From contig CP036432.1 of the NCBI GenBank assembly GCA_007753675.1, forward strand, positions 5,492,394 to 5,556,393: a stretch of 64,000 bases of DNA, given 5' to 3'. The notes beneath the pieces were generated by a model. It searched no databases, was not told where the DNA came from, and saw nothing but the letters and a program-made list of their open reading frames with translations. Of the stretch, positions 1-64,000 are shown one piece after another (positions within the stretch are counted from its first letter, which is position 1; each line of letters opens with the position of its first letter). This stretch comes from Stieleria magnilauensis (lineage in GTDB: Bacteria; Planctomycetota; Planctomycetia; Pirellulales; Pirellulaceae). Made by a program: the position numbers and the translations under genes.

Positions 1-3000
1 GCCGCGAACGATCGCAGGTCGATCGTAGCGTGGTGCCCGTCGGTTCCGCGCGACGAGATCAGACTCGGTCCAAATCTTCACGTCCCACTGATTCTCAACC
101 GCGGGGTCAACCAACGATTTACACTCCGCCACCACTGGCGATGGCATGCTAAACGACACCGTTTGCCCGTTGACCAACATGCCGCGGACCTTAGGCATCC
201 GAAGCAACGTGGGCAAGGGTTTGGGACGCGTCCAAGTGACTTCTTGATGTTGCGGAGCGAAAATGATCGCGAGCTTGTTCTCCAAAGACGGAGCATCGGA
301 ATCCAACGCTCCAATCACCGGTTCGATCGCCCGGATCCGGGTTCGTCCGGGTCGCGAACCGAGTGTGTATACCTCCGGAATTTGCTTGATCAACGCGTAG
401 TTGTGAGTGCTGTCCCAAGGTTCATCGAGATTGAATTCGCGATAGAGAGACTGATAGCCGATGAGGGGCAATAAGTGAACGCGCCACGACAGCTGACTTT
501 CTTGGGGCAACTTTAGATCTCGCAACTTGGATCCGATCCATGCAAACCGTCCGATCATGGGCTTGGTGGGCTTGTCCGATTCCCGCACGACATCACTCCG
601 CACCGCGCCGAACTTGTATCCGTTGGGTGGCCGGTCGGCTGCCTTGTCAGCGGCGAACCATTTCTCCGACACGTGCTCGTTGCCGGAGATCGAAATCAGA
701 GATTGCAATTTGAGTGGATGGATCCCTTGGGGAAACGAAAGCACATCGCCGGTTCCCAAGACCGCCATTGTCGGAGTGGTCGAGGAGATCAACAACTCGG
801 ACGCGACTTCGTCGTCTTTCAACGGCTTGGGTTCGGGTCGTGTCCACGGCACCTTCGCGCCCTCCCCGGCGAACAGGATGACCGCGGTTTGGTCGCCGCC
901 GTCGTCGAAGAAGACGCCGTTGCCGATATCAGGCATCTGCGCGCCGACACCCTGTCGCCAGATACTGCGGATCTGTGTCGAATCGACAGCGGTGCCAAAG
1001 CGATAGACCGCGGGCATGCGGTCCAACAGACTCTTGTTGTGTTCGGAATCCCAAGGTTCATCCAGTTTAAACTCCGCATACAACGCTTCCTCGCCGAGAT
1101 GGGGCAGCAGGTGCACGCGCCAAGAAAGCTTGGTGTCGATGCGCAGTGGTGTGTTTTGGTAAAAACCACGATCGATGCACTTTTTGACGGCTTCGGCGAT
1201 GGTTCGCAGGTTGGTGCCAACCTGATCGAACGATACCTCTTCGATCGGCTGGGTGGCCGCCGGCACTTTCGTTTCCGTTGTCGCTTTTGCAGTCGAGTCC
1301 AACGTCGATGTGGTTTTGGCCGCGCCCTCCTCGTTTGACGTGACGGCGGGCGGCGAAGTCCCATCGGCCGATGCGTTCCCGCCGATCGACACGACGGATT
1401 TCTCGATCGGAACAACGTCAGGCTCGCTGCGATCGAGCGCCGCGATCACCATACCACTGGCCCCGTAGAGTCCGCCGCCGATCAGCAGAAAAAAGATCGC
1501 TGCCAGACCGGCGACCGTTTGGGCGACCAACCAGGACGACATCTCTTGCCGGCTGTCCCCGTCGTGCGACGGAGTGTCATTCTGTTTCAATTCGACCACC
1601 GGCCAGAGCTTGGACGCCCGTTCTTTCAGCTTCAAAATCTCCGCCGTCTGATCCGCTCCGAGCTGCTCCGCGATTTCGATTCTCGAGTTGACCGCTTCAA
1701 AGCTCTCCTTGTCGAAACCGAGGGCTCGGTCCATCGCGTCGCCGGCCTCCTTCAGCTGTCCGAGTTCCCAATGTTGACGGCCGAGGGTGCAGGCGACGGA
1801 GCATGCAAAATCAGCCGGCAAGGAGCGTGAGCGTTTCAGCAGCTCGCGCAGGTCCGCGATCGATCCCTCATGATTTCCGGCCGATTGATATACAGCGGCT
1901 CGAAAGAAACGCACTTCTGGCGGGTTCCCCGCTTGCTTCATCACCGTGTTGATGTCCGCAAGGGCCTTTTCGTGCTCGGCCATTTCGTAATAGACCTGAG
2001 CGCGACGCAGCCGTGCATCGAGATCGCCTTGCTTGATCATGTCCGTCATCACATCGATGATGACCTGATTGAACTTCAAAACGTTCTCGGCGCGTTTCTC
2101 TGCGAAATCGGCAAGCAACGTCGACATCTCGTCTCGAACCGGCACCCCGGATTGGTCAAAGAGTTCGATCGCGGGTCCCGAGTCTGTTCGGCTTGCCGAT
2201 TTCCATCGCTGTGCCAATGCGACACGCTCAACGGGGGCCGGGTGAGAATCATAGACGGTTGTTTTTCGACACATGATTGCGCGGATGGCTGCGTCGATAT
2301 CACGCTGGTCGAACGCGTTGATCTCTGGTCGAGGTGCATAGAAATGCGAGGGGGCAAGGTTCGATTTGATTTTGTTGCCGATCGCGCCCGACACGATGTG
2401 ATCGAATTCAATGTCACGTCGAATCACGTGCTTCAAACCGTCGACGAATGCCGCACTGCCGTAGGCTTCCACTGCCGCCCGATCGGCGAGGACTTCCTGT
2501 AATCGGCTCGCCCCGAGCGTCAATCGCGTGAAGAGGTAGTGGAAGGTCCTGAGGAAGTGGATCGTGATGTCCCACCAACGAATCTTGCCACGTTCGCTGA
2601 TGGCGTCGGCGAATTGATGCATCGCGAATTGAACCTTCAGCGCGACATCCCCGCCCGCGGTGTCTCGGTTTCGAAAGTGCGTGTACTCGTGTGCCAAGAT
2701 GGCGCGGAGCGAATCGACATTAAAATCATCGAGCAACGCGACGCCGAATATCAGCACGCGCCGTCCCTTGTCACGCAACTTGTCCCACCATCGACCGCGT
2801 TCGGTCACGGCCAAATCGGTGCCGGGTGAAATCCAGATCTCGTCGACGCTTCGCGTCCCCATCGTTTCGGCGACGTCGCGAACAAGACTCCAAAACGCTT
2901 CGGACTCACCCTGTCGAAGCTGCATCCCGTCTTGTGAATCCGGAATGCGAATCATCGCGGTGCGAATACCACTGACCGCCGTGATCACCCCGCCGACACC

Positions 3001-4293
3001 ACCGATCAAGATCACGGCCAACAAGATCAGATTCAAATACGGAGTGGAAAGCGCCGCGTATCCGATCGTCAGCGGCAGGGCGACCGCACAAACCAGAATG
3101 ACCGGCAGGGAGATGTAATAGTAGACCCCCGCAACCGTGACGACGCCGCGATACACCCGTCGAATCAATCGAGTGGCCAGCGATCTCGCATCGAGTTGGT
3201 TCTGCTCGATCGCTTGGAGCGTGAAACGGCTGAGCAGCAGACCCAACAAATAAATCGCCACCAATCCGATCAACCAGACCATGATGACCCAGAACGTGAT
3301 CTCGGCGTATTCCCAAACCCACTTCTGATTGTCAATCGCGACTTTCAACATTTGCGCGATGCTTTCGTCTGACAGTCCTAACGCCTTGGCGTTGCGTAAC
3401 GCGATCTCGGCCGATTGCCAATCTTTGTCCATGAACGACTGCAATCCCTTGAAGTACTGCGCATGGGGGTTGTTGGGAAATTTCTGTACGAATTCGCTGG
3501 TCGTTTCGCGAAAGAGTGCATCGTTGCCAACTTGTGCGGACAGTTTTGCCGTTGCGATCCACGGCAAGGGGACCGACGCATTCTGTTTCAAGCTCGCCTG
3601 TGCCATCTGCAGTGCTTCGCTTCGGTACTTGGACGCGAAGGCGGCGTTGGGAGCGTATTGGTCGATGGCGTTGATCGCTGACATCATGTTGTCGAGCGAC
3701 CGATCCTTGGAAAGATTGGCTTGGATCTGAGTTTCAATGCGATTCGCGGCGGCGGGCGTGTACATCGACGCGTTGGACGCGCCCGGCATGGAGGGTGTGG
3801 GAACGCGAATGCCGCGAATGGTGTTGGTCGGATTGAAAGCCGGAGAGCGACTGGCGTTGGTCGCGAGCGGGTTTCGAAACACCGGGCCGACGGAACGACC
3901 ACCGGGTGCGGCGAACGGCATGTTACGTTGACCGTCGAACGAAGAACCTGGCCGGAACGAGTTGCGTGGCGAGGAATACGACGGCGCACCGGGATAGCTC
4001 GGCCGACTTGACGGCACGCCGGTCCGCGGGGTGTTGAACCGATTGGGATTCGACGAGGGCGAGTTGTACGAAGGTCTTGAGTAAGAGGGCCGCGAGGTCG
4101 ATGGTCGTGAGTAGGACGGTCGCGAGTAGGAACGCCCCGAGTTGGACGGTCCGCCGAAGGATCGCCCGCCGCCCGGACTTGGCATTTGCGGTGCAGACGG
4201 GAACTGCGCCTCGGCGGCTCCAGGAAGCGACAGCATCAGACAACCCAAGCACAACATCCACCTCCACCGAACGGGCCGACAAAGATAATTCAC
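1..4293 (-). CDS. M48 family metallopeptidase, membrane-bound, with C-terminal DUF1559-like repeats (3' end beyond window)
   Basis: The frame is open from a GTG at 4293 to the window edge (1431 codons), so the C-terminus is missing. The GTG start gives a signal peptide with an Arg/Trp-rich n-region, a hydrophobic core and an AEA|QF-type cleavage site; ATG at 4257 would lose the basic residues. Order: a Ser/Pro/Tyr/Arg-rich low-complexity stretch (about 35-110), a helical TPR-like region, membrane segments around 330-460, then the zinc motif HEYTH (535-539) with downstream EVLAD as the probable third ligand, as in M48 peptidases. A TPR-like part (about 740-900) and another membrane segment (about 930-955) follow. 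Two repeats carrying SWRVHLLP and LDEPWDS (Trp at about 1058 and 1270) resemble planctomycete DUF1559 proteins. The active site presumably acts at the membrane on unknown substrates. The family call is firm; the C-terminal domain name is less certain. Confidence 0.88.
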   Translation of the reverse strand, partial: MNYLCRPVRWRWMLCLGCLMLSLPGAAEAQFPSAPQMPSPGGGRSFGGPSNSGRSYSRPSYSRPSTSRPSYSRPSYNSPSSNPNRFNTPRTGVPSSRPSYPGAPSYSSPRNSFRPGSSFDGQRNMPFAAPGGRSVGPVFRNPLATNASRSPAFNPTNTIRGIRVPTPSMPGASNASMYTPAAANRIETQIQANLSKDRSLDNMMSAINAIDQYAPNAAFASKYRSEALQMAQASLKQNASVPLPWIATAKLSAQVGNDALFRETTSEFVQKFPNNPHAQYFKGLQSFMDKDWQSAEIALRNAKALGLSDESIAQMLKVAIDNQKWVWEYAEITFWVIMVWLIGLVAIYLLGLLLSRFTLQAIEQNQLDARSLATRLIRRVYRGVVTVAGVYYYISLPVILVCAVALPLTIGYAALSTPYLNLILLAVILIGGVGGVITAVSGIRTAMIRIPDSQDGMQLRQGESEAFWSLVRDVAETMGTRSVDEIWISPGTDLAVTERGRWWDKLRDKGRRVLIFGVALLDDFNVDSLRAILAHEYTHFRNRDTAGGDVALKVQFAMHQFADAISERGKIRWWDITIHFLRTFHYLFTRLTLGASRLQEVLADRAAVEAYGSAAFVDGLKHVIRRDIEFDHIVSGAIGNKIKSNLAPSHFYAPRPEINAFDQRDIDAAIRAIMCRKTTVYDSHPAPVERVALAQRWKSASRTDSGPAIELFDQSGVPVRDEMSTLLADFAEKRAENVLKFNQVIIDVMTDMIKQGDLDARLRRAQVYYEMAEHEKALADINTVMKQAGNPPEVRFFRAAVYQSAGNHEGSIADLRELLKRSRSLPADFACSVACTLGRQHWELGQLKEAGDAMDRALGFDKESFEAVNSRIEIAEQLGADQTAEILKLKERASKLWPVVELKQNDTPSHDGDSRQEMSSWLVAQTVAGLAAIFFLLIGGGLYGASGMVIAALDRSEPDVVPIEKSVVSIGGNASADGTSPPAVTSNEEGAAKTTSTLDSTAKATTETKVPAATQPIEEVSFDQVGTNLRTIAEAVKKCIDRGFYQNTPLRIDTKLSWRVHLLPHLGEEALYAEFKLDEPWDSEHNKSLLDRMPAVYRFGTAVDSTQIRSIWRQGVGAQMPDIGNGVFFDDGGDQTAVILFAGEGAKVPWTRPEPKPLKDDEVASELLISSTTPTMAVLGTGDVLSFPQGIHPLKLQSLISISGNEHVSEKWFAADKAADRPPNGYKFGAVRSDVVRESDKPTKPMIGRFAWIGSKLRDLKLPQESQLSWRVHLLPLIGYQSLYREFNLDEPWDSTHNYALIKQIPEVYTLGSRPGRTRIRAIEPVIGALDSDAPSLENKLAIIFAPQHQEVTWTRPKPLPTLLRMPKVRGMLVNGQTVSFSMPSPVVAECKSLVDPAVENQWDVKIWTESDLVARNRRAPRYDRPAIVRG

Positions 4294-4555
4294 GATTCCG
4301 CCTCGCTCGATTTCTTGGTGCAAGATGCGCGTCTCACCGCGCTGATCCGAATAAAAAGTGTATCCAAACGCGGTGGGGCGCACTGCGGATTTGCAACGCG
4401 AGACGCAAAAACAATCGCGGCGAGCAACTTTCCCGACCTCGTCATTGGAAATCGCTCGGGGCCGTGCAGGGTCGCCAGAGAGGTCGTAGACTATGATGAC
4501 CGACGTTTCCTGCCCGTTGCTTTTGCGTCCCTCCTACTTCCTACCGAAATTCGCC

Positions 4556-5872
4556 ATGAAACGCCCCTCCGAGTCACGACGAGATTTTTTAAAAACATCC
4601 GCGGTCCTTTCCGGCGGTTATTGGCTCGGTTCGACGCCGGCCGCGCGTGCCGCCTCGCCGAATGAAAAATTGAACGTCGCTTGCATCGGAGTCGGTGGAC
4701 GCGGGTCGGCAAACGTCAGTGGCGTCGACGGCGAAAACATTGTCGCCATGTGTGACGTCGATGAATCCAAAGCGGGCAAGCGTTTTGAACAGTTCGACAA
4801 GGCTCGGAAGTTCCAGGATTTCCGCATGATGCTGGATCAACTGGACAAGCAAATTGATGCCGTCGTCATCAGCACGCCCGACCACACCCACTTTCATCCC
4901 GCTCGCCAAGCGATGTTAATGGGCAAGCATGTCTATTGCGAAAAGCCGCTCGCCCATACCGTGTGGGAAACACGCGAGCTGACGAAGATCGCCAAGAAGA
5001 TGGATGTCGCCACTCAGCTCGGCAACCAGCGACATGCCAACGAAGGCATGGCTCGCACGGTCGAAGCGGTTCGCTCGGGCGTGATCGGCGAGGTCACCGA
5101 AGTCTATTGCGCGGTCGGCGGCTCACGAGGCATGCCCCCGGTGCCCACCGAGTTCCCTCCCGTCCCGAGCCATTTGAACTGGGACCTGTGGCAAGGGCCC
5201 GCCCAAGAACGTCCCTACTCGCCGGAGTATTGTCCTTACAAATGGCGTTTCTGGTGGGACTACGGCACCGGCGAAACGGGCAACTGGGGCTGCCACATTC
5301 TGGACATCCCGTTTTGGGCGTTGCAGTTGAAATATCCCGACCGCGTCGATCTGGATGAAGTGCCCAGCCCGGATCAAATCGATCCCCAGCGGACTCCCAA
5401 GTCGATGAAGACGCGTTTGGAATTCCCGGCGGAGAAGGGACACGGCGCATTGACGCTGCATTGGTGGCATGCATCGTTGGGCGACGTGTTTAAACAACAC
5501 AAGACGGTTCCCGAGAAAGGGGCCAACACCTTGTTCGTCGGCACCAAGGGCACGATCACAGCCGGATTCAACGGCTACAAGGTCACGCTCAACGACGGCG
5601 GCCACCCGGAGGCTCCCGAGAAAACGATCGCCAAGTCCCCGGGATTCCACCAGGAGTGGATCAACGCTTGCAAGGGCGGACCACGTTCGACGTGCGACTT
5701 TGTCGACTACACCGGCCCGCTGGCCGAATCGGTCCTGTTGGCCAACACGGTGTTTCGCGCCGGTGGCGGGTTTGACTGGGATGCCAAGGCGTTCCAAGCG
5801 AGCGGCAACGACAACGTCGAGCAATACCTGATGCCGAACTTTCGCAAGGGCTGGAAAGTCGACGCGGTTTAG
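4556..5872 (+). CDS. Tat-exported Gfo/Idh/MocA family oxidoreductase
   Basis: NAD(P)-dependent sugar or inositol dehydrogenase-type protein. From ATG 4556 the N-terminus carries a twin-arginine motif (SRRDFLK) and a hydrophobic segment ending in an Ala-rich cleavage region, so export in folded form is predicted. A Rossmann motif (CIGVGGRG) follows and the conserved EKP signature appears in CEKPLAHT. The C-terminal half matches the Gfo/Idh/MocA substrate-binding domain. An in-frame ATG at 4493 exists but would place an unrelated extension before the Tat signal, so the later start is preferred. Planctomycete genomes encode many such exported paralogues and the substrate cannot be told from sequence. 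The divergent M48 gene starts 263 bp upstream. Confidence 0.93.
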   Translation: MKRPSESRRDFLKTSAVLSGGYWLGSTPAARAASPNEKLNVACIGVGGRGSANVSGVDGENIVAMCDVDESKAGKRFEQFDKARKFQDFRMMLDQLDKQIDAVVISTPDHTHFHPARQAMLMGKHVYCEKPLAHTVWETRELTKIAKKMDVATQLGNQRHANEGMARTVEAVRSGVIGEVTEVYCAVGGSRGMPPVPTEFPPVPSHLNWDLWQGPAQERPYSPEYCPYKWRFWWDYGTGETGNWGCHILDIPFWALQLKYPDRVDLDEVPSPDQIDPQRTPKSMKTRLEFPAEKGHGALTLHWWHASLGDVFKQHKTVPEKGANTLFVGTKGTITAGFNGYKVTLNDGGHPEAPEKTIAKSPGFHQEWINACKGGPRSTCDFVDYTGPLAESVLLANTVFRAGGGFDWDAKAFQASGNDNVEQYLMPNFRKGWKVDAV

Positions 5873-5947
5873 GACCAATCAGTGCGGCAAGCACATTGTT
5901 TGCCATCGAATCGAAACGCAAGCCGGAAGCTTACGCCACGAAGTTCT

Positions 5948-7531
5948 ATGTACGATACGATCATCATCGGCGGCGGCCACAACGGATTGATCACGGCGGC
6001 TTACTTGGCCAAGGCCGGCAAGAAGGTTTGCGTGTTGGAGCGTCGTGGCACGCTGGGCGGATGTGCAACGACCGAAGAGCTCTATCCGGGCTTTCGGTTT
6101 TCGCCCGCCGCCTATGTCGTCAGCTTGCTGCTACCGGAAGTCATCGCCGATCTGCGGCTGAAGGAATATGGCTACCAGGTACTGCGCCGCGACCCGTCAT
6201 CGATCACCTTCGACGGCCAGGGCCGGCATCTGGTTTTGGGGCACGACGCAAAGCGAAATTTTGAATCGATCGCAGGATTCAGCAAGAAAGACGCCGAAGC
6301 GTTTCCGGCATACGAGAAGATGCTGACCGAGATCGCCGAGCGGTTGGAGCCGCTGTTGAAGACCGTACCGCCGCAGTTGCCCAGTCGGCTTCGCAAGACC
6401 GGTTTGTGGGACAAGGCCAAGAACCTGGTCGGCGGGCTGAAAACCGGATCGCTGATGCAGAAGTTGCTGTACGAAGACCCCGGCGCGATGGAAGTCTTGA
6501 CCGGTGCGGCCGATCGGATTCTCAATCGTTGGTTCGAATCGGATCTGTTGAAGGGCACGTTGGCAACCGATGCGATCATCGGCGCGTTTCACGGTCCGTC
6601 CTCACCGGGAAGCGCCTACGTGTTGCTGCACCACGTGATGGGCGACGCCGGGGGAGCGCGCGGCGTCTGGGGGTACATCAAGGGCGGCATGGGAGGTCTG
6701 GCCGCGGCACTCCGTCAGGCCTGTCTGGATCTGAACGTCGACATCAAGATGGAAGTCGAGGTCCAAGAGATCCTGGTCCAAGACAACTCGGTGCGCGGCG
6801 TGTCGACATCCGACGGCGAGTTCGTTGGCAAATCGGTCGCCTCGGGAGTCGACGCCAACCGAACGCTGCTTCAACTGCTCGACTCCCGGCATCTGCCCGA
6901 CGAGTTCGTTCAACAAGTCAAAGCCATCGACTACTCCTCGGCCAGCGGCAAGATCAATCTTGCCCTGGATGGATTGCCCGATTTTGGTGTCGACCCGCAA
7001 CTTTTGCGTGGCACGATTCACACCACGCCGAACATGCAATTCATTGAACGTGGCTACCAAGAAGCGCTGGCGGGGAATTACAGCAGCAAGCCGGTGCTGG
7101 AGATGACCATTCCGTCCAACGTCGATGACAGTCTCGCACCGTCGGGAAAACATGTCCTGTCGCTGTTCGTCCAATACGCTCCCTACCAACTGTCCGACGG
7201 CCGGCACTGGGACGACGAAAAAGACGCATGGGTCGAGAGCTGCATCGACATGCTGCAGCAGTTTGCACCGGATATCCGCGACAAGATTCTGTTCACCCAC
7301 GCGATGACGCCGCTGGATCTGGAGCGGACGTACGGGTTGACCGGCGGCAACATCATGCAAGGGGCGATGCATCTGCATCAACTGGGGCCGTCTCGCCCGC
7401 TGATCGGCTGGTCCGACCACCGCACACCCGTGAAGCGACTGTACCTGTGCGGCGCGGCGGCGCATCCCGGAGGCGGCGTGATGGGGGCCTGCGGACGAAA
7501 TGCTGCGGGCATCATCCTGAGCGACCTTTAA
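5948..7531 (+). CDS. FAD-dependent oxidoreductase, phytoene desaturase/PYROXD2-like
   Basis: A dinucleotide-binding motif lies at the extreme N-terminus (MYDTIIIGGGHNG, the GxGxxG region), followed by an ADP-ribose-binding Glu (VLERRGTLGG) and the second conserved GG of phytoene-dehydrogenase-like enzymes. The C-terminus holds the usual FAD-contacting segment (LYLCGAAAHPGGGVMG). The length of 527 residues fits the carotenoid-desaturase/PYROXD2 group. ATG 5948 is chosen because it puts the FAD motif at residue 2; the GTG at 5882 adds an unsupported 22-residue extension. It is a cytosolic or peripheral redox enzyme with no visible substrate clue; no carotenoid genes are nearby. The next gene begins 27 bp downstream on the same strand. 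Confidence 0.9.
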   Translation: MYDTIIIGGGHNGLITAAYLAKAGKKVCVLERRGTLGGCATTEELYPGFRFSPAAYVVSLLLPEVIADLRLKEYGYQVLRRDPSSITFDGQGRHLVLGHDAKRNFESIAGFSKKDAEAFPAYEKMLTEIAERLEPLLKTVPPQLPSRLRKTGLWDKAKNLVGGLKTGSLMQKLLYEDPGAMEVLTGAADRILNRWFESDLLKGTLATDAIIGAFHGPSSPGSAYVLLHHVMGDAGGARGVWGYIKGGMGGLAAALRQACLDLNVDIKMEVEVQEILVQDNSVRGVSTSDGEFVGKSVASGVDANRTLLQLLDSRHLPDEFVQQVKAIDYSSASGKINLALDGLPDFGVDPQLLRGTIHTTPNMQFIERGYQEALAGNYSSKPVLEMTIPSNVDDSLAPSGKHVLSLFVQYAPYQLSDGRHWDDEKDAWVESCIDMLQQFAPDIRDKILFTHAMTPLDLERTYGLTGGNIMQGAMHLHQLGPSRPLIGWSDHRTPVKRLYLCGAAAHPGGGVMGACGRNAAGIILSDL

Positions 7532-7558
7532 TCGGCTTCCAGACGTACAATCAATGGA

Positions 7559-9913
7559 ATGCGTCTTAATTTACAAACCAAACTGACGATTTTCGTTGCG
7601 GTGGTCGTGTTTTTGACCGCCACGCTGGCCAATTTGACGAGTTTTCAATTCGCCAAAACCAGTCTGATCGGACAGATCCACCAGCGATTGCAGACCGCCG
7701 CGCACGATCGCCAGCAACGCATTCTCGCCTACGTCGATCAGCAGAAAGAACGGGCGCTGCTGGTCGCCAGCCGAACCCGCCTGCGGAGCTATCTCGCCGA
7801 ACGGATCGAGGGCACGGTCGGCGAAGCGAGGTTTCGCCAGGGCGTCCAGCGGATCCTGATCGACGCCAAATTGAGCACCCCGGAGTTCTTGTCCATCTCG
7901 ATCACCGACCCACAAGGCCAAGTGATCACGTCGACCGACGAAAGCCACCTTGGGAACAACTACTCCGATCATCCCGACTATTCACAAGGACGCATCGATG
8001 CCCATTTTGGGACTCCGTTTCAAAACGACGACGGCCAATACGTTGCCTGGATGACAGCGCCGGCAAAGACCAACGACGAGGAGTTTCTGGGAGTAGTGAT
8101 GGTGCTGCTGGACGTCGATGGCTTGATCCGGATCCTGCACGATTCCACCGGCCTGGGAGACTCCGGTGAAGTGCTGATTGCTGCGCAACAAGGCAACCGA
8201 CTGCACTACCTGATCCCTTCGGCAAAGCCGCACGACGACGCGTCAGAGAACCTCGAAACGGAGGCGATGAATCGAGCGATTGCTGGTGATTCGGGCCAAG
8301 AAGTGGGCCGCTATGCGGGAACCGACGTGCTGATCGCCTGGCGACCGATCACCTTGCAAGACCCCGAATTCCAAAAATGGGGCATGGTGGTGAAAATGGA
8401 TTGCGAGGAAGCGTTCGCGCCGATCGGCAAGCTGCGCAACATGCAATGGTTCCTGGAAGCCGCGCTGGTGTTGCTGAGCGTTCTGGGGGCGTTTGTCCTG
8501 GCCAGACGGTTCACGTCTCCGATTTCACGACTCGCCAAAACCGCAGACATGATTGCCGGGGGTGACCGCTATGCCCGAGTCGCGGTGGATTCGGATGACG
8601 AACTGGGACGACTGGGAACGTCCTTCAATCGCATGACCGACGAATTGGTGAGGGCTCAGGTGACGCTCGAAGATCGGGTCGAAGAACGGACGCGGGAGCT
8701 GGCCGAATCCAATCAATACTTACAGAAAGCGCGTGAAGAGGCCGATCAGGCGAATCGAGCCAAGAGCGAGTTTTTGGCCAACATGAGTCATGAGATTCGC
8801 ACCCCGATGAATGGGATCATCGGCATGTCGGACCTGTTGGACGGAACACCACTTTCATCGGAACAACGCGAATACCTGGGGATGGTTCGCGGGTCGGCCG
8901 ATTCGCTGCTGCGGCTGCTCAATGACATTCTGGATTTTTCCAAAATCGAAGCCGGCAAACTGGAATTGGAATCGATTGCGTTTGACCTGAGAGACACGGT
9001 GGAACGGACGGCCCGCTCGCTAGGTCATCACGCTGCAGACAAGGGACTGGAACTGGCCTGCCGCGTCGACCCGGACGCCCCACAAGTCATCGTCAGCGAT
9101 CCCGGACGGCTCCGTCAAATCATCGTCAACCTGGTCGGCAACGCGATGAAGTTCACCGAGGCCGGTGAGGTGGTCGTCGCCGTGGACCTGGAGGACCGCA
9201 GCGAAACGCATGCCCAACTGCACTTTTCGGTCCGCGACACGGGGATCGGCATCCCAAAGGAAAAACAAGACAGCATTTTCGAGTCGTTTTCACAAGTCGA
9301 CGCATCGACCACGCGTCAATACGGAGGCACCGGGTTGGGGCTCTCCATTTCGGGTCAACTGGTCTCCATGATGGACGGTCGGATCTGGGTGGAAAGCGAA
9401 CTGGGCCAAGGGATGACATTTCACTTCAATCTGAACTTGGAAATCGGGCAACCGCTGACGCCCTCTCCCCCGGCCGCGTTGGAAGATCTGGCAGGCCTGC
9501 CCGTGTTGGTCGTCGACGACAACCGAACCAATCGATTGATCTTCAACGAGATGCTTCAGTCCTGGGGGCTGGCCCCGACGTGTGTCGCCGATGGGCAGAC
9601 GGCGCTGGAGGAACTCGAACGCGCCGCCGCGGCCGATTCGCCCTACCAACTGGTGCTGCTTGATTGCGTGATGCCGAACATGGACGGCTACGATGTCGCC
9701 ACCAAGGCCCACGAGCCAGAACACCCCCGTTTCAAAGTCTTTACAAAAGTCGCAAGAACCAATAGTTTCAGCGTTTTCGCTACTTCAGCTTGCGACATGG
9801 ATCGAAAAGACCTTTCCAGAAGAACACGGAGGAACGAAATGCCAGCAAAACAAAAAAGGGGGACAGCGCGCCCACCACAGCAGCCCGGCGGCCGCAAACA
9901 ACATTGCGTCTGA
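7559..9913 (+). CDS. Hybrid sensor histidine kinase, 5' portion, interrupted in its first receiver domain
   Basis: Membrane sensor kinase. An N-terminal transmembrane helix is followed by a dCACHE-like periplasmic region (about 30-290), a second helix (about 300-320), HAMP (about 320-375), and HisKA with FLANMSHEIRTP (phospho-His about 411). The ATPase domain shows IVNLVGNAMKF, DTGIGIP and GTGLGLS. A receiver begins at VLVVDDN and contains the phospho-acceptor Asp in VLLDCVMPNMDG. At about codon 716 (9704-9706) the native frame is cut by the recombinase element. The frame then reads about 69 foreign residues to a stop at 9913, so the receiver lacks its C-terminal half. The rest of the gene (second half of REC1, REC2, HPt) lies at 12274-13320. 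The kinase core is intact and may still autophosphorylate, but phosphorelay output from this polypeptide is probably lost. Confidence 0.9.
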   Translation: MRLNLQTKLTIFVAVVVFLTATLANLTSFQFAKTSLIGQIHQRLQTAAHDRQQRILAYVDQQKERALLVASRTRLRSYLAERIEGTVGEARFRQGVQRILIDAKLSTPEFLSISITDPQGQVITSTDESHLGNNYSDHPDYSQGRIDAHFGTPFQNDDGQYVAWMTAPAKTNDEEFLGVVMVLLDVDGLIRILHDSTGLGDSGEVLIAAQQGNRLHYLIPSAKPHDDASENLETEAMNRAIAGDSGQEVGRYAGTDVLIAWRPITLQDPEFQKWGMVVKMDCEEAFAPIGKLRNMQWFLEAALVLLSVLGAFVLARRFTSPISRLAKTADMIAGGDRYARVAVDSDDELGRLGTSFNRMTDELVRAQVTLEDRVEERTRELAESNQYLQKAREEADQANRAKSEFLANMSHEIRTPMNGIIGMSDLLDGTPLSSEQREYLGMVRGSADSLLRLLNDILDFSKIEAGKLELESIAFDLRDTVERTARSLGHHAADKGLELACRVDPDAPQVIVSDPGRLRQIIVNLVGNAMKFTEAGEVVVAVDLEDRSETHAQLHFSVRDTGIGIPKEKQDSIFESFSQVDASTTRQYGGTGLGLSISGQLVSMMDGRIWVESELGQGMTFHFNLNLEIGQPLTPSPPAALEDLAGLPVLVVDDNRTNRLIFNEMLQSWGLAPTCVADGQTALEELERAAAADSPYQLVLLDCVMPNMDGYDVATKAHEPEHPRFKVFTKVARTNSFSVFATSACDMDRKDLSRRTRRNEMPAKQKRGTARPPQQPGGRKQHCV
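9701..9732 (+). other. Left attachment junction (attL) of the recombinase element
   Basis: Kinase sequence ends at the shared CAA (9703-9705). The inner arm cagaacacccccgttt lies at 9717-9732, 11 nt inside the AA at 9704-9705. Its reverse complement matches the arm at 12244-12259 at 12 of 16 positions, and all four mismatches are transitions. This is the expected layout for one half of a serine integrase attP site. Confidence 0.7.
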
Positions 9914-10035
9914 CGGAGCTTTGGGAAGCTCTTCCAGACGAACAGAAGAGAAAGGCAGCACGGGCACTCGTGCAAATCGTGGACAACGCGTTAGCGGCTC
10001 TACCGGAAAAGGAGGCCGATCATGAACGCGATTAA
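9790..10035 (+). CDS. Small basic protein encoded in the recombinase element, start uncertain
   Basis: The frame gives an 81-residue Lys/Arg-rich protein whose C-terminal half (LRLTELWEALPDEQ and following) looks helical and protein-like. It ends 14 nt inside the recombinase start, so the two are probably translationally coupled. The only in-frame initiators are TTG codons (9790 or 9904). The best ribosome-binding site (GGAGGA, 5 nt before an ATG at 9839) sits in the neighbouring frame, which reaches a stop at 9913. A -1 shift at the A6G5 run just after that ATG would join it to this frame. Function is unknown; an accessory factor such as a recombination directionality factor is possible but unsupported by any recognised motif. 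Confidence 0.45.
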   Translation: MRHGSKRPFQKNTEERNASKTKKGDSAPTTAARRPQTTLRLTELWEALPDEQKRKAARALVQIVDNALAALPEKEADHERD

Positions 10036-12202
10036 GACCACAGCAATTTGCGATTACAACGATGACAAGCAGAGTGTGTCGCTGCTTGGAAAGTTTTCTT
10101 CAAAGGTGCAAGATCGACATCTCTGCAAACTTGCAGTTGTCTACGTTCGACAGTCCACGCAGCGCCAAGTTGTCGAAAACCGGGAATCGCGTGAGCGTCA
10201 ATACGGCCTAGTTAATCGCGCCGAACAACTCGGGTGGGCTCAAGAGAGAATCCTCGTCATTGACGACGACCAAGGGATCAGTGGCAGCTCGGCGGATAAT
10301 CGACCTGGGTTTCAACGACTGATGACGGAAGTTTCCCTCAAGCATGTTGGAATCGTGTTGGGGCTGGAACTCAGTCGCCTATCGCGGTCTTGTAAAGACT
10401 GGCATCATCTCATCGAAGTCTGCGGGGTGTTTGGTGCGCTGCTTGGAGATGAAGACAGTATTTACGATCCTCTCGATTCAAACGATCGGCTCCTCCTGGG
10501 AATGAAGGGTGCGATGAGCGAGTTCGAATTGGTGACTATCAAGAACCGGCTGACACGTGGTGTGCAGAATAAAGCTGCGCGCGGCGAGCTGATTCTTTCA
10601 GTGCCAATCGGATACGTCAAATTGTCTGGTGGCGAAGTTGTGAAAGACCCTGATGAACAAGCTCGATCGATGGTTGAACTTGTTTTCGAGAAGTTTGAAG
10701 AAACGGGTTCGGCTTACGGCGTATTTCGATATCTTGCCGATAATCAATTAAAAATGGGATTTCGCCTCCACAAGGGGCCCCGTCGAGGCGAACTTGAGTT
10801 TCGTTTGCCAACATCAGCTCGCGTGCTCAACATTTTGAAGCACCCCATCTATGCCGGTGCCTATGGCTACGCAATGCGACGCAATTGCAAGATGCATCGG
10901 AACGTCGACAATCTCAATGAGAAGGGTTGGTTCTTATCGCCGGAAGACATGGGCGTCTGCCTCAGAGACAGAATGCCCGCGTATATCACGTGGGACCAAT
11001 ATCTCGCTAACCAAGCGAAGCTTCAAGAAAATCGTTCGACGCGGAAAAGCAAGGGAATTCCGAGGCGTGGGGACGCGTTGCTTGCTGGGTTGGTGAGATG
11101 CGGACGTTGTCACAGGCAAATGATCACGTCTTATAAGACCGATAAATTGCCGTCGTATTGCTGCGATGAGTTCGTGCGAAACCAGACTCTTGAAGGATAC
11201 TGTGGTCGCCTCGCTGCGAAGTGGATCGACGAGCTTGTTTCATCACAAGTGCTTCGAGCTGTTGCGCCCGCAGCGATCGAACTGAGCGAAGCAGCGACGA
11301 AAGAAATCGAAATCGAGAGACAACATCTACATCGACAGTGGAACTTGAAGATCGAACGCGCTCAGCAAGAATGCGATCGGGCAAGACGTCGATATGAAGC
11401 TGTCGAACCCGAGAATCGACTTGTCGCACGGACTTTGGAGTCAGACTGGGAGGCCCTACTGATCGACCTTCAAAACATTGAGGATGACTACGAGCGGTTC
11501 AAGTCGACTTCTCCAATTCAACTCAGCGATCAAGAGAAACTGCGGATCAAGTCTCTGTCATCATCTGTCCCTGAAGTCTGGAGGGCGGAAAGCACAACGA
11601 ACGAACATCGCAAAATCATCATTCGCTGTCTCGTCGATCAAGTCATCTTGACGATCGAGGATGGCACTGAAAATGTTGATGTAACCATTCTCTGGCAAGG
11701 TGGTTTTCGGAGTCAACATGCGATCTGCAAAGCGGTTGGATCATACTCACAACTAAGTGACTACGAACAGCTCTGCAAACGAATTGAGGAACTTCACCGG
11801 CAAGGGCTTCACCATCGAGAGATTGCAGCTCAACTTAATGAAGAAGGATTTCGCACAGCTCGCAGGCGCGGGAAGTTCACGACGCAAAATGTGGGAGACT
11901 TGATACGGCGTTTGAACCTACGTGGAGAATTGTTTCGCGATGGCATGCTCGGCAAAGATGAATGGTGGATTCCAGATCTGGCTGACAAGCTTGGCGTCAT
12001 TCAGCAGAAGGTCCACTACTGGGCCAGGCAAGGCTGGGTTCACTCGCGGCGGACGCCCACAGGGAAGCACTGGATTGTCTGGGCCGATCGAGAAGAACTG
12101 CGCAGACTTCGGAAACTCAAGAAGCTGCATGGGTCGTACATCGCCAAAAATCATCCAGTCTTGGTCACGCCGAAAGACCGACCGTCCGATCCTGATTCAT
12201 AA
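10022..12202 (+). CDS. Large serine recombinase (site-specific integrase)
   Basis: A 726-residue recombinase. The N-terminal resolvase/invertase catalytic domain starts at about residue 37, with YVRQS (nucleophile Ser45, Arg43), DDDQGISGS and the LELSRLSRS arginine motif. The 'Recombinase' domain follows (about 190-320, including PIYAGAYGYAM), then a zinc ribbon beginning with CGRCHRQM (about 360), and a charged coiled coil (about 420-490). The C-terminus adds two helix-turn-helix-like modules, one around HHREIAAQLNEEGF and a MerR-like one around WWIPDLADKLGV. It catalyses recombination between attP and attB through a 5' phosphoserine intermediate. It is the only sizeable gene in an element that interrupts a histidine kinase gene. 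All key catalytic residues are visible, so it is probably active. Confidence 0.95.
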   Translation: MNAIKTTAICDYNDDKQSVSLLGKFSSKVQDRHLCKLAVVYVRQSTQRQVVENRESRERQYGLVNRAEQLGWAQERILVIDDDQGISGSSADNRPGFQRLMTEVSLKHVGIVLGLELSRLSRSCKDWHHLIEVCGVFGALLGDEDSIYDPLDSNDRLLLGMKGAMSEFELVTIKNRLTRGVQNKAARGELILSVPIGYVKLSGGEVVKDPDEQARSMVELVFEKFEETGSAYGVFRYLADNQLKMGFRLHKGPRRGELEFRLPTSARVLNILKHPIYAGAYGYAMRRNCKMHRNVDNLNEKGWFLSPEDMGVCLRDRMPAYITWDQYLANQAKLQENRSTRKSKGIPRRGDALLAGLVRCGRCHRQMITSYKTDKLPSYCCDEFVRNQTLEGYCGRLAAKWIDELVSSQVLRAVAPAAIELSEAATKEIEIERQHLHRQWNLKIERAQQECDRARRRYEAVEPENRLVARTLESDWEALLIDLQNIEDDYERFKSTSPIQLSDQEKLRIKSLSSSVPEVWRAESTTNEHRKIIIRCLVDQVILTIEDGTENVDVTILWQGGFRSQHAICKAVGSYSQLSDYEQLCKRIEELHRQGLHHREIAAQLNEEGFRTARRRGKFTTQNVGDLIRRLNLRGELFRDGMLGKDEWWIPDLADKLGVIQQKVHYWARQGWVHSRRTPTGKHWIVWADREELRRLRKLKKLHGSYIAKNHPVLVTPKDRPSDPDS

Positions 12203-12243
12203 GCACTTCGAATTCATTCTCGCCAACTTCTTTTATGGAACCA

Positions 12244-12273
12244 AAACAGGGATATCCTGATGTCTGAATCAAA
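12244..12273 (+). other. Right attachment junction (attR) of the recombinase element
   Basis: The inner arm aaacagggatatcctg lies at 12244-12259, followed by 11 nt and the AA of the shared CAA (12270-12272). Kinase coding sequence resumes at 12273. Joined in circular form with the left junction, the two arms are spaced symmetrically (11 nt, AA, 11 nt), so AA is the likely crossover dinucleotide. Confidence 0.7.
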
Positions 12274-13320
12274 ATGCTGGAAAACGATCAGCTGCGACAC
12301 ACCAAAACCATCATTATCTCCTCGGCGACCAGCGAAGACAAACAACGGTGCAGCGACCTAGGCGTGGCCAGTTATGTGACCAAACCCGTCGTGCAATCGG
12401 AGTTTCTCGAGACGATCCTCAACGCCATGGTATCGCCCGATGACATTGTGGACATCGATCCACCCAACGATGTCGAGCAGCCCGATGTGGCGTTGCGTGT
12501 ATTGATGGTCGAAGACGGTTATGTGAACCAGCGTGTGGCCAGCGGGTTGCTGGAACGCATGGGACACCAAGTCCAAGTCGCCGGTGACGGAAAACTCGGC
12601 GTCGAGGCCTGGCGAGACGGCCAGTTTGACGTGATCTTGATGGACTGGCAGATGCCCGTCATGGATGGGCGAGAAGCGACCCAACAAATTCGTCGCGAAG
12701 AAGCGTCCACGGGAAATCACATTCCCATCATCGCGATGACCGCCGCGGCCATGAAAGGGGATCGCGAACGATGCCTGGAAGCCGGCATGGACGATTACAT
12801 CAGCAAACCCATTGACCCCAAGGAATTGGCCATGGTCCTACGGCGACACGCCCCCGACGATTCCCCCGCCGCCACGGAGGCGTCGAAAGAGGCGTCCACG
12901 GATGATGCAACCGTCCAGCCCAACGCGGAGGCAGACGGGGAAGTCACACCCGATCCACAACCCGACTACGAGGTCATCGATATCGAACACGCCCGCAATC
13001 GAATGCGAGGCTGCAACGACGCGTTCTTGACGGAAATCGCGAAAGTCTTACGCGAAGAGGCGGCGCAGCGTGTCAAGGAAATCGAAGACGCGCTGGCGGC
13101 CAGCGACGTCAAAGTCGTCACCCGAGGCGCGCACACGCTCAAAGGCGCCGCGGCAAATTTTGGCGCCAAACCCGTCGTCGAACTCGCCGAGCAAATCGAA
13201 CGACTCGGTAAAGCCGACGACTTGGCTCCCGTCCCCGATCTCCTCGAATCTCTCAAACAGCAAGTCGCCCGGCTCGACGTCGAACTCGAAGCCTTCGTGA
13301 ACCGGCAAATCGATCCGTAG
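12274..13320 (+). CDS. Hybrid histidine kinase, 3' portion: half receiver, receiver and HPt domain
   Basis: This continues the kinase gene that begins at 7559. The first 50 residues are the C-terminal half of REC1 (IIISSATSEDKQRC, then VTKPV, where the conserved Lys-Pro sits). REC2 follows with VLMVEDG, phospho-acceptor Asp in ILMDWQMPVMDG and Lys-Pro in YISKPIDP. An acidic linker leads to an HPt domain with AHTLKGAAANFG (phospho-His in HTLKG). The in-frame ATG at 12274 coincides with a native internal Met codon and has no clear ribosome-binding site, so it may not be translated while the element is present. If expressed, it would be a receiver-HPt relay protein detached from its kinase. Confidence 0.82.
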   Translation: MLENDQLRHTKTIIISSATSEDKQRCSDLGVASYVTKPVVQSEFLETILNAMVSPDDIVDIDPPNDVEQPDVALRVLMVEDGYVNQRVASGLLERMGHQVQVAGDGKLGVEAWRDGQFDVILMDWQMPVMDGREATQQIRREEASTGNHIPIIAMTAAAMKGDRERCLEAGMDDYISKPIDPKELAMVLRRHAPDDSPAATEASKEASTDDATVQPNAEADGEVTPDPQPDYEVIDIEHARNRMRGCNDAFLTEIAKVLREEAAQRVKEIEDALAASDVKVVTRGAHTLKGAAANFGAKPVVELAEQIERLGKADDLAPVPDLLESLKQQVARLDVELEAFVNRQIDP

Positions 13321-13368
13321 CCTTGATGGCGGAATGACAGAATGGCCGCCAAAACCTCTATCCCCCGG

Positions 13369-14700
13369 CTACTTGATTTGAATCGGTGAGGTTGCGGGCG
13401 GATCGTTGCCTTCGATCTTTCGCATCAACGCGTTCAGCTCAGCAACTTTCTCGGGGTGCTCCGCGGCCAGATTCGTTTGCTCGCCCAGATCGGATTTCAG
13501 GTTGTAGAGTTCTTCGACCTTCTTTCGATCGTCTTCGACCGCGTAGCCGTGAAAGAAGGCGTCGGCTTTGAGGTATTTCCAATCGCCCTGACGCACGCCG
13601 GCGTTGTTGTAATAAAAATGCTCGCGTCCGGTTTCGCGGTTTCCCAACAGCAAATCGGTCTGGTCGATACCGTCGATGCGGCGATCGCTGGGAACTTCAA
13701 ATCCGGCCAAGTGTGCGAAGGTCGGCATGAAGTCGATGGTGGCGAAAATGGCGTCGGAAACGCGTCCCGCAGGCACCTTGCCCGGCCAGCGGACGATGCA
13801 GGGCAGTCGATAGCCGCCCTCATAGCACGACCCTTTGCCGTTGCGAAGCGGACCGGATTGGCCCCAGAAAATTGATCCGTCGGGATGGCCCTTTTTCCGG
13901 TCGGTGTACTTCGGTTGGTTCCACGGCCCGTTGTCGCTGGTGTAGATCACCAACGTATCCTGGCGCAACCCCAGGTCATCGATCACATCGAGCAGCCGTC
14001 CCGTTTCGTAATCGAACTCTTCGACGACATCCCCGTACAATCCGCCGGCGGACTTGCCGCGGAAACGATCCGAGGCGTCAATGATGGTGTGCATCATGGT
14101 GTGGGCGAGATACAACACGAACGGCTTGTCCGGGTCGCGTTTGTCTTTCAGATACTCGATCGCCTTGTCGGTGTAGAGTGTGGTCAGGCTGCCCATGTCA
14201 TCGGTCGCGCCGGCCGGTTCATTGTTCTCGTGGAACCGGACGTTGCCGCCGTCGTTGGCCCCCAAGGTTCCGAAGTAATAATCGAACCCTTGTGCATTGG
14301 GCATTCGATCGAGGATGGCTTTCCGGTTTGACACGTCCCACTTGCCGATGCAGGCGGTTTGGTATCCCGACCAGCGAATCAACTCGGCGAACGTGATTTC
14401 CGACGCCGGCATGCCCCAGCCCTTGCTGCGAAGCGGTTGGCGTCCGGTCAACAGCGCCGATCGCGACGGTCCGCAGACCGTCTGAGAGTAAAACGAGGTG
14501 AACCGAGTGCCTTCGGTCGCCAACTGATCCAACCGCGGCGTCTTGTTCGTTTCGTTGCCATAGCATGCCAGGTCGGCGTAGCCCTGATCGTCGGTGAAGA
14601 CGATCAGGATGTTGGGCTGCTCCGCCGCGTTGAGCGCCGAGACCAATAGAAAAAGTAGCAGCGAACCAGTAGAGCAGGCAAATCGAACAGATTGACTCAT
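13369..14700 (-). CDS. Secreted sulfatase (arylsulfatase family)
   Basis: Type I sulfatase predicted to hydrolyse sulfate esters on algal or other polysaccharides in the periplasm or outside the cell. From ATG 14700 there is a signal peptide ending near LNAAEQ. The metal-binding pair appears in FTDDQGYADL. The formylglycine signature is C76-G-P-S-R followed by LLTGR; the Cys is converted by a sulfatase-maturating enzyme not present in this window. TSDNGPW carries further conserved metal-site residues. The length of 443 residues is normal. An upstream in-frame start at 14760 would run through a repeat palindrome and is rejected. The 5' region holds REP-like repeats, and the DUF1552 gene lies upstream on the same strand. 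Confidence 0.94.
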   Translation of the reverse strand: MSQSVRFACSTGSLLLFLLVSALNAAEQPNILIVFTDDQGYADLACYGNETNKTPRLDQLATEGTRFTSFYSQTVCGPSRSALLTGRQPLRSKGWGMPASEITFAELIRWSGYQTACIGKWDVSNRKAILDRMPNAQGFDYYFGTLGANDGGNVRFHENNEPAGATDDMGSLTTLYTDKAIEYLKDKRDPDKPFVLYLAHTMMHTIIDASDRFRGKSAGGLYGDVVEEFDYETGRLLDVIDDLGLRQDTLVIYTSDNGPWNQPKYTDRKKGHPDGSIFWGQSGPLRNGKGSCYEGGYRLPCIVRWPGKVPAGRVSDAIFATIDFMPTFAHLAGFEVPSDRRIDGIDQTDLLLGNRETGREHFYYNNAGVRQGDWKYLKADAFFHGYAVEDDRKKVEELYNLKSDLGEQTNLAAEHPEKVAELNALMRKIEGNDPPATSPIQIK

Positions 14701-14735
14701 GGTGATCTCGCAAAAACGCAGTTTGGTGAGGCGGC

Positions 14736-14844
14736 GTAGGGCATGCTGTGCATGCCACAAGTCTAGTTAGGGCATGCTTGTGCATGCCACAGGTCTAGGT
14801 AGGGCATGCTGTGCATGCCACAAGTCACGCAGCGCGTGACCTAC
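14736..14844. repeat. REP-like palindromic repeat cluster (family 1)
   Basis: Three near-identical units of about 23 bp containing gggcatgctgtgcatgcc (starting at 14736, 14767 and 14799) are followed by a diverged unit with gtcacgcagcgcgtgac. Each unit is a palindrome able to form a hairpin. Related units flank the second sulfatase gene at 29999-30050 and 32057-32133. Confidence 0.8.
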
Positions 14845-14848
14845 AGTT

Positions 14849-16198
14849 CTAGGCCAACAACGGATCGACCGTGCCGGTGCTGTCGGCGAAACGCTTCATG
14901 TCCAGCCCCATCAAGCGGGCCTGGGTCAGCCACAGATTCGCCAGCGGTGTGCCTTCGGGCATGTTGATGTGCTGGCCGGACTGAACGCTTTCACCTCCGC
15001 CGGCGACGATGATCGGCAAATCGTTGTACTGGTGCGTGGAACCGTCGCCCAACCCGGACCCATAGGTGAACAATGTATTGTCCAACAGCGACGTACCATC
15101 GGCCTGTTCCACCCGATCCATTTTGTCGATTAAGTAGGCGTACTGTTCCATGTGAAAACGATCGACCTTCAACAGATCGTCGATCATCTTGGTTTGATTG
15201 TGCGACATCTGGTGATGGCTTCGCGGTTGATCGAACAGACTTTCAAACAAGAAGGGCGTATCCCAACGTTCGGGTCCGACCATAAACGTCGTGACATTGG
15301 TCAGTCCGGTCTGCAATGCAACGACCATCAGGTCGCCCATCAAGCGGATGTATTCACCGCGGGGCAGATAGGCTTCGGGCGGTTCTTCGAAGTCGACTTT
15401 GGCAAGTTCAGCCTTCATGTTTTCCAGCCGATCCATTTGCGTTTCGATCGTGCGAATCGAATCGAAATACTCGTTGAATTTCAACCGGTCGGCGTACCCG
15501 AGGTCGCGTTGCAACGATTTGGCGTCTTCCAAGACGAGATCGGTCACATCACGGTAGCGATCGATTTCCTGGGTCGAAAACAGTCGGTGATACATCTTCC
15601 GCGGGTCTCGGATCGACGGTGCAAGGTGTCCGGTGCCGTACCACGAGATGTTGTCAAAGTAGATCGATTCCTTGTTATCGCGGTGACTGTTGCAACTGAA
15701 TTCGAGCGTCGGAAACGGAGTCGCCTTGCCGACTCGATCGGCGACCAGATGATCCAGCGTTCGATCCAACGGCCATGCGGTGCCTTTGATCGTGTACGGT
15801 TCCGCACTGCTCAAGTAACACGAAGCGCATTGCGCGTGGACATCGGTCCCTTGCTGGAACGTCCGGTCCATGCCGGTGATCAAATTAATTTTGTTCTTGA
15901 AGGGTTCCAGCGGTCGCATCGTGGGCGTCAGCTCGCCCAGCGGTTTGACGCTGAAAAAGGGATCCTGCTTACCCAGCGACGTCATGACATTGCCGAGGTT
16001 CCCTTTGGGGATCACATCGTTGGCCTCGCCGGGAAAGAACCCGCGTCGGACGACACCGATCGGCACGTAGAAATGCGCCATCCGCTTGGGCACGCTGATC
16101 GCCGATCCGGCCGTCGCCAGACTTTCCATCCAAGGCAGCGACAACGCCGCGCCGCCGAGTCCGCGTAGGAAGGTTCGTCGTGAAGTGCGGTGCATCAT
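14849..16198 (-). CDS. DUF1552 domain-containing Tat-exported protein
   Basis: A 449-residue planctomycete-type DUF1552 protein. The N-terminus has a twin-arginine signal (SRRTFLRGLGG). The body contains the usual 'MDR', 'QCASCYLSS' and 'GSGLGDGSTH' segments of this family, and its architecture relates to DUF1501/alkaline-phosphatase-like proteins. Biochemical role is unknown. These proteins regularly pair with DUF1592 proteins, as here: its ATG at 16198 overlaps the TGA of the upstream DUF1592 gene in an ATGA arrangement, implying translational coupling in one operon. Family assignment is firm, function is not. Confidence 0.92.
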   Translation of the reverse strand: MMHRTSRRTFLRGLGGAALSLPWMESLATAGSAISVPKRMAHFYVPIGVVRRGFFPGEANDVIPKGNLGNVMTSLGKQDPFFSVKPLGELTPTMRPLEPFKNKINLITGMDRTFQQGTDVHAQCASCYLSSAEPYTIKGTAWPLDRTLDHLVADRVGKATPFPTLEFSCNSHRDNKESIYFDNISWYGTGHLAPSIRDPRKMYHRLFSTQEIDRYRDVTDLVLEDAKSLQRDLGYADRLKFNEYFDSIRTIETQMDRLENMKAELAKVDFEEPPEAYLPRGEYIRLMGDLMVVALQTGLTNVTTFMVGPERWDTPFLFESLFDQPRSHHQMSHNQTKMIDDLLKVDRFHMEQYAYLIDKMDRVEQADGTSLLDNTLFTYGSGLGDGSTHQYNDLPIIVAGGGESVQSGQHINMPEGTPLANLWLTQARLMGLDMKRFADSTGTVDPLLA

Positions 16199-18276
16199 TC
16201 GGCCTTGGGGTTGGTTTTACTTTGAAAGGGTTCGCTCCGGATCACTTCCTTGATCAGCGTTTGGATCTTGTAACCATCGTCGGCGGTTGCCGCGGCGATT
16301 TGGTCCAGTGCGATCTGATCCGGTGCCGACAATTCACGGGCGAGCCCGAAGGACAGCAGGTGGCCGGCCAACGCGCGGGTGAAACGATCTTTCTCGGCCA
16401 GCACCGCATCCTTGAATTCGACCACATCCTTGAACGCGTGCTTGCGAAACAAGGTGCCCGCGACATCCACCGACCGACCGTTTTCATACTGGCTTCGCCA
16501 CCGGCCGACCGGGTCATAGTTTTCCAACGCGAATCCCAGCGGATCAATTTGCTCGTGGCATCCCTTGCAATCACTTCGTTCACGGTGCAGAGAAAGCCTC
16601 TCGCGCAGCGTCAGATGTTCTTCACCGGCCGGCGGTTTCTCACCCAACGGCGGCACATCGGCCGGCGGCGGGTCGGGCGGATTGTTGAAAATGGCGGTCG
16701 CGATCCAAGCCCCACGCGTGATCGGCTGGGTTCGATCGGGACCAGAGGTCATCGTCATCACGGCCGCGTTGGTGATCACGCCTCCACTGCGCCGATCCGA
16801 TACGGGAACCCGACGAAACTCCAACACCGTCACCCCGCCGCCCCGTTTCTGGATGTCCGAAGATTCGCTACGAAGCTCGCCATAGGCATCTTCCAACAAC
16901 ACCGAGCGGTAGGTGAAATCGGAGTCAATCAACTGTGTGATAGGATGGTTTTCGATCAAGACGGTTTCGAACAACAGCAGCGGTTCGATCATCATGTGCA
17001 TGCTGTCGCGGTACTTCGCGAAGTAAAACTCCGGATACTTCTGCGGATTCGGAACCGACGAAATGATCCGTTCCAACTGCAGCCATTGGGCCGGAAAACT
17101 GTCACAGAACCGTTTCAGTTTTCTGTCCTTGAGCATCCGGGCGACCTGGGCATCCAAGGTGTCGGGCTGTTTCAATTCCCCTGCCACAGCAAGCTCCAGC
17201 AGTTCTGCATCCGGGATGCTGCCCCATAAGAAAAACGACAGCCGTGACGCGAGTTCCAAATCATCGACGGCTTGGGCCGTCGTCGAATCGCTGGATCGAT
17301 CGTACAGATAGAGAAACGCTGGCGATGAAATCGTGGCGGCGGCGATCGATTTCATCGCATCGGTCCATTCGACTCCCGCGGTGAGCTGTCGCAACGTGAA
17401 TCGGACGTATCGATCGAGAACGTCGTCGCCGACCGGGCGTCGAAAGGCGCGGGACAGAAAGGGTTTCAGGCGCTGCCGCAGTTCCGCGTCCAAGTCGGCA
17501 TCGTCTGCCGGCGCGGCAAAAAACGTTTGCCAGATGCCGACGTTGTGGGGAACAAAATCGGGACTTTGCGTGATCGATTGCCCGAGCGCAAGAAACGCTT
17601 CCATCAACAAGGGCGATAACGAGAGGTGGTCGCCGCGGTTGTCGAAACCGTGTTCGGCGCGGAGGTCTTGCGGAAACGCCGCCACACCCGCCAGACGCGG
17701 TTCGATCAGCTGCGACTTGCCCAGCGGACGACTTCCCACCGAAACAACCTCGGCCATCCGGCCGGTTTCCGGTTGAAAGTACCCTTTGTGCTCACGCACC
17801 ATCCGCTCGGGAAGGGTGAAGACGATGCATTTTAGATCGAACAAATCGATCACGGCGTTGTTGTATTGAAAACGATTCATCCGCCGGATCGGAGTGTGCG
17901 CGAAGGCCTTCTTCTCGGCGACGGACGCCTGAAGGATCGCTTTGAGTTCCGAAACCAGTTTGCGACGCAGTTTCGGGTCCAGCGGTGGTTCGTCTTCCGG
18001 CGGCATCTCCTCCAAATCGAGTACATCGATCAAACCGCGGACGAGTTCGGTGTTTTGTGAGAGACCTTCTGCACGTACCGCCAGCAAGTTCACGTCGCCT
18101 TCGATTTCGTCGTTCGCACCATGGCATTTGACACAGTGCTGTTTGAGTGCCGGTGCAAGGATCTCGGCAGAGGCATCGGGGTCGGACGCGGCGGCTGAGC
18201 AGAAAAAACACGCCAACAGCAGAAGCGGGACGATGATCGCCAGGGCCGAGAGTTTCTGGAATGCGTGATTCGGCAT
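16195..18276 (-). CDS. DUF1592/DUF1595/DUF1588/DUF1585 protein with N-terminal c-type cytochrome motif
   Basis: A 693-residue exported protein. ATG 18276 gives a clear signal peptide; an earlier in-frame start at 18408 adds a non-signal extension and is rejected. Near the N-terminus CVKCHG is a heme-c attachment motif typical of 'planctomycete cytochrome C' modules. Further on are DUF1587 (IRRMNRFQYNNAV), DUF1595 (FLSRAFRRPV), DUF1592 (ELASRLSFFLWGSIPD), DUF1588 (VTNAAVMTMTSGPDRTQP) and DUF1585 at the C-terminus. The set is a standard planctomycete architecture of unknown biochemical role, possibly electron transfer linked to extracellular polymer attack. First gene of the operon with the DUF1552 gene. 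Confidence 0.92.
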   Translation of the reverse strand: MPNHAFQKLSALAIIVPLLLLACFFCSAAASDPDASAEILAPALKQHCVKCHGANDEIEGDVNLLAVRAEGLSQNTELVRGLIDVLDLEEMPPEDEPPLDPKLRRKLVSELKAILQASVAEKKAFAHTPIRRMNRFQYNNAVIDLFDLKCIVFTLPERMVREHKGYFQPETGRMAEVVSVGSRPLGKSQLIEPRLAGVAAFPQDLRAEHGFDNRGDHLSLSPLLMEAFLALGQSITQSPDFVPHNVGIWQTFFAAPADDADLDAELRQRLKPFLSRAFRRPVGDDVLDRYVRFTLRQLTAGVEWTDAMKSIAAATISSPAFLYLYDRSSDSTTAQAVDDLELASRLSFFLWGSIPDAELLELAVAGELKQPDTLDAQVARMLKDRKLKRFCDSFPAQWLQLERIISSVPNPQKYPEFYFAKYRDSMHMMIEPLLLFETVLIENHPITQLIDSDFTYRSVLLEDAYGELRSESSDIQKRGGGVTVLEFRRVPVSDRRSGGVITNAAVMTMTSGPDRTQPITRGAWIATAIFNNPPDPPPADVPPLGEKPPAGEEHLTLRERLSLHRERSDCKGCHEQIDPLGFALENYDPVGRWRSQYENGRSVDVAGTLFRKHAFKDVVEFKDAVLAEKDRFTRALAGHLLSFGLARELSAPDQIALDQIAAATADDGYKIQTLIKEVIRSEPFQSKTNPKAE

Positions 18277-18612
18277 CACTGGCAAATTCCGCGAGTGCGT
18301 GGAGGGATGACCAAGAGGGGCGGGTGGGAGGCAGGAGCGGAAATCGCCGGCGGTGGAGTCTTGGCGGATTTCGGCCAACGTCAAGTTTAACCTGTCCGAG
18401 CCCGTCACGCCAACGTTGCCGCAGGCCTGTCGGTTGCGGCCACGTGCGACGCCACCCCGCCACCCCAGCGGGACGCGTTAGCGACCGGCGCGTGATCGAT
18501 CCACGACCCACACGCGCCACTGGCTCACGCCACGTGCTGGTGTGCCGCCAGCGAGACGCCACCCGACCAGAAAGCTCGTTACAATGGCCGATTGGTCAGG
18601 GCAGTCACCCCC

Positions 18613-21600
18613 ATGCAACGGGACGAAACGATGGTACTCCGATCCGTGTCTCCGGCCATGCTGGCCACGATGATGTTCTGCGGCGTCGCGACCGTTCTGG
18701 GCGGTCAAGCCGACGACGATCTCAAGCGAATGGAGATCGACAAGGGCATCGTCGCACTCGTCGGATTACCCGACAACAACGTCGACTACTTGATCGACCT
18801 GTGCCAGGCCAGTGAACTGACGGTCTATTTCCAAACCCCTGATGCTCGCCAGGCCCACGACGTGAGACGAGTTGCCGATGCGGCGGGTGTTTTGGGAACG
18901 CGTTTGTTCGTCCAAACGGGATCGGGTCGGTCCATTCATCTGGGCAACAACATGGCCGACCGCGTCCTGGTCTTCGAATCCGACAGCCGCGCACCATCAC
19001 GGCAAGAAATCTTACGCGTCTTGCGTCCCAAAGGTGTGGCGTTTCTCGGTGACGAAACCTTCACCAAGCCGGTTCCCGAGGGCGCCGACGATTGGTCTCA
19101 TCCGTATCACGGCCCGGACAACAATCCGCAATCCGACGACCAATTGGTTCGTGGCAGCTTGCGAACCCAGTTCATCGGGTACCCGAAATTCAGTCCCATG
19201 CCGGAACAGACGGTCGTCGCGGGCGGGCGGATCTACAAAGCGATGGGGCACATCGCCCACAAGGCCAACCAGAACGACATGCTCAATACGTTGTTGTGCA
19301 TCAACGCCTACAACGGAACGATCCTATGGCGACGTCCGCTTTCCCCCGGTTTCATGCTGCACCGCAACACGATGGTCGCGACCGACGACGCGCTTTACCT
19401 GGGCGACCACGAAGCCTGCAAAATCATCGATGGTCGAACCGGAGAAACCATCGATGAAATCAAGGTGGGGACCGACATCAGTGACGGCCCGGTCTGGAAG
19501 TGGATGGCGATGCGTCACGGAATCCTGTTCGCGATGGTCGGTAACCCCGAAGCCAAACTGGAAACCCAACGCGCCATTCGACGCGGGCTGGGGCACTGGC
19601 CTTGGGGCATGTGGGACGGCCACGACTACAACGACCCCCGTACCTCGTTCGGCTTCGGTCGAACGCTGGTCGCGATCGATCTGAAAACGAAAGAACGCCT
19701 GTGGCACTATCGGGATGACGAGTTTTTGGACGCCCGCGCGGTGTGCATGAACGAGAGTCAGATTTTCTGTTATTGCCCTGGCAAATTCCTGGCTTCGATC
19801 GATCGGTACACGGGAAAGCTGAACTGGAAGAACACCGACAAAGACCTCTTGGATGCGATCGGCGACAATCAAAAGGCACAGCACTACATCACCGGTTACG
19901 CCACCACGTGCTACATGAAGTGCAATGCGGACTACCTGTTCTTTGCCGGACCACAACGCGCTCGCATGGTCGTCGCCTCCGCTCACGACGGCAAACTTGC
20001 CTGGACACACCCGACGGGCAATCTGCAACTGGTGCTTCGTGACGACGGCGTTTGGGCGGCCGGTCCGCAAAAGTCAGAAAACGGAATGAAGTTCGATTAC
20101 GGAACCGGCGACGTGCTGGCGACGTTTCCCGCCCGCCGCGCCTGCACGCGGGCGACCGGTTGCGCCGACAGCATCTTCTATCGTGCCAACGGCGGCACCG
20201 TTCGAGTGCTGACGGAGTCCAACACGGCCCAGCACATCGACCCGATGCGTCCGCCGTGTCAGGATGGCGTCATCATTGCCGGCGGACATCTGTACTGGGG
20301 GCCTTGGATGTGTGGTTGCCAATTGTCGCTCTACGGCAACATCGGTCTGCGCCCCGGGGACGATGCGGCCGACGAAACGAACGACTCGAACGAACCCCGC
20401 TTGGTCCGCGGCGACATCGAGGCGGCGGTCCAATCGCTGGACATCCATCCCGGGGACTGGACCACCTACCGCGGCAACAATGCCCGCACGGACACCTCAC
20501 CGGTGGCGATCCCCGAGGATGTCCAAGAACGGTGGGCGGTCCAAGTTTGTCGCGATGCGTTGCCGACCGCGCCGGTCACCGCCGGCGACATGGTCTTCAT
20601 CGCCGATCGCACCGGTGCCGTCCAAGCGATCGACGGGGAGGGAAAGTCGGTCTGGAAAGCGTACACGGCCGGACCGATCTATTACCCGCCGGCGGTCGCC
20701 CACGATCGCGTTTACGTGGGGTCAGCCGACGGACGAGTCTACGCCTTCGCGGCCCGGGACGGACGATTCCTGTGGTCGTACCGCGTCGGTCCGAAAGATT
20801 ATTGGATCTCCGTCTATGACCGTCTTGTTTCCGCATGGCCCGTCGCGGGCGGCGTGGTGGTCGACGGTGACACGGTTTACGCGGCTGCGGGGATCACGCA
20901 CTACGACGGCACCCACGTCGTCGCACTCGATGCGCGGACGGGAGCGTTAAAGGTTTCCAACACGACGTCGGGAACGTTGGAACGTGAAGTCAACAACGGC
21001 ATCAGTCTGCAGGGCAACCTGACGATCGTCGATGGTGAACTGCGATTTCTTGCCGGCGGCGTCTATGAGACGGCACGCTATGACCTGGAAACACTGGAGT
21101 GCCTCAACACGCCACGGGCTCAAGTCAATTCGCAATTCCGGACGGCGTTCTACCCGTATTATCCGGCGTATGGAAAATACGTCTCGTTGGATTACCAGTG
21201 CAGCGATGGCTGCCAGCTCAGCCACGACGCCAGTTACGAAGGCAGCCAATTCGTCAACTTGGCTCGCCAACAGCCGTTGGCACCGGGGACTCCCAAACCC
21301 TACAAAGAAGCGGCGCGGTGGGTCCGTCGTGGCGGTGAAGCCCCCAAGGCGATCTGGCAAGACACGGGCAATCGACGGTTCACCAGCTTCGCCGTCACCG
21401 ATGAAACATTGCTGGCGACGGGCCATCCCGATGGGAACGAATCCGACGCGTTCCTGGTTTCGATCAACACTCGAGATGGCAGCGACAACTGGATCAAACC
21501 GTTACCCGCACTGGCCGTCAAAGGCGGCGTGTCGATCGATCACGCGGGACGGATTTCGGTGGCGCTGGAAAATGGGCAATTGCTCCGCTTCATGCCCGAG

Positions 21601-21615
21601 CATTCGGGGCGGTGA
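18613..21615 (+). CDS. Exported PQQ-like beta-propeller protein with methyltransferase-like N-terminal domain
   Basis: About 1000 residues. A signal peptide (hydrophobic run LATMMFCGVATVLGG) precedes a domain of about 115 residues whose pattern (GIVALVG...EILRVLRPKGVAFL) resembles a degenerate class I methyltransferase fold. The remainder contains repeated PQQ/BamB-type blades, recognisable from phrases such as VQAIDGEGKSVWKA and VYAFAARDGRFLW. There are two propeller-like halves separated by an Asp/Glu-rich linker (about 590). No PQQ-dependent dehydrogenase catalytic set is evident, so a binding or scaffold role is as likely as catalysis. Start alternatives are ATG 18613 and ATG 18631, the latter with a purine-rich GGGACG upstream. 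Confidence 0.85.
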   Translation: MQRDETMVLRSVSPAMLATMMFCGVATVLGGQADDDLKRMEIDKGIVALVGLPDNNVDYLIDLCQASELTVYFQTPDARQAHDVRRVADAAGVLGTRLFVQTGSGRSIHLGNNMADRVLVFESDSRAPSRQEILRVLRPKGVAFLGDETFTKPVPEGADDWSHPYHGPDNNPQSDDQLVRGSLRTQFIGYPKFSPMPEQTVVAGGRIYKAMGHIAHKANQNDMLNTLLCINAYNGTILWRRPLSPGFMLHRNTMVATDDALYLGDHEACKIIDGRTGETIDEIKVGTDISDGPVWKWMAMRHGILFAMVGNPEAKLETQRAIRRGLGHWPWGMWDGHDYNDPRTSFGFGRTLVAIDLKTKERLWHYRDDEFLDARAVCMNESQIFCYCPGKFLASIDRYTGKLNWKNTDKDLLDAIGDNQKAQHYITGYATTCYMKCNADYLFFAGPQRARMVVASAHDGKLAWTHPTGNLQLVLRDDGVWAAGPQKSENGMKFDYGTGDVLATFPARRACTRATGCADSIFYRANGGTVRVLTESNTAQHIDPMRPPCQDGVIIAGGHLYWGPWMCGCQLSLYGNIGLRPGDDAADETNDSNEPRLVRGDIEAAVQSLDIHPGDWTTYRGNNARTDTSPVAIPEDVQERWAVQVCRDALPTAPVTAGDMVFIADRTGAVQAIDGEGKSVWKAYTAGPIYYPPAVAHDRVYVGSADGRVYAFAARDGRFLWSYRVGPKDYWISVYDRLVSAWPVAGGVVVDGDTVYAAAGITHYDGTHVVALDARTGALKVSNTTSGTLEREVNNGISLQGNLTIVDGELRFLAGGVYETARYDLETLECLNTPRAQVNSQFRTAFYPYYPAYGKYVSLDYQCSDGCQLSHDASYEGSQFVNLARQQPLAPGTPKPYKEAARWVRRGGEAPKAIWQDTGNRRFTSFAVTDETLLATGHPDGNESDAFLVSINTRDGSDNWIKPLPALAVKGGVSIDHAGRISVALENGQLLRFMPEHSGR

Positions 21616-22093
21616 TCCCCTGCAACCTCGTTCCGCTGACTCCTGCTACTGTTAGCGGTAGGGCGCAAGCCGTCCGATCTTTCCCCAATACCGCTAAGTT
21701 GAGCGTCGTTTCCTTAGTTGAATGCCCGTAGGCTCGCGCCAAACGGCTAATCTTTGTTTGATATCAGCCGGTTCGCGCCAGCGCGAGAGGCCCCTCATCG
21801 ATGTTAACTTAGCGGCCTTGGGACTTTCCCACCGACTCGACAAGTAACGGTAACCGCTTGGTGAGGGAGGAAAATCTTAACAATCCGCTGACTCTAATGT
21901 TTTCTATGTTTGTTCGCGATGAAGCCCGGAGGGCCTAACAGACTTCGCCTGCCCGGCGAAATCCGGTACAGAGAAAACGTTAGAGTCAGAAAATCCATTA
22001 AGGGATTGCGTTGTCCTTTTCGCACGATCCTGGTGATCGATCGAATTTTCGCGGCATCTCGCCGTTTCAGTGCCTCATCTTCGGACAACACCC
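21616..22093. other. Intergenic region with degraded REP-like repeats (family 3) and probable promoter
   Basis: About 480 bp without a convincing gene. 21650-21830 contains diverged copies of a repeat with 'gttagcggtagggcgcaagccgtccg' -type halves in both orientations, related to the clean inverted repeat at 53986-54065. The rest presumably carries the promoter and leader of the gene starting at 22094; no promoter element could be assigned with confidence. Confidence 0.5.
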
Positions 22094-25000
22094 ATGGGTT
22101 CCAATCGTCAATTCACCTTTCGCCCCGTCGGCGAATCATTGGAACAGCGGCGTTTGCTCGCGGCGATCGAATTGCCAGCGGTTGAAATGCACTCGGAACT
22201 CTCCGGCGACGTGGCCGTCGCCCAGGTCAGCGAATCGACAGTCTCCACGCAATCCGTCGCGGCGGCCGCGGCGACGGGGATCGTGGCTCGGCATCGCATG
22301 ACGTCGACGCAGTACAACGCCGAAGTCGCACGCCTGCAGGACCTCGGATATCGCCCCTTCCACGTCTCCGGGTATGAAATTGCCGGCCAAGACTACTACG
22401 CGGCGATCTGGAAGCCCACTGGCAGCACCGCCTGGCAAGCACGCCACGGCATGACGTCGTCCCAATACCAGCAGGAATTCACAGCCCTGGTCGGCCAAGG
22501 CTATCGACTGACCCACGTCAACGGTTACACGATCGGCGGGATCGATCGCTATGCCGCGATTTGGGAAAAATCGTCCGGGCCCGGATTTTACGCCCGTCAC
22601 AGGATGACCGGTTCACAACTGCAAAACTTTGACAACGATTACACCAGCCAGGGCTATCGAATCACAAAACTCAGCGGCTACGCAATCGGCAGCCAAAGCT
22701 ACTACGCCGCGATTTGGCAGAAACAATCGGGGCCGGCCTACGTGTGGCGTTATGGTTTGACGTCCGCCGAATTTCAAGAACAGTCCGGCCAGTTCGCCGC
22801 ATCAGGCTATGACGTCGTTGATGTCAGTGGCTACAGCGTCGGAGGTGTCGATTACTACGCGGGGATCTGGGAACAGCAATCGACAACCAGCGGCGTGCTC
22901 CGCCACGCCTTGAGTTCATCCCAGTATCAATCCGAATTTGACGCGTTGTTGGCGCAAGGTTACGAACTCCGTCAGGTGGATGGCTACACGGTCGGAGGCA
23001 TCGACCGCTACGTGGCCAGTTGGACCAAGCCCGCCCAAGCGTTCACGGAGTTGCCGATTTCCGGCACGATGCTTCCGCAACTCTCGGCGCTGACGGAGAC
23101 CGTCGAGCAATTCATGATCGAGCGACAGATACCGGCCGGGTCGATTGCGATCAGCAAAGACGGCCAATTGCTCGGTGAGATCGGCTTGGGTTGGAGCGAT
23201 CACGATCAAACCGAAGCGATCGATCCGGATGCGATGTTTCGATTGGCAAGCGTGACGAAGCCGATGACCGACGCGGTGGTCACCAAATTGATCTCCGAAA
23301 GCGTGCTCAGTTTAGACGATCAAGTCTTTTGCGCTGCGGGGGCGAGCGATGACTGTCTACTAGACATCACGCCATGGGGCACGCCCGATGCCCGACTCTC
23401 CCAAATCAACGTAGGGCATCTGCTCGAGCATCGCGGCGGCTGGGACCGCGATCTTTCGGGAGACCCGGTGTTCAATCAAATCGCGATCGCCGGTGCGTTG
23501 GGGATCAGTTCGCCTCCCAATCAATATCAGATCGCACAGTACGTGCTCGGGCAGCCGTTGGATTTTGATCCGGGCACGCGCTACGCCTACTCCAACTTCG
23601 GCTACATGATCCTGGGGCTGGTGGTCGAAAACAAAACGGGACGCGACTTCACGGAGTATTTGCAGAACGAGATCTTTCGACCGATCGGAGTTGCGAACAC
23701 GGAGATTGAACTGGGTCGTAGTCTGCCGGATGACCGCAACGCTCGCGAGCCGAACTATCGCCATCCGTCACTGGGGACCAGCGTGTTTGACACGTCTCAG
23801 CTCGTTGCCTTTCCCGACGGAGCGTTCCATCTGGAATCGATGGAATCCTTTGGAGGCCAGATCGCCTCGGCGCGGGCGGTCACAAGCTTTCTGGATCGAT
23901 ACTGGATCAGCGGAGAACGACGCAGCGGCGGAAGTGCAAACTACACGTTCTATGGTTCCTTACCGGGCACCGTGACGATGGCGCGGCAACGGCTCGACGG
24001 ATTTAACGTCGTCGTCTTGCTGAACCAAAGGACGGATGCAGCGGGAAACACCTATGACGTCAACGTGTTGAAAAGCCGAGTCGATGCGGTGCTGGACACG
24101 GTGGACGTCTCGATCACGACGCAAGACACGATCGGACTTTATCAAGGCGACACGTCGTTGTTCCACCTGAAAGAATCGTTCGGCGCGGGGCCGTCGGATC
24201 AGTACTTCGCGTTCGGTCCGAGCGGAAACGCCGGCTGGACGCCGCTGGTCGGCGACTGGAATGGTGACGGAACCGACACCATCGGACTGTACCAGGGCGA
24301 TGCGTCGCTGTTCCATCTAAAGGATTCGTTCTCGCCCGGAGCTGCCGACCACTACTTCGCATTCGGTCCCGCAGGTACGGGCTGGATTCCGCTGGCCGGA
24401 GACTGGAACGGGGACGGCATCGATACCATCGGACTCTACCAACCCGACGTGTCGCTGTTCCACCTCAAGGATTCGACCACACCGGGAGCCTCCGACCATT
24501 ACTTCGCGTTCGGTCCCGGCGGCAATGCGGGCTGGACACCCGTGGTCGGCGACTGGGATGGCGATGGCAAAGACACCATCGGGCTCTACCAACCCGATGC
24601 GTCACTGTTTCATCTCAAGAATTCGTTCACCGCCGGAGCATCGGATCAGTACTTCGCCTTCGGCCCGGGTGGAAACGCCGGCTGGACTCCGATGACGGGG
24701 GATTGGAATGGCGACGGCACCGACACGATCGGACTGTACCAACCGGACGTCTCTCTGTTTCACCTCAAAGATTCGTTCACCCCCGGCGCCGCCGATCACT
24801 ACTTTGCGTTCGGGCCCAGTGGAAACGCCGGCTGGATTCCGCTGGCCGGTGATTGGAACGGCCCGACCATCTCCGCCAGCTCAACGGCCGCTGTTGCAGC
24901 GAATTTCGTTTCGGCGGCTTCGATGCCGGCGGCGAAGGCATCACCGACCGATTCATCCGACCCGACTGAAGAACTTACCGCGTCTGAATTGTCAACGCGG

Positions 25001-25168
25001 GTCGTTCGCCATCAGCAGGTGGATCAAGAAATCAACGCACCGGCCGAAACCGACATTGCCCAGACGGAGCGACAGACCCCGAACCGAACGACTCCAGCCA
25101 TGTCCGGAACGTCGCTCTCAGCTCAGGAACTCCGCTTGCTCGACTTGGCTTGGCAGACGTGGAGTTGA
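22094..25168 (+). CDS. Large exported modular protein: LEPR-type N-terminus, five tandem-repeat domains, serine hydrolase, five FG-GAP-like repeats
   Basis: 1024 residues. The N-terminus has the planctomycete LEPR-type sorting motif (ESLEQRRLLAA). Residues about 62-315 hold five repeats of about 52 residues beginning (R/Q)ARHRMTS-like and ending YYAAIW, resembling the bacterial tandem repeat domain (BTRD1) and the N-terminal repeats of polyglycine hydrolases. A class C beta-lactamase-like serine hydrolase follows, with catalytic S386-V-T-K389, Tyr499 in YSN and HLLEHRGGW. From about 677 to 925 come five repeats of about 58 residues with DTIGLY, SLFHLK, YFAFGP and GDWNGDG, the last a likely Ca2+-binding loop. 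An acidic/Ser-rich tail ends the protein. ATG 22094 is chosen over GTG 22070. Probable cell-surface or secreted peptidase/esterase; substrate unknown. Confidence 0.88.
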   Translation: MGSNRQFTFRPVGESLEQRRLLAAIELPAVEMHSELSGDVAVAQVSESTVSTQSVAAAAATGIVARHRMTSTQYNAEVARLQDLGYRPFHVSGYEIAGQDYYAAIWKPTGSTAWQARHGMTSSQYQQEFTALVGQGYRLTHVNGYTIGGIDRYAAIWEKSSGPGFYARHRMTGSQLQNFDNDYTSQGYRITKLSGYAIGSQSYYAAIWQKQSGPAYVWRYGLTSAEFQEQSGQFAASGYDVVDVSGYSVGGVDYYAGIWEQQSTTSGVLRHALSSSQYQSEFDALLAQGYELRQVDGYTVGGIDRYVASWTKPAQAFTELPISGTMLPQLSALTETVEQFMIERQIPAGSIAISKDGQLLGEIGLGWSDHDQTEAIDPDAMFRLASVTKPMTDAVVTKLISESVLSLDDQVFCAAGASDDCLLDITPWGTPDARLSQINVGHLLEHRGGWDRDLSGDPVFNQIAIAGALGISSPPNQYQIAQYVLGQPLDFDPGTRYAYSNFGYMILGLVVENKTGRDFTEYLQNEIFRPIGVANTEIELGRSLPDDRNAREPNYRHPSLGTSVFDTSQLVAFPDGAFHLESMESFGGQIASARAVTSFLDRYWISGERRSGGSANYTFYGSLPGTVTMARQRLDGFNVVVLLNQRTDAAGNTYDVNVLKSRVDAVLDTVDVSITTQDTIGLYQGDTSLFHLKESFGAGPSDQYFAFGPSGNAGWTPLVGDWNGDGTDTIGLYQGDASLFHLKDSFSPGAADHYFAFGPAGTGWIPLAGDWNGDGIDTIGLYQPDVSLFHLKDSTTPGASDHYFAFGPGGNAGWTPVVGDWDGDGKDTIGLYQPDASLFHLKNSFTAGASDQYFAFGPGGNAGWTPMTGDWNGDGTDTIGLYQPDVSLFHLKDSFTPGAADHYFAFGPSGNAGWIPLAGDWNGPTISASSTAAVAANFVSAASMPAAKASPTDSSDPTEELTASELSTRVVRHQQVDQEINAPAETDIAQTERQTPNRTTPAMSGTSLSAQELRLLDLAWQTWS

Positions 25169-25252
25169 GCTCGGTAGGCAATGCTGTGGATGGGATTTGG
25201 GTCAATGCCGCGGAATGAATCCTGCATCAACGGGTACAAGATCGCAAGGCCG

Positions 25253-26479
25253 CTACTTCTGCAGAAAGACAAACGTTCCCAGCTTGGACGCGGTGGCGAC
25301 ATCGACGCGTCCGTCTTGGTTCAAGTCGGTGGCCAGAATCTGAACGCCGACGCCGGACGCGTCGTCGATTTGGTGCGGTACGTACCGGACCCCGCCGCCG
25401 GGTTCACGTCGCAGTTCAAACCAATAGACCACCGGCGGCGCACCGGGATCGATGTCTCCGTCGGGACCGTGCGCCCAACGTCGCTTTCCGGTGATCAGAT
25501 CCGGCAATCCATCGCCGTTGATGTCAGCCGATGCCAACGCATGAGGCTGGGTGAACGCCACGCCATACCGGTCGATCGCCGAACGATCGCCCATGATCAG
25601 GTGTTCGCGAAACGCCATGTCCGGTCTGGTCCCCGATTGTTCGTACCACGCCAATCCCCAGCCATGCGCATCGACGGCGGACAGCACGTCTTGATCTCCA
25701 TCGCCGTCGACATCGTGCGCAAACATTTGTGCCCCGCCACGGCCCGTTGAAAACAGACCGCGATGAAACTTCCATGGGGACGTCCGCGACGCATCGTCGG
25801 GCTGTTCATACCATCCGTCGTTCAGCAACAGATCCAGCTTGCCATCGTTGTTGATGTCGCCGACGCCTTGGCCGTGATAAAACTGCGGCCAGTCTTCGGG
25901 TTCGTCGATCGGAATGAATCGCCACGGTTCGGTCGGATGCGATGGATCGGGCTGAATCGAGCCCCAACATCCGTCCCAGTGGCAGATCACTTGGGGAACA
26001 CCGTCGCCATCCAAGTCCACGAGCGTAGGCGATTCACCTTTGACGCGATGGAACGCCACGTGCTTGTTCCAGGGGGCATCCGATTTGCCTGGATTTTCGT
26101 ACCAGATCGCTTCGTGTTTGTGGACGCGACCGAGTACCAGGATGTCTTGACGGCCGTCGCCGGAGAAATCGGCAACGAAGCTGAACATGCTGTTGCTGGG
26201 ACTTTCCGCGGGCGGCAAGGCGATCGGTTCATAAAACGCGTGAGAGCGTTGAAAGTCGGGACCTTCATACCAAAACGGTCCGGCGACCACGTCCAAGTCT
26301 CCATCGCCGTCGATGTCACCGCACGAAACGCCGTCGCAGTAATACAGGTCGTTCAAGACCAGTCGCTCGAATCGGATCGCATCGCCGGTCGTGCGTTGCG
26401 ATGGAACCGGCGGCTGTTGCGCTGCGACAATCGCTATCGAGAAAACCAACCAACAAAGCAGGGTCAGTGCACGTGTCAT
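25253..26479 (-). CDS. Secreted FG-GAP/VCBS repeat protein
   Basis: From ATG 26479 the protein has a signal peptide (LTLLCWLVFSIAIVAA|Q) and 408 residues. Repeated Asp-rich loops such as DIDGDGDLDVVAG, DINNDGKLDLLL and DINGDGLPDLIT are hallmark FG-GAP/VCBS Ca2+-binding beta-propeller blades; at least six can be seen. No catalytic domain is visible, so a binding, adhesion or structural extracellular role is likely. An in-frame ATG at 26509 would add ten residues before the signal peptide and is less likely. It is convergent with the modular protein gene, with an 84-bp gap. Confidence 0.88.
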   Translation of the reverse strand: MTRALTLLCWLVFSIAIVAAQQPPVPSQRTTGDAIRFERLVLNDLYYCDGVSCGDIDGDGDLDVVAGPFWYEGPDFQRSHAFYEPIALPPAESPSNSMFSFVADFSGDGRQDILVLGRVHKHEAIWYENPGKSDAPWNKHVAFHRVKGESPTLVDLDGDGVPQVICHWDGCWGSIQPDPSHPTEPWRFIPIDEPEDWPQFYHGQGVGDINNDGKLDLLLNDGWYEQPDDASRTSPWKFHRGLFSTGRGGAQMFAHDVDGDGDQDVLSAVDAHGWGLAWYEQSGTRPDMAFREHLIMGDRSAIDRYGVAFTQPHALASADINGDGLPDLITGKRRWAHGPDGDIDPGAPPVVYWFELRREPGGGVRYVPHQIDDASGVGVQILATDLNQDGRVDVATASKLGTFVFLQK

Positions 26480-26634
26480 CTCAAAGCCTGGCAGAAAGAA
26501 GCGAATCAAAGCGGCCCATCATACACCGCGAATTTGACACGCGGGGTCGCAATCAATCGCGGAGTCTGAACCGACGGGCTATAGTGCTACGCAGAACCAT
26601 TTCAGGTGAACCGTCGGGAGGAGATCAAACAGAC

Positions 26635-27109
26635 ATGTTCGGGTTGTTCGGCTCCAAGCCACCCCTGACGACTCGCCAGCGGGCCGAGTTGGAATTGCTG
26701 ATGCGACGCATCGTCCAACGCATCGGCGAATCAACGGTGCAAGAAGTTGACCGCTTTGATGGGAGATCGACGCCCCGGTGTCGCGATCGCTGCGATGAGA
26801 GCGGCGTATGCGCTCGGGATCGACCTGTCGGATCACATCGGCGAAATGACAGCGTTGCTGGACGATCCGTCCGTGGATTTTGCCGCAGTCGTTCAGCTGA
26901 TCGGCCAGCTGGGAGAACAGGGGCAACGCGCCGATGCCGCGATCTGTAAACATTTGGCGCGATCGATCAGGAATTTGGAGGATGAAAAGACAGACATGTT
27001 GCTGCGTTGCCTGCGCAGCATCTGCACCGACCCTGCCGCAACGATCACAAAACTGATGCCTCAGATGGACCAGGAGGAGGCCCTTCGCTGGCTGCAGCGC
27101 ACACACTAG
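26635..27109 (+). pseudogene. HEAT-like repeat protein gene with apparent frameshift
   Basis: ATG 26635 follows a strong ribosome-binding site (GGGAGGAG). It starts a protein-like sequence (MFGLFGSKPPLTTRQRAELE...) that stays plausible to about residue 38 (IGESTVQEV) and then turns Arg-rich and implausible. From about 26747 the +1 frame continues as a good helical, HEAT-repeat-like sequence (GDRRPGVAIAAMRAAYALG ... EEALRWLQRTH) to a stop at 27109. That frame has a stop at 26699-26701, so one frameshift near 26740-26750 would join them into about 157 residues. It could be a true pseudogene, a sequencing error, or less likely two genes. Function unknown. Confidence 0.55.
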
Positions 27110-27221
27110 GGAGCAGTCCGACGCCCGCGGCTGAATCGCCGAGCCTGTTCGTCTTGTCGATGCGGGATTATCGTGGTCAGCCTCTCACCTTGATTCACCT
27201 TCGCTCCCATTTAGACCGCTG

Positions 27222-28541
27222 ATGATTGACGCGTTTACCAATACAGCCCGCTTTGTCTCTGCCCTGACCCTCCTCACAGCGTTGGCCGCATCACCCGGCA
27301 GCGTCAGTCACGCCACCGATTGGACGATTCCCGTCGCCGGCAACGCGTTTCAAACTGCCCCGAACCCGGGCGGTCGAGGTTTTCGGCGAGATGCATCGAT
27401 TGCCTGGTCCGATCCGGACCAGATCTATACGGTCTTCTTTCGGGTGGATCGCCCCGCTGTCTTGGAGCTGGCGATTCGAGCACGTGTCGCTGACGGTCCG
27501 AGCAAGTTGGCCGTCCGCGCTGCTGAACAAAACTTCAACGCCGCGATCCAATCGCCGGACTTCTCCGTCAACCCGGTCGGGCAGATCGAAGTCCCCGAGG
27601 CCGGTTACGTCCGCGTTGATCTGCAACGGGTCGAGCGTGGTGGAAGCACCTACGCCGACATCAGTGACTTGATCGTCGCATCGGAGTCCGACGGCCTGTC
27701 GCTGGACTACGTGAAGTCCAACGCGGGCAACATGTTTTACTGGGGGCGTCGTGGTCCTTCGGTGCATCTGCGTTACGAAGTCCCCCGCGATCAAACACTG
27801 CAATACGCCTACAGCGAACTCACCGTCCCCGAAGGCCAAGACCCGATCGGTTCCTACTTCATGACCAACGGGTTTGGCGAAGGGTACTTTGGGATTCAGG
27901 TCAACGGTGCAAACGAACGTCGCGTCCTGTTCTCGGTCTGGAGTCCCTTCAAAACCGACAACCCGCGTGACATTCCCAAAGACCAACAAATCGTGATGCT
28001 TGCCAAAGGCCCCGAGGTGCACGTCGGCGAGTTCGGCAACGAAGGCTCCGGCGGCCAGAGTTATCTGGTCTACCCTTGGAAGGCAGGGACGACCTATCGT
28101 TTCTTGACCGAAGTCCGACCGGACGGACAGGGAAACACGATCTACTCGTCGTGGTTCGGAGACAAAGCCCGACAGACCTGGCGATTGATCGCAAGCTTTC
28201 GCCGTCCCCAGACGGACACACACCTGACGGGATTCCACGGATTCCTTGAAAACTTTTCGCCGACCCACGGGCACATCGAGCGTCGTGCAAACTACGCGAA
28301 TGTTTGGGTGCGCGACATCAACCAGCAATGGCATGAATGCACCCGCGCGCGATTCTCGGTCGATGCAACCGGCCGGGGTCGTCACCGCTTGGATTTCACC
28401 GGCGGTGCCGATGGCGATCACTTCTTTCTACGCAACTGCGGTTTCTTTGACGAAACGGGTCGACCGGGCGAAACCTTTACCCGCAGCTCCACCTCCGACG
28501 CGCAGCCGGAGATCGATTTCGACGCGCTACCGCGGGATTGA
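27222..28541 (+). CDS. DUF3472 domain-containing secreted protein (with DUF5077-like N-terminal domain)
   Basis: 439 residues with an N-terminal signal peptide (TLLTALAASPGSVSHA). Residues about 35-150 resemble DUF5077, and the remainder matches DUF3472, with typical segments MTNGFGEGYFGIQ, VLFSVWSPFKTDNP and a late Trp/Gly-rich beta region (HLTGFHGFLENF). Such proteins are predicted beta-sandwich, carbohydrate-associated secreted proteins; no enzyme activity is established from sequence. The start follows the frameshifted HEAT-like gene by about 110 bp. Gene boundaries are clear. Confidence 0.88.
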   Translation: MIDAFTNTARFVSALTLLTALAASPGSVSHATDWTIPVAGNAFQTAPNPGGRGFRRDASIAWSDPDQIYTVFFRVDRPAVLELAIRARVADGPSKLAVRAAEQNFNAAIQSPDFSVNPVGQIEVPEAGYVRVDLQRVERGGSTYADISDLIVASESDGLSLDYVKSNAGNMFYWGRRGPSVHLRYEVPRDQTLQYAYSELTVPEGQDPIGSYFMTNGFGEGYFGIQVNGANERRVLFSVWSPFKTDNPRDIPKDQQIVMLAKGPEVHVGEFGNEGSGGQSYLVYPWKAGTTYRFLTEVRPDGQGNTIYSSWFGDKARQTWRLIASFRRPQTDTHLTGFHGFLENFSPTHGHIERRANYANVWVRDINQQWHECTRARFSVDATGRGRHRLDFTGGADGDHFFLRNCGFFDETGRPGETFTRSSTSDAQPEIDFDALPRD

Positions 28542-28611
28542 GGCCGTTGGTGTCTAGGCTTTAGCCGATCCTCCACTAGCATTTCGCCGCACCGTGGTTT
28601 TCGGTTAGGCG

Positions 28612-28680
28612 GTAGTGGACGAGGCGACGAGTCCTTGCCAAGATGCCGACTACACAGGACTCGTCGCCTCGTCCACTACC
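28612..28680. repeat. REP-like palindrome (family 2)
   Basis: The arm gtagtggacgaggcgacgag is followed about 30 bp later by its inverted copy ctcgtcgcctcgtccactac, forming a long imperfect hairpin. A closely related element lies at 43484-43560, and the arm is tandemly repeated at 58871-59095. It sits between the convergent DUF3472 and DUF3500 genes and may also end transcription. Confidence 0.8.
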
Positions 28681-28827
28681 CGAAAGTTAAGCTGCGGTAG
28701 ACTGCTAGACGCCTGAAGGCGACTCGCGGAGCGCCCAAAGGCTGCACACCAACGGTTGCCGGATCCCGTTCCGGCGAAACGTCCGGTCGTCAATTTCAAT
28801 CGGAACGGATACAAAACGTCGTGGTGT

Positions 28828-29808
28828 CTAGGACTTCACACCGATATTGATGTAGGCGTGAACGTGCGGGGCGCCGCGGAAATGCCAGACCAGCGACGGG
28901 CCTTCGACGCGCCAAATGTCCCAGACCTTGTCGTCGTCCAGATCTTCTTCCTGATAGAACGCCATGTGAAGCTGGTCGAGCCCACCGCTGCTCTTGAGAA
29001 TCGCCATCACCTCATCGACGTCTTCTTCTCGATAGGGTGCCAACAAAACTTTCAACGTCGATTCGACCAGTTCTTTTTGATCGTTCGCCAGCTTGCTGAC
29101 GGCGATGCCTGGGAATTTGCCACCGGCGCCTTGTAGCTGAACCGCGGTTTCTCGGGGTGCCTTTTTCAGCAGCGCCGCTTCCGCTTGATCGGCATCGAGT
29201 GCCTGGAAGACTTCGTTGGTCTTTTGGGTTTGGTAGAAGAACAGGTTGTCGCTCGGATTCTCTTCACCGTGGCCATAGACGATCGGTCCGCCGAATGCCG
29301 CCTTGTCGACGCGATTCCCGTCGGCACGCATCGTCAGGTGCCGCCCAGTCATTTCGAATTGGAACTGGTCGGTGCCGGGTTCGCCGAAGATGGCGACACT
29401 GTAGTTTTCCATCCCTCCGTCATCTTCATCCATCTGCTGGATCAGGCGTTCGTAACCATCCTTGGAGGTGATGTTGCGAACGATTTGATCGATCAGGGTT
29501 TGTTGTTGCTTGGAAAACAAGTCGTCGCCGATGGTCACTTTGGTGACGTGCCAGTTCGCGTTGATCTTGCGGCGGTCTTGGTGATCGAACGGTCGCCAGA
29601 TCGCCTTCTTTTGTTTTTCCGAAAGCGATGCATAGAGTTCGGCGACCACGGTTTCCGCGGACGTCTTCGATGTCGCGGCATGAGCGAACCGTGGGTCGAA
29701 TAGACCCGCCGACGCGACTCCGGCGGCAACGGCTCCTCCAAGTTTGACAAAGTCTCGTCGGGCAACACGCTGGCCATTGCGACGCGTTTCGGGACGGTTC
29801 ATGTTCAT
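28828..29808 (-). CDS. DUF3500 domain-containing Tat-exported protein
   Basis: About 326 residues. The N-terminus holds a twin-arginine signal (ARRDFVKLGGAV) and an Ala-rich cleavage region. The body matches DUF3500, with LSEKQKKAIWRPFDHQDR near the start, GRHLTMRADGNRV and a C-terminal IWRVEGPSLVWHFRG. DUF3500 proteins have no assigned activity. Starts at GTG 29820, ATG 29808 and ATG 29802 all precede the Tat motif; 29808 is chosen as the first ATG. It is apparently monocistronic. Confidence 0.88.
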   Translation of the reverse strand: MNMNRPETRRNGQRVARRDFVKLGGAVAAGVASAGLFDPRFAHAATSKTSAETVVAELYASLSEKQKKAIWRPFDHQDRRKINANWHVTKVTIGDDLFSKQQQTLIDQIVRNITSKDGYERLIQQMDEDDGGMENYSVAIFGEPGTDQFQFEMTGRHLTMRADGNRVDKAAFGGPIVYGHGEENPSDNLFFYQTQKTNEVFQALDADQAEAALLKKAPRETAVQLQGAGGKFPGIAVSKLANDQKELVESTLKVLLAPYREEDVDEVMAILKSSGGLDQLHMAFYQEEDLDDDKVWDIWRVEGPSLVWHFRGAPHVHAYINIGVKS

Positions 29809-29820
29809 CTCTGTGCTCAC

Positions 29821-30170
29821 TGAAAGATTGGGGGGAAGGTCCAGGCGGGAACCGTCGAAGGACGGCGGAACGATTTCATCTTAGCAAGTTGCCGACTGTG
29901 ACGCACAATTCTTGGTGATGATCCATTCCCAGCATGCCCACTCTTCGTGGGCGTCGCTTTTAACTCCCAATCTGATTTTGAGTGCGCTTCGTCGTTTCGT
30001 AGGGCATGCTGTGCATGCCAATGGGCCGTCAGGCACAGCCTGACCTACGCCGAAACTCGAAACCAGAAAAGCTGGAAGGTAGACACACTCACCATTCGCA
30101 ATCAATCAAGCCACCCTCCCCGGCAGGGAAGGGTGAACAAAACGGCCCTCCAACTTTTCTCGGGCGTTGC
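29821..30170. other. Intergenic region with a REP-like family 1 palindrome (29999-30050)
   Basis: About 350 bp without a gene. At 29999-30050 gtagggcatgctgtgcatgcca is followed by gtcaggcacagcctgacctac, two linked palindromes like those at 14736-14844. The remainder shows no recognisable feature beyond probable DUF3500 promoter sequence. Confidence 0.65.
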
Positions 30171-31967
30171 CTACTTGTCGCGGCGCGTCAAAATCACTTG
30201 GTGCGGGCCTTGAGTCTTTCCCTCAAAGACGACGTCGACGGCGAGGGTCATTTGCCCCGCCGGGAGTCGGAGATCGGTCTTGTGTCCGCGCCGCTGTCCG
30301 GCGGGGATTTCGAGTGTCTTGATCAGTTTTCCCACGGTAATTGTCGCGGTTCCGGCCGGTGGGTCGCCCGCAAAAACAATCTCCACCTCATAGCTCCCTG
30401 CCTCCGGGGCCTCCAGCAACCAGACACCGTTGGAATTGCCCGCCCAAGGACGCCCCTGGATGTGCCGCCAGTCCTGACGCGTCAAAACACTACGTAGCTC
30501 ATGTTCAGTCCCGATGACGATCTGCGGCGGCGCGTAGTTGTCCGGCCGTGTCGAACTGACATCTTTGAACCAGGCTTCGTATCCGCGTTTGAGTCGCTGC
30601 ACCACGTCAGGGTGTTGCTGGGCAAGATTGTTGGTTTGACGCGGATCCTTGCTCAGATCGTAAAGCTGAAAACTCGGCTCGCCGGCAAAACGTTCGTTGC
30701 CAAATCCACTCGGGTGAACAAGTTTCCAGGGTTCTTCATGAAGGGCAAAGTGATGGTAGCGTTGCGGCTCGTTCCCTCGATGGGTTTGTAAAACGACTTG
30801 GCGTTTCGGCAAGGTCGTGGCGTCACCGGTCAACAGCGTCAGAAAGCTTCGCCCGTCGAGCTTGTGTCCATCGGGCACCTCGATTCCGCAAGCATCCAGC
30901 AAGGTGGGAAGCAGATCGATGTGCGCGCACAGCACGTCGCTGCTGCGACCGGCTTGTACCTGGGCGGGCCAGTGAAAGACCAGCGGCGAGCGAATGCCAC
31001 CGTCATCGACGGCCGCTTTCATGCCACGCATGTCGCCGACGTACCGCATTGTGTTGGGACCATTGTCGTTGAGATAAACGACAATCGTGTTCTCGGTCAG
31101 GGCGAGTGCGTTGAGTTTCTTGAACAGTCGCCCGACATTCTCGTCGATGTTGGTGATCATTGCGGCGATCCGCGCCAACTTGTCGCTCTCCTGCTCCAGC
31201 CGCTTCGGATTCAGTTTGTTGACCAGGATGGGTGAAAAATCAACCTTGCGGTACTCCTGGTACAAGGCTTCGGGCACGTCGTGAAAGGGACCGTGCGGCG
31301 CGTTGGTGGCAATGTAGGTGAAGAAGTTTTTGTCAGCCTTGGCACTCTGTTCGATGAAATCCATCGCGGCATCAAAATAGATGTCGGTGCAATAGCCTTC
31401 CATCGGTGTTTCTTCGCCGTTCTTGATCAGCGTCGGGTCGGTGTACTTGCCTTCGGCGTCGATCGGATCGGAGGGTTGGCCGATGCCACCGCCGCGATGC
31501 ACCAGAGAGTCTTGAAATCCTTGGTCCATGGCCCGGAGTGGATAGTTGTCGCCCATGTGCCACTTGCCATAGATCCCGGTGCGATAACCGGCGTCTCTCA
31601 AGAACTCGGCGATCGTGACTTCGTCGGAGTCCATCATCGCTCGACCGATGTAGGTGTCGATACAACGGGTGCGGTAGTTGTATCGGCCGGTCATCAAGCA
31701 GGCTCGCGTGGGCGCGCAAACCGGACTGACATAGAACTTGCTCAGAAAACCACTGCGGCGGTGCATCGCATCCAGCTCGGGCGTTCGGATCACCGGATTT
31801 CCCATGAACCCGTAATCGCCGCCTCCCTGGTCGTCGCTCATGATGACAATCACGTTGGGCCGTTCCGCGGCGACGGCACGCGTGGTGGAGATTCCCGGGA
31901 CGAAGACGCCCAGGCAAAAAAGGATCGCGAGGACAACGATCGCCGGGACAATGGGTTTTCTCTGCAT
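30171..31967 (-). CDS. Secreted sulfatase (arylsulfatase A-like)
   Basis: 598 residues from ATG 31967, which begins a signal peptide (IVPAIVVLAILFCLGVFVPG). The metal-site DD is in IMSDDQGGGDYG, and the formylglycine signature is C84-A-P-T-R followed by LMTGR. Conserved GIYGKWHMG and YLNDNGPN are also present. After the catalytic domain an extra beta-rich domain of about 130 residues (from about 470) resembles the C-terminal region of some planctomycete sulfatases (EAPEAGSYEVEIVF). Likely desulfates extracellular polysaccharide. The upstream in-frame extension to 32135 crosses repeat palindromes and is rejected. Both sides of the gene carry family 1 palindromes. Confidence 0.94.
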   Translation of the reverse strand: MQRKPIVPAIVVLAILFCLGVFVPGISTTRAVAAERPNVIVIMSDDQGGGDYGFMGNPVIRTPELDAMHRRSGFLSKFYVSPVCAPTRACLMTGRYNYRTRCIDTYIGRAMMDSDEVTIAEFLRDAGYRTGIYGKWHMGDNYPLRAMDQGFQDSLVHRGGGIGQPSDPIDAEGKYTDPTLIKNGEETPMEGYCTDIYFDAAMDFIEQSAKADKNFFTYIATNAPHGPFHDVPEALYQEYRKVDFSPILVNKLNPKRLEQESDKLARIAAMITNIDENVGRLFKKLNALALTENTIVVYLNDNGPNTMRYVGDMRGMKAAVDDGGIRSPLVFHWPAQVQAGRSSDVLCAHIDLLPTLLDACGIEVPDGHKLDGRSFLTLLTGDATTLPKRQVVLQTHRGNEPQRYHHFALHEEPWKLVHPSGFGNERFAGEPSFQLYDLSKDPRQTNNLAQQHPDVVQRLKRGYEAWFKDVSSTRPDNYAPPQIVIGTEHELRSVLTRQDWRHIQGRPWAGNSNGVWLLEAPEAGSYEVEIVFAGDPPAGTATITVGKLIKTLEIPAGQRRGHKTDLRLPAGQMTLAVDVVFEGKTQGPHQVILTRRDK

Positions 31968-32056
31968 GGAGTTTCTCAAGGATAGGGGCGACGGCCCGGT
32001 AGGAAGATGGGTGAGGCATTCGACGCGGATCGTTTCGTTCGCACCATCGTAACCCA

Positions 32057-32133
32057 GTCGGTCACGCTGTGCGTGACTGCCGATGCGTCGGTCACGCGGT
32101 GCGTGACGATTGGCATGCACAGCATGCCCTACC
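32057..32133. repeat. REP-like palindromes (family 1) in divergent promoter region
   Basis: Two gtcacgcNgtgcgtgac units are followed by an inverted ggcatgcacagcatgccctac unit. They lie between the divergent sulfatase (start 31967) and EF-hand protein (start 32245) genes, so any promoters must flank or overlap them. Confidence 0.75.
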
Positions 32134-32244
32134 AACTACCCAGCGACCTCTCGACGGATCGGCAGTCCCGGCCGGAATGCCATCGGTTATAGTGTGCTGT
32201 GCCATTGCAGCGGTCCACTTCCCTCGCCCGAACGTGCAGGTCCG

Positions 32245-33450
32245 ATGAGAATTTCAACCCTGATCCTTGTTGCCGCCAGCTTCGGATTCAGCGCCGGTGC
32301 GCCGTGCCTGGCGCAGTCCGTCCCGTCGGCGAAACAACTGGAAAACTGGCGACAGCGTTTCCCGGATGCGGATACAAACCGCGACGGCACGCTGACGATC
32401 GACGAGGCGAATCGGTACCGCCAGAAGATGTTGTCGCGGGCGACCGGGCAAGGCAATGTCGGCGGCGCAAGCCGCGGAGCGCCGCGCGAGTTCAAGGTCA
32501 ATCCCGGCTGGGACCAGGAACGTTTTCCCGAACACGCCGTTTGCTACCTGCCGCCGCAGGAGATCAAAGCCATTTTCGAGCAGTCGGTGAAGGGAAAACA
32601 ACCCGCCGTGGTTGCCTTTGAAAAACCCCGTGACGGCGCGCTGCGGATCGTCGGCACCGGACACAGTTTCATGGCGCCGGGCTACCGGACGTTTCCGATC
32701 ATCTGCAAAGCGGCCGGCATGACGCAACCGCTTTACACGCACACCGGGGGCGGGATGACCGGCAGCACACGCTACAAGTGGGAACAAGAAAACGGGATCT
32801 TCGATTTCGAAGGCCGCCCCGAGCCGAAACTGCTTGCATCGATCGCCAACGCCGAATGGGACGCCATGATGTGGGGGCCGTACTTCAACGACCGACCCGC
32901 TTATTATTCGTGTTGGATCGATTTCTGTTTGAAGTACAACCCCGACATGAAGTTCTATCTGTCGGACGCTTGGCCACAGCTGTATCAACTCGGCACGAAC
33001 CCGAAGTCGGAAACTTTCTTTACCGAAGAAGTCTTTGATCGACTCGGCGCGGAACGGCGAGCAGAGTACTCGAAGCAAGTCGAGGTGCTTCGCCAACAGT
33101 ATCCCGACAAAATCTTTATCATGCCGACGTCCGACGCGATGGTCTTGGCGGCCAAGGCTTACTTGCGAGGCGAGTTGCCGGGCGTCGAGGGCATCCACCG
33201 TGTGATCGGCGGCAAGGAGCGTTCCTTGTGGCGCGACCAACTGGGACACATCGGTCCCGGTTTTGATCGACTGGAAGGCTACGTGTTCTATGCCACGCTG
33301 TATGGAAAGTCGCCTGAATTGATTGAAGCCGACATCCCGTTCGACGGGAACGCGTCCTTCCCCGGCCCCCAGCTGGATCGAAAGTTTCGCCAGATCGCCT
33401 GGCAGGCCGTCATCGGCCACCCGCTTTCCGGCGTCACGCAATCGCGTTAG
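32245..33450 (+). CDS. Secreted EF-hand protein with SGNH-hydrolase-like C-terminal region
   Basis: 401 residues. A signal peptide (LILVAASFGFSAGAPCLA) precedes an EF-hand calcium loop (DADTNRDGTLTIDE, about 45-58). From about 100 the sequence resembles a planctomycete family with SGNH-like features (VGTGHSFMAPG with a possible nucleophile Ser; a Ser/Asp-containing LPGVEGIHRVIGG later), but the assignment is weak because the catalytic blocks are not canonical. ATG 32245 starts directly at the signal peptide. The stop codon overlaps that of the convergent response-regulator gene by three bases. Confidence 0.75.
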   Translation: MRISTLILVAASFGFSAGAPCLAQSVPSAKQLENWRQRFPDADTNRDGTLTIDEANRYRQKMLSRATGQGNVGGASRGAPREFKVNPGWDQERFPEHAVCYLPPQEIKAIFEQSVKGKQPAVVAFEKPRDGALRIVGTGHSFMAPGYRTFPIICKAAGMTQPLYTHTGGGMTGSTRYKWEQENGIFDFEGRPEPKLLASIANAEWDAMMWGPYFNDRPAYYSCWIDFCLKYNPDMKFYLSDAWPQLYQLGTNPKSETFFTEEVFDRLGAERRAEYSKQVEVLRQQYPDKIFIMPTSDAMVLAAKAYLRGELPGVEGIHRVIGGKERSLWRDQLGHIGPGFDRLEGYVFYATLYGKSPELIEADIPFDGNASFPGPQLDRKFRQIAWQAVIGHPLSGVTQSR

Positions 33451-34844
33451 TGGAGGTCATATTTTTTCATTTTGTAGTGTAGCGTCCGCACGCTGATTCC
33501 GAGTGACTTTGCGGTTTGTTCACGATGAGAGTCGTTGGCTGCGAGAGCATCCTCAATGCCTGATTTCTCAGCCGTTTCCGTGATTTCAATGAGTGTCCGA
33601 GCGGAATGGTTCCGCTGGCCCTCGCCTCTGGACAGTTCCTCCGGCAGGTCACCGATTCGAATCAGATCATTCGCCGAGGTCACGACGATACGTTCGATGA
33701 CGTTTCGTAATTGACGAACATTCCCGGGCCAACGCGCGTTAATAAAAAGCTGCATCGCATCCGCATCGACGCTCTTTAGCGGACGACCGTGACGTTTGCA
33801 AAAGTGGTCCAGGAAGTACTCCACCAATAATGGAACATCGCCTCGTCGAGACCGTAGCGGCGGAACATGGATGGGGACGATGTTCAGCCGATAGAAAAGG
33901 TCTTCGCGAAACGTTCCCTCGGCAAGCATTTTCGAAACGTCACGGTTGCTTGCCGACACGATCCGAGCGTCCGAACTCTGCTCTCTTTCACCGCCAACGC
34001 GTTTGTAAGTTTGTGATTCCAAAACGCGCAGCAGATCGACTTGACTCTTGGCTGGGATTTCTGTGATTTCGTCGAGGAAGAGCGTCCCACCAATCGATTG
34101 CTCAAAGAAGCCTGGTTTCTGTCGCGATGCACCGGTGAACGAGCCTTGCTCGTGCCCAAATAACTCGCTTTCGAGCAGTGATTCCGGCAGCGCGCCCAGG
34201 TTGACGGGGATGAATGGTCCCGCCGACCGGTTGCTTTGGTCGTGAATCGCCTTGGCGATCAGTTCTTTGCCGGTTCCGCTCTCTCCCTGAATCATGACGG
34301 TCGCATCAGTCGATGCAACTTGGCGGATTTGAATCAGCAACTCCTCGAGGGTTTGACTGTTGCCGACGATCCCGCCAATCTCGCCGACGGCGGCCAGCTT
34401 CTCTTTTAGTTCATGGTTTTCATCTTGTAGTTGATGGTGCTTGAACGCCCTGCTGACCTGTTGGCGAATCAATTCCAGGTCGACCGGCTTGCTGATAAAG
34501 TCAAAGGCCCCACGCCGCATGGCATCGACAGCCGTCTCCATGCTGCCGTGAGCCGTAATGACGATGGTGGTCGTGCCAGGTTTCCTCCGTTGAATCCATG
34601 AAATCAATTCCAATCCGTCTCGGTCGCCTGGCATCCGCACGTCGGTGATGACAAGTTGAAAGTTACCTGCATCAAACTTGTCGAGCCCTTCATTGACCGA
34701 GGCTGCGGTCTCGATGGTGCCTGCGACTTTGGACAGACCTCTGGCGAGCCCCGAGCGAAGATTGGGCTCGTCGTCGACGATCAGGAGATTGAATTTGCGT
34801 TCCACAGACGTGCTCTCGCTCTCTGAAAACCGGTCAAGTCGCAT
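33447..34844 (-). CDS. Sigma-54-dependent response regulator (NtrC family)
   Basis: 465 residues. The receiver has DD at 24-25, phospho-acceptor Asp68 in VITDVRMP (followed by an unusual GDRDG) and Lys in ISKPVDL. The AAA+ domain has Walker A GESGTGKE, the sigma-54 contact loop as GSFTGA instead of GAFTGA, Walker B LFLDEI and the FREDLFYRLN sensor region. The C-terminus is a Fis-type helix-turn-helix (EQTAKSLGISVRTLHYKMKK). It would activate sigma-54 promoters when phosphorylated. It is the last gene of the pump operon: ATG 34844 overlaps the pump gene by 11 nt; a TTG at 34862 is possible. No cognate kinase is adjacent. Likely targets are the two -24/-12 promoters at 39746-39761 and 41067-41082. 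Confidence 0.93.
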   Translation of the reverse strand: MRLDRFSESESTSVERKFNLLIVDDEPNLRSGLARGLSKVAGTIETAASVNEGLDKFDAGNFQLVITDVRMPGDRDGLELISWIQRRKPGTTTIVITAHGSMETAVDAMRRGAFDFISKPVDLELIRQQVSRAFKHHQLQDENHELKEKLAAVGEIGGIVGNSQTLEELLIQIRQVASTDATVMIQGESGTGKELIAKAIHDQSNRSAGPFIPVNLGALPESLLESELFGHEQGSFTGASRQKPGFFEQSIGGTLFLDEITEIPAKSQVDLLRVLESQTYKRVGGEREQSSDARIVSASNRDVSKMLAEGTFREDLFYRLNIVPIHVPPLRSRRGDVPLLVEYFLDHFCKRHGRPLKSVDADAMQLFINARWPGNVRQLRNVIERIVVTSANDLIRIGDLPEELSRGEGQRNHSARTLIEITETAEKSGIEDALAANDSHREQTAKSLGISVRTLHYKMKKYDLH

Positions 34845-37800
34845 CCGCTTCGTGACGCTCAAAGCGTTCGCTTAAAGGCTCTTCGTGCTCGTCCCGGATG
34901 AGGTGTCGCCCATCGGCGAACTTCGCGAACAGGTAATACAGCCCGGGGATCACCAACACGCCGACGATTGTTCCTAGCAGCATGCCGCCCACTGCCGTGG
35001 TGCCAATGGTGCGGTTACCGATGGCACCTGGCCCCGTCGCTCGGACCAACGGAATCAAGCCGGCGATGAAAGCAAACGAAGTCATCAGGATCGGTCGAAA
35101 GCGTAGCTTGCCACCTTCGATACCGGCGTCTTTGACACTCAGTCCCTGTTGCCTACGTTGAACGGCAAATTCAATAATCAGGATCGCATTCTTGCCGAGC
35201 AATCCGACCAACATCACCAAACCGATCTGGCAATACACGTCATTGGCAAGTCCCATCGACTTGAGAAAAAAGAACGAACCGAACAATCCGACCGGCAACG
35301 ATGCCAGCACCGCGATGGGAATGATGAAGCTCTCGTACTGCCCCACCAGTACCATGTAAACGAAGATCACAACGATCGCGAAGATATAGATGGCGGTGTT
35401 ACCGGCCCTGGCTTCGTCATAGGCAAGTCCGCGCCAGTCGATATCGAAACCGTTGGGCAGCGTTTCGGCGGCGACTTCTTTGATCGCAGCGATTGCTTCG
35501 CCACTACTATACCCCGCCGCCGGCGCCCCCTGAATCGGGGCGGTCGGATACAAGTTATAGCGACTGATTTCGTTCAGCCCCTGCTTCTTTTCGATTCGCA
35601 TGAATGCGGAATAGGGAACCATTTCGCCCGCTTCATTCTTGACAAACATGTTGTCGAGGTCTTCAGGATAACGGCGGAACTCAGGGGCGGCCTGGACGTA
35701 GACTTTGTAGAACTGGCCGAACCGCACGAATCCCTGTTCCCAGGTGCTGCCGATCACGATTGATAAGTTGTCCATCGCGTCTCGAATTGAAACGCCTTTC
35801 TGCATGGCAACATCATTGTCAATGATGATTTCGTATTGTGGATAGTTCGCGGCAAAGAAGGTGAACAAGCCTTTCAGTTCGGGTCGTTTGCCAAGCGCCT
35901 CCATGAACTTGTCGGTTTCTTCGCCGAGCGCGGTGTAATCGCCACTGTTGGTTTTATCGAGCAGGTTCACCGAAAACCCGCCGGCGGCGCCGAAACCGGG
36001 GACCGCAGGCGGTTCAAAAAACTCCAACTTGACGTTTGCAATGTCGGTTCCGCGCTCCTCCAACTGCTCAATGATTTGTTTCGACGTCAGTTCGCGGTCG
36101 GCCCATGGCTTTAAGTTGATGATGCAAGTTCCGGCGTTCGACCCGCGGCCCTCCGTAAGGACTTCATACCCGGCGATCGAAGAGACAGAAGTGATCTCGT
36201 CCATCCCCTTGCAAATCTTTTGCAGTTCGTGACATTTTGCATTCGTGTATTCCAACGTCGACCCCGGTGGCGTTTGCACGATGCCATAAATCATCCCTTG
36301 ATCTTCCAGGGGAATGAATCCGGTCGGCAGCACTTTGTTGACGACCAGAATGCCGTAAGCAAACACGGCAATCACAGCCACGGTTACGAAGCGGCGAGTG
36401 ATGATGTGGCGAAGGATGCCCACGTAGCCACCGGTGACCTGTTCGACGCCGCGGTCAAAAACATGCAGCATCACGCCGATCGGGCTGCGCCGCTTCGCGC
36501 TGCCCTCGAATCCCGAAAAGGTTGCTCGAAACGAAAACGCGGCGAGCAGGGCGACCAGCAAAGCGAGGACCTGCACTCTCGTGTCGGTCAGTTCAAACTG
36601 CTCGGAGAGGACTTCGTGAACGATGTCGACGTGCAAAAGGAAAAACGCCCCAGTTCCGACAGCGGTACCGAGCAACAGGCATAGTAGCCCGCGAAGAACG
36701 GACGCGTATCGTCCGGCTGTTTTGTCCATGCCGCGGTTGAGCATTCCGACGATGCCGCGACCGCCCTTGTCATCGAGCGGCTTCAAGATCATCGCGCACA
36801 GCACGGGTGTGAGCGTCAAAGCCACCACGCCCGAAATAACGATCGACATCGCCATGGTCAGCGAAAACTGCCGATAAAACACGCCCACAGGGCCGGTCAT
36901 GAATGTGACGGGAATAAACACGGCGGTCATCACCAACGTGATCGCGATGATCGCTCCGCTGATCTCGCGGACAACTTCTTGCGTCGCTTGATAGGGGCCA
37001 ATCTTTTTTGCATGCATCTTTTCATGGACCGCTTCGACCACCACGATCGCATCATCAACCACCACGCCAATGGCAAGCACCAGCGCAAACAACGTGATCA
37101 GATTGATCGACATCCCGAACATCAGCATGAAGAAAAACGTGCCGATCAGGGAGACGGGAACGGCAAGGGTGGGAATCAGTGTGCTGCGAAAGTCGCCCAG
37201 AAACAAATAGACGACCAACGAAACGAGGATGAATGCTTCAAACAGGGTGTGCAGCACCTTTTCGATTGACGCATCCAGAAAGTTCGAGACGTCATAGGTG
37301 ACGGCGTAGTCCATCCCAGGGGGGAACGACGCCTGCTTGATCTGCTCGACCTTTTCCTTGACCAATTCGATCACCTCAGCGGCATTGGATCCGGGCGTTT
37401 GCTTGAGCACGATGGCCGCTGCGGGCAGGCCGTCGATGTCGGAGTAAAGGTCATAGAACGACGAACCGAGCGAGACGTTTGCGACGTCACCCAGACGCAG
37501 AATCTCGCCTTCGGGTGTCGCTCGCAGAATGATCTTGCTGTATTCTTCGGGCGTCTTGTATCGACCGACCCAAGTCAAAACGTACTCGAGCGTTTGCGAG
37601 GTCGTTCCCGTGGCTTGACCGAGCCGGCCCGGCGATCCGATCATGCTCTGTTCGTCGAGCGCCTTCATCACGTCTTCCGCGTCGACTTTGTAGGCACGCA
37701 TCCGATCCAGGTCGAGTTCGACCCGCATCGCATACGCTCGATTGCCGAGAATGGTGGCACGACCGACACCGGGAATGCGTTTGATCTCGTTGAGAATGTT

Positions 37801-38280
37801 GACCGTGGCATAGTTGTAGAGATAGTTCTGGTCGACCTTGGGGTCGGTACTGAACACGTTCACATACATCAACATGCTGGTCATGTTCTGCATCACGATA
37901 ATGCCTTCACGCTCAACGATCGGTGGCAGATTGTTCTTGACCATCTGCACACGGTTATTGACGTTCATGACCGCGACATCCGGATCGGTTCCAGGCTCGA
38001 ACACGATTTGAATGGTGCCTTCACCTGCGCTGGTGGCGTCTCCCATCATGTACCGCATGTTGGGCACACCGTTGATGGCCTGTTCCAGTATCACCATCGT
38101 CGAGTCGATCAGGATCTTGGCACTCGCTCCGGGATAGGAGACCGACACGCGAACGCTGGGCGGAGCGACCGAGGGGAATTGCGAAATCGGCAGCACGTTG
38201 ATGGCCAGGCCACCCATGAACAGAATGAGCAGCGAGATAACGATGGCGAGCGCGGGCCGATGCAGAAATTTCTCAAACAT
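34834..38280 (-). CDS. RND multidrug/solvent efflux transporter, permease subunit (HAE1/AcrB-like)
   Basis: Inner-membrane proton-driven pump of 1148 residues. From ATG 38280 it begins with the canonical FEKFLHRPALAIVISLL. The TM4 proton-relay Asp pair is in GVVVDDAIVVVE, and the GFIPLEDQG segment precedes the second periplasmic domain. Two six-helix repeats and two large periplasmic loops are recognisable. It is about 100 residues longer than AcrB (1049) because of an insertion at about 520-620 with two extra hydrophobic stretches (LLCLLLGTAVGTGAFFLL and VLALLVALLAAFSF) between the two halves. Substrate cannot be deduced. Cotranscribed between the adaptor gene and the sigma-54 regulator. Confidence 0.96.
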   Translation of the reverse strand: MFEKFLHRPALAIVISLLILFMGGLAINVLPISQFPSVAPPSVRVSVSYPGASAKILIDSTMVILEQAINGVPNMRYMMGDATSAGEGTIQIVFEPGTDPDVAVMNVNNRVQMVKNNLPPIVEREGIIVMQNMTSMLMYVNVFSTDPKVDQNYLYNYATVNILNEIKRIPGVGRATILGNRAYAMRVELDLDRMRAYKVDAEDVMKALDEQSMIGSPGRLGQATGTTSQTLEYVLTWVGRYKTPEEYSKIILRATPEGEILRLGDVANVSLGSSFYDLYSDIDGLPAAAIVLKQTPGSNAAEVIELVKEKVEQIKQASFPPGMDYAVTYDVSNFLDASIEKVLHTLFEAFILVSLVVYLFLGDFRSTLIPTLAVPVSLIGTFFFMLMFGMSINLITLFALVLAIGVVVDDAIVVVEAVHEKMHAKKIGPYQATQEVVREISGAIIAITLVMTAVFIPVTFMTGPVGVFYRQFSLTMAMSIVISGVVALTLTPVLCAMILKPLDDKGGRGIVGMLNRGMDKTAGRYASVLRGLLCLLLGTAVGTGAFFLLHVDIVHEVLSEQFELTDTRVQVLALLVALLAAFSFRATFSGFEGSAKRRSPIGVMLHVFDRGVEQVTGGYVGILRHIITRRFVTVAVIAVFAYGILVVNKVLPTGFIPLEDQGMIYGIVQTPPGSTLEYTNAKCHELQKICKGMDEITSVSSIAGYEVLTEGRGSNAGTCIINLKPWADRELTSKQIIEQLEERGTDIANVKLEFFEPPAVPGFGAAGGFSVNLLDKTNSGDYTALGEETDKFMEALGKRPELKGLFTFFAANYPQYEIIIDNDVAMQKGVSIRDAMDNLSIVIGSTWEQGFVRFGQFYKVYVQAAPEFRRYPEDLDNMFVKNEAGEMVPYSAFMRIEKKQGLNEISRYNLYPTAPIQGAPAAGYSSGEAIAAIKEVAAETLPNGFDIDWRGLAYDEARAGNTAIYIFAIVVIFVYMVLVGQYESFIIPIAVLASLPVGLFGSFFFLKSMGLANDVYCQIGLVMLVGLLGKNAILIIEFAVQRRQQGLSVKDAGIEGGKLRFRPILMTSFAFIAGLIPLVRATGPGAIGNRTIGTTAVGGMLLGTIVGVLVIPGLYYLFAKFADGRHLIRDEHEEPLSERFERHEADAT

Positions 38281-38356
38281 GGTCTGGTGGCGTTTCAGTG
38301 TCAAGGCGAAAGTCATCCCGACTTTCGAAGGCAGGTGTGGGGCAGTCCGACGAAGC

Positions 38357-39577
38357 CTATTCGGCGTGGTACTTCAAATTGGCAAGTACGGTCTCAGGCT
38401 CTTCAAACTCGTACTCGATCCTCTCGCCGTCGCGAACTTGGCGAATACCTTCCAACACGATCTTCTCACCCGCCTCCAAGCCTTCGGCGACCAGAAAGAT
38501 GTCGTCCTTTTCGTTTTGAATCACGATCTCTCTTTGATGCACCACGCCGTCTTCGTCGATCACATAAACGTACTTCTTGGCCAAGATCTCAAAGGTCGCA
38601 CGCTGGGGGATGACGATCGCATCCTTTTCGACCTCGTGAATCAGCACCGTCCCGGTCTGACCGTGGCGTAGCAACCCTTCGGGGTTGGGGAAATCTGCGC
38701 GAAACGCAATGTTTCCAGTTTCGCTGTCAAAGTCGGCTTCGATTGCACCAATCTTCCCGGGATGGCCAAAAACCGTATGGTTGGCAAGCTTTAGTTGCAC
38801 GTTCAATCTGTCTTGACCCTGCCCGGCATTCATTGCCGCTTGATACTCCAAATAGCGGGATTCCGGAACGTTGAAGTAGACCCACATCACGCTGTTGTCG
38901 GACATCGTCGTCAACATCGCACCTTCATCGACGAGGCTCCCTTCCTGTTCGTGCAACCGGTCGACGATGCCATCGAATGGTGCTTTGATGTCAGTAAAAT
39001 TCATTTCCGCCTGTGCCAACTTGACGTTGGCAAGCGCTTTGGCGAGCTTCGCCTTCGACAGCTTTAGCTCCTGCGGCGACACGATGTTTTGCTGCACCAG
39101 ACTTTCAGTGTTGTCGTATTCGACCTGGGCCAATTGAGCTTCGGCCAGGTCAGCATCGAGTCGTGCTTCGTAGAGAGTTGACTGGATACGAAACATCGTC
39201 TGGCCCGCTTGGACCTTTTGGCCCTCGCTCACACCAATCTCTTTCAAGTAGCCGCTCTCGAGCGAGCAAATTTCGATGTGTCGACGGGAGTGTATTTGGC
39301 AAACGTATTGCTGTGTCAACATCACGTCTTTGGCAACCGGGCTGGTCACGGTGATTCTGTGTTGAGCGTGATGCTCACCACCGCTGTGTTCGCCTGCCGA
39401 GTGTTGTTCGCCGTCGTGCAGGGGCAATTCGTGCGAACCAGTGGAGTCATCAACGTGCTCCCTTCCCGAGTCATGTGATCCGAAAGATTCGTGATAGGTT
39501 TCTTTCAGCTTGTCAACACTCGCCATCGAAAGAGAACCGATCGCGAAGAGTGCTGCTACAATCAATTTGACACGCAT
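38357..39577 (-). CDS. RND efflux periplasmic adaptor (membrane fusion protein)
   Basis: About 406 residues. Start ATG 39577 follows AAGGA at 10 nt and begins a signal peptide (VKLIVAALFAIGSLSMA); ATG 39601 is an alternative. The mature N-terminus is His-rich: ten histidines within about 45 residues. It is followed by a lipoyl-like domain (VSEGQKVQAGQTMF), an alpha-hairpin (AEAQLAQVEYDN ... AKLAKALANVKLAQ), the second lipoyl half (IKAPFDGIVDRL), a beta-barrel and a membrane-proximal domain. It bridges the pump encoded downstream (76 bp gap) to the outer-membrane factor encoded divergently at 41437. The His-rich segment could bind metal, but this is inference. Confidence 0.93.
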   Translation of the reverse strand: MRVKLIVAALFAIGSLSMASVDKLKETYHESFGSHDSGREHVDDSTGSHELPLHDGEQHSAGEHSGGEHHAQHRITVTSPVAKDVMLTQQYVCQIHSRRHIEICSLESGYLKEIGVSEGQKVQAGQTMFRIQSTLYEARLDADLAEAQLAQVEYDNTESLVQQNIVSPQELKLSKAKLAKALANVKLAQAEMNFTDIKAPFDGIVDRLHEQEGSLVDEGAMLTTMSDNSVMWVYFNVPESRYLEYQAAMNAGQGQDRLNVQLKLANHTVFGHPGKIGAIEADFDSETGNIAFRADFPNPEGLLRHGQTGTVLIHEVEKDAIVIPQRATFEILAKKYVYVIDEDGVVHQREIVIQNEKDDIFLVAEGLEAGEKIVLEGIRQVRDGERIEYEFEEPETVLANLKYHAE

Positions 39578-39745
39578 TGAAGGGAGTTTCCTTGAATTCA
39601 TGGGGAAGTTGGTGTGAAGGGACGTCAGCCGACAACCGACAACCGACTGGTTTGAAAAGCGATCTCGGCGGTCGCGAGATGAACGGCCCGACCACCGCCT
39701 TGGCGGGGCACCGCAACCTCATCGAGAAACGCACAGCCTTTCCGC

Positions 39746-39761
39746 TGCATCATCCGTGCCA
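39746..39761 (-). promoter_or_regulatory. Putative sigma-54 promoter (-24/-12) of the adaptor-pump-regulator operon
   Basis: Read on the minus strand, TGGCACGGATGATGCA matches the -24 consensus TGGCACG exactly and has GC at the required 12-base spacing from GG; the -12 box is ATGCA rather than TTGCA. Transcription would start near 39735, about 158 nt before the adaptor ATG. The operon itself encodes a sigma-54 activator. Confidence 0.6.
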
Positions 39762-39959
39762 ATCCTGTTTTCCAGATCCCCGTCGACCCGAAAGAGATGG
39801 TGTTTTGCCTGGGATTTCGCAGCAAATTCGTCATCGAAGCTAGTGCAAAAAAATACACGTTTTGGTCGACATCTGCAAGGATTTGCGCGGCTGCGGCAAG
39901 CGTTTGCACATGCCATTGCCAGACGCCCCTCCGCAGTGAGGCTGGCACGAGACGCAGCA

Positions 39960-40691
39960 TCAGCCCACGTTTTGAGGCCGCCGAACGAGACGTTTTTGCC
40001 CCAGATGCCCTAAGGACTCGACGATCGTGTCCGCCGCGTCGTCGAGTGAGAGATCACCAACGTTGACGACCAAATCGTACAAGTGCGGATCGGAAGCTTT
40101 CTGATGAAAGTGCTCTTTGATGTAGACGTCACGATTGTGATCTGTCTCGGCAACAAACCGACAGGCCTCTCTCTCGCCAAGCCCTCGCTTACGCATCACT
40201 TGAGCGACGCGAAAATCCATCGGGGCGACGATCCGCACGGACAGACCGTGATCGCGGGGCAAGATAAAGCGAGCGCCACGGCCGACGATGACCACTTTGC
40301 CGTGCGTGGCAGCCAACAACAACAACTTGGCAACTCGGTGGGTGTAGGTCGATTCAGAAAATCCAAGCCCTCCGATTCGCGAGGTGATGATTGAACTGAG
40401 CCAGTTTTCGTGACGTTCATCGACACGACTGATCAGGCAACGCGGTGTGCCGTAGTGTTGGTGCATGTAATCGACGATTTCCTGGTCCAGTAAATCCCAC
40501 TGCATTCGCTCGGCGACCTTTTGGGCGATCTCGCTGCCGCAAGCACCGGTTTCGCGGGACAATGCCAAGTAGGGGCCCACTTGGTTTGGCAGGTCACGCG
40601 CGGCCAGTCGGCGGTGAGTCTTTTCGGCTTGAACCCACTTGAAGATGTTGCTCTCTACTTTGTGTTCGATGGCGGGGACGTGTAGTACCAC
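39960..40691 (-). CDS. Cytidylate kinase-like family protein
   Basis: 243 residues. The N-terminal part carries LSRETGACGSEIAQKVAERM, the P-loop-like region typical of the cytidylate kinase-like family (AAK_33), followed by WDLLDQEIVDY. The middle GKVVIVGRGARFILP and VRIVAPMDFRVAQVMRKRG correspond to later conserved blocks. It probably phosphorylates a nucleotide or acts as a regulatory NTP-binding protein; specificity is not established. GTG 40691 follows AGGAA at 9 nt, and an upstream small ORF stops four bases before it. It lies upstream of the efflux adaptor on the same strand, 382 bp away with the promoter at 39746-39761 between, so it may be transcribed separately. Confidence 0.85.
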   Translation of the reverse strand: MVLHVPAIEHKVESNIFKWVQAEKTHRRLAARDLPNQVGPYLALSRETGACGSEIAQKVAERMQWDLLDQEIVDYMHQHYGTPRCLISRVDERHENWLSSIITSRIGGLGFSESTYTHRVAKLLLLAATHGKVVIVGRGARFILPRDHGLSVRIVAPMDFRVAQVMRKRGLGEREACRFVAETDHNRDVYIKEHFHQKASDPHLYDLVVNVGDLSLDDAADTIVESLGHLGQKRLVRRPQNVG

Positions 40692-40694
40692 GGG

Positions 40695-40955
40695 TCAGTT
40701 CCTTTGCTGGGGACACGGTTGGGTGATTTGACCATCGCGGGGAGAGCACGTGACGGACCAAATCACGAGACGGTGGCCACCAGCGGCGCGGTTCACCAGA
40801 GATTCTTCCATAAGCGGCGCCGCTGCACCGCCTTGCGGTGATTCAATAAAGTAGAGACAACCGTTTTCGCTGGTGCTCCGGATGAAGCAATCCGTTGCAG
40901 ACAAGTGCCAGCCTCTGCAGCCCTGCTCGACCATCGAAACCCTAACTGACGGCAT
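40695..40955 (-). CDS. Possible small Cys-containing protein coupled to the cytidylate kinase-like gene
   Basis: An 86-residue frame from ATG 40955 (a TTG at 40997 would extend it). Its sequence, with GCRGWHLSATDCFIRST and CLYFIESPQGG, reads like a folded small protein with several Cys. It stops four bases before the GTG of the cytidylate kinase-like gene, and the ribosome-binding site of that gene lies inside its last codons, suggesting translational coupling. No family is recognised. Confidence 0.4.
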   Translation of the reverse strand: MPSVRVSMVEQGCRGWHLSATDCFIRSTSENGCLYFIESPQGGAAAPLMEESLVNRAAGGHRLVIWSVTCSPRDGQITQPCPQQRN

Positions 40956-41436
40956 CGCAACATCCGTCGCGCGACAGATTATGTATTGGTCCCCCAAAGT
41001 CTCGGTGGCTCACACGACAGGCCAATCGTCTCGACACGCGCCTCGACCCGGCATTTTCGTAGTGATTGGCATCAGACTTGCTCCTGAGTCAACACGATGC
41101 AACTCGATCAAACCGACTTCGTTTGGTATCTGTGTGAAATCGTTCGCCGGATCTTGCCTGGCTGTCTCGTCGTTGCCGTGGCGACGATTGCAATCCTGCC
41201 GGTGCAGGAAGAGAGGCGATGACCGGCAGAGTCAACGCAAACGAATCGTTCGAAACAGTCATTCTGCAAATTTTGGCACAGTCGAGAGGAATCGGCTAAC
41301 CTGATCAATCCAATACAACCGGTAGGGCGATAACCACCGTACCCAATCGGCTCCACGCATCCAGTGGAGCCGAACGAATTGAATGTGCAAAGTCGCTCGG
41401 CAGGACGCCATCACGCGAAGGTCATCAAGGACGAAC
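40956..41436. other. Divergent intergenic region of the efflux locus
   Basis: About 480 bp between the small ORF and the TolC-like gene. It contains the plus-strand sigma-54 promoter match at 41067-41082 and, on the minus strand near 40902-40917, a second TGGCAC with GC one base too close for a proper -12 box. No gene or clear operator palindrome was recognised. Confidence 0.5.
41067..41082 (+). promoter_or_regulatory. Putative sigma-54 promoter (-24/-12) of the outer-membrane factor gene
   Basis: TGGCATCAGACTTGCT keeps the invariant GG and GC dinucleotides at correct spacing, with a perfect TTGCT -12 box and one mismatch in TGGCA(C). Transcription would begin near 41093 and give a leader of about 340 nt before ATG 41437. 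Confidence 0.6.
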
Positions 41437-43338
41437 ATGAACCGGAATCGCTCACCACTGCATACTTTACCGATTCGTGAACGAAGTGAGCCGGACGAGG
41501 CCGGGGGCCCGTCCGAGTCGCTGATGCATGATCGACACGCGTCTTCATCCACGACATGCTGCGGTCGCCAACGGAGCAAACGCAGGAAACGCGTCGTGCT
41601 CTCAACGCTGTTTTGCGTCACCTTGCTGACCACTTCCGGTTGCGGCATCCCAGGACTGAGGTGCGCGAAACCGGGGCCGGCCATGCCGTCGGCCTACGCC
41701 TGGAACAACAGCATCCCGTTCTGGAGTTCCAACCCGGTATCGACATCGGCCGTTGACGCCGCTCCTGACATGTCTCAGGACGATGCGGCAACTCTCCATC
41801 CCCCCCAACAGTCCGAGTCATTCGCGGATTTCATCCAATCAGCCAGCTTTGTGCGACCGGCTGAACAAGATGAAGAAACGCTGACGGGCATGGATGAAGC
41901 AAACAGGGAAATTGAATCCGAAGGGGACGGCCAAAAGGATGATTCGACCGACGCCACGGGCACATCGTCCGGCGGCCCCGACTTCGGCATGATCGATACG
42001 GATGTCGGACCAAGCGACAGCAATGTTGACATCGCACCGTTTGAAAATTCGGCACGGTTGCCACAGGGTATCTTCTATAGCGACCCGTATTTGCTAAGCC
42101 TGATTAGCGAAACGCTGTCAGGGAACCAGGAATTGAATATCCTGTCCGAAGAAATCCGAATTGCGCACAACGAAAGCTATGCTCGTAGCGGCGAGTACCG
42201 ACCTTTCGTGACACTGGGTGCGGGCGCAGGATTTGAAAAAACCGGTCGTCACACCCGCGCCGGTGCCGTCGAACATCAACTCGAAGTGGCACCTGGAACC
42301 GAGTTTCCCGATCCGCTCGGTGACTTCGCCTTCGGTGCAAATGCCTCCTGGGAGCTGGACATCTGGAAGAAGCTCCGCAATTCGCAGCGTGCCGCCGCGA
42401 TGCGCTACCTCGGAACCCAAGAGGGCCGAAACTACATCATCACTCGCGTCGTCGCCGAGGTCGCAGAGAACTACTATCGGCTGCTTTCGTTGGACAACCG
42501 TCTGCAGATTTTGCAATCGACGATCGACATTCAACAGCAGAGCCTAAAAGTTGCCAAAGCCAAGAAAGCCGCCGGGCGCGGAACCGAACTGGCCGTTCAG
42601 CGTTTCCAAGCCGAAGTCCAGAAGAACCTCAGCGAACGATCTCTGATCGCCCAGGAGATCGTCGAAGTCGAAAACCGGATCAACTTTCTGGCCGGCCGTT
42701 ATCCGCAGCCCGTCGAACGGATCCAGGGTGAATTTGTGGATCTGAACTTGACCACGCTTGGGGCCGGCATTCCCTCAGAGTTGCTGCTGAACCGAGCCGA
42801 TATCCGCGAAGCCGAACGACAGGTCGCCGCTGCGGGATTGGATGTCAAGGTTGCCAGAGCACGGTTTTATCCTTCGCTCAGCTTGACCGCCGGACTCGGT
42901 TGGAACGCCTTCAGCACCGGCTATCTGTTCCGAACGCCAGAGTCCTTGCTCTACGGGATGGCCGGTGAACTGGTTGGACCACTGATCAACAAACGAGCGA
43001 TCAAGGCTGACTATTGCAGCGCCAACGCGGCTCAGTTGCAGGCGATTTATAATTACCAACAGACCGTTCTCCAAGCCCACATCGAAGTCGTCAACCAGAT
43101 CACCAAGGTGGAGAACTACCGGCGCAGCATCGAGGTCAAGAAACGGCAGCTCGCATCTCTACAAGCTTCCGTCGACGCGGCCAACAAACTGTTTCAAAAC
43201 GCAAGAGCTGAATACGTCGAAGTCCTGTTGGCTCAACGAGAGTTGATGGAAGCCAAGATGGTTTTGGTGGAAACAAAGAACGAACAACTCTCGGCAATCG
43301 TCAACGCCTACCAGGCACTCGGCGGCGGTGGTTTTTAG
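41437..43338 (+). CDS. TolC/NodT-family outer-membrane efflux lipoprotein
   Basis: 633 residues. AAGGA lies 5 nt before ATG 41437. A long basic n-region leads to a hydrophobic stretch and a lipobox (LTTSG-C69), so the protein is probably lipid-anchored; an alternative ATG at 41524 gives a shorter n-region. Residues about 75-205 form an acidic, Ser/Pro-rich linker unusual for the family. Two outer-membrane efflux repeats follow, with IFYSDPYLLSLI, WELDIWKKLRNSQRAA, and later ARARFYPSLSLTAGLGW and EYVEVLLAQRELMEA. It forms the trimeric exit duct for the pump and adaptor encoded on the opposite strand, completing a tripartite RND system. Possible sigma-54 control from 41067-41082. Confidence 0.93.
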   Translation: MNRNRSPLHTLPIRERSEPDEAGGPSESLMHDRHASSSTTCCGRQRSKRRKRVVLSTLFCVTLLTTSGCGIPGLRCAKPGPAMPSAYAWNNSIPFWSSNPVSTSAVDAAPDMSQDDAATLHPPQQSESFADFIQSASFVRPAEQDEETLTGMDEANREIESEGDGQKDDSTDATGTSSGGPDFGMIDTDVGPSDSNVDIAPFENSARLPQGIFYSDPYLLSLISETLSGNQELNILSEEIRIAHNESYARSGEYRPFVTLGAGAGFEKTGRHTRAGAVEHQLEVAPGTEFPDPLGDFAFGANASWELDIWKKLRNSQRAAAMRYLGTQEGRNYIITRVVAEVAENYYRLLSLDNRLQILQSTIDIQQQSLKVAKAKKAAGRGTELAVQRFQAEVQKNLSERSLIAQEIVEVENRINFLAGRYPQPVERIQGEFVDLNLTTLGAGIPSELLLNRADIREAERQVAAAGLDVKVARARFYPSLSLTAGLGWNAFSTGYLFRTPESLLYGMAGELVGPLINKRAIKADYCSANAAQLQAIYNYQQTVLQAHIEVVNQITKVENYRRSIEVKKRQLASLQASVDAANKLFQNARAEYVEVLLAQRELMEAKMVLVETKNEQLSAIVNAYQALGGGGF

Positions 43339-43483
43339 TACAGGGCCAGCTCTCACTCAACTTGCCCAGCGTACGTACAATTGACATCGAGTTCCGATCT
43401 GAAGGTGGGTTTTGTCGAGGCTGCACCAACATCGATCGCGGAGCGAGGCCGACTCGTGCTCCGTGTCACCTTGCGTTTCGGGT

Positions 43484-43560
43484 AGGGGGTATTGGACGAG
43501 GCGACGAGCCTTGCCATTATGCCGACTGCAGAGGACGCGTCGCCTCGTCCACTACCCGAA
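43484..43560. repeat. REP-like palindrome (family 2)
   Basis: The arms ggacgaggcgacgag and ctcgtccactaccc are separated by a spacer of about 30 bp closely resembling that of the 28612-28680 copy (ttgccaNNatgccgac). It lies between the convergent efflux lipoprotein and GH32 genes. Confidence 0.78.
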
Positions 43561-43580
43561 AATTGAGCTAACACGGAACA

Positions 43581-45641
43581 CTAATTGTCCCCGATAGGGT
43601 GCCAAATGCTGTCCAGGACGTGCAGCGTTGTCGCGGTGACTTGGGCCGATTCGTCGCCGGCGAAGACTTCGATCGTCGGCTTTTGGCCGGACGGAAAAAT
43701 GCGGTCGCTAATCACGGCTTCGCCATCGTTGATGAACACTTCGATCGAAGACCGATCCACCAACAGCCGCAGTGAGACTTCGCCATCGAGGACGCGAGCC
43801 GGCGCTTCGTGGCGTCCCGCAAACGCCTGATGAAAGGCAACATTGCCGGATTTCCGCCGATCCACGTAGACCGCACCCGGCTCGCGATCGTAGCCGACTT
43901 CGGTGAATTCATCGTCGCCGGTGCGAATGCGAAGCCCGACCGAGCGAGCGGTGCCGGGCTTCAACGTCGTCTCAAGCTCAAACACCCTGTCCGTCAGTTC
44001 GCCCGGCTTGGTCACCGCGACCGGCGGCCAAGTCGCCCCGTGTGTCTGGATCGATCGACTGTGAACGCGCAGCTGCTGCAGTTCTTTCACCGGTCGTTGC
44101 ACCAGGACGTAACCACCGGAGTCATCGCCACCGGAGTCATCGCGACCCGGTGTCTTCCGTAAACTCAACGTGCGTGGCACCGACATGCAGCTGCGCCAGG
44201 GGGACGTCGGGACGAGACAGGTTTGCCAATTGTTGAACCAACCGATCCAGATGCGGCGTCCATCGGACTGCGGGATGTCGGACCAACTCACCGGCGCGTA
44301 AAAGTCTCTTCCGAAGTCGACCCACTTGGCCTCCTGCGTCGCCGTGAACCGGGTGCCGTCGAAATGGCCGACGAAGTACTCGCCGCCACTGCCGCCGGCC
44401 ACGCTGCCGCTTCCCATGTCGACCTCCAGCACCCACAACGTCTTTCCCTCGCCGCCTTCGACCGGCAATTCGAACAGGTCCGGACATTCCCAGTTCGACT
44501 TTTGTGCCACACCCGCGGGACCGAAACGACTCAGTTCGCTCCAGTCTTTCAGATTCTTCGACGCATACAACACCACGACTTTTTCTTTGGCGAGCGAGAC
44601 GACCATGACCCAGCGACCGGTCGCTTCGTGCCAGAACACTTTGGGATCACGAAAGTCGGGGTTGTCGATATCCAGCACCGGGTTACCGGCGTACTTCGTC
44701 CAGGTCCTACCGTTGTCGTTGCTGTAGGCCAGATTTTGAACCTGTTTGCCGTTGCCGTGACCGGTATAGATCGCCACCATCGCGGGCTGGTCCCCGCGGC
44801 GGAATCCCGAGCTGTTGTGATGATCTACCACACAGCAACCGCTGAATGCCATGATGCCGTCGGCTTCGGGAATCGCCAGCGGCAGGTGTTGCCAGTGGGT
44901 CAGGTCGGCGCTGACGGCGTGGCCCCAACTCATGTGGCCCCACGAGTTACCCGCGGGATTGTATTGGTAGAACAGGTGATACTCGCCGTCATGAAACACC
45001 AGCCCGTTGGGATCATTCATCCAATTGATTTCAGGGCTGAAGTGATATTGCGGCCGCAGCGGCTCGCGCAGGTAGTCGGCCGATTGTCGATACTTGGCGA
45101 GCTGGTGCTCCAGATCAAAACGTTTCGGCGGATCGTCGGTCTGGACCAGATGATCGACTAGCAGATGGCCCCATCCGCCGGTCGCACGGTCATAGATGCG
45201 AACACGCGCTTGCCGCCCCGCAAACTCCCCCACGTCCCAAGACGACCATTGCAGTTCCTCCGACTCGGCCCCGCTGGCAACACGCACCGATTTGCCGTCG
45301 ACCAGCAATTCGATACCGACGCTGTCTTGCCGGGCACCGCCGCCGATCAAAAACGCCAGATGGCGGCGCCCGATCGTAAACGGGGGACTGGTGGCGGTCC
45401 CGGTCGTCGCGTCTCCTCCCACGAACGTGTTGATCAGACCCTGACCGCGAAATCCTGACACCGGCATTTGATTGGCAAGGGTGCCAGATGCCGGCTGCGC
45501 ACCAAACGCGTCCCCCGTGATCGTCCATTCGCCGTAGGAATCGGATTCGAAATCATCGATCAACAAATCGTCAGCGATCACCGCGTGGCTCGAACAGACC
45601 GATGCGACGATCACGACGAACAGGATTTTCACAACGCTCAT
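43581..45641 (-). CDS. Glycoside hydrolase family 32 protein (levanase/invertase-like), secreted
   Basis: 686 residues. ATG 45641 follows AAGGA at 10 nt and starts a signal peptide (VVKILFVVIVASVCSS). An extra beta-sandwich-like domain (about 25-180; LLIDDFESDSYGEW, RVRIYDRATGGWGHLLVD) precedes the catalytic five-bladed propeller. GH32 motifs are INWMNDPNG (nucleophile Asp), FRDPKVF (transition-state Asp) and ECPDLF (acid/base Glu). A C-terminal beta-sandwich ends in SSIEVFINDGE. It should hydrolyse beta-fructosides such as levan, inulin or sucrose outside the cytoplasm. The fructokinase gene lies upstream in the same operon. Confidence 0.95.
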   Translation of the reverse strand: MSVVKILFVVIVASVCSSHAVIADDLLIDDFESDSYGEWTITGDAFGAQPASGTLANQMPVSGFRGQGLINTFVGGDATTGTATSPPFTIGRRHLAFLIGGGARQDSVGIELLVDGKSVRVASGAESEELQWSSWDVGEFAGRQARVRIYDRATGGWGHLLVDHLVQTDDPPKRFDLEHQLAKYRQSADYLREPLRPQYHFSPEINWMNDPNGLVFHDGEYHLFYQYNPAGNSWGHMSWGHAVSADLTHWQHLPLAIPEADGIMAFSGCCVVDHHNSSGFRRGDQPAMVAIYTGHGNGKQVQNLAYSNDNGRTWTKYAGNPVLDIDNPDFRDPKVFWHEATGRWVMVVSLAKEKVVVLYASKNLKDWSELSRFGPAGVAQKSNWECPDLFELPVEGGEGKTLWVLEVDMGSGSVAGGSGGEYFVGHFDGTRFTATQEAKWVDFGRDFYAPVSWSDIPQSDGRRIWIGWFNNWQTCLVPTSPWRSCMSVPRTLSLRKTPGRDDSGGDDSGGYVLVQRPVKELQQLRVHSRSIQTHGATWPPVAVTKPGELTDRVFELETTLKPGTARSVGLRIRTGDDEFTEVGYDREPGAVYVDRRKSGNVAFHQAFAGRHEAPARVLDGEVSLRLLVDRSSIEVFINDGEAVISDRIFPSGQKPTIEVFAGDESAQVTATTLHVLDSIWHPIGDN

Positions 45642-45695
45642 TGGCAAAATTTCCTTGGGCGGCTCGCAGGTCTGTCAGATCAGCAAACCGGGCAT

Positions 45696-46583
45696 TCAGG
45701 GTTTCATCAATTCGTCGGGAAACGTCATCGTCGCGCCCGGTTGTGAACACACATACGACGCCACCGCGATCGCATTTCGGTTGACGGTGTCGATGTCTTG
45801 CCCGCCGAGCAGCCCCAGGGTGATCGCGGCGGTGAAGGCATCGCCCGCGCCGACGGTGTCCGCCACCTCGGTGGGAATCCCCGGAAGATCGCTGACCTCG
45901 CTGTCGGAAACGATGGCCGCGCCATCCGCCCCGCGTGTCAACGCGACGTAACGCAACTGATGCCGCGCGGCCAGTTGCCGCATCACGTCCACGTCGTCGC
46001 CGGACAAGCCGCTGATCCGGGCGAGTCGAGGCAGCTCGTCGTCATTGAGTTTGAGCACATTGGCCAGTGCGAGCGATTGCTGGATGACGGAATCGTCGTA
46101 AAAGGGCTCTCGCAGATTCACGTCTAGAATCCGCAGCGCCGATTCCGGTGTCGCCTGGACGAACTGGTTGATCGTTTGGCGTGACGTTTCACTGCGTTGT
46201 CCGAGGGTGCCGAAGCAGACCGCGTCGCACTGCGCCGCGACCTTGCCCAAGGCATCGCTGCAGACCAGATGATCCCAGGCCGAATCGTCGGCAAAGTGAT
46301 AGCTTGCCTTGCCATCATCATCGAGCTGGACGTCGACTTTTCCGGTCGCGTGTTGATTGACCTGCAACACCGAGGTGTCGACGCCGCGTTGTTTCAGCGA
46401 TTCGATCGCCTTGCGTCCCAAATCGTCCTCCCCGACGGCACTGACCATCGACACCGCAGCGGCGCCACGCGACAACTCCGACGTGCTGCACGAAAAATTG
46501 GCCGGGGCACCTCCAAAACGGGGTCCATCAGGAAAAACATCCCAAAGAATTTCACCAATCCCAACAACCTGATGCACAACCAT
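45696..46583 (-). CDS. PfkB-family carbohydrate kinase, probable fructokinase
   Basis: 295 residues. PfkB signatures are GGAPANFSC near the N-terminus and DTVGAGDAFTAAI with the catalytic Asp near the C-terminus. The length and the N-terminal IGEILWDVFPDG are typical of bacterial fructokinases. It should phosphorylate fructose in the cytoplasm. The GH32 gene follows 54 bp downstream, so the pair forms a small fructan/sucrose utilisation unit: extracellular hydrolysis, then phosphorylation; no transporter is next to them. The start is among GTG 46586, ATG 46583 and GTG 46577, near a GAGGAG box; ATG is chosen. Confidence 0.92.
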   Translation of the reverse strand: MVVHQVVGIGEILWDVFPDGPRFGGAPANFSCSTSELSRGAAAVSMVSAVGEDDLGRKAIESLKQRGVDTSVLQVNQHATGKVDVQLDDDGKASYHFADDSAWDHLVCSDALGKVAAQCDAVCFGTLGQRSETSRQTINQFVQATPESALRILDVNLREPFYDDSVIQQSLALANVLKLNDDELPRLARISGLSGDDVDVMRQLAARHQLRYVALTRGADGAAIVSDSEVSDLPGIPTEVADTVGAGDAFTAAITLGLLGGQDIDTVNRNAIAVASYVCSQPGATMTFPDELMKP

Positions 46584-46764
46584 CACTCCTCTGCGATTCC
46601 CGTTCGGGTCTGCATGTCCTCCGGAGAAACGCCTTTCGTCTCCGGCACAAAGAACTTCACCCGATCCACTGCAGCACCATCATACCGCAGAAGGAACCCA
46701 GAATTACCGCCCCTCGACCACCGCTCTGTTCAAAACGGCACGGGAGTTGTTTTGCACAGTCCCC

Positions 46765-47079
46765 ATGCACCACAACGAACCGATTCTGCCGACCACCACG
46801 CATGATGGTATTGATTTACCGGATGTCCCGGCCGAGCACTCCCCCCTCGAACGGGCCGCGTGGCAACAGGGTTTGGAGCAGGAGGTTCTTTGGTTGTTGA
46901 CCCAAAAAGCCTCGTCAATTCGCGAAGAAATCTATGATCGGGTCGACGAAATCTTGTTGCGAACCACGTTGGAAGCGACCGGAGGGAACATCAGTCAGGC
47001 GAGTCATCGTCTGGGAATCAGTCGGCCGACGCTGAGAAGCCGGCTTCGCCAACTGAAGATCGAAATGCCGACGTCGTGA
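46765..47079 (+). CDS. Stand-alone Fis-type helix-turn-helix DNA-binding protein
   Basis: 104 residues from ATG 46765. The first 50 residues are acidic and unassigned. The C-terminal half is a Fis/NtrC-type DNA-binding domain (GGNISQASHRLGISRPTLRSRL). It resembles closely the C-terminal domain of the sigma-54 regulator encoded at 52484-53923 (NNISEASNRLGISRPTLRSRI), so the two could bind related sites. It lacks receiver and AAA+ domains and therefore cannot itself activate sigma-54. Divergently oriented to the fructokinase gene, 181 bp apart; whether it regulates it is unknown. Confidence 0.82.
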   Translation: MHHNEPILPTTTHDGIDLPDVPAEHSPLERAAWQQGLEQEVLWLLTQKASSIREEIYDRVDEILLRTTLEATGGNISQASHRLGISRPTLRSRLRQLKIEMPTS

Positions 47080-47196
47080 TCGTGATGGAAAACTTCTTGC
47101 CAAACCTTGCGAAAGACTTTGCCACCGAACACCCGATCAGCTTTGAAGTCTTGGGACGCGATGAAAAAATCGCTCGTCAATCATTGCCCCCCAACC

Positions 47197-47222
47197 GTCG
47201 GACCACCGGTGTGTGGTCCGAC
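47197..47222. terminator. Hairpin in the spacer after the Fis-type gene
   Basis: A perfect 10-bp stem (gtcggaccac / gtggtccgac) with a 6-nt loop. There is no T-run, so it could be a terminator of the upstream gene or an operator. The rest of the 343-bp spacer 47080-47422 shows nothing recognisable. Confidence 0.4.
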
Positions 47223-47422
47223 ACCGTTGAATCGCGGTCCGTGAACAGCCCAGACCCTGGCGCCAAGGATCTGTGGACAAACGAGACTCAGCCGCCCTGC
47301 GAAATTGGTAAAAAAATTTCCAGTTTGTACGGCTGTCAAAATGAATCGAAGCAGCGAGACTGAACATGAATTGGCGTTCAACCGCTGCGGCGCATGGATC
47401 ATCCTCACGCAATCAAAAATTA

Positions 47423-49030
47423 ATGAATCAACCCACGACTCCCGTTAATCGCCACCCCGATCACGCCGTGTTGAGCGGCTCGCACGTGGGGGCGGAACCG
47501 GATTTTGATGTCTCCGAATTTGAACGCAAACTGCTCGTCCGCCAGCTCCGGATGGAAGATTACGAAGCCTTGGTGAGGATGCAATTGCGTTGTTTTCCCG
47601 GCATGGAACCGTGGGGCCGCGACCAGATCGAAAGTCAGCTCAAGCATTTTCCCGAGGGCCAGCTCGTTGTCGAATGTGACGGACGCGTGGTGGCCAGCAG
47701 CAGCAGCCTGATGCTCGACTACGACGACGACCTGGAGTGGTGCGACTGGAAAAAAACGGCCGATGCGGGCTACATTCGCAATCACCGGCCCAAGGGCGAC
47801 ACGTTGTACGGCATCGAGATCATGGTCGATCCCGATTTTCGCGGGATGCGACTGTCACGTCGACTCTACGACGCGAGGAAAGAGCTCTGCCGCAGCCGAA
47901 ACGTGGAACAAATGATTGTCGGCGGACGCATCCCCGGCTATCACAAGTATGCCGACCAGATGAAGGCGTCCGAGTACGTCGATCGCGTCATCAACAAGTC
48001 GATTTTTGACCCCGTCTTGTCCGCCCAGGTCGCCAACGGGTTTGCGCTGGAAGGGTTGCTGAAAGACTACCTGCCCACGGACACCGAAAGCTGTGGCTAC
48101 GCGACCTTCTTGATCTGGCGCAACCTGGAGTATTCGCCGGTCAGCAAGCGGCGGCACCGCCGCACCGTCCGCCCGGTCCGCATCGGTGCGGTGCAGTACC
48201 AGATGCGAGCGGTGGCGGATTTTGACGAATTCGCCCGCCAGATCACGTACTTCGTCGATGTCGCCGGTGACTACCGCTGCGATTTCCTGTTGTTCCCCGA
48301 GTTGATTACGACCCAATTGCTTTCCATCATCCCCTCGCTGCGTCCCGGCGAGGCGGCTCGAAAGCTGGCCGAATACACGCCCCGATTGATGGAAGTGTTC
48401 GCAGACCTGGCGATGAAATTCGATACCAACATCATCGCCGGATCGCACTTCATTGTCGAAGACGATCGTCTCTACAACGTCGCGTTTCTGTTCCATCGGG
48501 ACGGGCGGATCGACAAACAATACAAACTGCATATCACGCCCAGCGAACGCTCGTGGTGGGGCGTGGAAGGCGGACCGTCGATGGACGTGTTCGATACCGA
48601 TTGCGGCAAGGTCTCGATCCAAGTCTGCTACGACTGCGAATTCCCGGAACTCGGTCGCTTGGCGGCGGGCCAAGGGGCGGACATCATTTTTGTCCCCTAC
48701 AACACCGAGAGCCGACACGGCTATCTCCGCGTCCGTGCCTGTGCCCAAGCCCGCTGCATCGAAAATGACGTGTATGTGGCCATCGCCGGCTGCACCGGGA
48801 ACTTGCCCTTCGTCGAAAACGCCGACGTGCACTATGCCCAATCGGCGATCTTGACGCCATGCGATGTCACCTTCGCCCGCGACGGGATCGGTGCCGAAGC
48901 GAGTCCGAACATCGAAACCGTCATCATCCACGACGTCGACTTGGAACTGCTGCGACGCCACCGTGAACGCGGCAGTGTCACCAACTGGAAAGATCGCCGC
49001 ACCGATCTGTACGACGTGACCCAAAAGTGA
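47423..49030 (+). CDS. GNAT acetyltransferase-carbon-nitrogen hydrolase fusion protein
   Basis: 535 residues. The N-terminal 220 residues are a GNAT-type domain ([24 protein letters not shown] ... [22 protein letters not shown]). The remainder is a nitrilase-superfamily amidase with the catalytic triad Glu in FPELIT, Lys in YKLHITPSE and Cys in [10 protein letters not shown]. This two-domain layout is known from YhcX-like proteins of other bacteria. Cytoplasmic; substrate unknown, plausibly an amide or acylated amine. ATG 47423 is chosen; ATG 47366 is in frame and would add 19 residues, and neither has a good ribosome-binding site. Confidence 0.9.
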
Positions 49031-49130
49031 ATCGCTGGCCGCCAAGGCGCCGGGCAACGCTGTGAAGCATTTTTTTAGCGGTAGGCGTCGGGGTTGCGGA
49101 ACCAGGCGGTCCCTGAGCGGCGTCGGCGGG

Positions 49131-49568
49131 TCAGTTCCCGTTTCGATCCGCGGCGGCGGGTGCATCAACGCTTTCGCAAGAAACGCGGGCGAATTCGACT
49201 TCGTAAGCTGCGAAGTCTCGCTCGATGCCCTCCAGGTCCTCCAGAATCGATCGACGGACGGCGCCGCTGGAATCGGTATCGGCAGCCACATCGATCGCGT
49301 TGTCCACCCCACCGATCAATCGGCGACGCCGTTTCGACAGCGGATCGATGGCTGTCGCGCCCGCGCGGTCGAGCGACTGGTCCTGCAGGCGAAACAGGGC
49401 CAATAACTGCTGGTGAAGTCTACCGAGTCGGTCTTCCAGCAACATCGACAGGTAGTGGCTATTTCCCTCTTGGTCATTGACGCCGACCGTCGCCTGTTCG
49501 GCAAGTGCGATCGCGTTGAAAAGCGTGTCGTGAATGGATTTGGCAAGATGGCTTGATGATGCAACCAT
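49131..49568 (-). CDS. Hypothetical protein, Arg-rich helical
   Basis: 145 residues with a helical, heptad-like pattern (SIHDTLFNAIALAEQA ... LLEDRLGRLHQQLLAL) and no signal peptide or recognised domain. Coding character is supported by protein-like composition in this frame only. It follows the small gene 49617-50006 on the same strand by about 50 bp, so both are probably cotranscribed. A divergent sensor-kinase gene starts at 50205. It may be a helical regulatory or scaffolding protein, but no function can be assigned. Confidence 0.6.
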   Translation of the reverse strand: MVASSSHLAKSIHDTLFNAIALAEQATVGVNDQEGNSHYLSMLLEDRLGRLHQQLLALFRLQDQSLDRAGATAIDPLSKRRRRLIGGVDNAIDVAADTDSSGAVRRSILEDLEGIERDFAAYEVEFARVSCESVDAPAAADRNGN

Positions 49569-49616
49569 GGCTGAGAAATGCCTTTCCGTGTGGAAATTGT
49601 TTTGCCAGGATTTCGT

Positions 49617-50006
49617 TCACGCGGTCGCGGGATCACCGCAAGACAGCTCTTCACAAAGTGAACGGCAGGCAACATAACCTACTGATACAGGATACTTTGC
49701 CGCCAGCGCACTCGCTTGATCGAAGAGCCTGATCGCGACGGCGAGTTCCCCCGATTCGAAGGACTGTAGGGCCGAACGAGCGTACTCCGCCGCCGTCCGC
49801 GCGTCGCTTTCGACCACGGCCAGCCATTCGGCGGCCTGCCGCCAACACTGCGATTCCTCGCCCCGCGTGGCCCTGGCCGCCACCCATGCCTGCCGCGACA
49901 GCAACCCGCGCAAATTCAGTCGATAGGATCCGAACTCGGTGTCCCAGCAACACCCCACCCAGCTTTCTTGAGCAAGTCGTACTAATGCACCGAGTTGAGT
50001 TGACAT
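49617..50006 (-). CDS. Hypothetical protein, TPR-like helical
   Basis: 129 residues from ATG 50006 (an in-frame start at 50030 is possible). The C-terminal part, with AAEYARSALQSFESGELAVA, resembles one or two TPR-like helices; no family is recognised. First gene of a two-gene minus-strand unit divergent from the NtrB/NtrC-like pair (198 bp to GTG 50205). Confidence 0.55.
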   Translation of the reverse strand: MSTQLGALVRLAQESWVGCCWDTEFGSYRLNLRGLLSRQAWVAARATRGEESQCWRQAAEWLAVVESDARTAAEYARSALQSFESGELAVAIRLFDQASALAAKYPVSVGYVACRSLCEELSCGDPATA

Positions 50007-50204
50007 CGTGGTTGTTCGCGAAAAAGGCAAGGAGCGGATGATGGGAGTGGTCCTGTTCGGCTAAGTTAAACGGTCGCACGTCCCGCACTCTCCGGTACGC
50101 AGCTTGCACGACCTGACGCAAATGATGTTCCCATTGAGGTGCCAAATCTTTTGCCACAGGGGCTGCGGCGGTGCATCCACTCCCTTTGTTTTTAATGCCC
50201 ATTC

Positions 50205-52334
50205 GTGAAAGCCCTGATCCGCCGAAATGCTTTCCCGATCGTTTGTAGCGCCGCGGTCGTGTTGACCGTCGGCTCGTTCGTGATCGCCTACCGGGCGATG
50301 AGCGATCTGCCGGTTGCCAATCAACGCATTTCTCTCGCCCAAGTCCGGCTCCAGCAACTCGGTTCGTTGCGCGCCAACCTGGCCGCCGCCACGTCTCGCG
50401 TCCGTGTTCTCAATATGGGCGGCGACGATCAAGATCGGCTGGAATTGGCCGAAGCGATTGCCCGGTGCGACCAGCTGCTCGGCGAATTGCAGACCGCAGA
50501 CCAACCCAATGCACCCTCGTTGTTGGGCCGGATTCACGACGGCGTCGGTGACTTTCTGGAACTGCTGCGATCGGCGAATGTCGCGCAAGGTTCGGTCAGT
50601 GACGAGCAGCTGTTGCAATTGCGCCAGGAATCGAAATCGCTACGGTCGCGGCTGGAGTCGCTCGAAGAATTACTCCGCGGCCAACTCGACAAACTCCGCG
50701 GCGTTCTGGATTCGAAACGCCAGGGTGCCCTTTCCGGCTTGGTCGCCGGTCACGCGGTGATGCTGGCCGCACTGGCGTTGCTGTACACCGCGCGGCGCTC
50801 GGAACATCACCGCCGCTTGGTCGCTGACAGCAAAACCGCCGAAGCCGATCAGCGATTCGAACTGTTGTTCCAAAGCAGCGGAGACGGGATCATCGTGACC
50901 GACGAATTGGGGCGGATCGAAGTGGCCAATGTCGCGATGGCGGAAATGCTGGGCGTCTCCGCCGACGACTTGCCCGGGCAGGCACTGACACGCTTTTTCG
51001 AAACGACCGTGATCGATGAATGGCTTGCCAACCGGCTCGACGACCCAAGCCAACACCCGCTGCTGCTGCGACGGGTAAAAGTCAAACGCACCGACGGGGA
51101 ACCACTGCTGGCGGAAATCTCGGTCAAACCCCGCACCGATTTCGGAATCGATCGTCTGGCGATTTCGGTGCGTGATGTCTCCGATCAACAGGCTTCGCGG
51201 CTCAGGTTGAAACAGCACGAGGCCTTGTTGGCCGAGATTCCCGATCCGATTCATGTGCTCGACGCCGCCGGACGCGTCATCTACTGGAATCGCGGTGCAC
51301 GGCAACTCTATGGCTATGAAGCCTCCGAGGTGATCGGGCATACGGCAGCCGATCTACTGCAAATCGTTGCCCCCAACGATCATTCCGCCAACGTCCACGG
51401 CAGCGACTACGACACCGCGTCCCGCTGGTCGGGTGAACTGCGTGCGACGGCGAAAGACGGAACACGACTGCGGATCGAACGACGACGGACGCGACTGTTT
51501 GACGAGGGCGAATCGATCGGTGATGTCATCTTTGACCTCGACTTGGTTGCCCGCACGAAGCTGCAACAGGTCGAGCGGCGTCGCCAGCGGCTCGAATCGC
51601 TCGGCGCCTTGGCCGGCGGAATCGCGCACGACTTGAACAACCTGCTGACGCCAATTCTGATGAGCGGCAAAATGCTGCAGCGGGACAATCCCAACGTCGA
51701 TCGCAGCGGGCTGGTGGAAACCATCGTGATCGGCGCTTCACGCGGCGCCGATCTGATCTCGCAACTGCTGACCTTTGCCCGCGGCGGCGACGGCGTCCAC
51801 CAGCCGATTCGCCTGCAGTCGTTCTTGCCCGAAATCGTAGCCATCATCCAACGCACCCTGCCGGCCGGCATTAGCCTGCAATTGACGATTGAACCGGACC
51901 TGCCCGACATCAGTGGTGACGAAACCGAAATCAGTCAGGTCGTGATGAATCTGGCCATCAATGCACGCGATGCGATGTCCGAGACCGGCGTACTGAAAAT
52001 CGAAGCGTCGTTGATGACGCTGGTCACCGAACGCTCGTTCTCCTACACCACGCTTCAGCCCGGTGATTACGTCGTCATCAGCGTCTCGGACACCGGTACC
52101 GGCATTCCGGTCGGCATCCGGGATCGGATTTTCGACCCGTTCTTTTCCACCAAGCCGCGCGGCCAGGGCACCGGTCTGGGGCTGAGCACTTCGATCGGGA
52201 TTGTCAAAGGCCACGATGGGGCGATCGGACTGCAGTCGATCGTCGGCAAGGGAACGACGATCTCGGTGATCCTGCCGGTTCTGCCGACCCAAGAAGCCTC
52301 CGAACCCGCCCCCGCTGACGCCCGGCTCACTTGA
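50205..52334 (+). CDS. PAS-domain sensor histidine kinase (NtrB-like)
   Basis: 709 residues. An N-terminal membrane segment (FPIVCSAAVVLTVGSFVIAY) and a second at about 180-200 enclose a helical sensor region with a coiled-coil (about 130-175). Two PAS domains follow (about 220-335 and 345-450). The HisKA-type core has GGIAHDLNNLLTPIL (phospho-His). The ATPase domain shows MNLAINARDAM, DTGTGIP and GTGLGLSTS. No receiver is attached. Start GTG 50205 gives the membrane anchor directly. It is followed 149 bp later by a sigma-54 response regulator, its likely partner. The signal is unknown. Confidence 0.92.
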   Translation: MKALIRRNAFPIVCSAAVVLTVGSFVIAYRAMSDLPVANQRISLAQVRLQQLGSLRANLAAATSRVRVLNMGGDDQDRLELAEAIARCDQLLGELQTADQPNAPSLLGRIHDGVGDFLELLRSANVAQGSVSDEQLLQLRQESKSLRSRLESLEELLRGQLDKLRGVLDSKRQGALSGLVAGHAVMLAALALLYTARRSEHHRRLVADSKTAEADQRFELLFQSSGDGIIVTDELGRIEVANVAMAEMLGVSADDLPGQALTRFFETTVIDEWLANRLDDPSQHPLLLRRVKVKRTDGEPLLAEISVKPRTDFGIDRLAISVRDVSDQQASRLRLKQHEALLAEIPDPIHVLDAAGRVIYWNRGARQLYGYEASEVIGHTAADLLQIVAPNDHSANVHGSDYDTASRWSGELRATAKDGTRLRIERRRTRLFDEGESIGDVIFDLDLVARTKLQQVERRRQRLESLGALAGGIAHDLNNLLTPILMSGKMLQRDNPNVDRSGLVETIVIGASRGADLISQLLTFARGGDGVHQPIRLQSFLPEIVAIIQRTLPAGISLQLTIEPDLPDISGDETEISQVVMNLAINARDAMSETGVLKIEASLMTLVTERSFSYTTLQPGDYVVISVSDTGTGIPVGIRDRIFDPFFSTKPRGQGTGLGLSTSIGIVKGHDGAIGLQSIVGKGTTISVILPVLPTQEASEPAPADARLT

Positions 52335-52483
52335 TGCGCCGCGTGTTCTCAAATGGGGCGTCTGCTGACTGAGTGGCGGGCTTGTTCGCGTGGCGGTGTT
52401 TGCCTGCACGCCAGGGCTTGGATCGCGTCGCACACCTGCCATACTGGATCCCACCTCATCCCCTCCACGATGCCGACTCGGTC

Positions 52484-53923
52484 ATGACGAATTCTCAAAC
52501 CCTGCTGGTCATTGACGACGACCCGCTGATTCTCCAATGCATGCGATTGTGTCTGCCCGAACCGGACTATCACGTGGTGACGGCGGAATCGGCCGGACAG
52601 GCGATTTCCGCGTTTCGCAGCGGACAGCCCGATGCGGTGCTGCTCGATATCCAGCTTCCCGACCAGTCCGGCCTGGCACTGATTCACGAAATCCGCGAGC
52701 TCGATGGACGCGTCCCGGTGATTTTGATGACCGGCCATGGCACCTCGGAAACGGCGATCGCGGCGATGAGCGGTGGGGCCTTCGACTACGTCACCAAGCC
52801 GTTCGAGCCCGATGAGATTCTGCCCGTCATCGACGCGGCGCTCGAAACGAGCCGCATGGCGCGCAAGCCCGCGATCCTGCCGTCGGAAAAGGAACGCTTG
52901 TCATCGGAAAAACCCAGCGACCAAATGATGGGCGAGTGCCCCGAGATGGTCGAAGTGTTTCGCTCCATCGGCCGGGTCGCGTCGCGCGATACCGCCGTCT
53001 TGATCCTGGGCGAAACCGGCACCGGCAAAGAAGTGGTTGCCCGGGCGCTCTACCAACACAGCTCGCGACACAACCATGTGTTCCACGCGATCAACTGCGC
53101 GGCGATCCCCGAAGCGTTGCTGGAAAGTGAATTGTTCGGCCACGAGAAAGGCGCGTTCACCGGCGCGGAGCAGCGACGCATCGGAAAGTTCGAAATCTGT
53201 AACGGCGGCACGTTGTTTCTGGACGAAATCGGTGACATGACGCCGGTGATGCAAACCAAATTGCTGCGTGTGTTGCAGGAAAAGGAGTTTGAACGCGTCG
53301 GCGGCAGCAAGACCATCAAAACCGATGTGCGAATCATCGCGGCGACCAACCGCGATCTCGACTCCGCGATGGCCGACGGTTCGTTCCGCAGCGACCTGTT
53401 TTATCGCTTGAACGAATTCACGATCTCGTTGCCCCCGCTTCGCGAGCGCGGCCAAGATCTTCCCAAGATGGCGGAACATTTTTTCCATCTGTTCTCGCGC
53501 CAGCTGAAAAAAGACTTCGTGTCCATCGCACCGGAAACGATGCAACGTCTGCTGGCCCATGATTGGCCTGGAAACGTTCGCGAACTGCAAGGCATCATCA
53601 AGCAGACGTTGCTCAAGGCCAGTGGTCCGGTGATCCTGCCGTCGTTCCTGCCGAGCGGATTCGGCGCCACGTCGCCCGCCTCCGCCCCCGCCGAGACGTC
53701 CACCCAAGACTGGCAGGACGGGCTGGCCAAAGAGATCCGCAGGCGATTTGCCGAGGGCTCGTTCACCATCGGCAATGATATTCACGACGACGTCGATCGC
53801 ATCCTGATCGCCGAAGTCATGAAGTCGAGTGGCAACAACATCAGCGAAGCCAGCAATCGCCTCGGCATCAGCCGTCCGACGCTGCGGAGCCGAATCAATC
53901 ATCTGCGGATCGACGTCAGCTGA
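52484..53923 (+). CDS. Sigma-54-dependent response regulator (NtrC family)
   Basis: 479 residues from ATG 52484. The receiver has DDD at 11-13, phospho-acceptor Asp55 in LLDIQLP and Lys in VTKPFEP. The AAA+ domain has Walker A GETGTGKE, the full sigma-54 contact motif GAFTGA, Walker B LFLDEIGD and FRSDLFYRLN. The C-terminal Fis-type domain (NNISEASNRLGISRPTLRSRI) closely matches the stand-alone protein at 46765-47079. It probably receives phosphate from the kinase at 50205-52334. Targets unknown; no clear -24/-12 site was found beside this pair. An upstream in-frame start at 52373 is rejected because it adds a non-homologous extension. Confidence 0.94.
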   Translation: MTNSQTLLVIDDDPLILQCMRLCLPEPDYHVVTAESAGQAISAFRSGQPDAVLLDIQLPDQSGLALIHEIRELDGRVPVILMTGHGTSETAIAAMSGGAFDYVTKPFEPDEILPVIDAALETSRMARKPAILPSEKERLSSEKPSDQMMGECPEMVEVFRSIGRVASRDTAVLILGETGTGKEVVARALYQHSSRHNHVFHAINCAAIPEALLESELFGHEKGAFTGAEQRRIGKFEICNGGTLFLDEIGDMTPVMQTKLLRVLQEKEFERVGGSKTIKTDVRIIAATNRDLDSAMADGSFRSDLFYRLNEFTISLPPLRERGQDLPKMAEHFFHLFSRQLKKDFVSIAPETMQRLLAHDWPGNVRELQGIIKQTLLKASGPVILPSFLPSGFGATSPASAPAETSTQDWQDGLAKEIRRRFAEGSFTIGNDIHDDVDRILIAEVMKSSGNNISEASNRLGISRPTLRSRINHLRIDVS

Positions 53924-53985
53924 TCGCGTCGCACTCCATCGACGCGATCATTGGTCGTTGTCACGTTTCTAAAACAACGCAAGCG

Positions 53986-54065
53986 GTTAGCGGAACGGCG
54001 CGAGCCGTCCGGTTGCGTTTCAAAAACAACGTCAAAAACCGGAGGGCTTGCGCCCTGCCGCTAAC
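53986..54065. repeat. Inverted repeat, REP-like family 3
   Basis: Two 29-bp arms (53986-54014 and 54037-54065) are near-perfect inverted copies containing gttagcgg at the outer ends and ccggtt/aaccgg inside, separated by 22 bp. Degraded relatives occur at about 21650-21830. Located in a convergent intergenic region. Confidence 0.8.
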
Positions 54066-54133
54066 AACACAAAACCCGCTTGACGTCCAAATCGATGGCA
54101 TTGGGCATCCACGTGCTTCGGACACAGAAAGCA

Positions 54134-54160
54134 GGCGTGCCAAGACAAGCTTGGCACGCC
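54134..54160. terminator. Strong hairpin between convergent genes
   Basis: ggcgtgccaag / cttggcacgcc forms an 11-bp perfect stem with a 5-nt loop (acaag). It lies between the 3' ends of the sigma-54 regulator (53923) and the DHH phosphodiesterase gene (54287), where a bidirectional terminator is expected. There is no T-run, and it could equally be a dispersed repeat. The rest of 54066-54286 shows no gene. Confidence 0.5.
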
Positions 54161-54286
54161 CCTGGGATGGGGACCTACCTGTAACCATCAAGGCCGAACC
54201 TCCTGGTCAACCAGTAGCTCCATACCAGTTTATCGCTCTCCGAGGTAGAGTCGTCGGTTGCTCCGTCAACGTTGCTTGACGACGCA

Positions 54287-55354
54287 TTAACGATCCAAGT
54301 GTTGGACGATTTCTCGCTTGGCGATCAACCGGGTGCCTCGTTTGCGTTCGACGCCGCAAACGTCCAGCCAACGATCGCGAAGCATGTTTGACATCTTGTC
54401 GATCGCGGCGGCGCTCTCGCCCACGTTGGGAATTTTCCCGCCGGCACGGTGGGCGTGGCCACCGGAACCTCCCAGACCTTTCAGGGTCTCACGAATCATC
54501 TCCGCCGCGTTGTCTTCAGCATATTGTGTCCGCGCCGAAACCAGCAAGTCCCCGGCGATCACGGCGCCGCACATCACCCGACTGACCGAATCACCCCGAA
54601 TCAGCAAATCGGCGATCTCGCCCACAATCTCGACGCCATCGGCTCGGGGCAGGAAGCACATCGCCACGTCGTCGTAGAGAAAGGTGTTTTGCAGCGCCAG
54701 CAACAGGTCCCCGTAATACGATCGCCGCAGCGGTGCATTGTGAATTTCGGCCAACAACTCGGGTTCGCCGAATTCCATCAACCAGGGCAAGATCAATCGG
54801 TCCAGCGACGAATAATGCGACTCGTAGGCGCAGGTCTCGGTGCTGATCGCGTACAGCATCGCGGTGGCCAACTTCGCTCCCGGGCTGATCGCTTGCTCGC
54901 GCAGGTAGCTGGCAATGATCGATGCCGACGCGGCGACCTCCACGCGAATGTCGCTAAACGGCGTTTTGATGCTGCGTTGATCGGGGATGTGATGATCGAT
55001 GATCGCGAAGGGCTTGACCCCCTGACGGGTCAACACGTGGTTGGAAGCTTCCGCCCCGCAATCCACCAGAATCGCCGCGGTGCGGTCATCGAATTCAAAG
55101 TCGTCCACCAATTCGATCGGTGGTTCCAAGAGATCCACCATGTGCCGGTTCTCGGCCCGAACGATGGCCCCCCCGCCGATCACCCGTGTCGGCAGCCCCA
55201 CCGTTTCGTCGATCAGGACTTTCAGTCCCCAACCCGAGGCGATCGCGTCCGGATCGGGATTGTCGTGCATCACGACCACGACCTCGTCACAATCGCTGAG
55301 GCTCTCTAATAGCCGTGTGGAGACGGATTTCGCATTCAATTGCGTTGCCTTCAT
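54287..55354 (-). CDS. DHH-DHHA1 phosphodiesterase (NrnA-like nanoRNase/pAp or c-di-AMP phosphodiesterase)
   Basis: 355 residues from ATG 55354. The DHH-domain motifs are VMHDNPDPDAIASG, VDCG and IIDHHIPD, coordinating two metal ions. The DHHA1 C-terminal domain carries GGSGGHAHRAGG. No membrane or PAS/GGDEF parts are present, so it is a stand-alone DHH-DHHA1 enzyme that could degrade short RNA, pAp, pApA or c-di-AMP. It is divergent from the diadenylate cyclase gene with 209 bp between them, favouring a c-di-AMP link by context only. In-frame sequence upstream to 55771 has no protein-like character and is excluded. Confidence 0.9.
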   Translation of the reverse strand: MKATQLNAKSVSTRLLESLSDCDEVVVVMHDNPDPDAIASGWGLKVLIDETVGLPTRVIGGGAIVRAENRHMVDLLEPPIELVDDFEFDDRTAAILVDCGAEASNHVLTRQGVKPFAIIDHHIPDQRSIKTPFSDIRVEVAASASIIASYLREQAISPGAKLATAMLYAISTETCAYESHYSSLDRLILPWLMEFGEPELLAEIHNAPLRRSYYGDLLLALQNTFLYDDVAMCFLPRADGVEIVGEIADLLIRGDSVSRVMCGAVIAGDLLVSARTQYAEDNAAEMIRETLKGLGGSGGHAHRAGGKIPNVGESAAAIDKMSNMLRDRWLDVCGVERKRGTRLIAKREIVQHLDR

Positions 55355-55563
55355 AACTCCGTCGCTTTGATCACACCGAGACCCTCGATTCAAACCAAGG
55401 AAACACCGCCCCAGATTGCTATCGTATCCGCGGCCAACACCGCTATAAAGGTTGAGAATTCTGATTCGGCAAAGTTCGAGCACCTCTGGCGTCAAACGGG
55501 GCCGGTTAGGCAACGCGGCCCCCGGAAGCGGGCGAAGCTGGACGACAGCCCCCCTGGTTGACC

Positions 55564-56784
55564 ATGATTGAATCGATTCTCTTGACCACAGACGAATTGC
55601 GGCGGACCTTCCGCATTGTCGACGCGATCGACATTGTGCTGGTTTCGGCGTTCCTTTACGCCTCGCTGCTCTGGTTTCGCCAGACGACATCGCGGGGGGT
55701 CCTGGTCGGGGTGGCAGCGCTCGCTTGGGTGTATTTTGTCGCTCGCAGCCTGGACATGTACCTGACGTCACTGGCCTTTCACACCACCTTTGCCGTCCTG
55801 TTGTTCATCCTGGTCGTGGTGTTCCAGGAAGACCTGCGTCGGCTGCTCGAGCGGGTGGCTTCGTTCCAGTCCGTTCCAATCGAACACGGCGGCCAAAGTG
55901 GGGTGCAGATCGACTCTCTGGTGGAAGTCGTCTTTCGCATGGCATCCTCGAAGACCGGTGCCCTGATCGTCCTGAAGCGAAAGGAGTCACTTGAACGTCA
56001 GCTGCATGGAGGCATCCCGTTGGACGGCAAGTTCAGCGTCCCGCTGATCTACAGCATCTTCGATTCGAGCACGCCGGGACACGACGGTGCGATCGTGATC
56101 GATCGTGATCACATCAAACAGTACGCCGCCCATCTTCCGATCTCTCCCAACACCAACAAGCTCGGCGGCCGCGGCACCCGGCACAGTGCGGCACTGGGGC
56201 TCTCGGAACGTTCCGATGCGGTCACCATCGTGGTGTCAGAGGAACGCGGCAGCGTTTGTGTGGCTCAAGCGGGGACGTTGAAGGAGATGCCGACTGCCAC
56301 CGACCTCAAGTCTGTTCTCGACGCCAACTTTGCCTCGGGGCTCGCCGATTCGCGGCCACCGCTCTGGAAACAAATCCTGGTCGACCACGCGGGTCTGAAA
56401 GTCTTGTCGTTGATCGTCGCGGTCGCCGCCTGGTTCGTACTCGCCTACGATCCGCACACGGTGCAACGCACCTTCATCGTGCCGGTCGAGTACCGGAATG
56501 TGGCCAAGCATTTGGAAATTGACACCTCGGCGCCGAATGAATGCCGCGTGACGCTTTCGGGTTCAGACCGCGATTTTCGTTTCCTCGATCCGGCCAGCCT
56601 GAAAGTGTCACTGGATCTGACTCACACCCTGGCGGGCTATCACGAAATTCAGCTCAGTGAGCAAAACATTCAGCTGCCGGCCAACCTGTTTCCCTATCGC
56701 ATCGACCCGCGCGTCGTTGAGTTGCTGATCAAGGTAAAATTGCCGGAACCGACAACGGCCGAACCGAGCAGCGTTCCCAAATGA
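55564..56784 (+). CDS. cdaA: Diadenylate cyclase (CdaA-type) fused to a YbbR-like domain
   Basis: 406 residues. Three N-terminal membrane helices (about 20-95) precede a DisA_N catalytic domain with the DGA motif (D174-G-A) and a GTRHSAALGLSE region corresponding to the RHR motif. A fourth membrane helix (LKVLSLIVAVAAWFVLAY, about 280) leads to an extracytoplasmic YbbR-like beta domain (about 300-395, VEYRNVAKHLEI). It synthesises c-di-AMP from two ATP. In many bacteria CdaA and YbbR (CdaR) are separate proteins encoded next to each other; here they are one polypeptide. The motif reads RHS rather than RHR, so activity should be tested. ATG 55564 is preferred over TTG 55558. Confidence 0.9.
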   Translation: MIESILLTTDELRRTFRIVDAIDIVLVSAFLYASLLWFRQTTSRGVLVGVAALAWVYFVARSLDMYLTSLAFHTTFAVLLFILVVVFQEDLRRLLERVASFQSVPIEHGGQSGVQIDSLVEVVFRMASSKTGALIVLKRKESLERQLHGGIPLDGKFSVPLIYSIFDSSTPGHDGAIVIDRDHIKQYAAHLPISPNTNKLGGRGTRHSAALGLSERSDAVTIVVSEERGSVCVAQAGTLKEMPTATDLKSVLDANFASGLADSRPPLWKQILVDHAGLKVLSLIVAVAAWFVLAYDPHTVQRTFIVPVEYRNVAKHLEIDTSAPNECRVTLSGSDRDFRFLDPASLKVSLDLTHTLAGYHEIQLSEQNIQLPANLFPYRIDPRVVELLIKVKLPEPTTAEPSSVPK

Positions 56785-56813
56785 CGTTGGACAGGCGACA
56801 CGCCGGCAACGCT

Positions 56814-58133
56814 TCAAACGATCCACGACATGAACAGCGACGCGAATCCCAGGAAGGCGGCGAATCCGACAATGTCTGTCACCGTCGTCAAAAAGATCGC
56901 CGCGGATTGAGCGGGATCGCGGCCCAGCTTCTGCAGAATCAATGGAATCACGGCGCCGGAGATCGCCGCGGCGGCCATGTTGACCACCATCGCCATGGCG
57001 ATCACCAGTGAAAGTCCTGATCCGGCCAACACCGAATCGCCCGCGGCCATTCGCCACGCAAAGACCGCGATCGCTGTCACGACGGCGACGGCAACGCCGT
57101 TGATCAGTCCGCCGAAAAGTTCCTTGTAAATCAGCTGCTTGCGACTGCCGGGAACCAGTTCGCGAAGTGCCAACCCACGCATCACGACAGCCAGCGACTG
57201 GGACCCCGTGTTCCCGCCCTGTCCGGCGACCACGGGAAGCAGCACCGCCAAGGCGGCGACTTTGGCGATCGTCCCCTCGAACACCCCGATCACCGCCGCC
57301 GCCATGAACGCGGTGACCAAATTGACGAACAGCCAGGGGAGTCGGCTCTTGACGACCATCGAAACGGGCGACAACGCACGCTCGTCGGCACCGGCCCCCA
57401 CGATCTTCTGTAAATTTTCAAACGCCGCCGCCTGGCTCGACGCCAGCGCATCGGCTTGCTTGACCACCCCGATCAATCGGCCTTCAAAGTCGACCACCGG
57501 TAACGCCAGAAAACGTTTCTGCCCCATCAAATCGACGACCTCACTCGATGACATGACATCGGGGACCCGAGTGACCTCCCTGCGCACAATCGGCGCGATC
57601 GGGTCCCGCGGCTTGGCCAACAACAGGTCGCGCATGTTGATCACCCCATCAAGCGTTCCGTCGCGTCGCGTGACGTAAAGGTAATGCAGTGCTTCCCGAG
57701 GCGCCTGACGGATCGCCGAAATCGCTTCCTGCACCGTGATGTCCGCGGCCAATGAAACGACCCGCGGTTCCATCATCCCGCCCGCCGTTTCGGGAGCGTA
57801 TTGGGCCAGGGCCAGCAACCCCCGGGAGACATCCTGCGGCAGTGCGGTGATCAACGCCTCGCGATTGGACGGATCCACCTGATGCAAAACCGACGAGGCA
57901 ACCCGCGGCGGCAGGCGTCCGAGTAATTTGGCGGCCTGGGCCGGTTCAAGTTGAGCAACGATTTCGGCCCCCGCATGCGGGCTGATCCGCTGCAGCAACG
58001 CCAGTGCGATTCGGCTCGGCAGCGACTTAAAGAGCCAATGCCGTTCTTCCGAATCGAGTGTTTCAAAGGCCCGCGCCGCATCTTCGGGATGCAACTGCAC
58101 AAAAACTTTCAGCAGCGATTCAAGAGGTTTCAT
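56814..58133 (-). CDS. mgtE: Magnesium transporter MgtE
   Basis: 439 residues. The N-terminal superhelical MgtE_N domain (about 1-125, AAKLLGRLPPRVASSVL) is followed by two CBS domains (about 130-255) and a five-helix membrane domain beginning at about 265. Its conserved ion-path segment is LLPVVAGQGGNTGSQSLAV, and VTDIVGFAAFLGFA ends the pore region. Cytosolic domains gate the channel by Mg2+ sensing. Convergent with the diadenylate cyclase gene (29 bp gap). Length and architecture are standard. Confidence 0.96.
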   Translation of the reverse strand: MKPLESLLKVFVQLHPEDAARAFETLDSEERHWLFKSLPSRIALALLQRISPHAGAEIVAQLEPAQAAKLLGRLPPRVASSVLHQVDPSNREALITALPQDVSRGLLALAQYAPETAGGMMEPRVVSLAADITVQEAISAIRQAPREALHYLYVTRRDGTLDGVINMRDLLLAKPRDPIAPIVRREVTRVPDVMSSSEVVDLMGQKRFLALPVVDFEGRLIGVVKQADALASSQAAAFENLQKIVGAGADERALSPVSMVVKSRLPWLFVNLVTAFMAAAVIGVFEGTIAKVAALAVLLPVVAGQGGNTGSQSLAVVMRGLALRELVPGSRKQLIYKELFGGLINGVAVAVVTAIAVFAWRMAAGDSVLAGSGLSLVIAMAMVVNMAAAAISGAVIPLILQKLGRDPAQSAAIFLTTVTDIVGFAAFLGFASLFMSWIV

Positions 58134-58612
58134 GGCATCGTCGAATGGAGGGCAGATCTGTGACCTCTAGTTGACGCAATGCGGTCCCCCTGTCAATCGG
58201 AGTTCGGCGCGTGTCGTTGCCGATCAACGTAGCCGGAGCAATGGTGAGTCGACGGCGCGAGCGGCGGGCAACGTCGTCACCACCAGGCCCGCGGCTAGCG
58301 CCGTCGGCTCACGAAACCGAGAGACAATCACGCCGCGGGTGGAAAACGTTTTTCCGACGCGGCGCAGTTTCTTTTCCACGACATGGCGTCGGCGGCGCGG
58401 CTCTGCCCCCTGCAATTCCGTCGGTGTGAAACCAGGATCGCCCCGCGAGCCGGTGCATCGGGATCGACGGGCTGCAAGCTGTTCCCAGGTCTTCTCCGGC
58501 CGATCAGATTGGCACGAAAAATGCAATTGACCGATCCGATCCGGTCCGATCCGGTCCGATCGACCCAGTGTGGGTCACCCACCGATTCGTTTGCTCCCGC
58601 GAGGAAACTGCA
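58134..58612. other. Intergenic region before a small gene
   Basis: About 480 bp with no convincing gene. Near 58532-58562 there is a short tandem of gatccggtcc units. The segment presumably holds the mgtE promoter at its left edge and the promoter and leader of the small gene 58613-58738 at its right. Confidence 0.4.
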
Positions 58613-58738
58613 ATGGCCAACCGTGGCAAAAACCAAAAGAAACCCAAGGGCTTCAACAAGAAAGTCGCGCCCGTCGTCGCCCCCGTCACGAACAACAAGG
58701 GAAAGTCGGCGGCTTCCTCGCGCGGCAAGAAACGTTAA
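58613..58738 (+). CDS. 41-residue highly basic protein
   Basis: ATG 58613 follows GAGGAAA with 6-7 nt spacing. The frame gives 41 residues (MANRGKNQKKPKGFNKK ... SSRGKKR) with about one third Lys/Arg and no acidic residue, ending in TAA. Codon use is GC-rich like the neighbours. Such a composition suggests nucleic-acid or ribosome binding, but no family was recognised. Confidence 0.65.
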   Translation: MANRGKNQKKPKGFNKKVAPVVAPVTNNKGKSAASSRGKKR

Positions 58739-58870
58739 GCCGATCGCCCCAATCCTGACGCGTGCCAAGGCAACCTCGATCATCGCCCCACCACGCTTTA
58801 TCATAGCGACCCGCAAAGTATTATTTTGGCTTTGCGGGTCGCGTCGTTTTAAGACTGTGACACAATTTCC

Positions 58871-59095
58871 CAGTAGTGGACGAGGCGACGAGTCCCCCAC
58901 CCAGTTTCCCAGTAGTGGACGAGGCGACGAGTCCCCCACCCAATTTTCCAGTAGTGGACGAGGCGACGAGTCCCCCACCCAATTTCCCAGGTAGTGGACG
59001 AGGCGACGAGTCCCCCACCCAATTTCCCAGTATCGGACGAGGCGACGAGTCCTCCACAGTCGGCAGATCGACGAGGACGCGTCGCCTCGTCCACG
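58871..59095. repeat. 39-bp direct-repeat array built from REP family 2 arms
   Basis: Five copies start at 58871, 58910, 58949, 58988 and 59028 (periods 39, 39, 39 and 40). Each has cagtagtggacgaggcgac and gagtcccccaccca. The array closes with an inverted arm (gcgtcgcctcgtccacg) at about 59079-59095. As 39 is divisible by three, several frames stay open through it; these are not genes. The spacers are almost identical, unlike CRISPR. The rest of the 58739-59155 gap shows no gene. Confidence 0.85.
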
Positions 59096-59155
59096 ACCGC
59101 CGACCCGAAACGCAAGGCGACCATTGACTTCCATTCGATCGGCCGGAGACTTCTT

Positions 59156-59986
59156 TTGATCGGTGTAATTTCACTATTGGTGACGCTCACGCTATCGATG
59201 ATCGTCACGCGGGTGGCCGCGATGGCGTTGATGTTCACCGGGCTGTCGCGCGAAGCGGCGAAATTCCAGGCCCGATCAGCGTTCACCGGGTCCGGATTCA
59301 CCACCCAGGAATCGGAAATGGTGGTCACCCATCCCGTGCGGCGGCAGATCGTGATGCTGTTGATGCTGCTGGGCAACGTCGGGATTGCCACCGTCGCCGC
59401 GACCGTGATGGTGTCGGTGATGAGCACGTCGAACTCCACCTGGCAAACCCAGGTCCTGTTGTTCTCGATCCTGATCGGCGGCATCACGTTCCTGTGGATC
59501 TTTTTTTCCAGTCGTTGGGTCGAACGACACATGAACCGCGTCATCGCCTGGCTGCTCAAAACGTTCACGGACCTGGACGTTCGCGACTACGTCAGCCTGC
59601 TGGAACTCTCACGCGGCTACGCGGTGACTGAAATGCTGGTCGAGCCGCGGGACTGGATGGCCGGTAAATCGCTCGCGTCGCTACGGCTGAGCGACGAAGG
59701 GATTCTGGTGCTGAGCATTCGCCGCGAGGGCGGTATTTTTCAAGGCACGCCGCGGGGCGACGACCTCGTCCAACCCGGCGATGTGCTGATCCTCTACGGT
59801 GATCTGGACGACGTCGAACGACTGGATAAACGCCGGGCCGGATTCAAGGGTGACCAGGAACACGCTATGTCGGTCGAACAGCAAGAGGAATTCGAAGCCG
59901 AACAGCGAGAATTGCTGCAAGCCCTCGAAGCCAAACAGGCGCTGGAGTCGGAGATTTTGGAAAAGGCCGAGAAGCTCGACGTCTAA
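59156..59986 (+). CDS. Membrane protein with C-terminal RCK_C (TrkA_C) domain
   Basis: 276 residues. The start is taken as TTG 59156, preceded by GGAGA at about 7 nt; the frame is open back to GTG 58994, but that part is repeat-derived. Three hydrophobic segments (LIGVISLLVTLTLSMIV; IVMLLMLLGNVGIATVAAT; VLLFSILIGGITFLWIFF) surround the motif GLSREAAKFQARSAFTGSGFTT, which recalls K+-channel selectivity-region families. Residues about 160-235 form an RCK_C domain (LRLSDEGILVLSIRREGG, LVQPGDVLILYGD). A charged coiled-coil tail ends the protein. RCK_C domains of other transporters bind c-di-AMP, and a diadenylate cyclase is encoded nearby; ligand here is untested. Confidence 0.75.
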   Translation: MIGVISLLVTLTLSMIVTRVAAMALMFTGLSREAAKFQARSAFTGSGFTTQESEMVVTHPVRRQIVMLLMLLGNVGIATVAATVMVSVMSTSNSTWQTQVLLFSILIGGITFLWIFFSSRWVERHMNRVIAWLLKTFTDLDVRDYVSLLELSRGYAVTEMLVEPRDWMAGKSLASLRLSDEGILVLSIRREGGIFQGTPRGDDLVQPGDVLILYGDLDDVERLDKRRAGFKGDQEHAMSVEQQEEFEAEQRELLQALEAKQALESEILEKAEKLDV

Positions 59987-60009
59987 CCCATCGTCTCCCA
60001 GAGCGGGTC

Positions 60010-61485
60010 TCACGCCATGATGTCTTCAATCACGCGCGAGGGCTGGGTGACGTTTGACAATCGTTGCGGCAACCCTTGATGCATGTAGGTCAATCGCTTG
60101 TGGTCGATCCCCAGCAGATGCAACAGCGTCGCGTGCAGGTCATGCGGCGAGACTTTGTTCTCGATGGCCTCGTAGCCGATCTCGTCCGTTTCGCCATACG
60201 AGATCCCGGGTTTGATTCCGCCGCCGGCCATCCACATCGTGAACGCACCGGGATTGTGATCGCGGCCGACAAATCGCATCTCGCGGCCGCCACGGTTTTC
60301 CCGCATCGGTGTGCGACCGAATTCGCCGCCCCAAACCACCAACGTGTCTTCGAGCAACCCGCGCTGACCGAGATCATTCAACAGTGCCGCGATCGGGCGA
60401 TCGACCTCTTCGCAGCGGGTCTTGAAACCGCCGTTGAGGGCTTCGCTTTCGGCCGCACCGTGGGAATCCCAACCCCAGTGAAACAGCTGGATGAAACGCA
60501 CACCACGCTCGGCCAAGCGTCGGGCGAGCAGACAATTGTTGGCAAACGATTCCTTGCCCGGCTCGGTGCCGTACAGGGCGTGCGTGGCCTTGTCTTCCTG
60601 TCGCAAATCAAACGCTTCGGTCGCATGGGTTTGCATCCGAAACGCCATCTCGTATTGGGAGATTCGTGTCAACACTTCCGGATCACCGGTTTCGTTGAAC
60701 GTTTGCTGATTGATCCTTCCGATCGCGTCCAAGGCGCGGCGTCGCTGTTGCAGCGAAACGCCTTCGGGGTTGGACAGATACAGCACCGGGTCACCCTTGG
60801 ACCGACACTGAACTCCCTGGTAAACCGAGGGTAAAAAACCGGACCCCCAAACGCTCTTTCCGGCCGACGGCGTCTTGCCGCCTGAGACCAGCACGATGAA
60901 GCCCGGCAAGTTTTCGCTTTCGCTGCCCAGACCATACATGGTCCACGCACCGAACGACGCACTGCCTAGATTCTGGTTTCCTGTGTGCAGCAGCAGTTGG
61001 GCCGGTCCATGGTTGAACTGGCTGGTGTGCATCGATTTGACGAAACAAACCCGATCGACGACCGATTGAAATTCCGGCATGCGATCGGAGACCCAGGCAC
61101 CGCTTTGGCCGCATTGTTGAAACGGATACTGCGGCCCCAGCATCTTTGGAACACCTTGGATGAAGGCGAAACGCTTGCCCTCTAAGAAACTGGCGGGACA
61201 ATCCTGGCCATCAAGCTTTTGCAGTTCCGGCTTGTAATCGAACAATTCTAGTTGGCTGGGTGAACCGGCCATGTGCAGAAAAATGACCCGCTTGGCCCGT
61301 GGCGAAAAGTGCGGAATCGATTGCCCGGCATCGGCGGCGTCCGATTGCGTGCCGTCCGGGTCGGCGGCAACCGATCGTTCGCCCAACCAGACCCCGGCGA
61401 GCCCCATCGAGCAGTTTCTTAGAAAATGCTTCCGCGTCTGCAGTCGTGCGAATTCTTCTTGAACCTGGTCGTGAATACTTTTCAT
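60010..61485 (-). CDS. DUF1501 domain-containing exported protein
   Basis: 491 residues, alkaline-phosphatase-like DUF1501 family. The N-terminus has RKHFLRNCSMGLAGVWLG, a Tat-like segment lacking a strict twin-arginine pair. Typical DUF1501 motifs are FLHMAGSPSQLELFDYKP, HTSQFNHGPAQLL, VVWGGEFGRTP and DHNPGAFTMWMAGGGIKPG. The physiological role is not known. The ATG overlaps the TGA of the DUF1553 gene upstream (ATGA at 61485-61482), an arrangement shared by DUF1501/DUF1553 pairs in planctomycetes. Convergent with the RCK_C gene (23 bp gap). Confidence 0.93.
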   Translation of the reverse strand: MKSIHDQVQEEFARLQTRKHFLRNCSMGLAGVWLGERSVAADPDGTQSDAADAGQSIPHFSPRAKRVIFLHMAGSPSQLELFDYKPELQKLDGQDCPASFLEGKRFAFIQGVPKMLGPQYPFQQCGQSGAWVSDRMPEFQSVVDRVCFVKSMHTSQFNHGPAQLLLHTGNQNLGSASFGAWTMYGLGSESENLPGFIVLVSGGKTPSAGKSVWGSGFLPSVYQGVQCRSKGDPVLYLSNPEGVSLQQRRRALDAIGRINQQTFNETGDPEVLTRISQYEMAFRMQTHATEAFDLRQEDKATHALYGTEPGKESFANNCLLARRLAERGVRFIQLFHWGWDSHGAAESEALNGGFKTRCEEVDRPIAALLNDLGQRGLLEDTLVVWGGEFGRTPMRENRGGREMRFVGRDHNPGAFTMWMAGGGIKPGISYGETDEIGYEAIENKVSPHDLHATLLHLLGIDHKRLTYMHQGLPQRLSNVTQPSRVIEDIMA

Positions 61486-64000
61486 TTCGTTACCGCTCGA
61501 TCCAAATTCAGAATGGTGTTGGCGACGATCGCCAGGGCGTCGAGGGCGATCCCCCCGCGGGCGGCGTCACCCGATGGGTCTTCCCGCAAATCGTGATACA
61601 GTTGCGTCAATTCATCGATTTCAAGTTGGCCGGGCGGCCGCTGTGTCACCGCCCAGTACATCCACTCGATCGCATCCGCAACGTCCGCCGAGTCATCAGC
61701 GGCGGACAGTTCCGTCGCGCGAGTTGCCAGTGCCCGCCCACATTCGACGTAGACGGGATCGTTCAACGTGACCAGCGCTTGCAACGGTGTGTTGGTCGCG
61801 ATCCGCCGAGCCGAGCACAGATCGCGGGTCGGCGCATCGAACATCAAGAAACTGGGGTAGGGACTGGTGCGTCGCCAATACGTGTAGAGCGCCCGTCGAT
61901 ACCGGTCGGCTCCTTCAGGAGTCTTCCACTGCGCGCCGCTGTAAACGGTTTGCCAAACACCATCGGGTTGCGGGGGCATGACCGACGGCCCACCGAGACG
62001 ATTTTCCAACAGCCCCGCGACCGACAACGCTTGATCACGAATCATCTCCGCCGTCAACCGTGTTCGCGGACCGCGCGCCAGCAACCGGTTGCGCGGGTCG
62101 TGCTCGCGCAGCGATTCCGGCGCCGCGCTGGTCTGACGATACACAGACGACAGCACGAGTTCTCGCAACAGCGGTTTCAGTTGCCAACGGTGTTGTTCAC
62201 GTAGACGCAACGCGAGATGGTCCAACAGTTCGCGATCCGCCGGTTGTGTTCCACTGGATCCGAAATCTTCCAAGGTCTCGACCAAGCCGATCCCAAACAG
62301 CTGCGCCCAGATACGATTGACCCAGACCCGGGCGGCCAACGGGTTGTCGCGCGAAACGATCCAGCGGGCAAAGTCCAACCGGTTGCGAACCGTTTGCTCG
62401 GTGTCAAAAACGGTGGGGATTCCCGGCGGGATCTCTTCGCCACGATCGAGCCAATTGCCGCGAATGAATTGACGTGTCGCCCGGCCGACCGCGGCTTGGC
62501 GTTGCTGCATCACCGGCAGGTCCGCGCCACGCACTTTCGCGGCCGCTTGCTTCGCTTGCTCCAATGCTTCGGTCGCGTCGGCAAGTGCCTTCGATGCGAT
62601 CAACTCCGTCCAAGCCGCTTCGTCGCAGACCTGCCAACGAAAATGGCGGATCGGCGTCGCCAGATTACCGGCAACGCTGTTGGATTGCAGCATCTCCAGC
62701 CGCAGCACTGCACCGGGGCCGAACGCTTCGGGCACCAGACGATCACGGAGCACAAAGACGGCCCAACGGGGACGATACAGTTTTGGATAACCGCCGACGC
62801 CGGCGGCGTCCTTGTCCAGACTCGATCGCGGGTCTTCCGGACCGGTCAGTGCATCGGCGAAGACATCGGCGATCGGCACCGGAATCACGGTCCCGTCCGC
62901 CTTCTCCACGGACAGTTTCAACTGACTCAAGACCGAGCCTTGTTCGGGCCAGTTGGCGGGGTTGTCCGAGGCGGGCAGGATTTCAATTCGCAGAGCGGTC
63001 AATGGCGGCGCGTCGGCCTGGACCGTGTAACGAACCCCCGGCGGGAACGTGCCGCCGGCGGTGCGGACGCGATCGTCCTCGATCCGCAAGGCGCCTTCGG
63101 TACTCGAGGCGTTCGACGGGACCAGCGGACTCCAAGCAACCTTCCCGGCAAGCTCGCTGCCCAGTTGATTGCGTTCATCACGCCGCCGCTGGTAGGTCCG
63201 TTGGACTTCGACCGCCGCCGCAAGACGTGCCGGATCGTCGGGGATTTTCAGTGTCGGATAGTCCGAGGGCAAATCGGCATCCAGCGTGTCATTCATGATC
63301 GCCATGCAGGCGTAATATTCTTCGTGCTTGAACGCGTCGTAGGGGTGAGAATGGCACTGCACACACCCAAACGTTGTCGCCTGCCAAACGGTCCAAGTGG
63401 TGTTGATCCGGTCGATCAATGCCGCGACGCGAAACTCTTCGTCGTCCGTGCCGCCTTCGGTGTTGGTCTGCGTGTTGCGGTGAAACGCGGTCGCAATCAG
63501 GTCGTCCGGCGTGGGCTGCTCCAGCAGGTCACCGGCCAGCTGACGGATGGTGAATTCGTCATACGGCATGTCGTCATTGAAAGCCCGAATCAACCAATCG
63601 CGATACGGCCACATGTCTCGATGCGGGTCTTTCTCAAACCCTTTCGAATCGGCATAGCGTGCCAAGTCCATCCAGACCGATGCCCATCGTTCTCCGAATC
63701 GCTCGCTGCCGAGCAACCGGTCGACTTCGCGCACATAAACCTGCTCCCGTGACGAAGCGTCAACGGCTCGATTCAGTTCGGTCCTGAACGATGCGATACG
63801 ATCCATCGACGGCGGCAAACCGATCAGGTCAAACGACACACGCCGCAGCCATTCCTCTGGATCGGCTTCGGGTGATGGAGACAGCCCTTGGCTTTTCAGT
63901 CGCTCGAGCACCCGTCCATCCAGCGGTTGCCGGGGCCAATTCGACCCGTCGCTTCCGGCCGCGATCGTGGCCGGCTGAAGCGGTTCCAACGACCACAGTC
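61482..64000 (-). CDS. DUF1549/DUF1553 (PSD1) cytochrome-type protein, 5' end beyond window
   Basis: The frame is open through the right edge of the window, where LWSLEPLQ precedes the first visible Met-type codon, so the N-terminal signal and a probable heme-c domain are outside. DUF1549 is at the visible N-terminus (RVSFDLIGLPPS, RYADSKGFEKDPHR), with a CVQCHSHPYD heme-binding motif. DUF1553 fills the C-terminal part (NRIWAQLFGIGLVETLEDFG, DPRNRLLARGPRTRLTAE). A central beta-rich segment of about 200 residues is typical. It pairs with DUF1501 in one operon. Function unknown. Confidence 0.93.
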   Translation of the reverse strand, partial: LWSLEPLQPATIAAGSDGSNWPRQPLDGRVLERLKSQGLSPSPEADPEEWLRRVSFDLIGLPPSMDRIASFRTELNRAVDASSREQVYVREVDRLLGSERFGERWASVWMDLARYADSKGFEKDPHRDMWPYRDWLIRAFNDDMPYDEFTIRQLAGDLLEQPTPDDLIATAFHRNTQTNTEGGTDDEEFRVAALIDRINTTWTVWQATTFGCVQCHSHPYDAFKHEEYYACMAIMNDTLDADLPSDYPTLKIPDDPARLAAAVEVQRTYQRRRDERNQLGSELAGKVAWSPLVPSNASSTEGALRIEDDRVRTAGGTFPPGVRYTVQADAPPLTALRIEILPASDNPANWPEQGSVLSQLKLSVEKADGTVIPVPIADVFADALTGPEDPRSSLDKDAAGVGGYPKLYRPRWAVFVLRDRLVPEAFGPGAVLRLEMLQSNSVAGNLATPIRHFRWQVCDEAAWTELIASKALADATEALEQAKQAAAKVRGADLPVMQQRQAAVGRATRQFIRGNWLDRGEEIPPGIPTVFDTEQTVRNRLDFARWIVSRDNPLAARVWVNRIWAQLFGIGLVETLEDFGSSGTQPADRELLDHLALRLREQHRWQLKPLLRELVLSSVYRQTSAAPESLREHDPRNRLLARGPRTRLTAEMIRDQALSVAGLLENRLGGPSVMPPQPDGVWQTVYSGAQWKTPEGADRYRRALYTYWRRTSPYPSFLMFDAPTRDLCSARRIATNTPLQALVTLNDPVYVECGRALATRATELSAADDSADVADAIEWMYWAVTQRPPGQLEIDELTQLYHDLREDPSGDAARGGIALDALAIVANTILNLDRAVTK

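What the first reader, a model, noticed from the sequence alone, without database searches (positions are those of the whole stretch)
9704..12273. A minimal serine-integrase element interrupts a hybrid histidine kinase; precise excision would restore a 1064-residue kinase
Sequence shows kinase domains up to the phospho-Asp of REC1 before the element, and the rest of REC1, REC2 and HPt after it. Both junctions share CAA. Deleting 9706-12272 (2567 bp) leaves one frame, with receiver spacing equal to ordinary receivers. The element carries only a recombinase and a tiny ORF. A reversible insertion would switch a phosphorelay on and off, comparable in logic to developmentally excised elements in other bacteria; reversibility is inference.
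Basis: partly seen in the sequence, partly recalled or inferred. Interest (0 to 1): 0.85.

Follow-up and report, generated by a model that had tools for sequence, protein, structure and literature searches.

The report
Transposon parasite landed in a kinase
A 2.6-kb mobile element with one recombinase gene has recently split a sensor-kinase gene in a planctomycete; its other copies and many of its relatives sit inside the transposase genes of other jumping elements, so it looks like a parasite of transposons that landed off target rather than a kinase switch.

Summary
A serine-recombinase element (window 9706-12272, AA core) splits a hybrid kinase; removing it leaves one frame of 1064 residues, and five of five full-length orthologues found in the genus are uninterrupted there. 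The switch reading is not supported. By DNA search the element is in 1 of 14 genus genomes, in four near-identical copies, one of them split. The other three lie in tnpB of an IS66-type transposon, at one codon; sister genomes hold that site empty. Relatives elsewhere break IS66 tnpB at the same place (L074, L077). In 23 of 40 relatives scanned, plus two added later, the flank is a DDE transposase broken beside its third catalytic acid (identified by reading); 21 of these 25 fall in seven family models with a constant break position. Best reading: a minimal element of a recombinase clade that targets conserved codons of other transposons, with the kinase an ectopic landing. Paper listings showed no such clade. 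Excision was not tested.

The parts
7559..9705 (+). 5' part of interrupted hybrid histidine kinase: dCache, HAMP, HisKA, HATPase_c, first part of REC1 (ORF runs on into the element to 9913)
9704..9705 (.). left copy of the 2-bp AA crossover core (attL)
9706..12272 (+). the mobile element (2567 bp), four copies in the genome, one SNP between this copy and the others
9790..10035 (+). small reading frame upstream of and overlapping the recombinase start; similar sequence (tblastn E 0.01 or less, mostly weak) lies upstream of the recombinase in 19 of 89 loci searched, 70% identity in L074; start codon unresolved
10022..12202 (+). large serine recombinase, 726 aa
10588..10588 (+). only difference found (G here, A in the other copies; silent by my reading of the codon)
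12271..12272 (.). right copy of the AA core (attR)
12273..13320 (+). 3' part of the kinase: rest of REC1, REC2, Hpt (an ATG at 12274 opens a 348-aa frame)

Best explanation
It is a minimal mobile element moved by its own large serine recombinase, which recombines the joined element ends with a short target across a 2-bp core. Its clade targets one codon of the tnpB gene of IS66-type transposons; the wider family targets the region of the third catalytic acid in DDE transposases. In this genome it occupies all three copies found of one IS66 subfamily, and one copy recently integrated at a somewhat similar sequence in a kinase gene, splitting it. Shown by sequence: copies, exact junctions, empty sites in sister genomes, transposase breakpoints. 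Inferred: that the recombinase did it, that the target is recognised as DNA sequence, that the kinase site was used because it resembles the IS66 site, and that the kinase is inactive.
For: Four copies, one SNP. Three in IS66 tnpB at the same codon; IS66 backbones A and C differ by 149 mismatches while their elements do not differ, so the element entered or was copied into them separately. The IS66 site is empty and gapless in L166, L167 and L168 (three sister genomes) and empty in the 71% relative L170, whose alignment has gaps elsewhere; the fifth locus tested, L169, gave no hit. Kinase site empty in the five full-length orthologues. Tree: window, L074, L075, L076, L077 form a clade, SH-aLRT 100. 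L077 has tnpB before the element by tblastn and resumes it after by my reading, with tnpC following; L074 shows tnpB after, L075 before. Wider family: 25 loci with a broken DDE transposase; in 21 of them, in seven NCBIfam models, break positions agree within 4 profile positions per model; Pfam DDE_Tnp_1 ends at 162-170 of 200 in 13 of 17 loci with that hit. Both halves could be read in 11 of the 25. Control: 0 of 12 distant serine-recombinase loci gave a transposase in the one flank segment tested (20 loci prepared). Kinase site matches the IS66 site at 16 of 36 positions around AA; 108 of 11691 AA sites do as well.
Against: Fifteen of 40 relatives showed no transposase in the segment tested, and two (L131, L147) had a transposase beside the element not shown to be broken. 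In 14 of the 25 broken-transposase loci only one half was recognised, and no intact transposase was run as a control for where profile matches end. L076's left flank is not IS66, tblastn found no tnpB there, and its right side rests on a 39-bp similarity to L077. Resemblance of the kinase site to the IS66 site is modest and measured after the fact; the right half alone is unremarkable (7 of 18; 1716 of 11691 sites as good). The control's element ends are unknown. No movement, circle or excision was observed. Gene conversion could explain the identical elements in IS66 A and C.
Confidence: 0.85

Rival explanations
1. Reversible genetic switch of the phosphorelay: the element excises under some condition, restoring the 1064-residue kinase, like the skin or fdxN elements (recalled).
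For: Precise in-frame junction; same strand as the kinase; a conserved small frame upstream could be a directionality factor (function unknown).
Against: Present in 1 of 14 genus genomes by DNA search, five orthologues intact, multicopy with the other copies in transposons, XisF cut-off not met. Precise restorability is what any serine-integrase insertion gives.
Confidence: 0.05
2. A random-target serine transposon: the transposase hits only reflect that transposons are common.
For: Kinase insertion; 15 of 40 relatives without a transposase in the segment tested, such as L141 (LysR) and L129 (FG-GAP).
Against: Break position is constant within each of seven transposase models; same IS66 codon in three own copies and in L074 and L077.
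Confidence: 0.05
3. The element is a passenger of IS66: the three IS66 copies arose by IS66 transposition with the element aboard, and only the kinase copy is a new recombinase insertion.
For: IS66 A and B with their elements are 99.88% identical over 5758 bp; all three copies found of this IS66 subfamily are occupied; in Leptolyngbya 11 N-halves, 11 C-halves and no intact copy were found.
Against: IS66 A and C differ by 149 mismatches but their elements not at all. It can hold for A and B together with the best explanation.
Confidence: 0.3

Closest known systems
Group II intron RmInt1 of Sinorhizobium meliloti (PMC5894124; passages read)
   Same: Natural target lies inside a multicopy IS (ISRm2011-2, IS630 family), insertion is said to block its spread, and ectopic insertion into a gene (oxi1) with similar target sequence is reported.
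   Different: Retrohoming ribozyme with reverse transcriptase, not a serine recombinase; target read mainly by RNA pairing.
Helper-embedded PICI satellites (PMC10111431; abstract and section list read)
   Same: An integrase clade that repeatedly targets genes of another mobile element (prophage late genes), the interrupted gene being expressed once the satellite excises.
   Different: Satellites with many genes, hosted by prophages; excision observed there, not here.
Large serine recombinase catalogue, Durrant et al. 2022 (PMC10083194; passages read; authors' names recalled)
   Same: Same enzyme superfamily; site-specific and multi-targeting clades defined by disrupted target genes.
   Different: [quoted passage not shown] DUF4368 not found here. 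Supplements not read, so transposase targets there cannot be excluded.
Developmental elements fdxN/XisF and skin (recalled)
   Same: Serine recombinase element interrupting a gene; sequence similarity to the XisF model below its cut-off.
   Different: XisF cut-off not met; not kept in the genus.

Membership tests
Large serine recombinases | N-terminal Resolvase domain followed by Recombinase and zinc-ribbon domains | tested here: met
   All three Pfam cut-offs passed
Large serine recombinases | Catalytic serine in a YxRxS-type motif (motif recalled) | tested here: met
   VYVRQS with S45 invariant in the 5 aligned sequences; activity not tested
Large serine recombinases | Short core shared by attL and attR | tested here: met
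   AA at both junctions of all four copies
XisF (fdxN element excision) | NCBIfam NF041201 curated score | tested here: not met
   95.2 against 375 bits
Developmental excision switch | Excision restores the gene in differentiating cells | not testable with these tools
   no reads or expression data
Developmental excision switch | Element retained in the gene across related strains | tested here: not met
   1 of 14 genus genomes by DNA search; five orthologues uninterrupted
SCC cassette recombinases CcrA/B/C | NCBIfam curated scores | tested here: not met
   46.5-56.1 bits against 700-900
Multi-targeting DUF4368 clade (PMC10083194) | DUF4368 domain | tested here: inconclusive
   not among Pfam hits; only 63% of that clade carry it, so absence does not decide
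IS607-type serine transposases | Inverted domain order (abstract line of PMC4058570 in the listing) | tested here: not met
   Resolvase domain at residues 38-189, N-terminal to the Recombinase domain

The most novel reading that the evidence does not exclude
A bacteria-wide clade of serine-recombinase elements has evolved to home into the catalytic codons of other transposons' transposase genes, and its excision turns the host transposon on: the transposon still spreads with its guest aboard (all three IS66 copies found here and all copies found in Leptolyngbya are interrupted), so guest and host move as a reversible two-part system. The kinase would then be an accidental second gate.
Probability: 0.15. 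Interest if true: 0.88.

Novelty: new variant of a known kind. Interest (0 to 1): 0.6.

Why it matters
Serine recombinases are used as genome-insertion tools, and how their target choice evolves is an open question (recalled). A family with members in Planctomycetota, Cyanobacteriota, Pseudomonadota, Actinomycetota and Chloroflexota that sits at one conserved place in several transposase families gives natural recombinase-target pairs for studying retargeting, and suggests a check on insertion sequences parallel to group II introns. It also removes a tempting but unsupported kinase-switch story.

Tried and rejected
Kinase switch: rejected on distribution and copies. XisF, Ccr and IS607 membership: not met. 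CAA as core: reduced to AA by comparing copies. A regular expression for element ends across the loci gave few clear hits and was used only for reading. Upstream small frames: two overlapping conserved segments seen, but a longest-frame pick chose mixed frames, so no alignment or fold was made. Composite Pfam queries were prepared and printed but not used. Kinase versus IS66 site similarity is only moderate. Structure prediction, structure searches and scans of viral contigs were not used. Paper searches: eight asked about recombinases or integrases and transposases and one about group II introns in insertion sequences; I saw only the top 5 to 20 titles and abstract beginnings of each (5 of 551 papers), in an open-licence library, so a report may exist.

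Full report
What is there. The window lies in a 10.77-Mb single-contig genome. A genus mate, G003, has a contig with the length and nearly the match position of a Stieleria sedimenti contig, so the genus is probably Stieleria, a planctomycete (inference). The kinase starts at 7559 and carries cache, HAMP, HisKA, HATPase_c and REC1 positions 1-73 of 111 before the element; a second REC and an Hpt follow it. Removing 9706-12272 gives one frame of 1064 residues. The element holds a 726-residue large serine recombinase and at least one short conserved frame upstream.

The native site. Among 60 related genomes, five, all of the genus, gave a match over essentially the whole pre-insertion part of the kinase (94, 93, 90, 76 and 76% DNA identity). 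All five are uninterrupted, 1058-1066 residues long, and align without a gap at the junction. A partial match at a contig end (L055) was not examined. By DNA search the element is found in 1 of 14 genus genomes, this one; more distant recombinase relatives exist in the genus, for example in G003 at 43%. The insertion is therefore precise and, most simply, recent.

Other copies. A DNA search gave four copies, one of them in two pieces. Copies A and B are identical to each other and differ from the window copy at one base; copy C matches A exactly over both pieces and is broken by a 4281-bp insert with a 10-bp repeat. A, B and C lie in the tnpB gene of an IS66-type transposon, at the lysine codon of a W-S-K-R-L-E stretch, in the orientation of tnpB. 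The core shared with the kinase copy is AA. A search with the joined tnpB found three first halves, three second halves and no intact copy; six equal-scoring copies of another IS66 type are uninterrupted (one lies in the insert of copy C), and one weaker TnpB fragment was listed. Outside the element A and C differ by 149 mismatches (29 and 120 in two blocks), whereas the elements do not differ; this indicates separate entry or gene conversion. Of five IS66 relatives tested in sister genomes, three hold the same site empty and gapless (L166, L167, L168), one 71% relative (L170) holds it empty with gaps elsewhere in the alignment, and one gave no hit.

Relatives of the recombinase. A scan of genome contigs kept the best 80 of 200 loci that encode relatives; 561 plasmid records hold a match. 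A tree of the window and 72 of the 80 loci (left out: L093, L095, L096, L098, L110, L116, L122, L136) puts the window with L074, L075, L076 and L077, SH-aLRT 100. L077 (Nitrospiraceae) has tnpB before the element by tblastn, and after it the DNA reads as tnpB resuming, with tnpC further on; L074 (Bythopirellula, 86% identity) shows tnpB after it at the same lysine codon, its contig starting inside the element; L075 shows tnpB before it, its right side unresolved. L076 has another gene region before it, no tnpB by tblastn, and after it only a 39-bp stretch like L077's tnpB. Two Azospirillum loci (L148, L149) have tnpB up to residue 66 on the other strand beside the element.

The wider family. 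One flank segment of each of 40 loci was scanned against Pfam: 22 of 40 had a transposase domain. NCBIfam added L094, L100 and L107, giving 25 of 40; two of these (L131, L147) are not shown to be broken, leaving 23 of 40. L151 and L152, outside the 40, bring the broken DDE transposases to 25. Break positions by model: NF033591 238, 238 (other halves of two further loci start at 235, 235); NF033592 292, 291, 291; NF033590 282, 283; NF049999 322, 321, 321, 321; NF033564 278, 278, 277; NF033580 222, 226, 224; NF033545 268, 270. That is 21 loci in seven models; L086, L116, L143 and L151 are alone in theirs. Pfam DDE_Tnp_1 stops at 162-170 of 200 in 13 of 17 hits; L112, L117, L143 and L145 stop earlier. 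By my reading of the junctions an acidic codon stands at the break on the first half in 23 of the 25, on the second half in L112, and L143 is unclear; both halves could be read in 11 of 25 (L087, L088, L092, L094, L100, L102, L107, L109, L116, L119, L125). That this is the third catalytic acid is recalled knowledge of these transposases. Both orientations occur. The broken-transposase loci are spread over the tree. Fifteen of 40 showed no transposase. As a control, one flank segment each of 12 loci of distant serine recombinases, of 20 prepared, gave no transposase (eight were scanned against both libraries, two against each alone); their element ends are unknown, and no intact transposase was run as a control.

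The kinase site. Around the AA core the kinase site agrees with the IS66 site at 16 of 36 positions; 108 of 11691 AA sites in the window and three further loci of this genome do as well; the left half 9 of 18 (207 sites), the right half 7 of 18 (1716 sites); against L074's right half 9 of 18 (360 sites). Both read K-x-L-E. This suggests an ectopic landing and does not prove it.

How it most likely works. The recombinase joins the element ends and integrates across AA (established chemistry of serine integrases; not shown here). For phage serine integrases the reverse, excisive reaction needs a phage-encoded factor (abstract beginning of PMC3783163, listing); whether the upstream short frames supply one is unknown. 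In the kinase the result is a truncated sensor kinase ending in element-encoded residues, and possibly a separate REC-Hpt product from the ATG at 12274; the function of either is unknown.

Comparison with what is known. The ecology resembles the group II intron RmInt1, whose natural target is an IS630-family element and which also landed ectopically in a gene with a similar site (PMC5894124, passages). An integrase clade that repeatedly targets genes of another mobile element is known for satellites in prophages (PMC10111431, abstract). The serine-recombinase catalogue, of which I saw passages only, does not mention transposase targets in them (PMC10083194). Eight listings aimed at the question showed no serine-recombinase clade that targets transposase genes; only the top titles and abstract beginnings were seen, and subscription papers and preprints are outside that library.

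Verdict. Observation confirmed; switch interpretation unsupported; the element belongs to a family with a striking target habit that deserves systematic study.

Noticed in passing
L017 (genome C1:2865000-2882500), inside element copy C at the place matching window 10157-10166: A 4281-bp insert with a 10-bp repeat, carrying a DDE-type transposase frame and IS66-like tnpB and tnpC frames (named by reading), breaks this copy of the element.
   Followed up: partly
window 9839-9913 and 9790-10035: An ATG after a GGAGG opens a 24-codon frame that overlaps the small conserved frame; an A6G5 run (9852-9862) lies in the overlap, where a -1 frameshift would join them. Untested.
   Followed up: partly
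loci upstream of recombinases, e.g. L115, L117, L123, L125, L152: A second similar-looking short segment (L-L-x-L-V-x-W type) lies further upstream in many relatives, seen by eye; start codons unresolved.
   Followed up: no
G060 (Leptolyngbya sp. PCC 7375): With the joined transposase query, 11 first halves, 11 second halves and no intact copy were found, spaced about 2.5 kb apart; the content between was seen for only some of them.
   Followed up: partly
genome C1, six TnpB matches such as C1:373202-373498: Six equal-scoring copies of a second IS66-type tnpB without the element.
   Followed up: no
L084 and L085: Closely related recombinases whose shared region runs about 570 bases past the recombinase match, suggesting larger elements with extra genes.
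   Followed up: no
window 24125-24862: About five tandem copies of a 150-bp unit, 76% matches.
   Followed up: no
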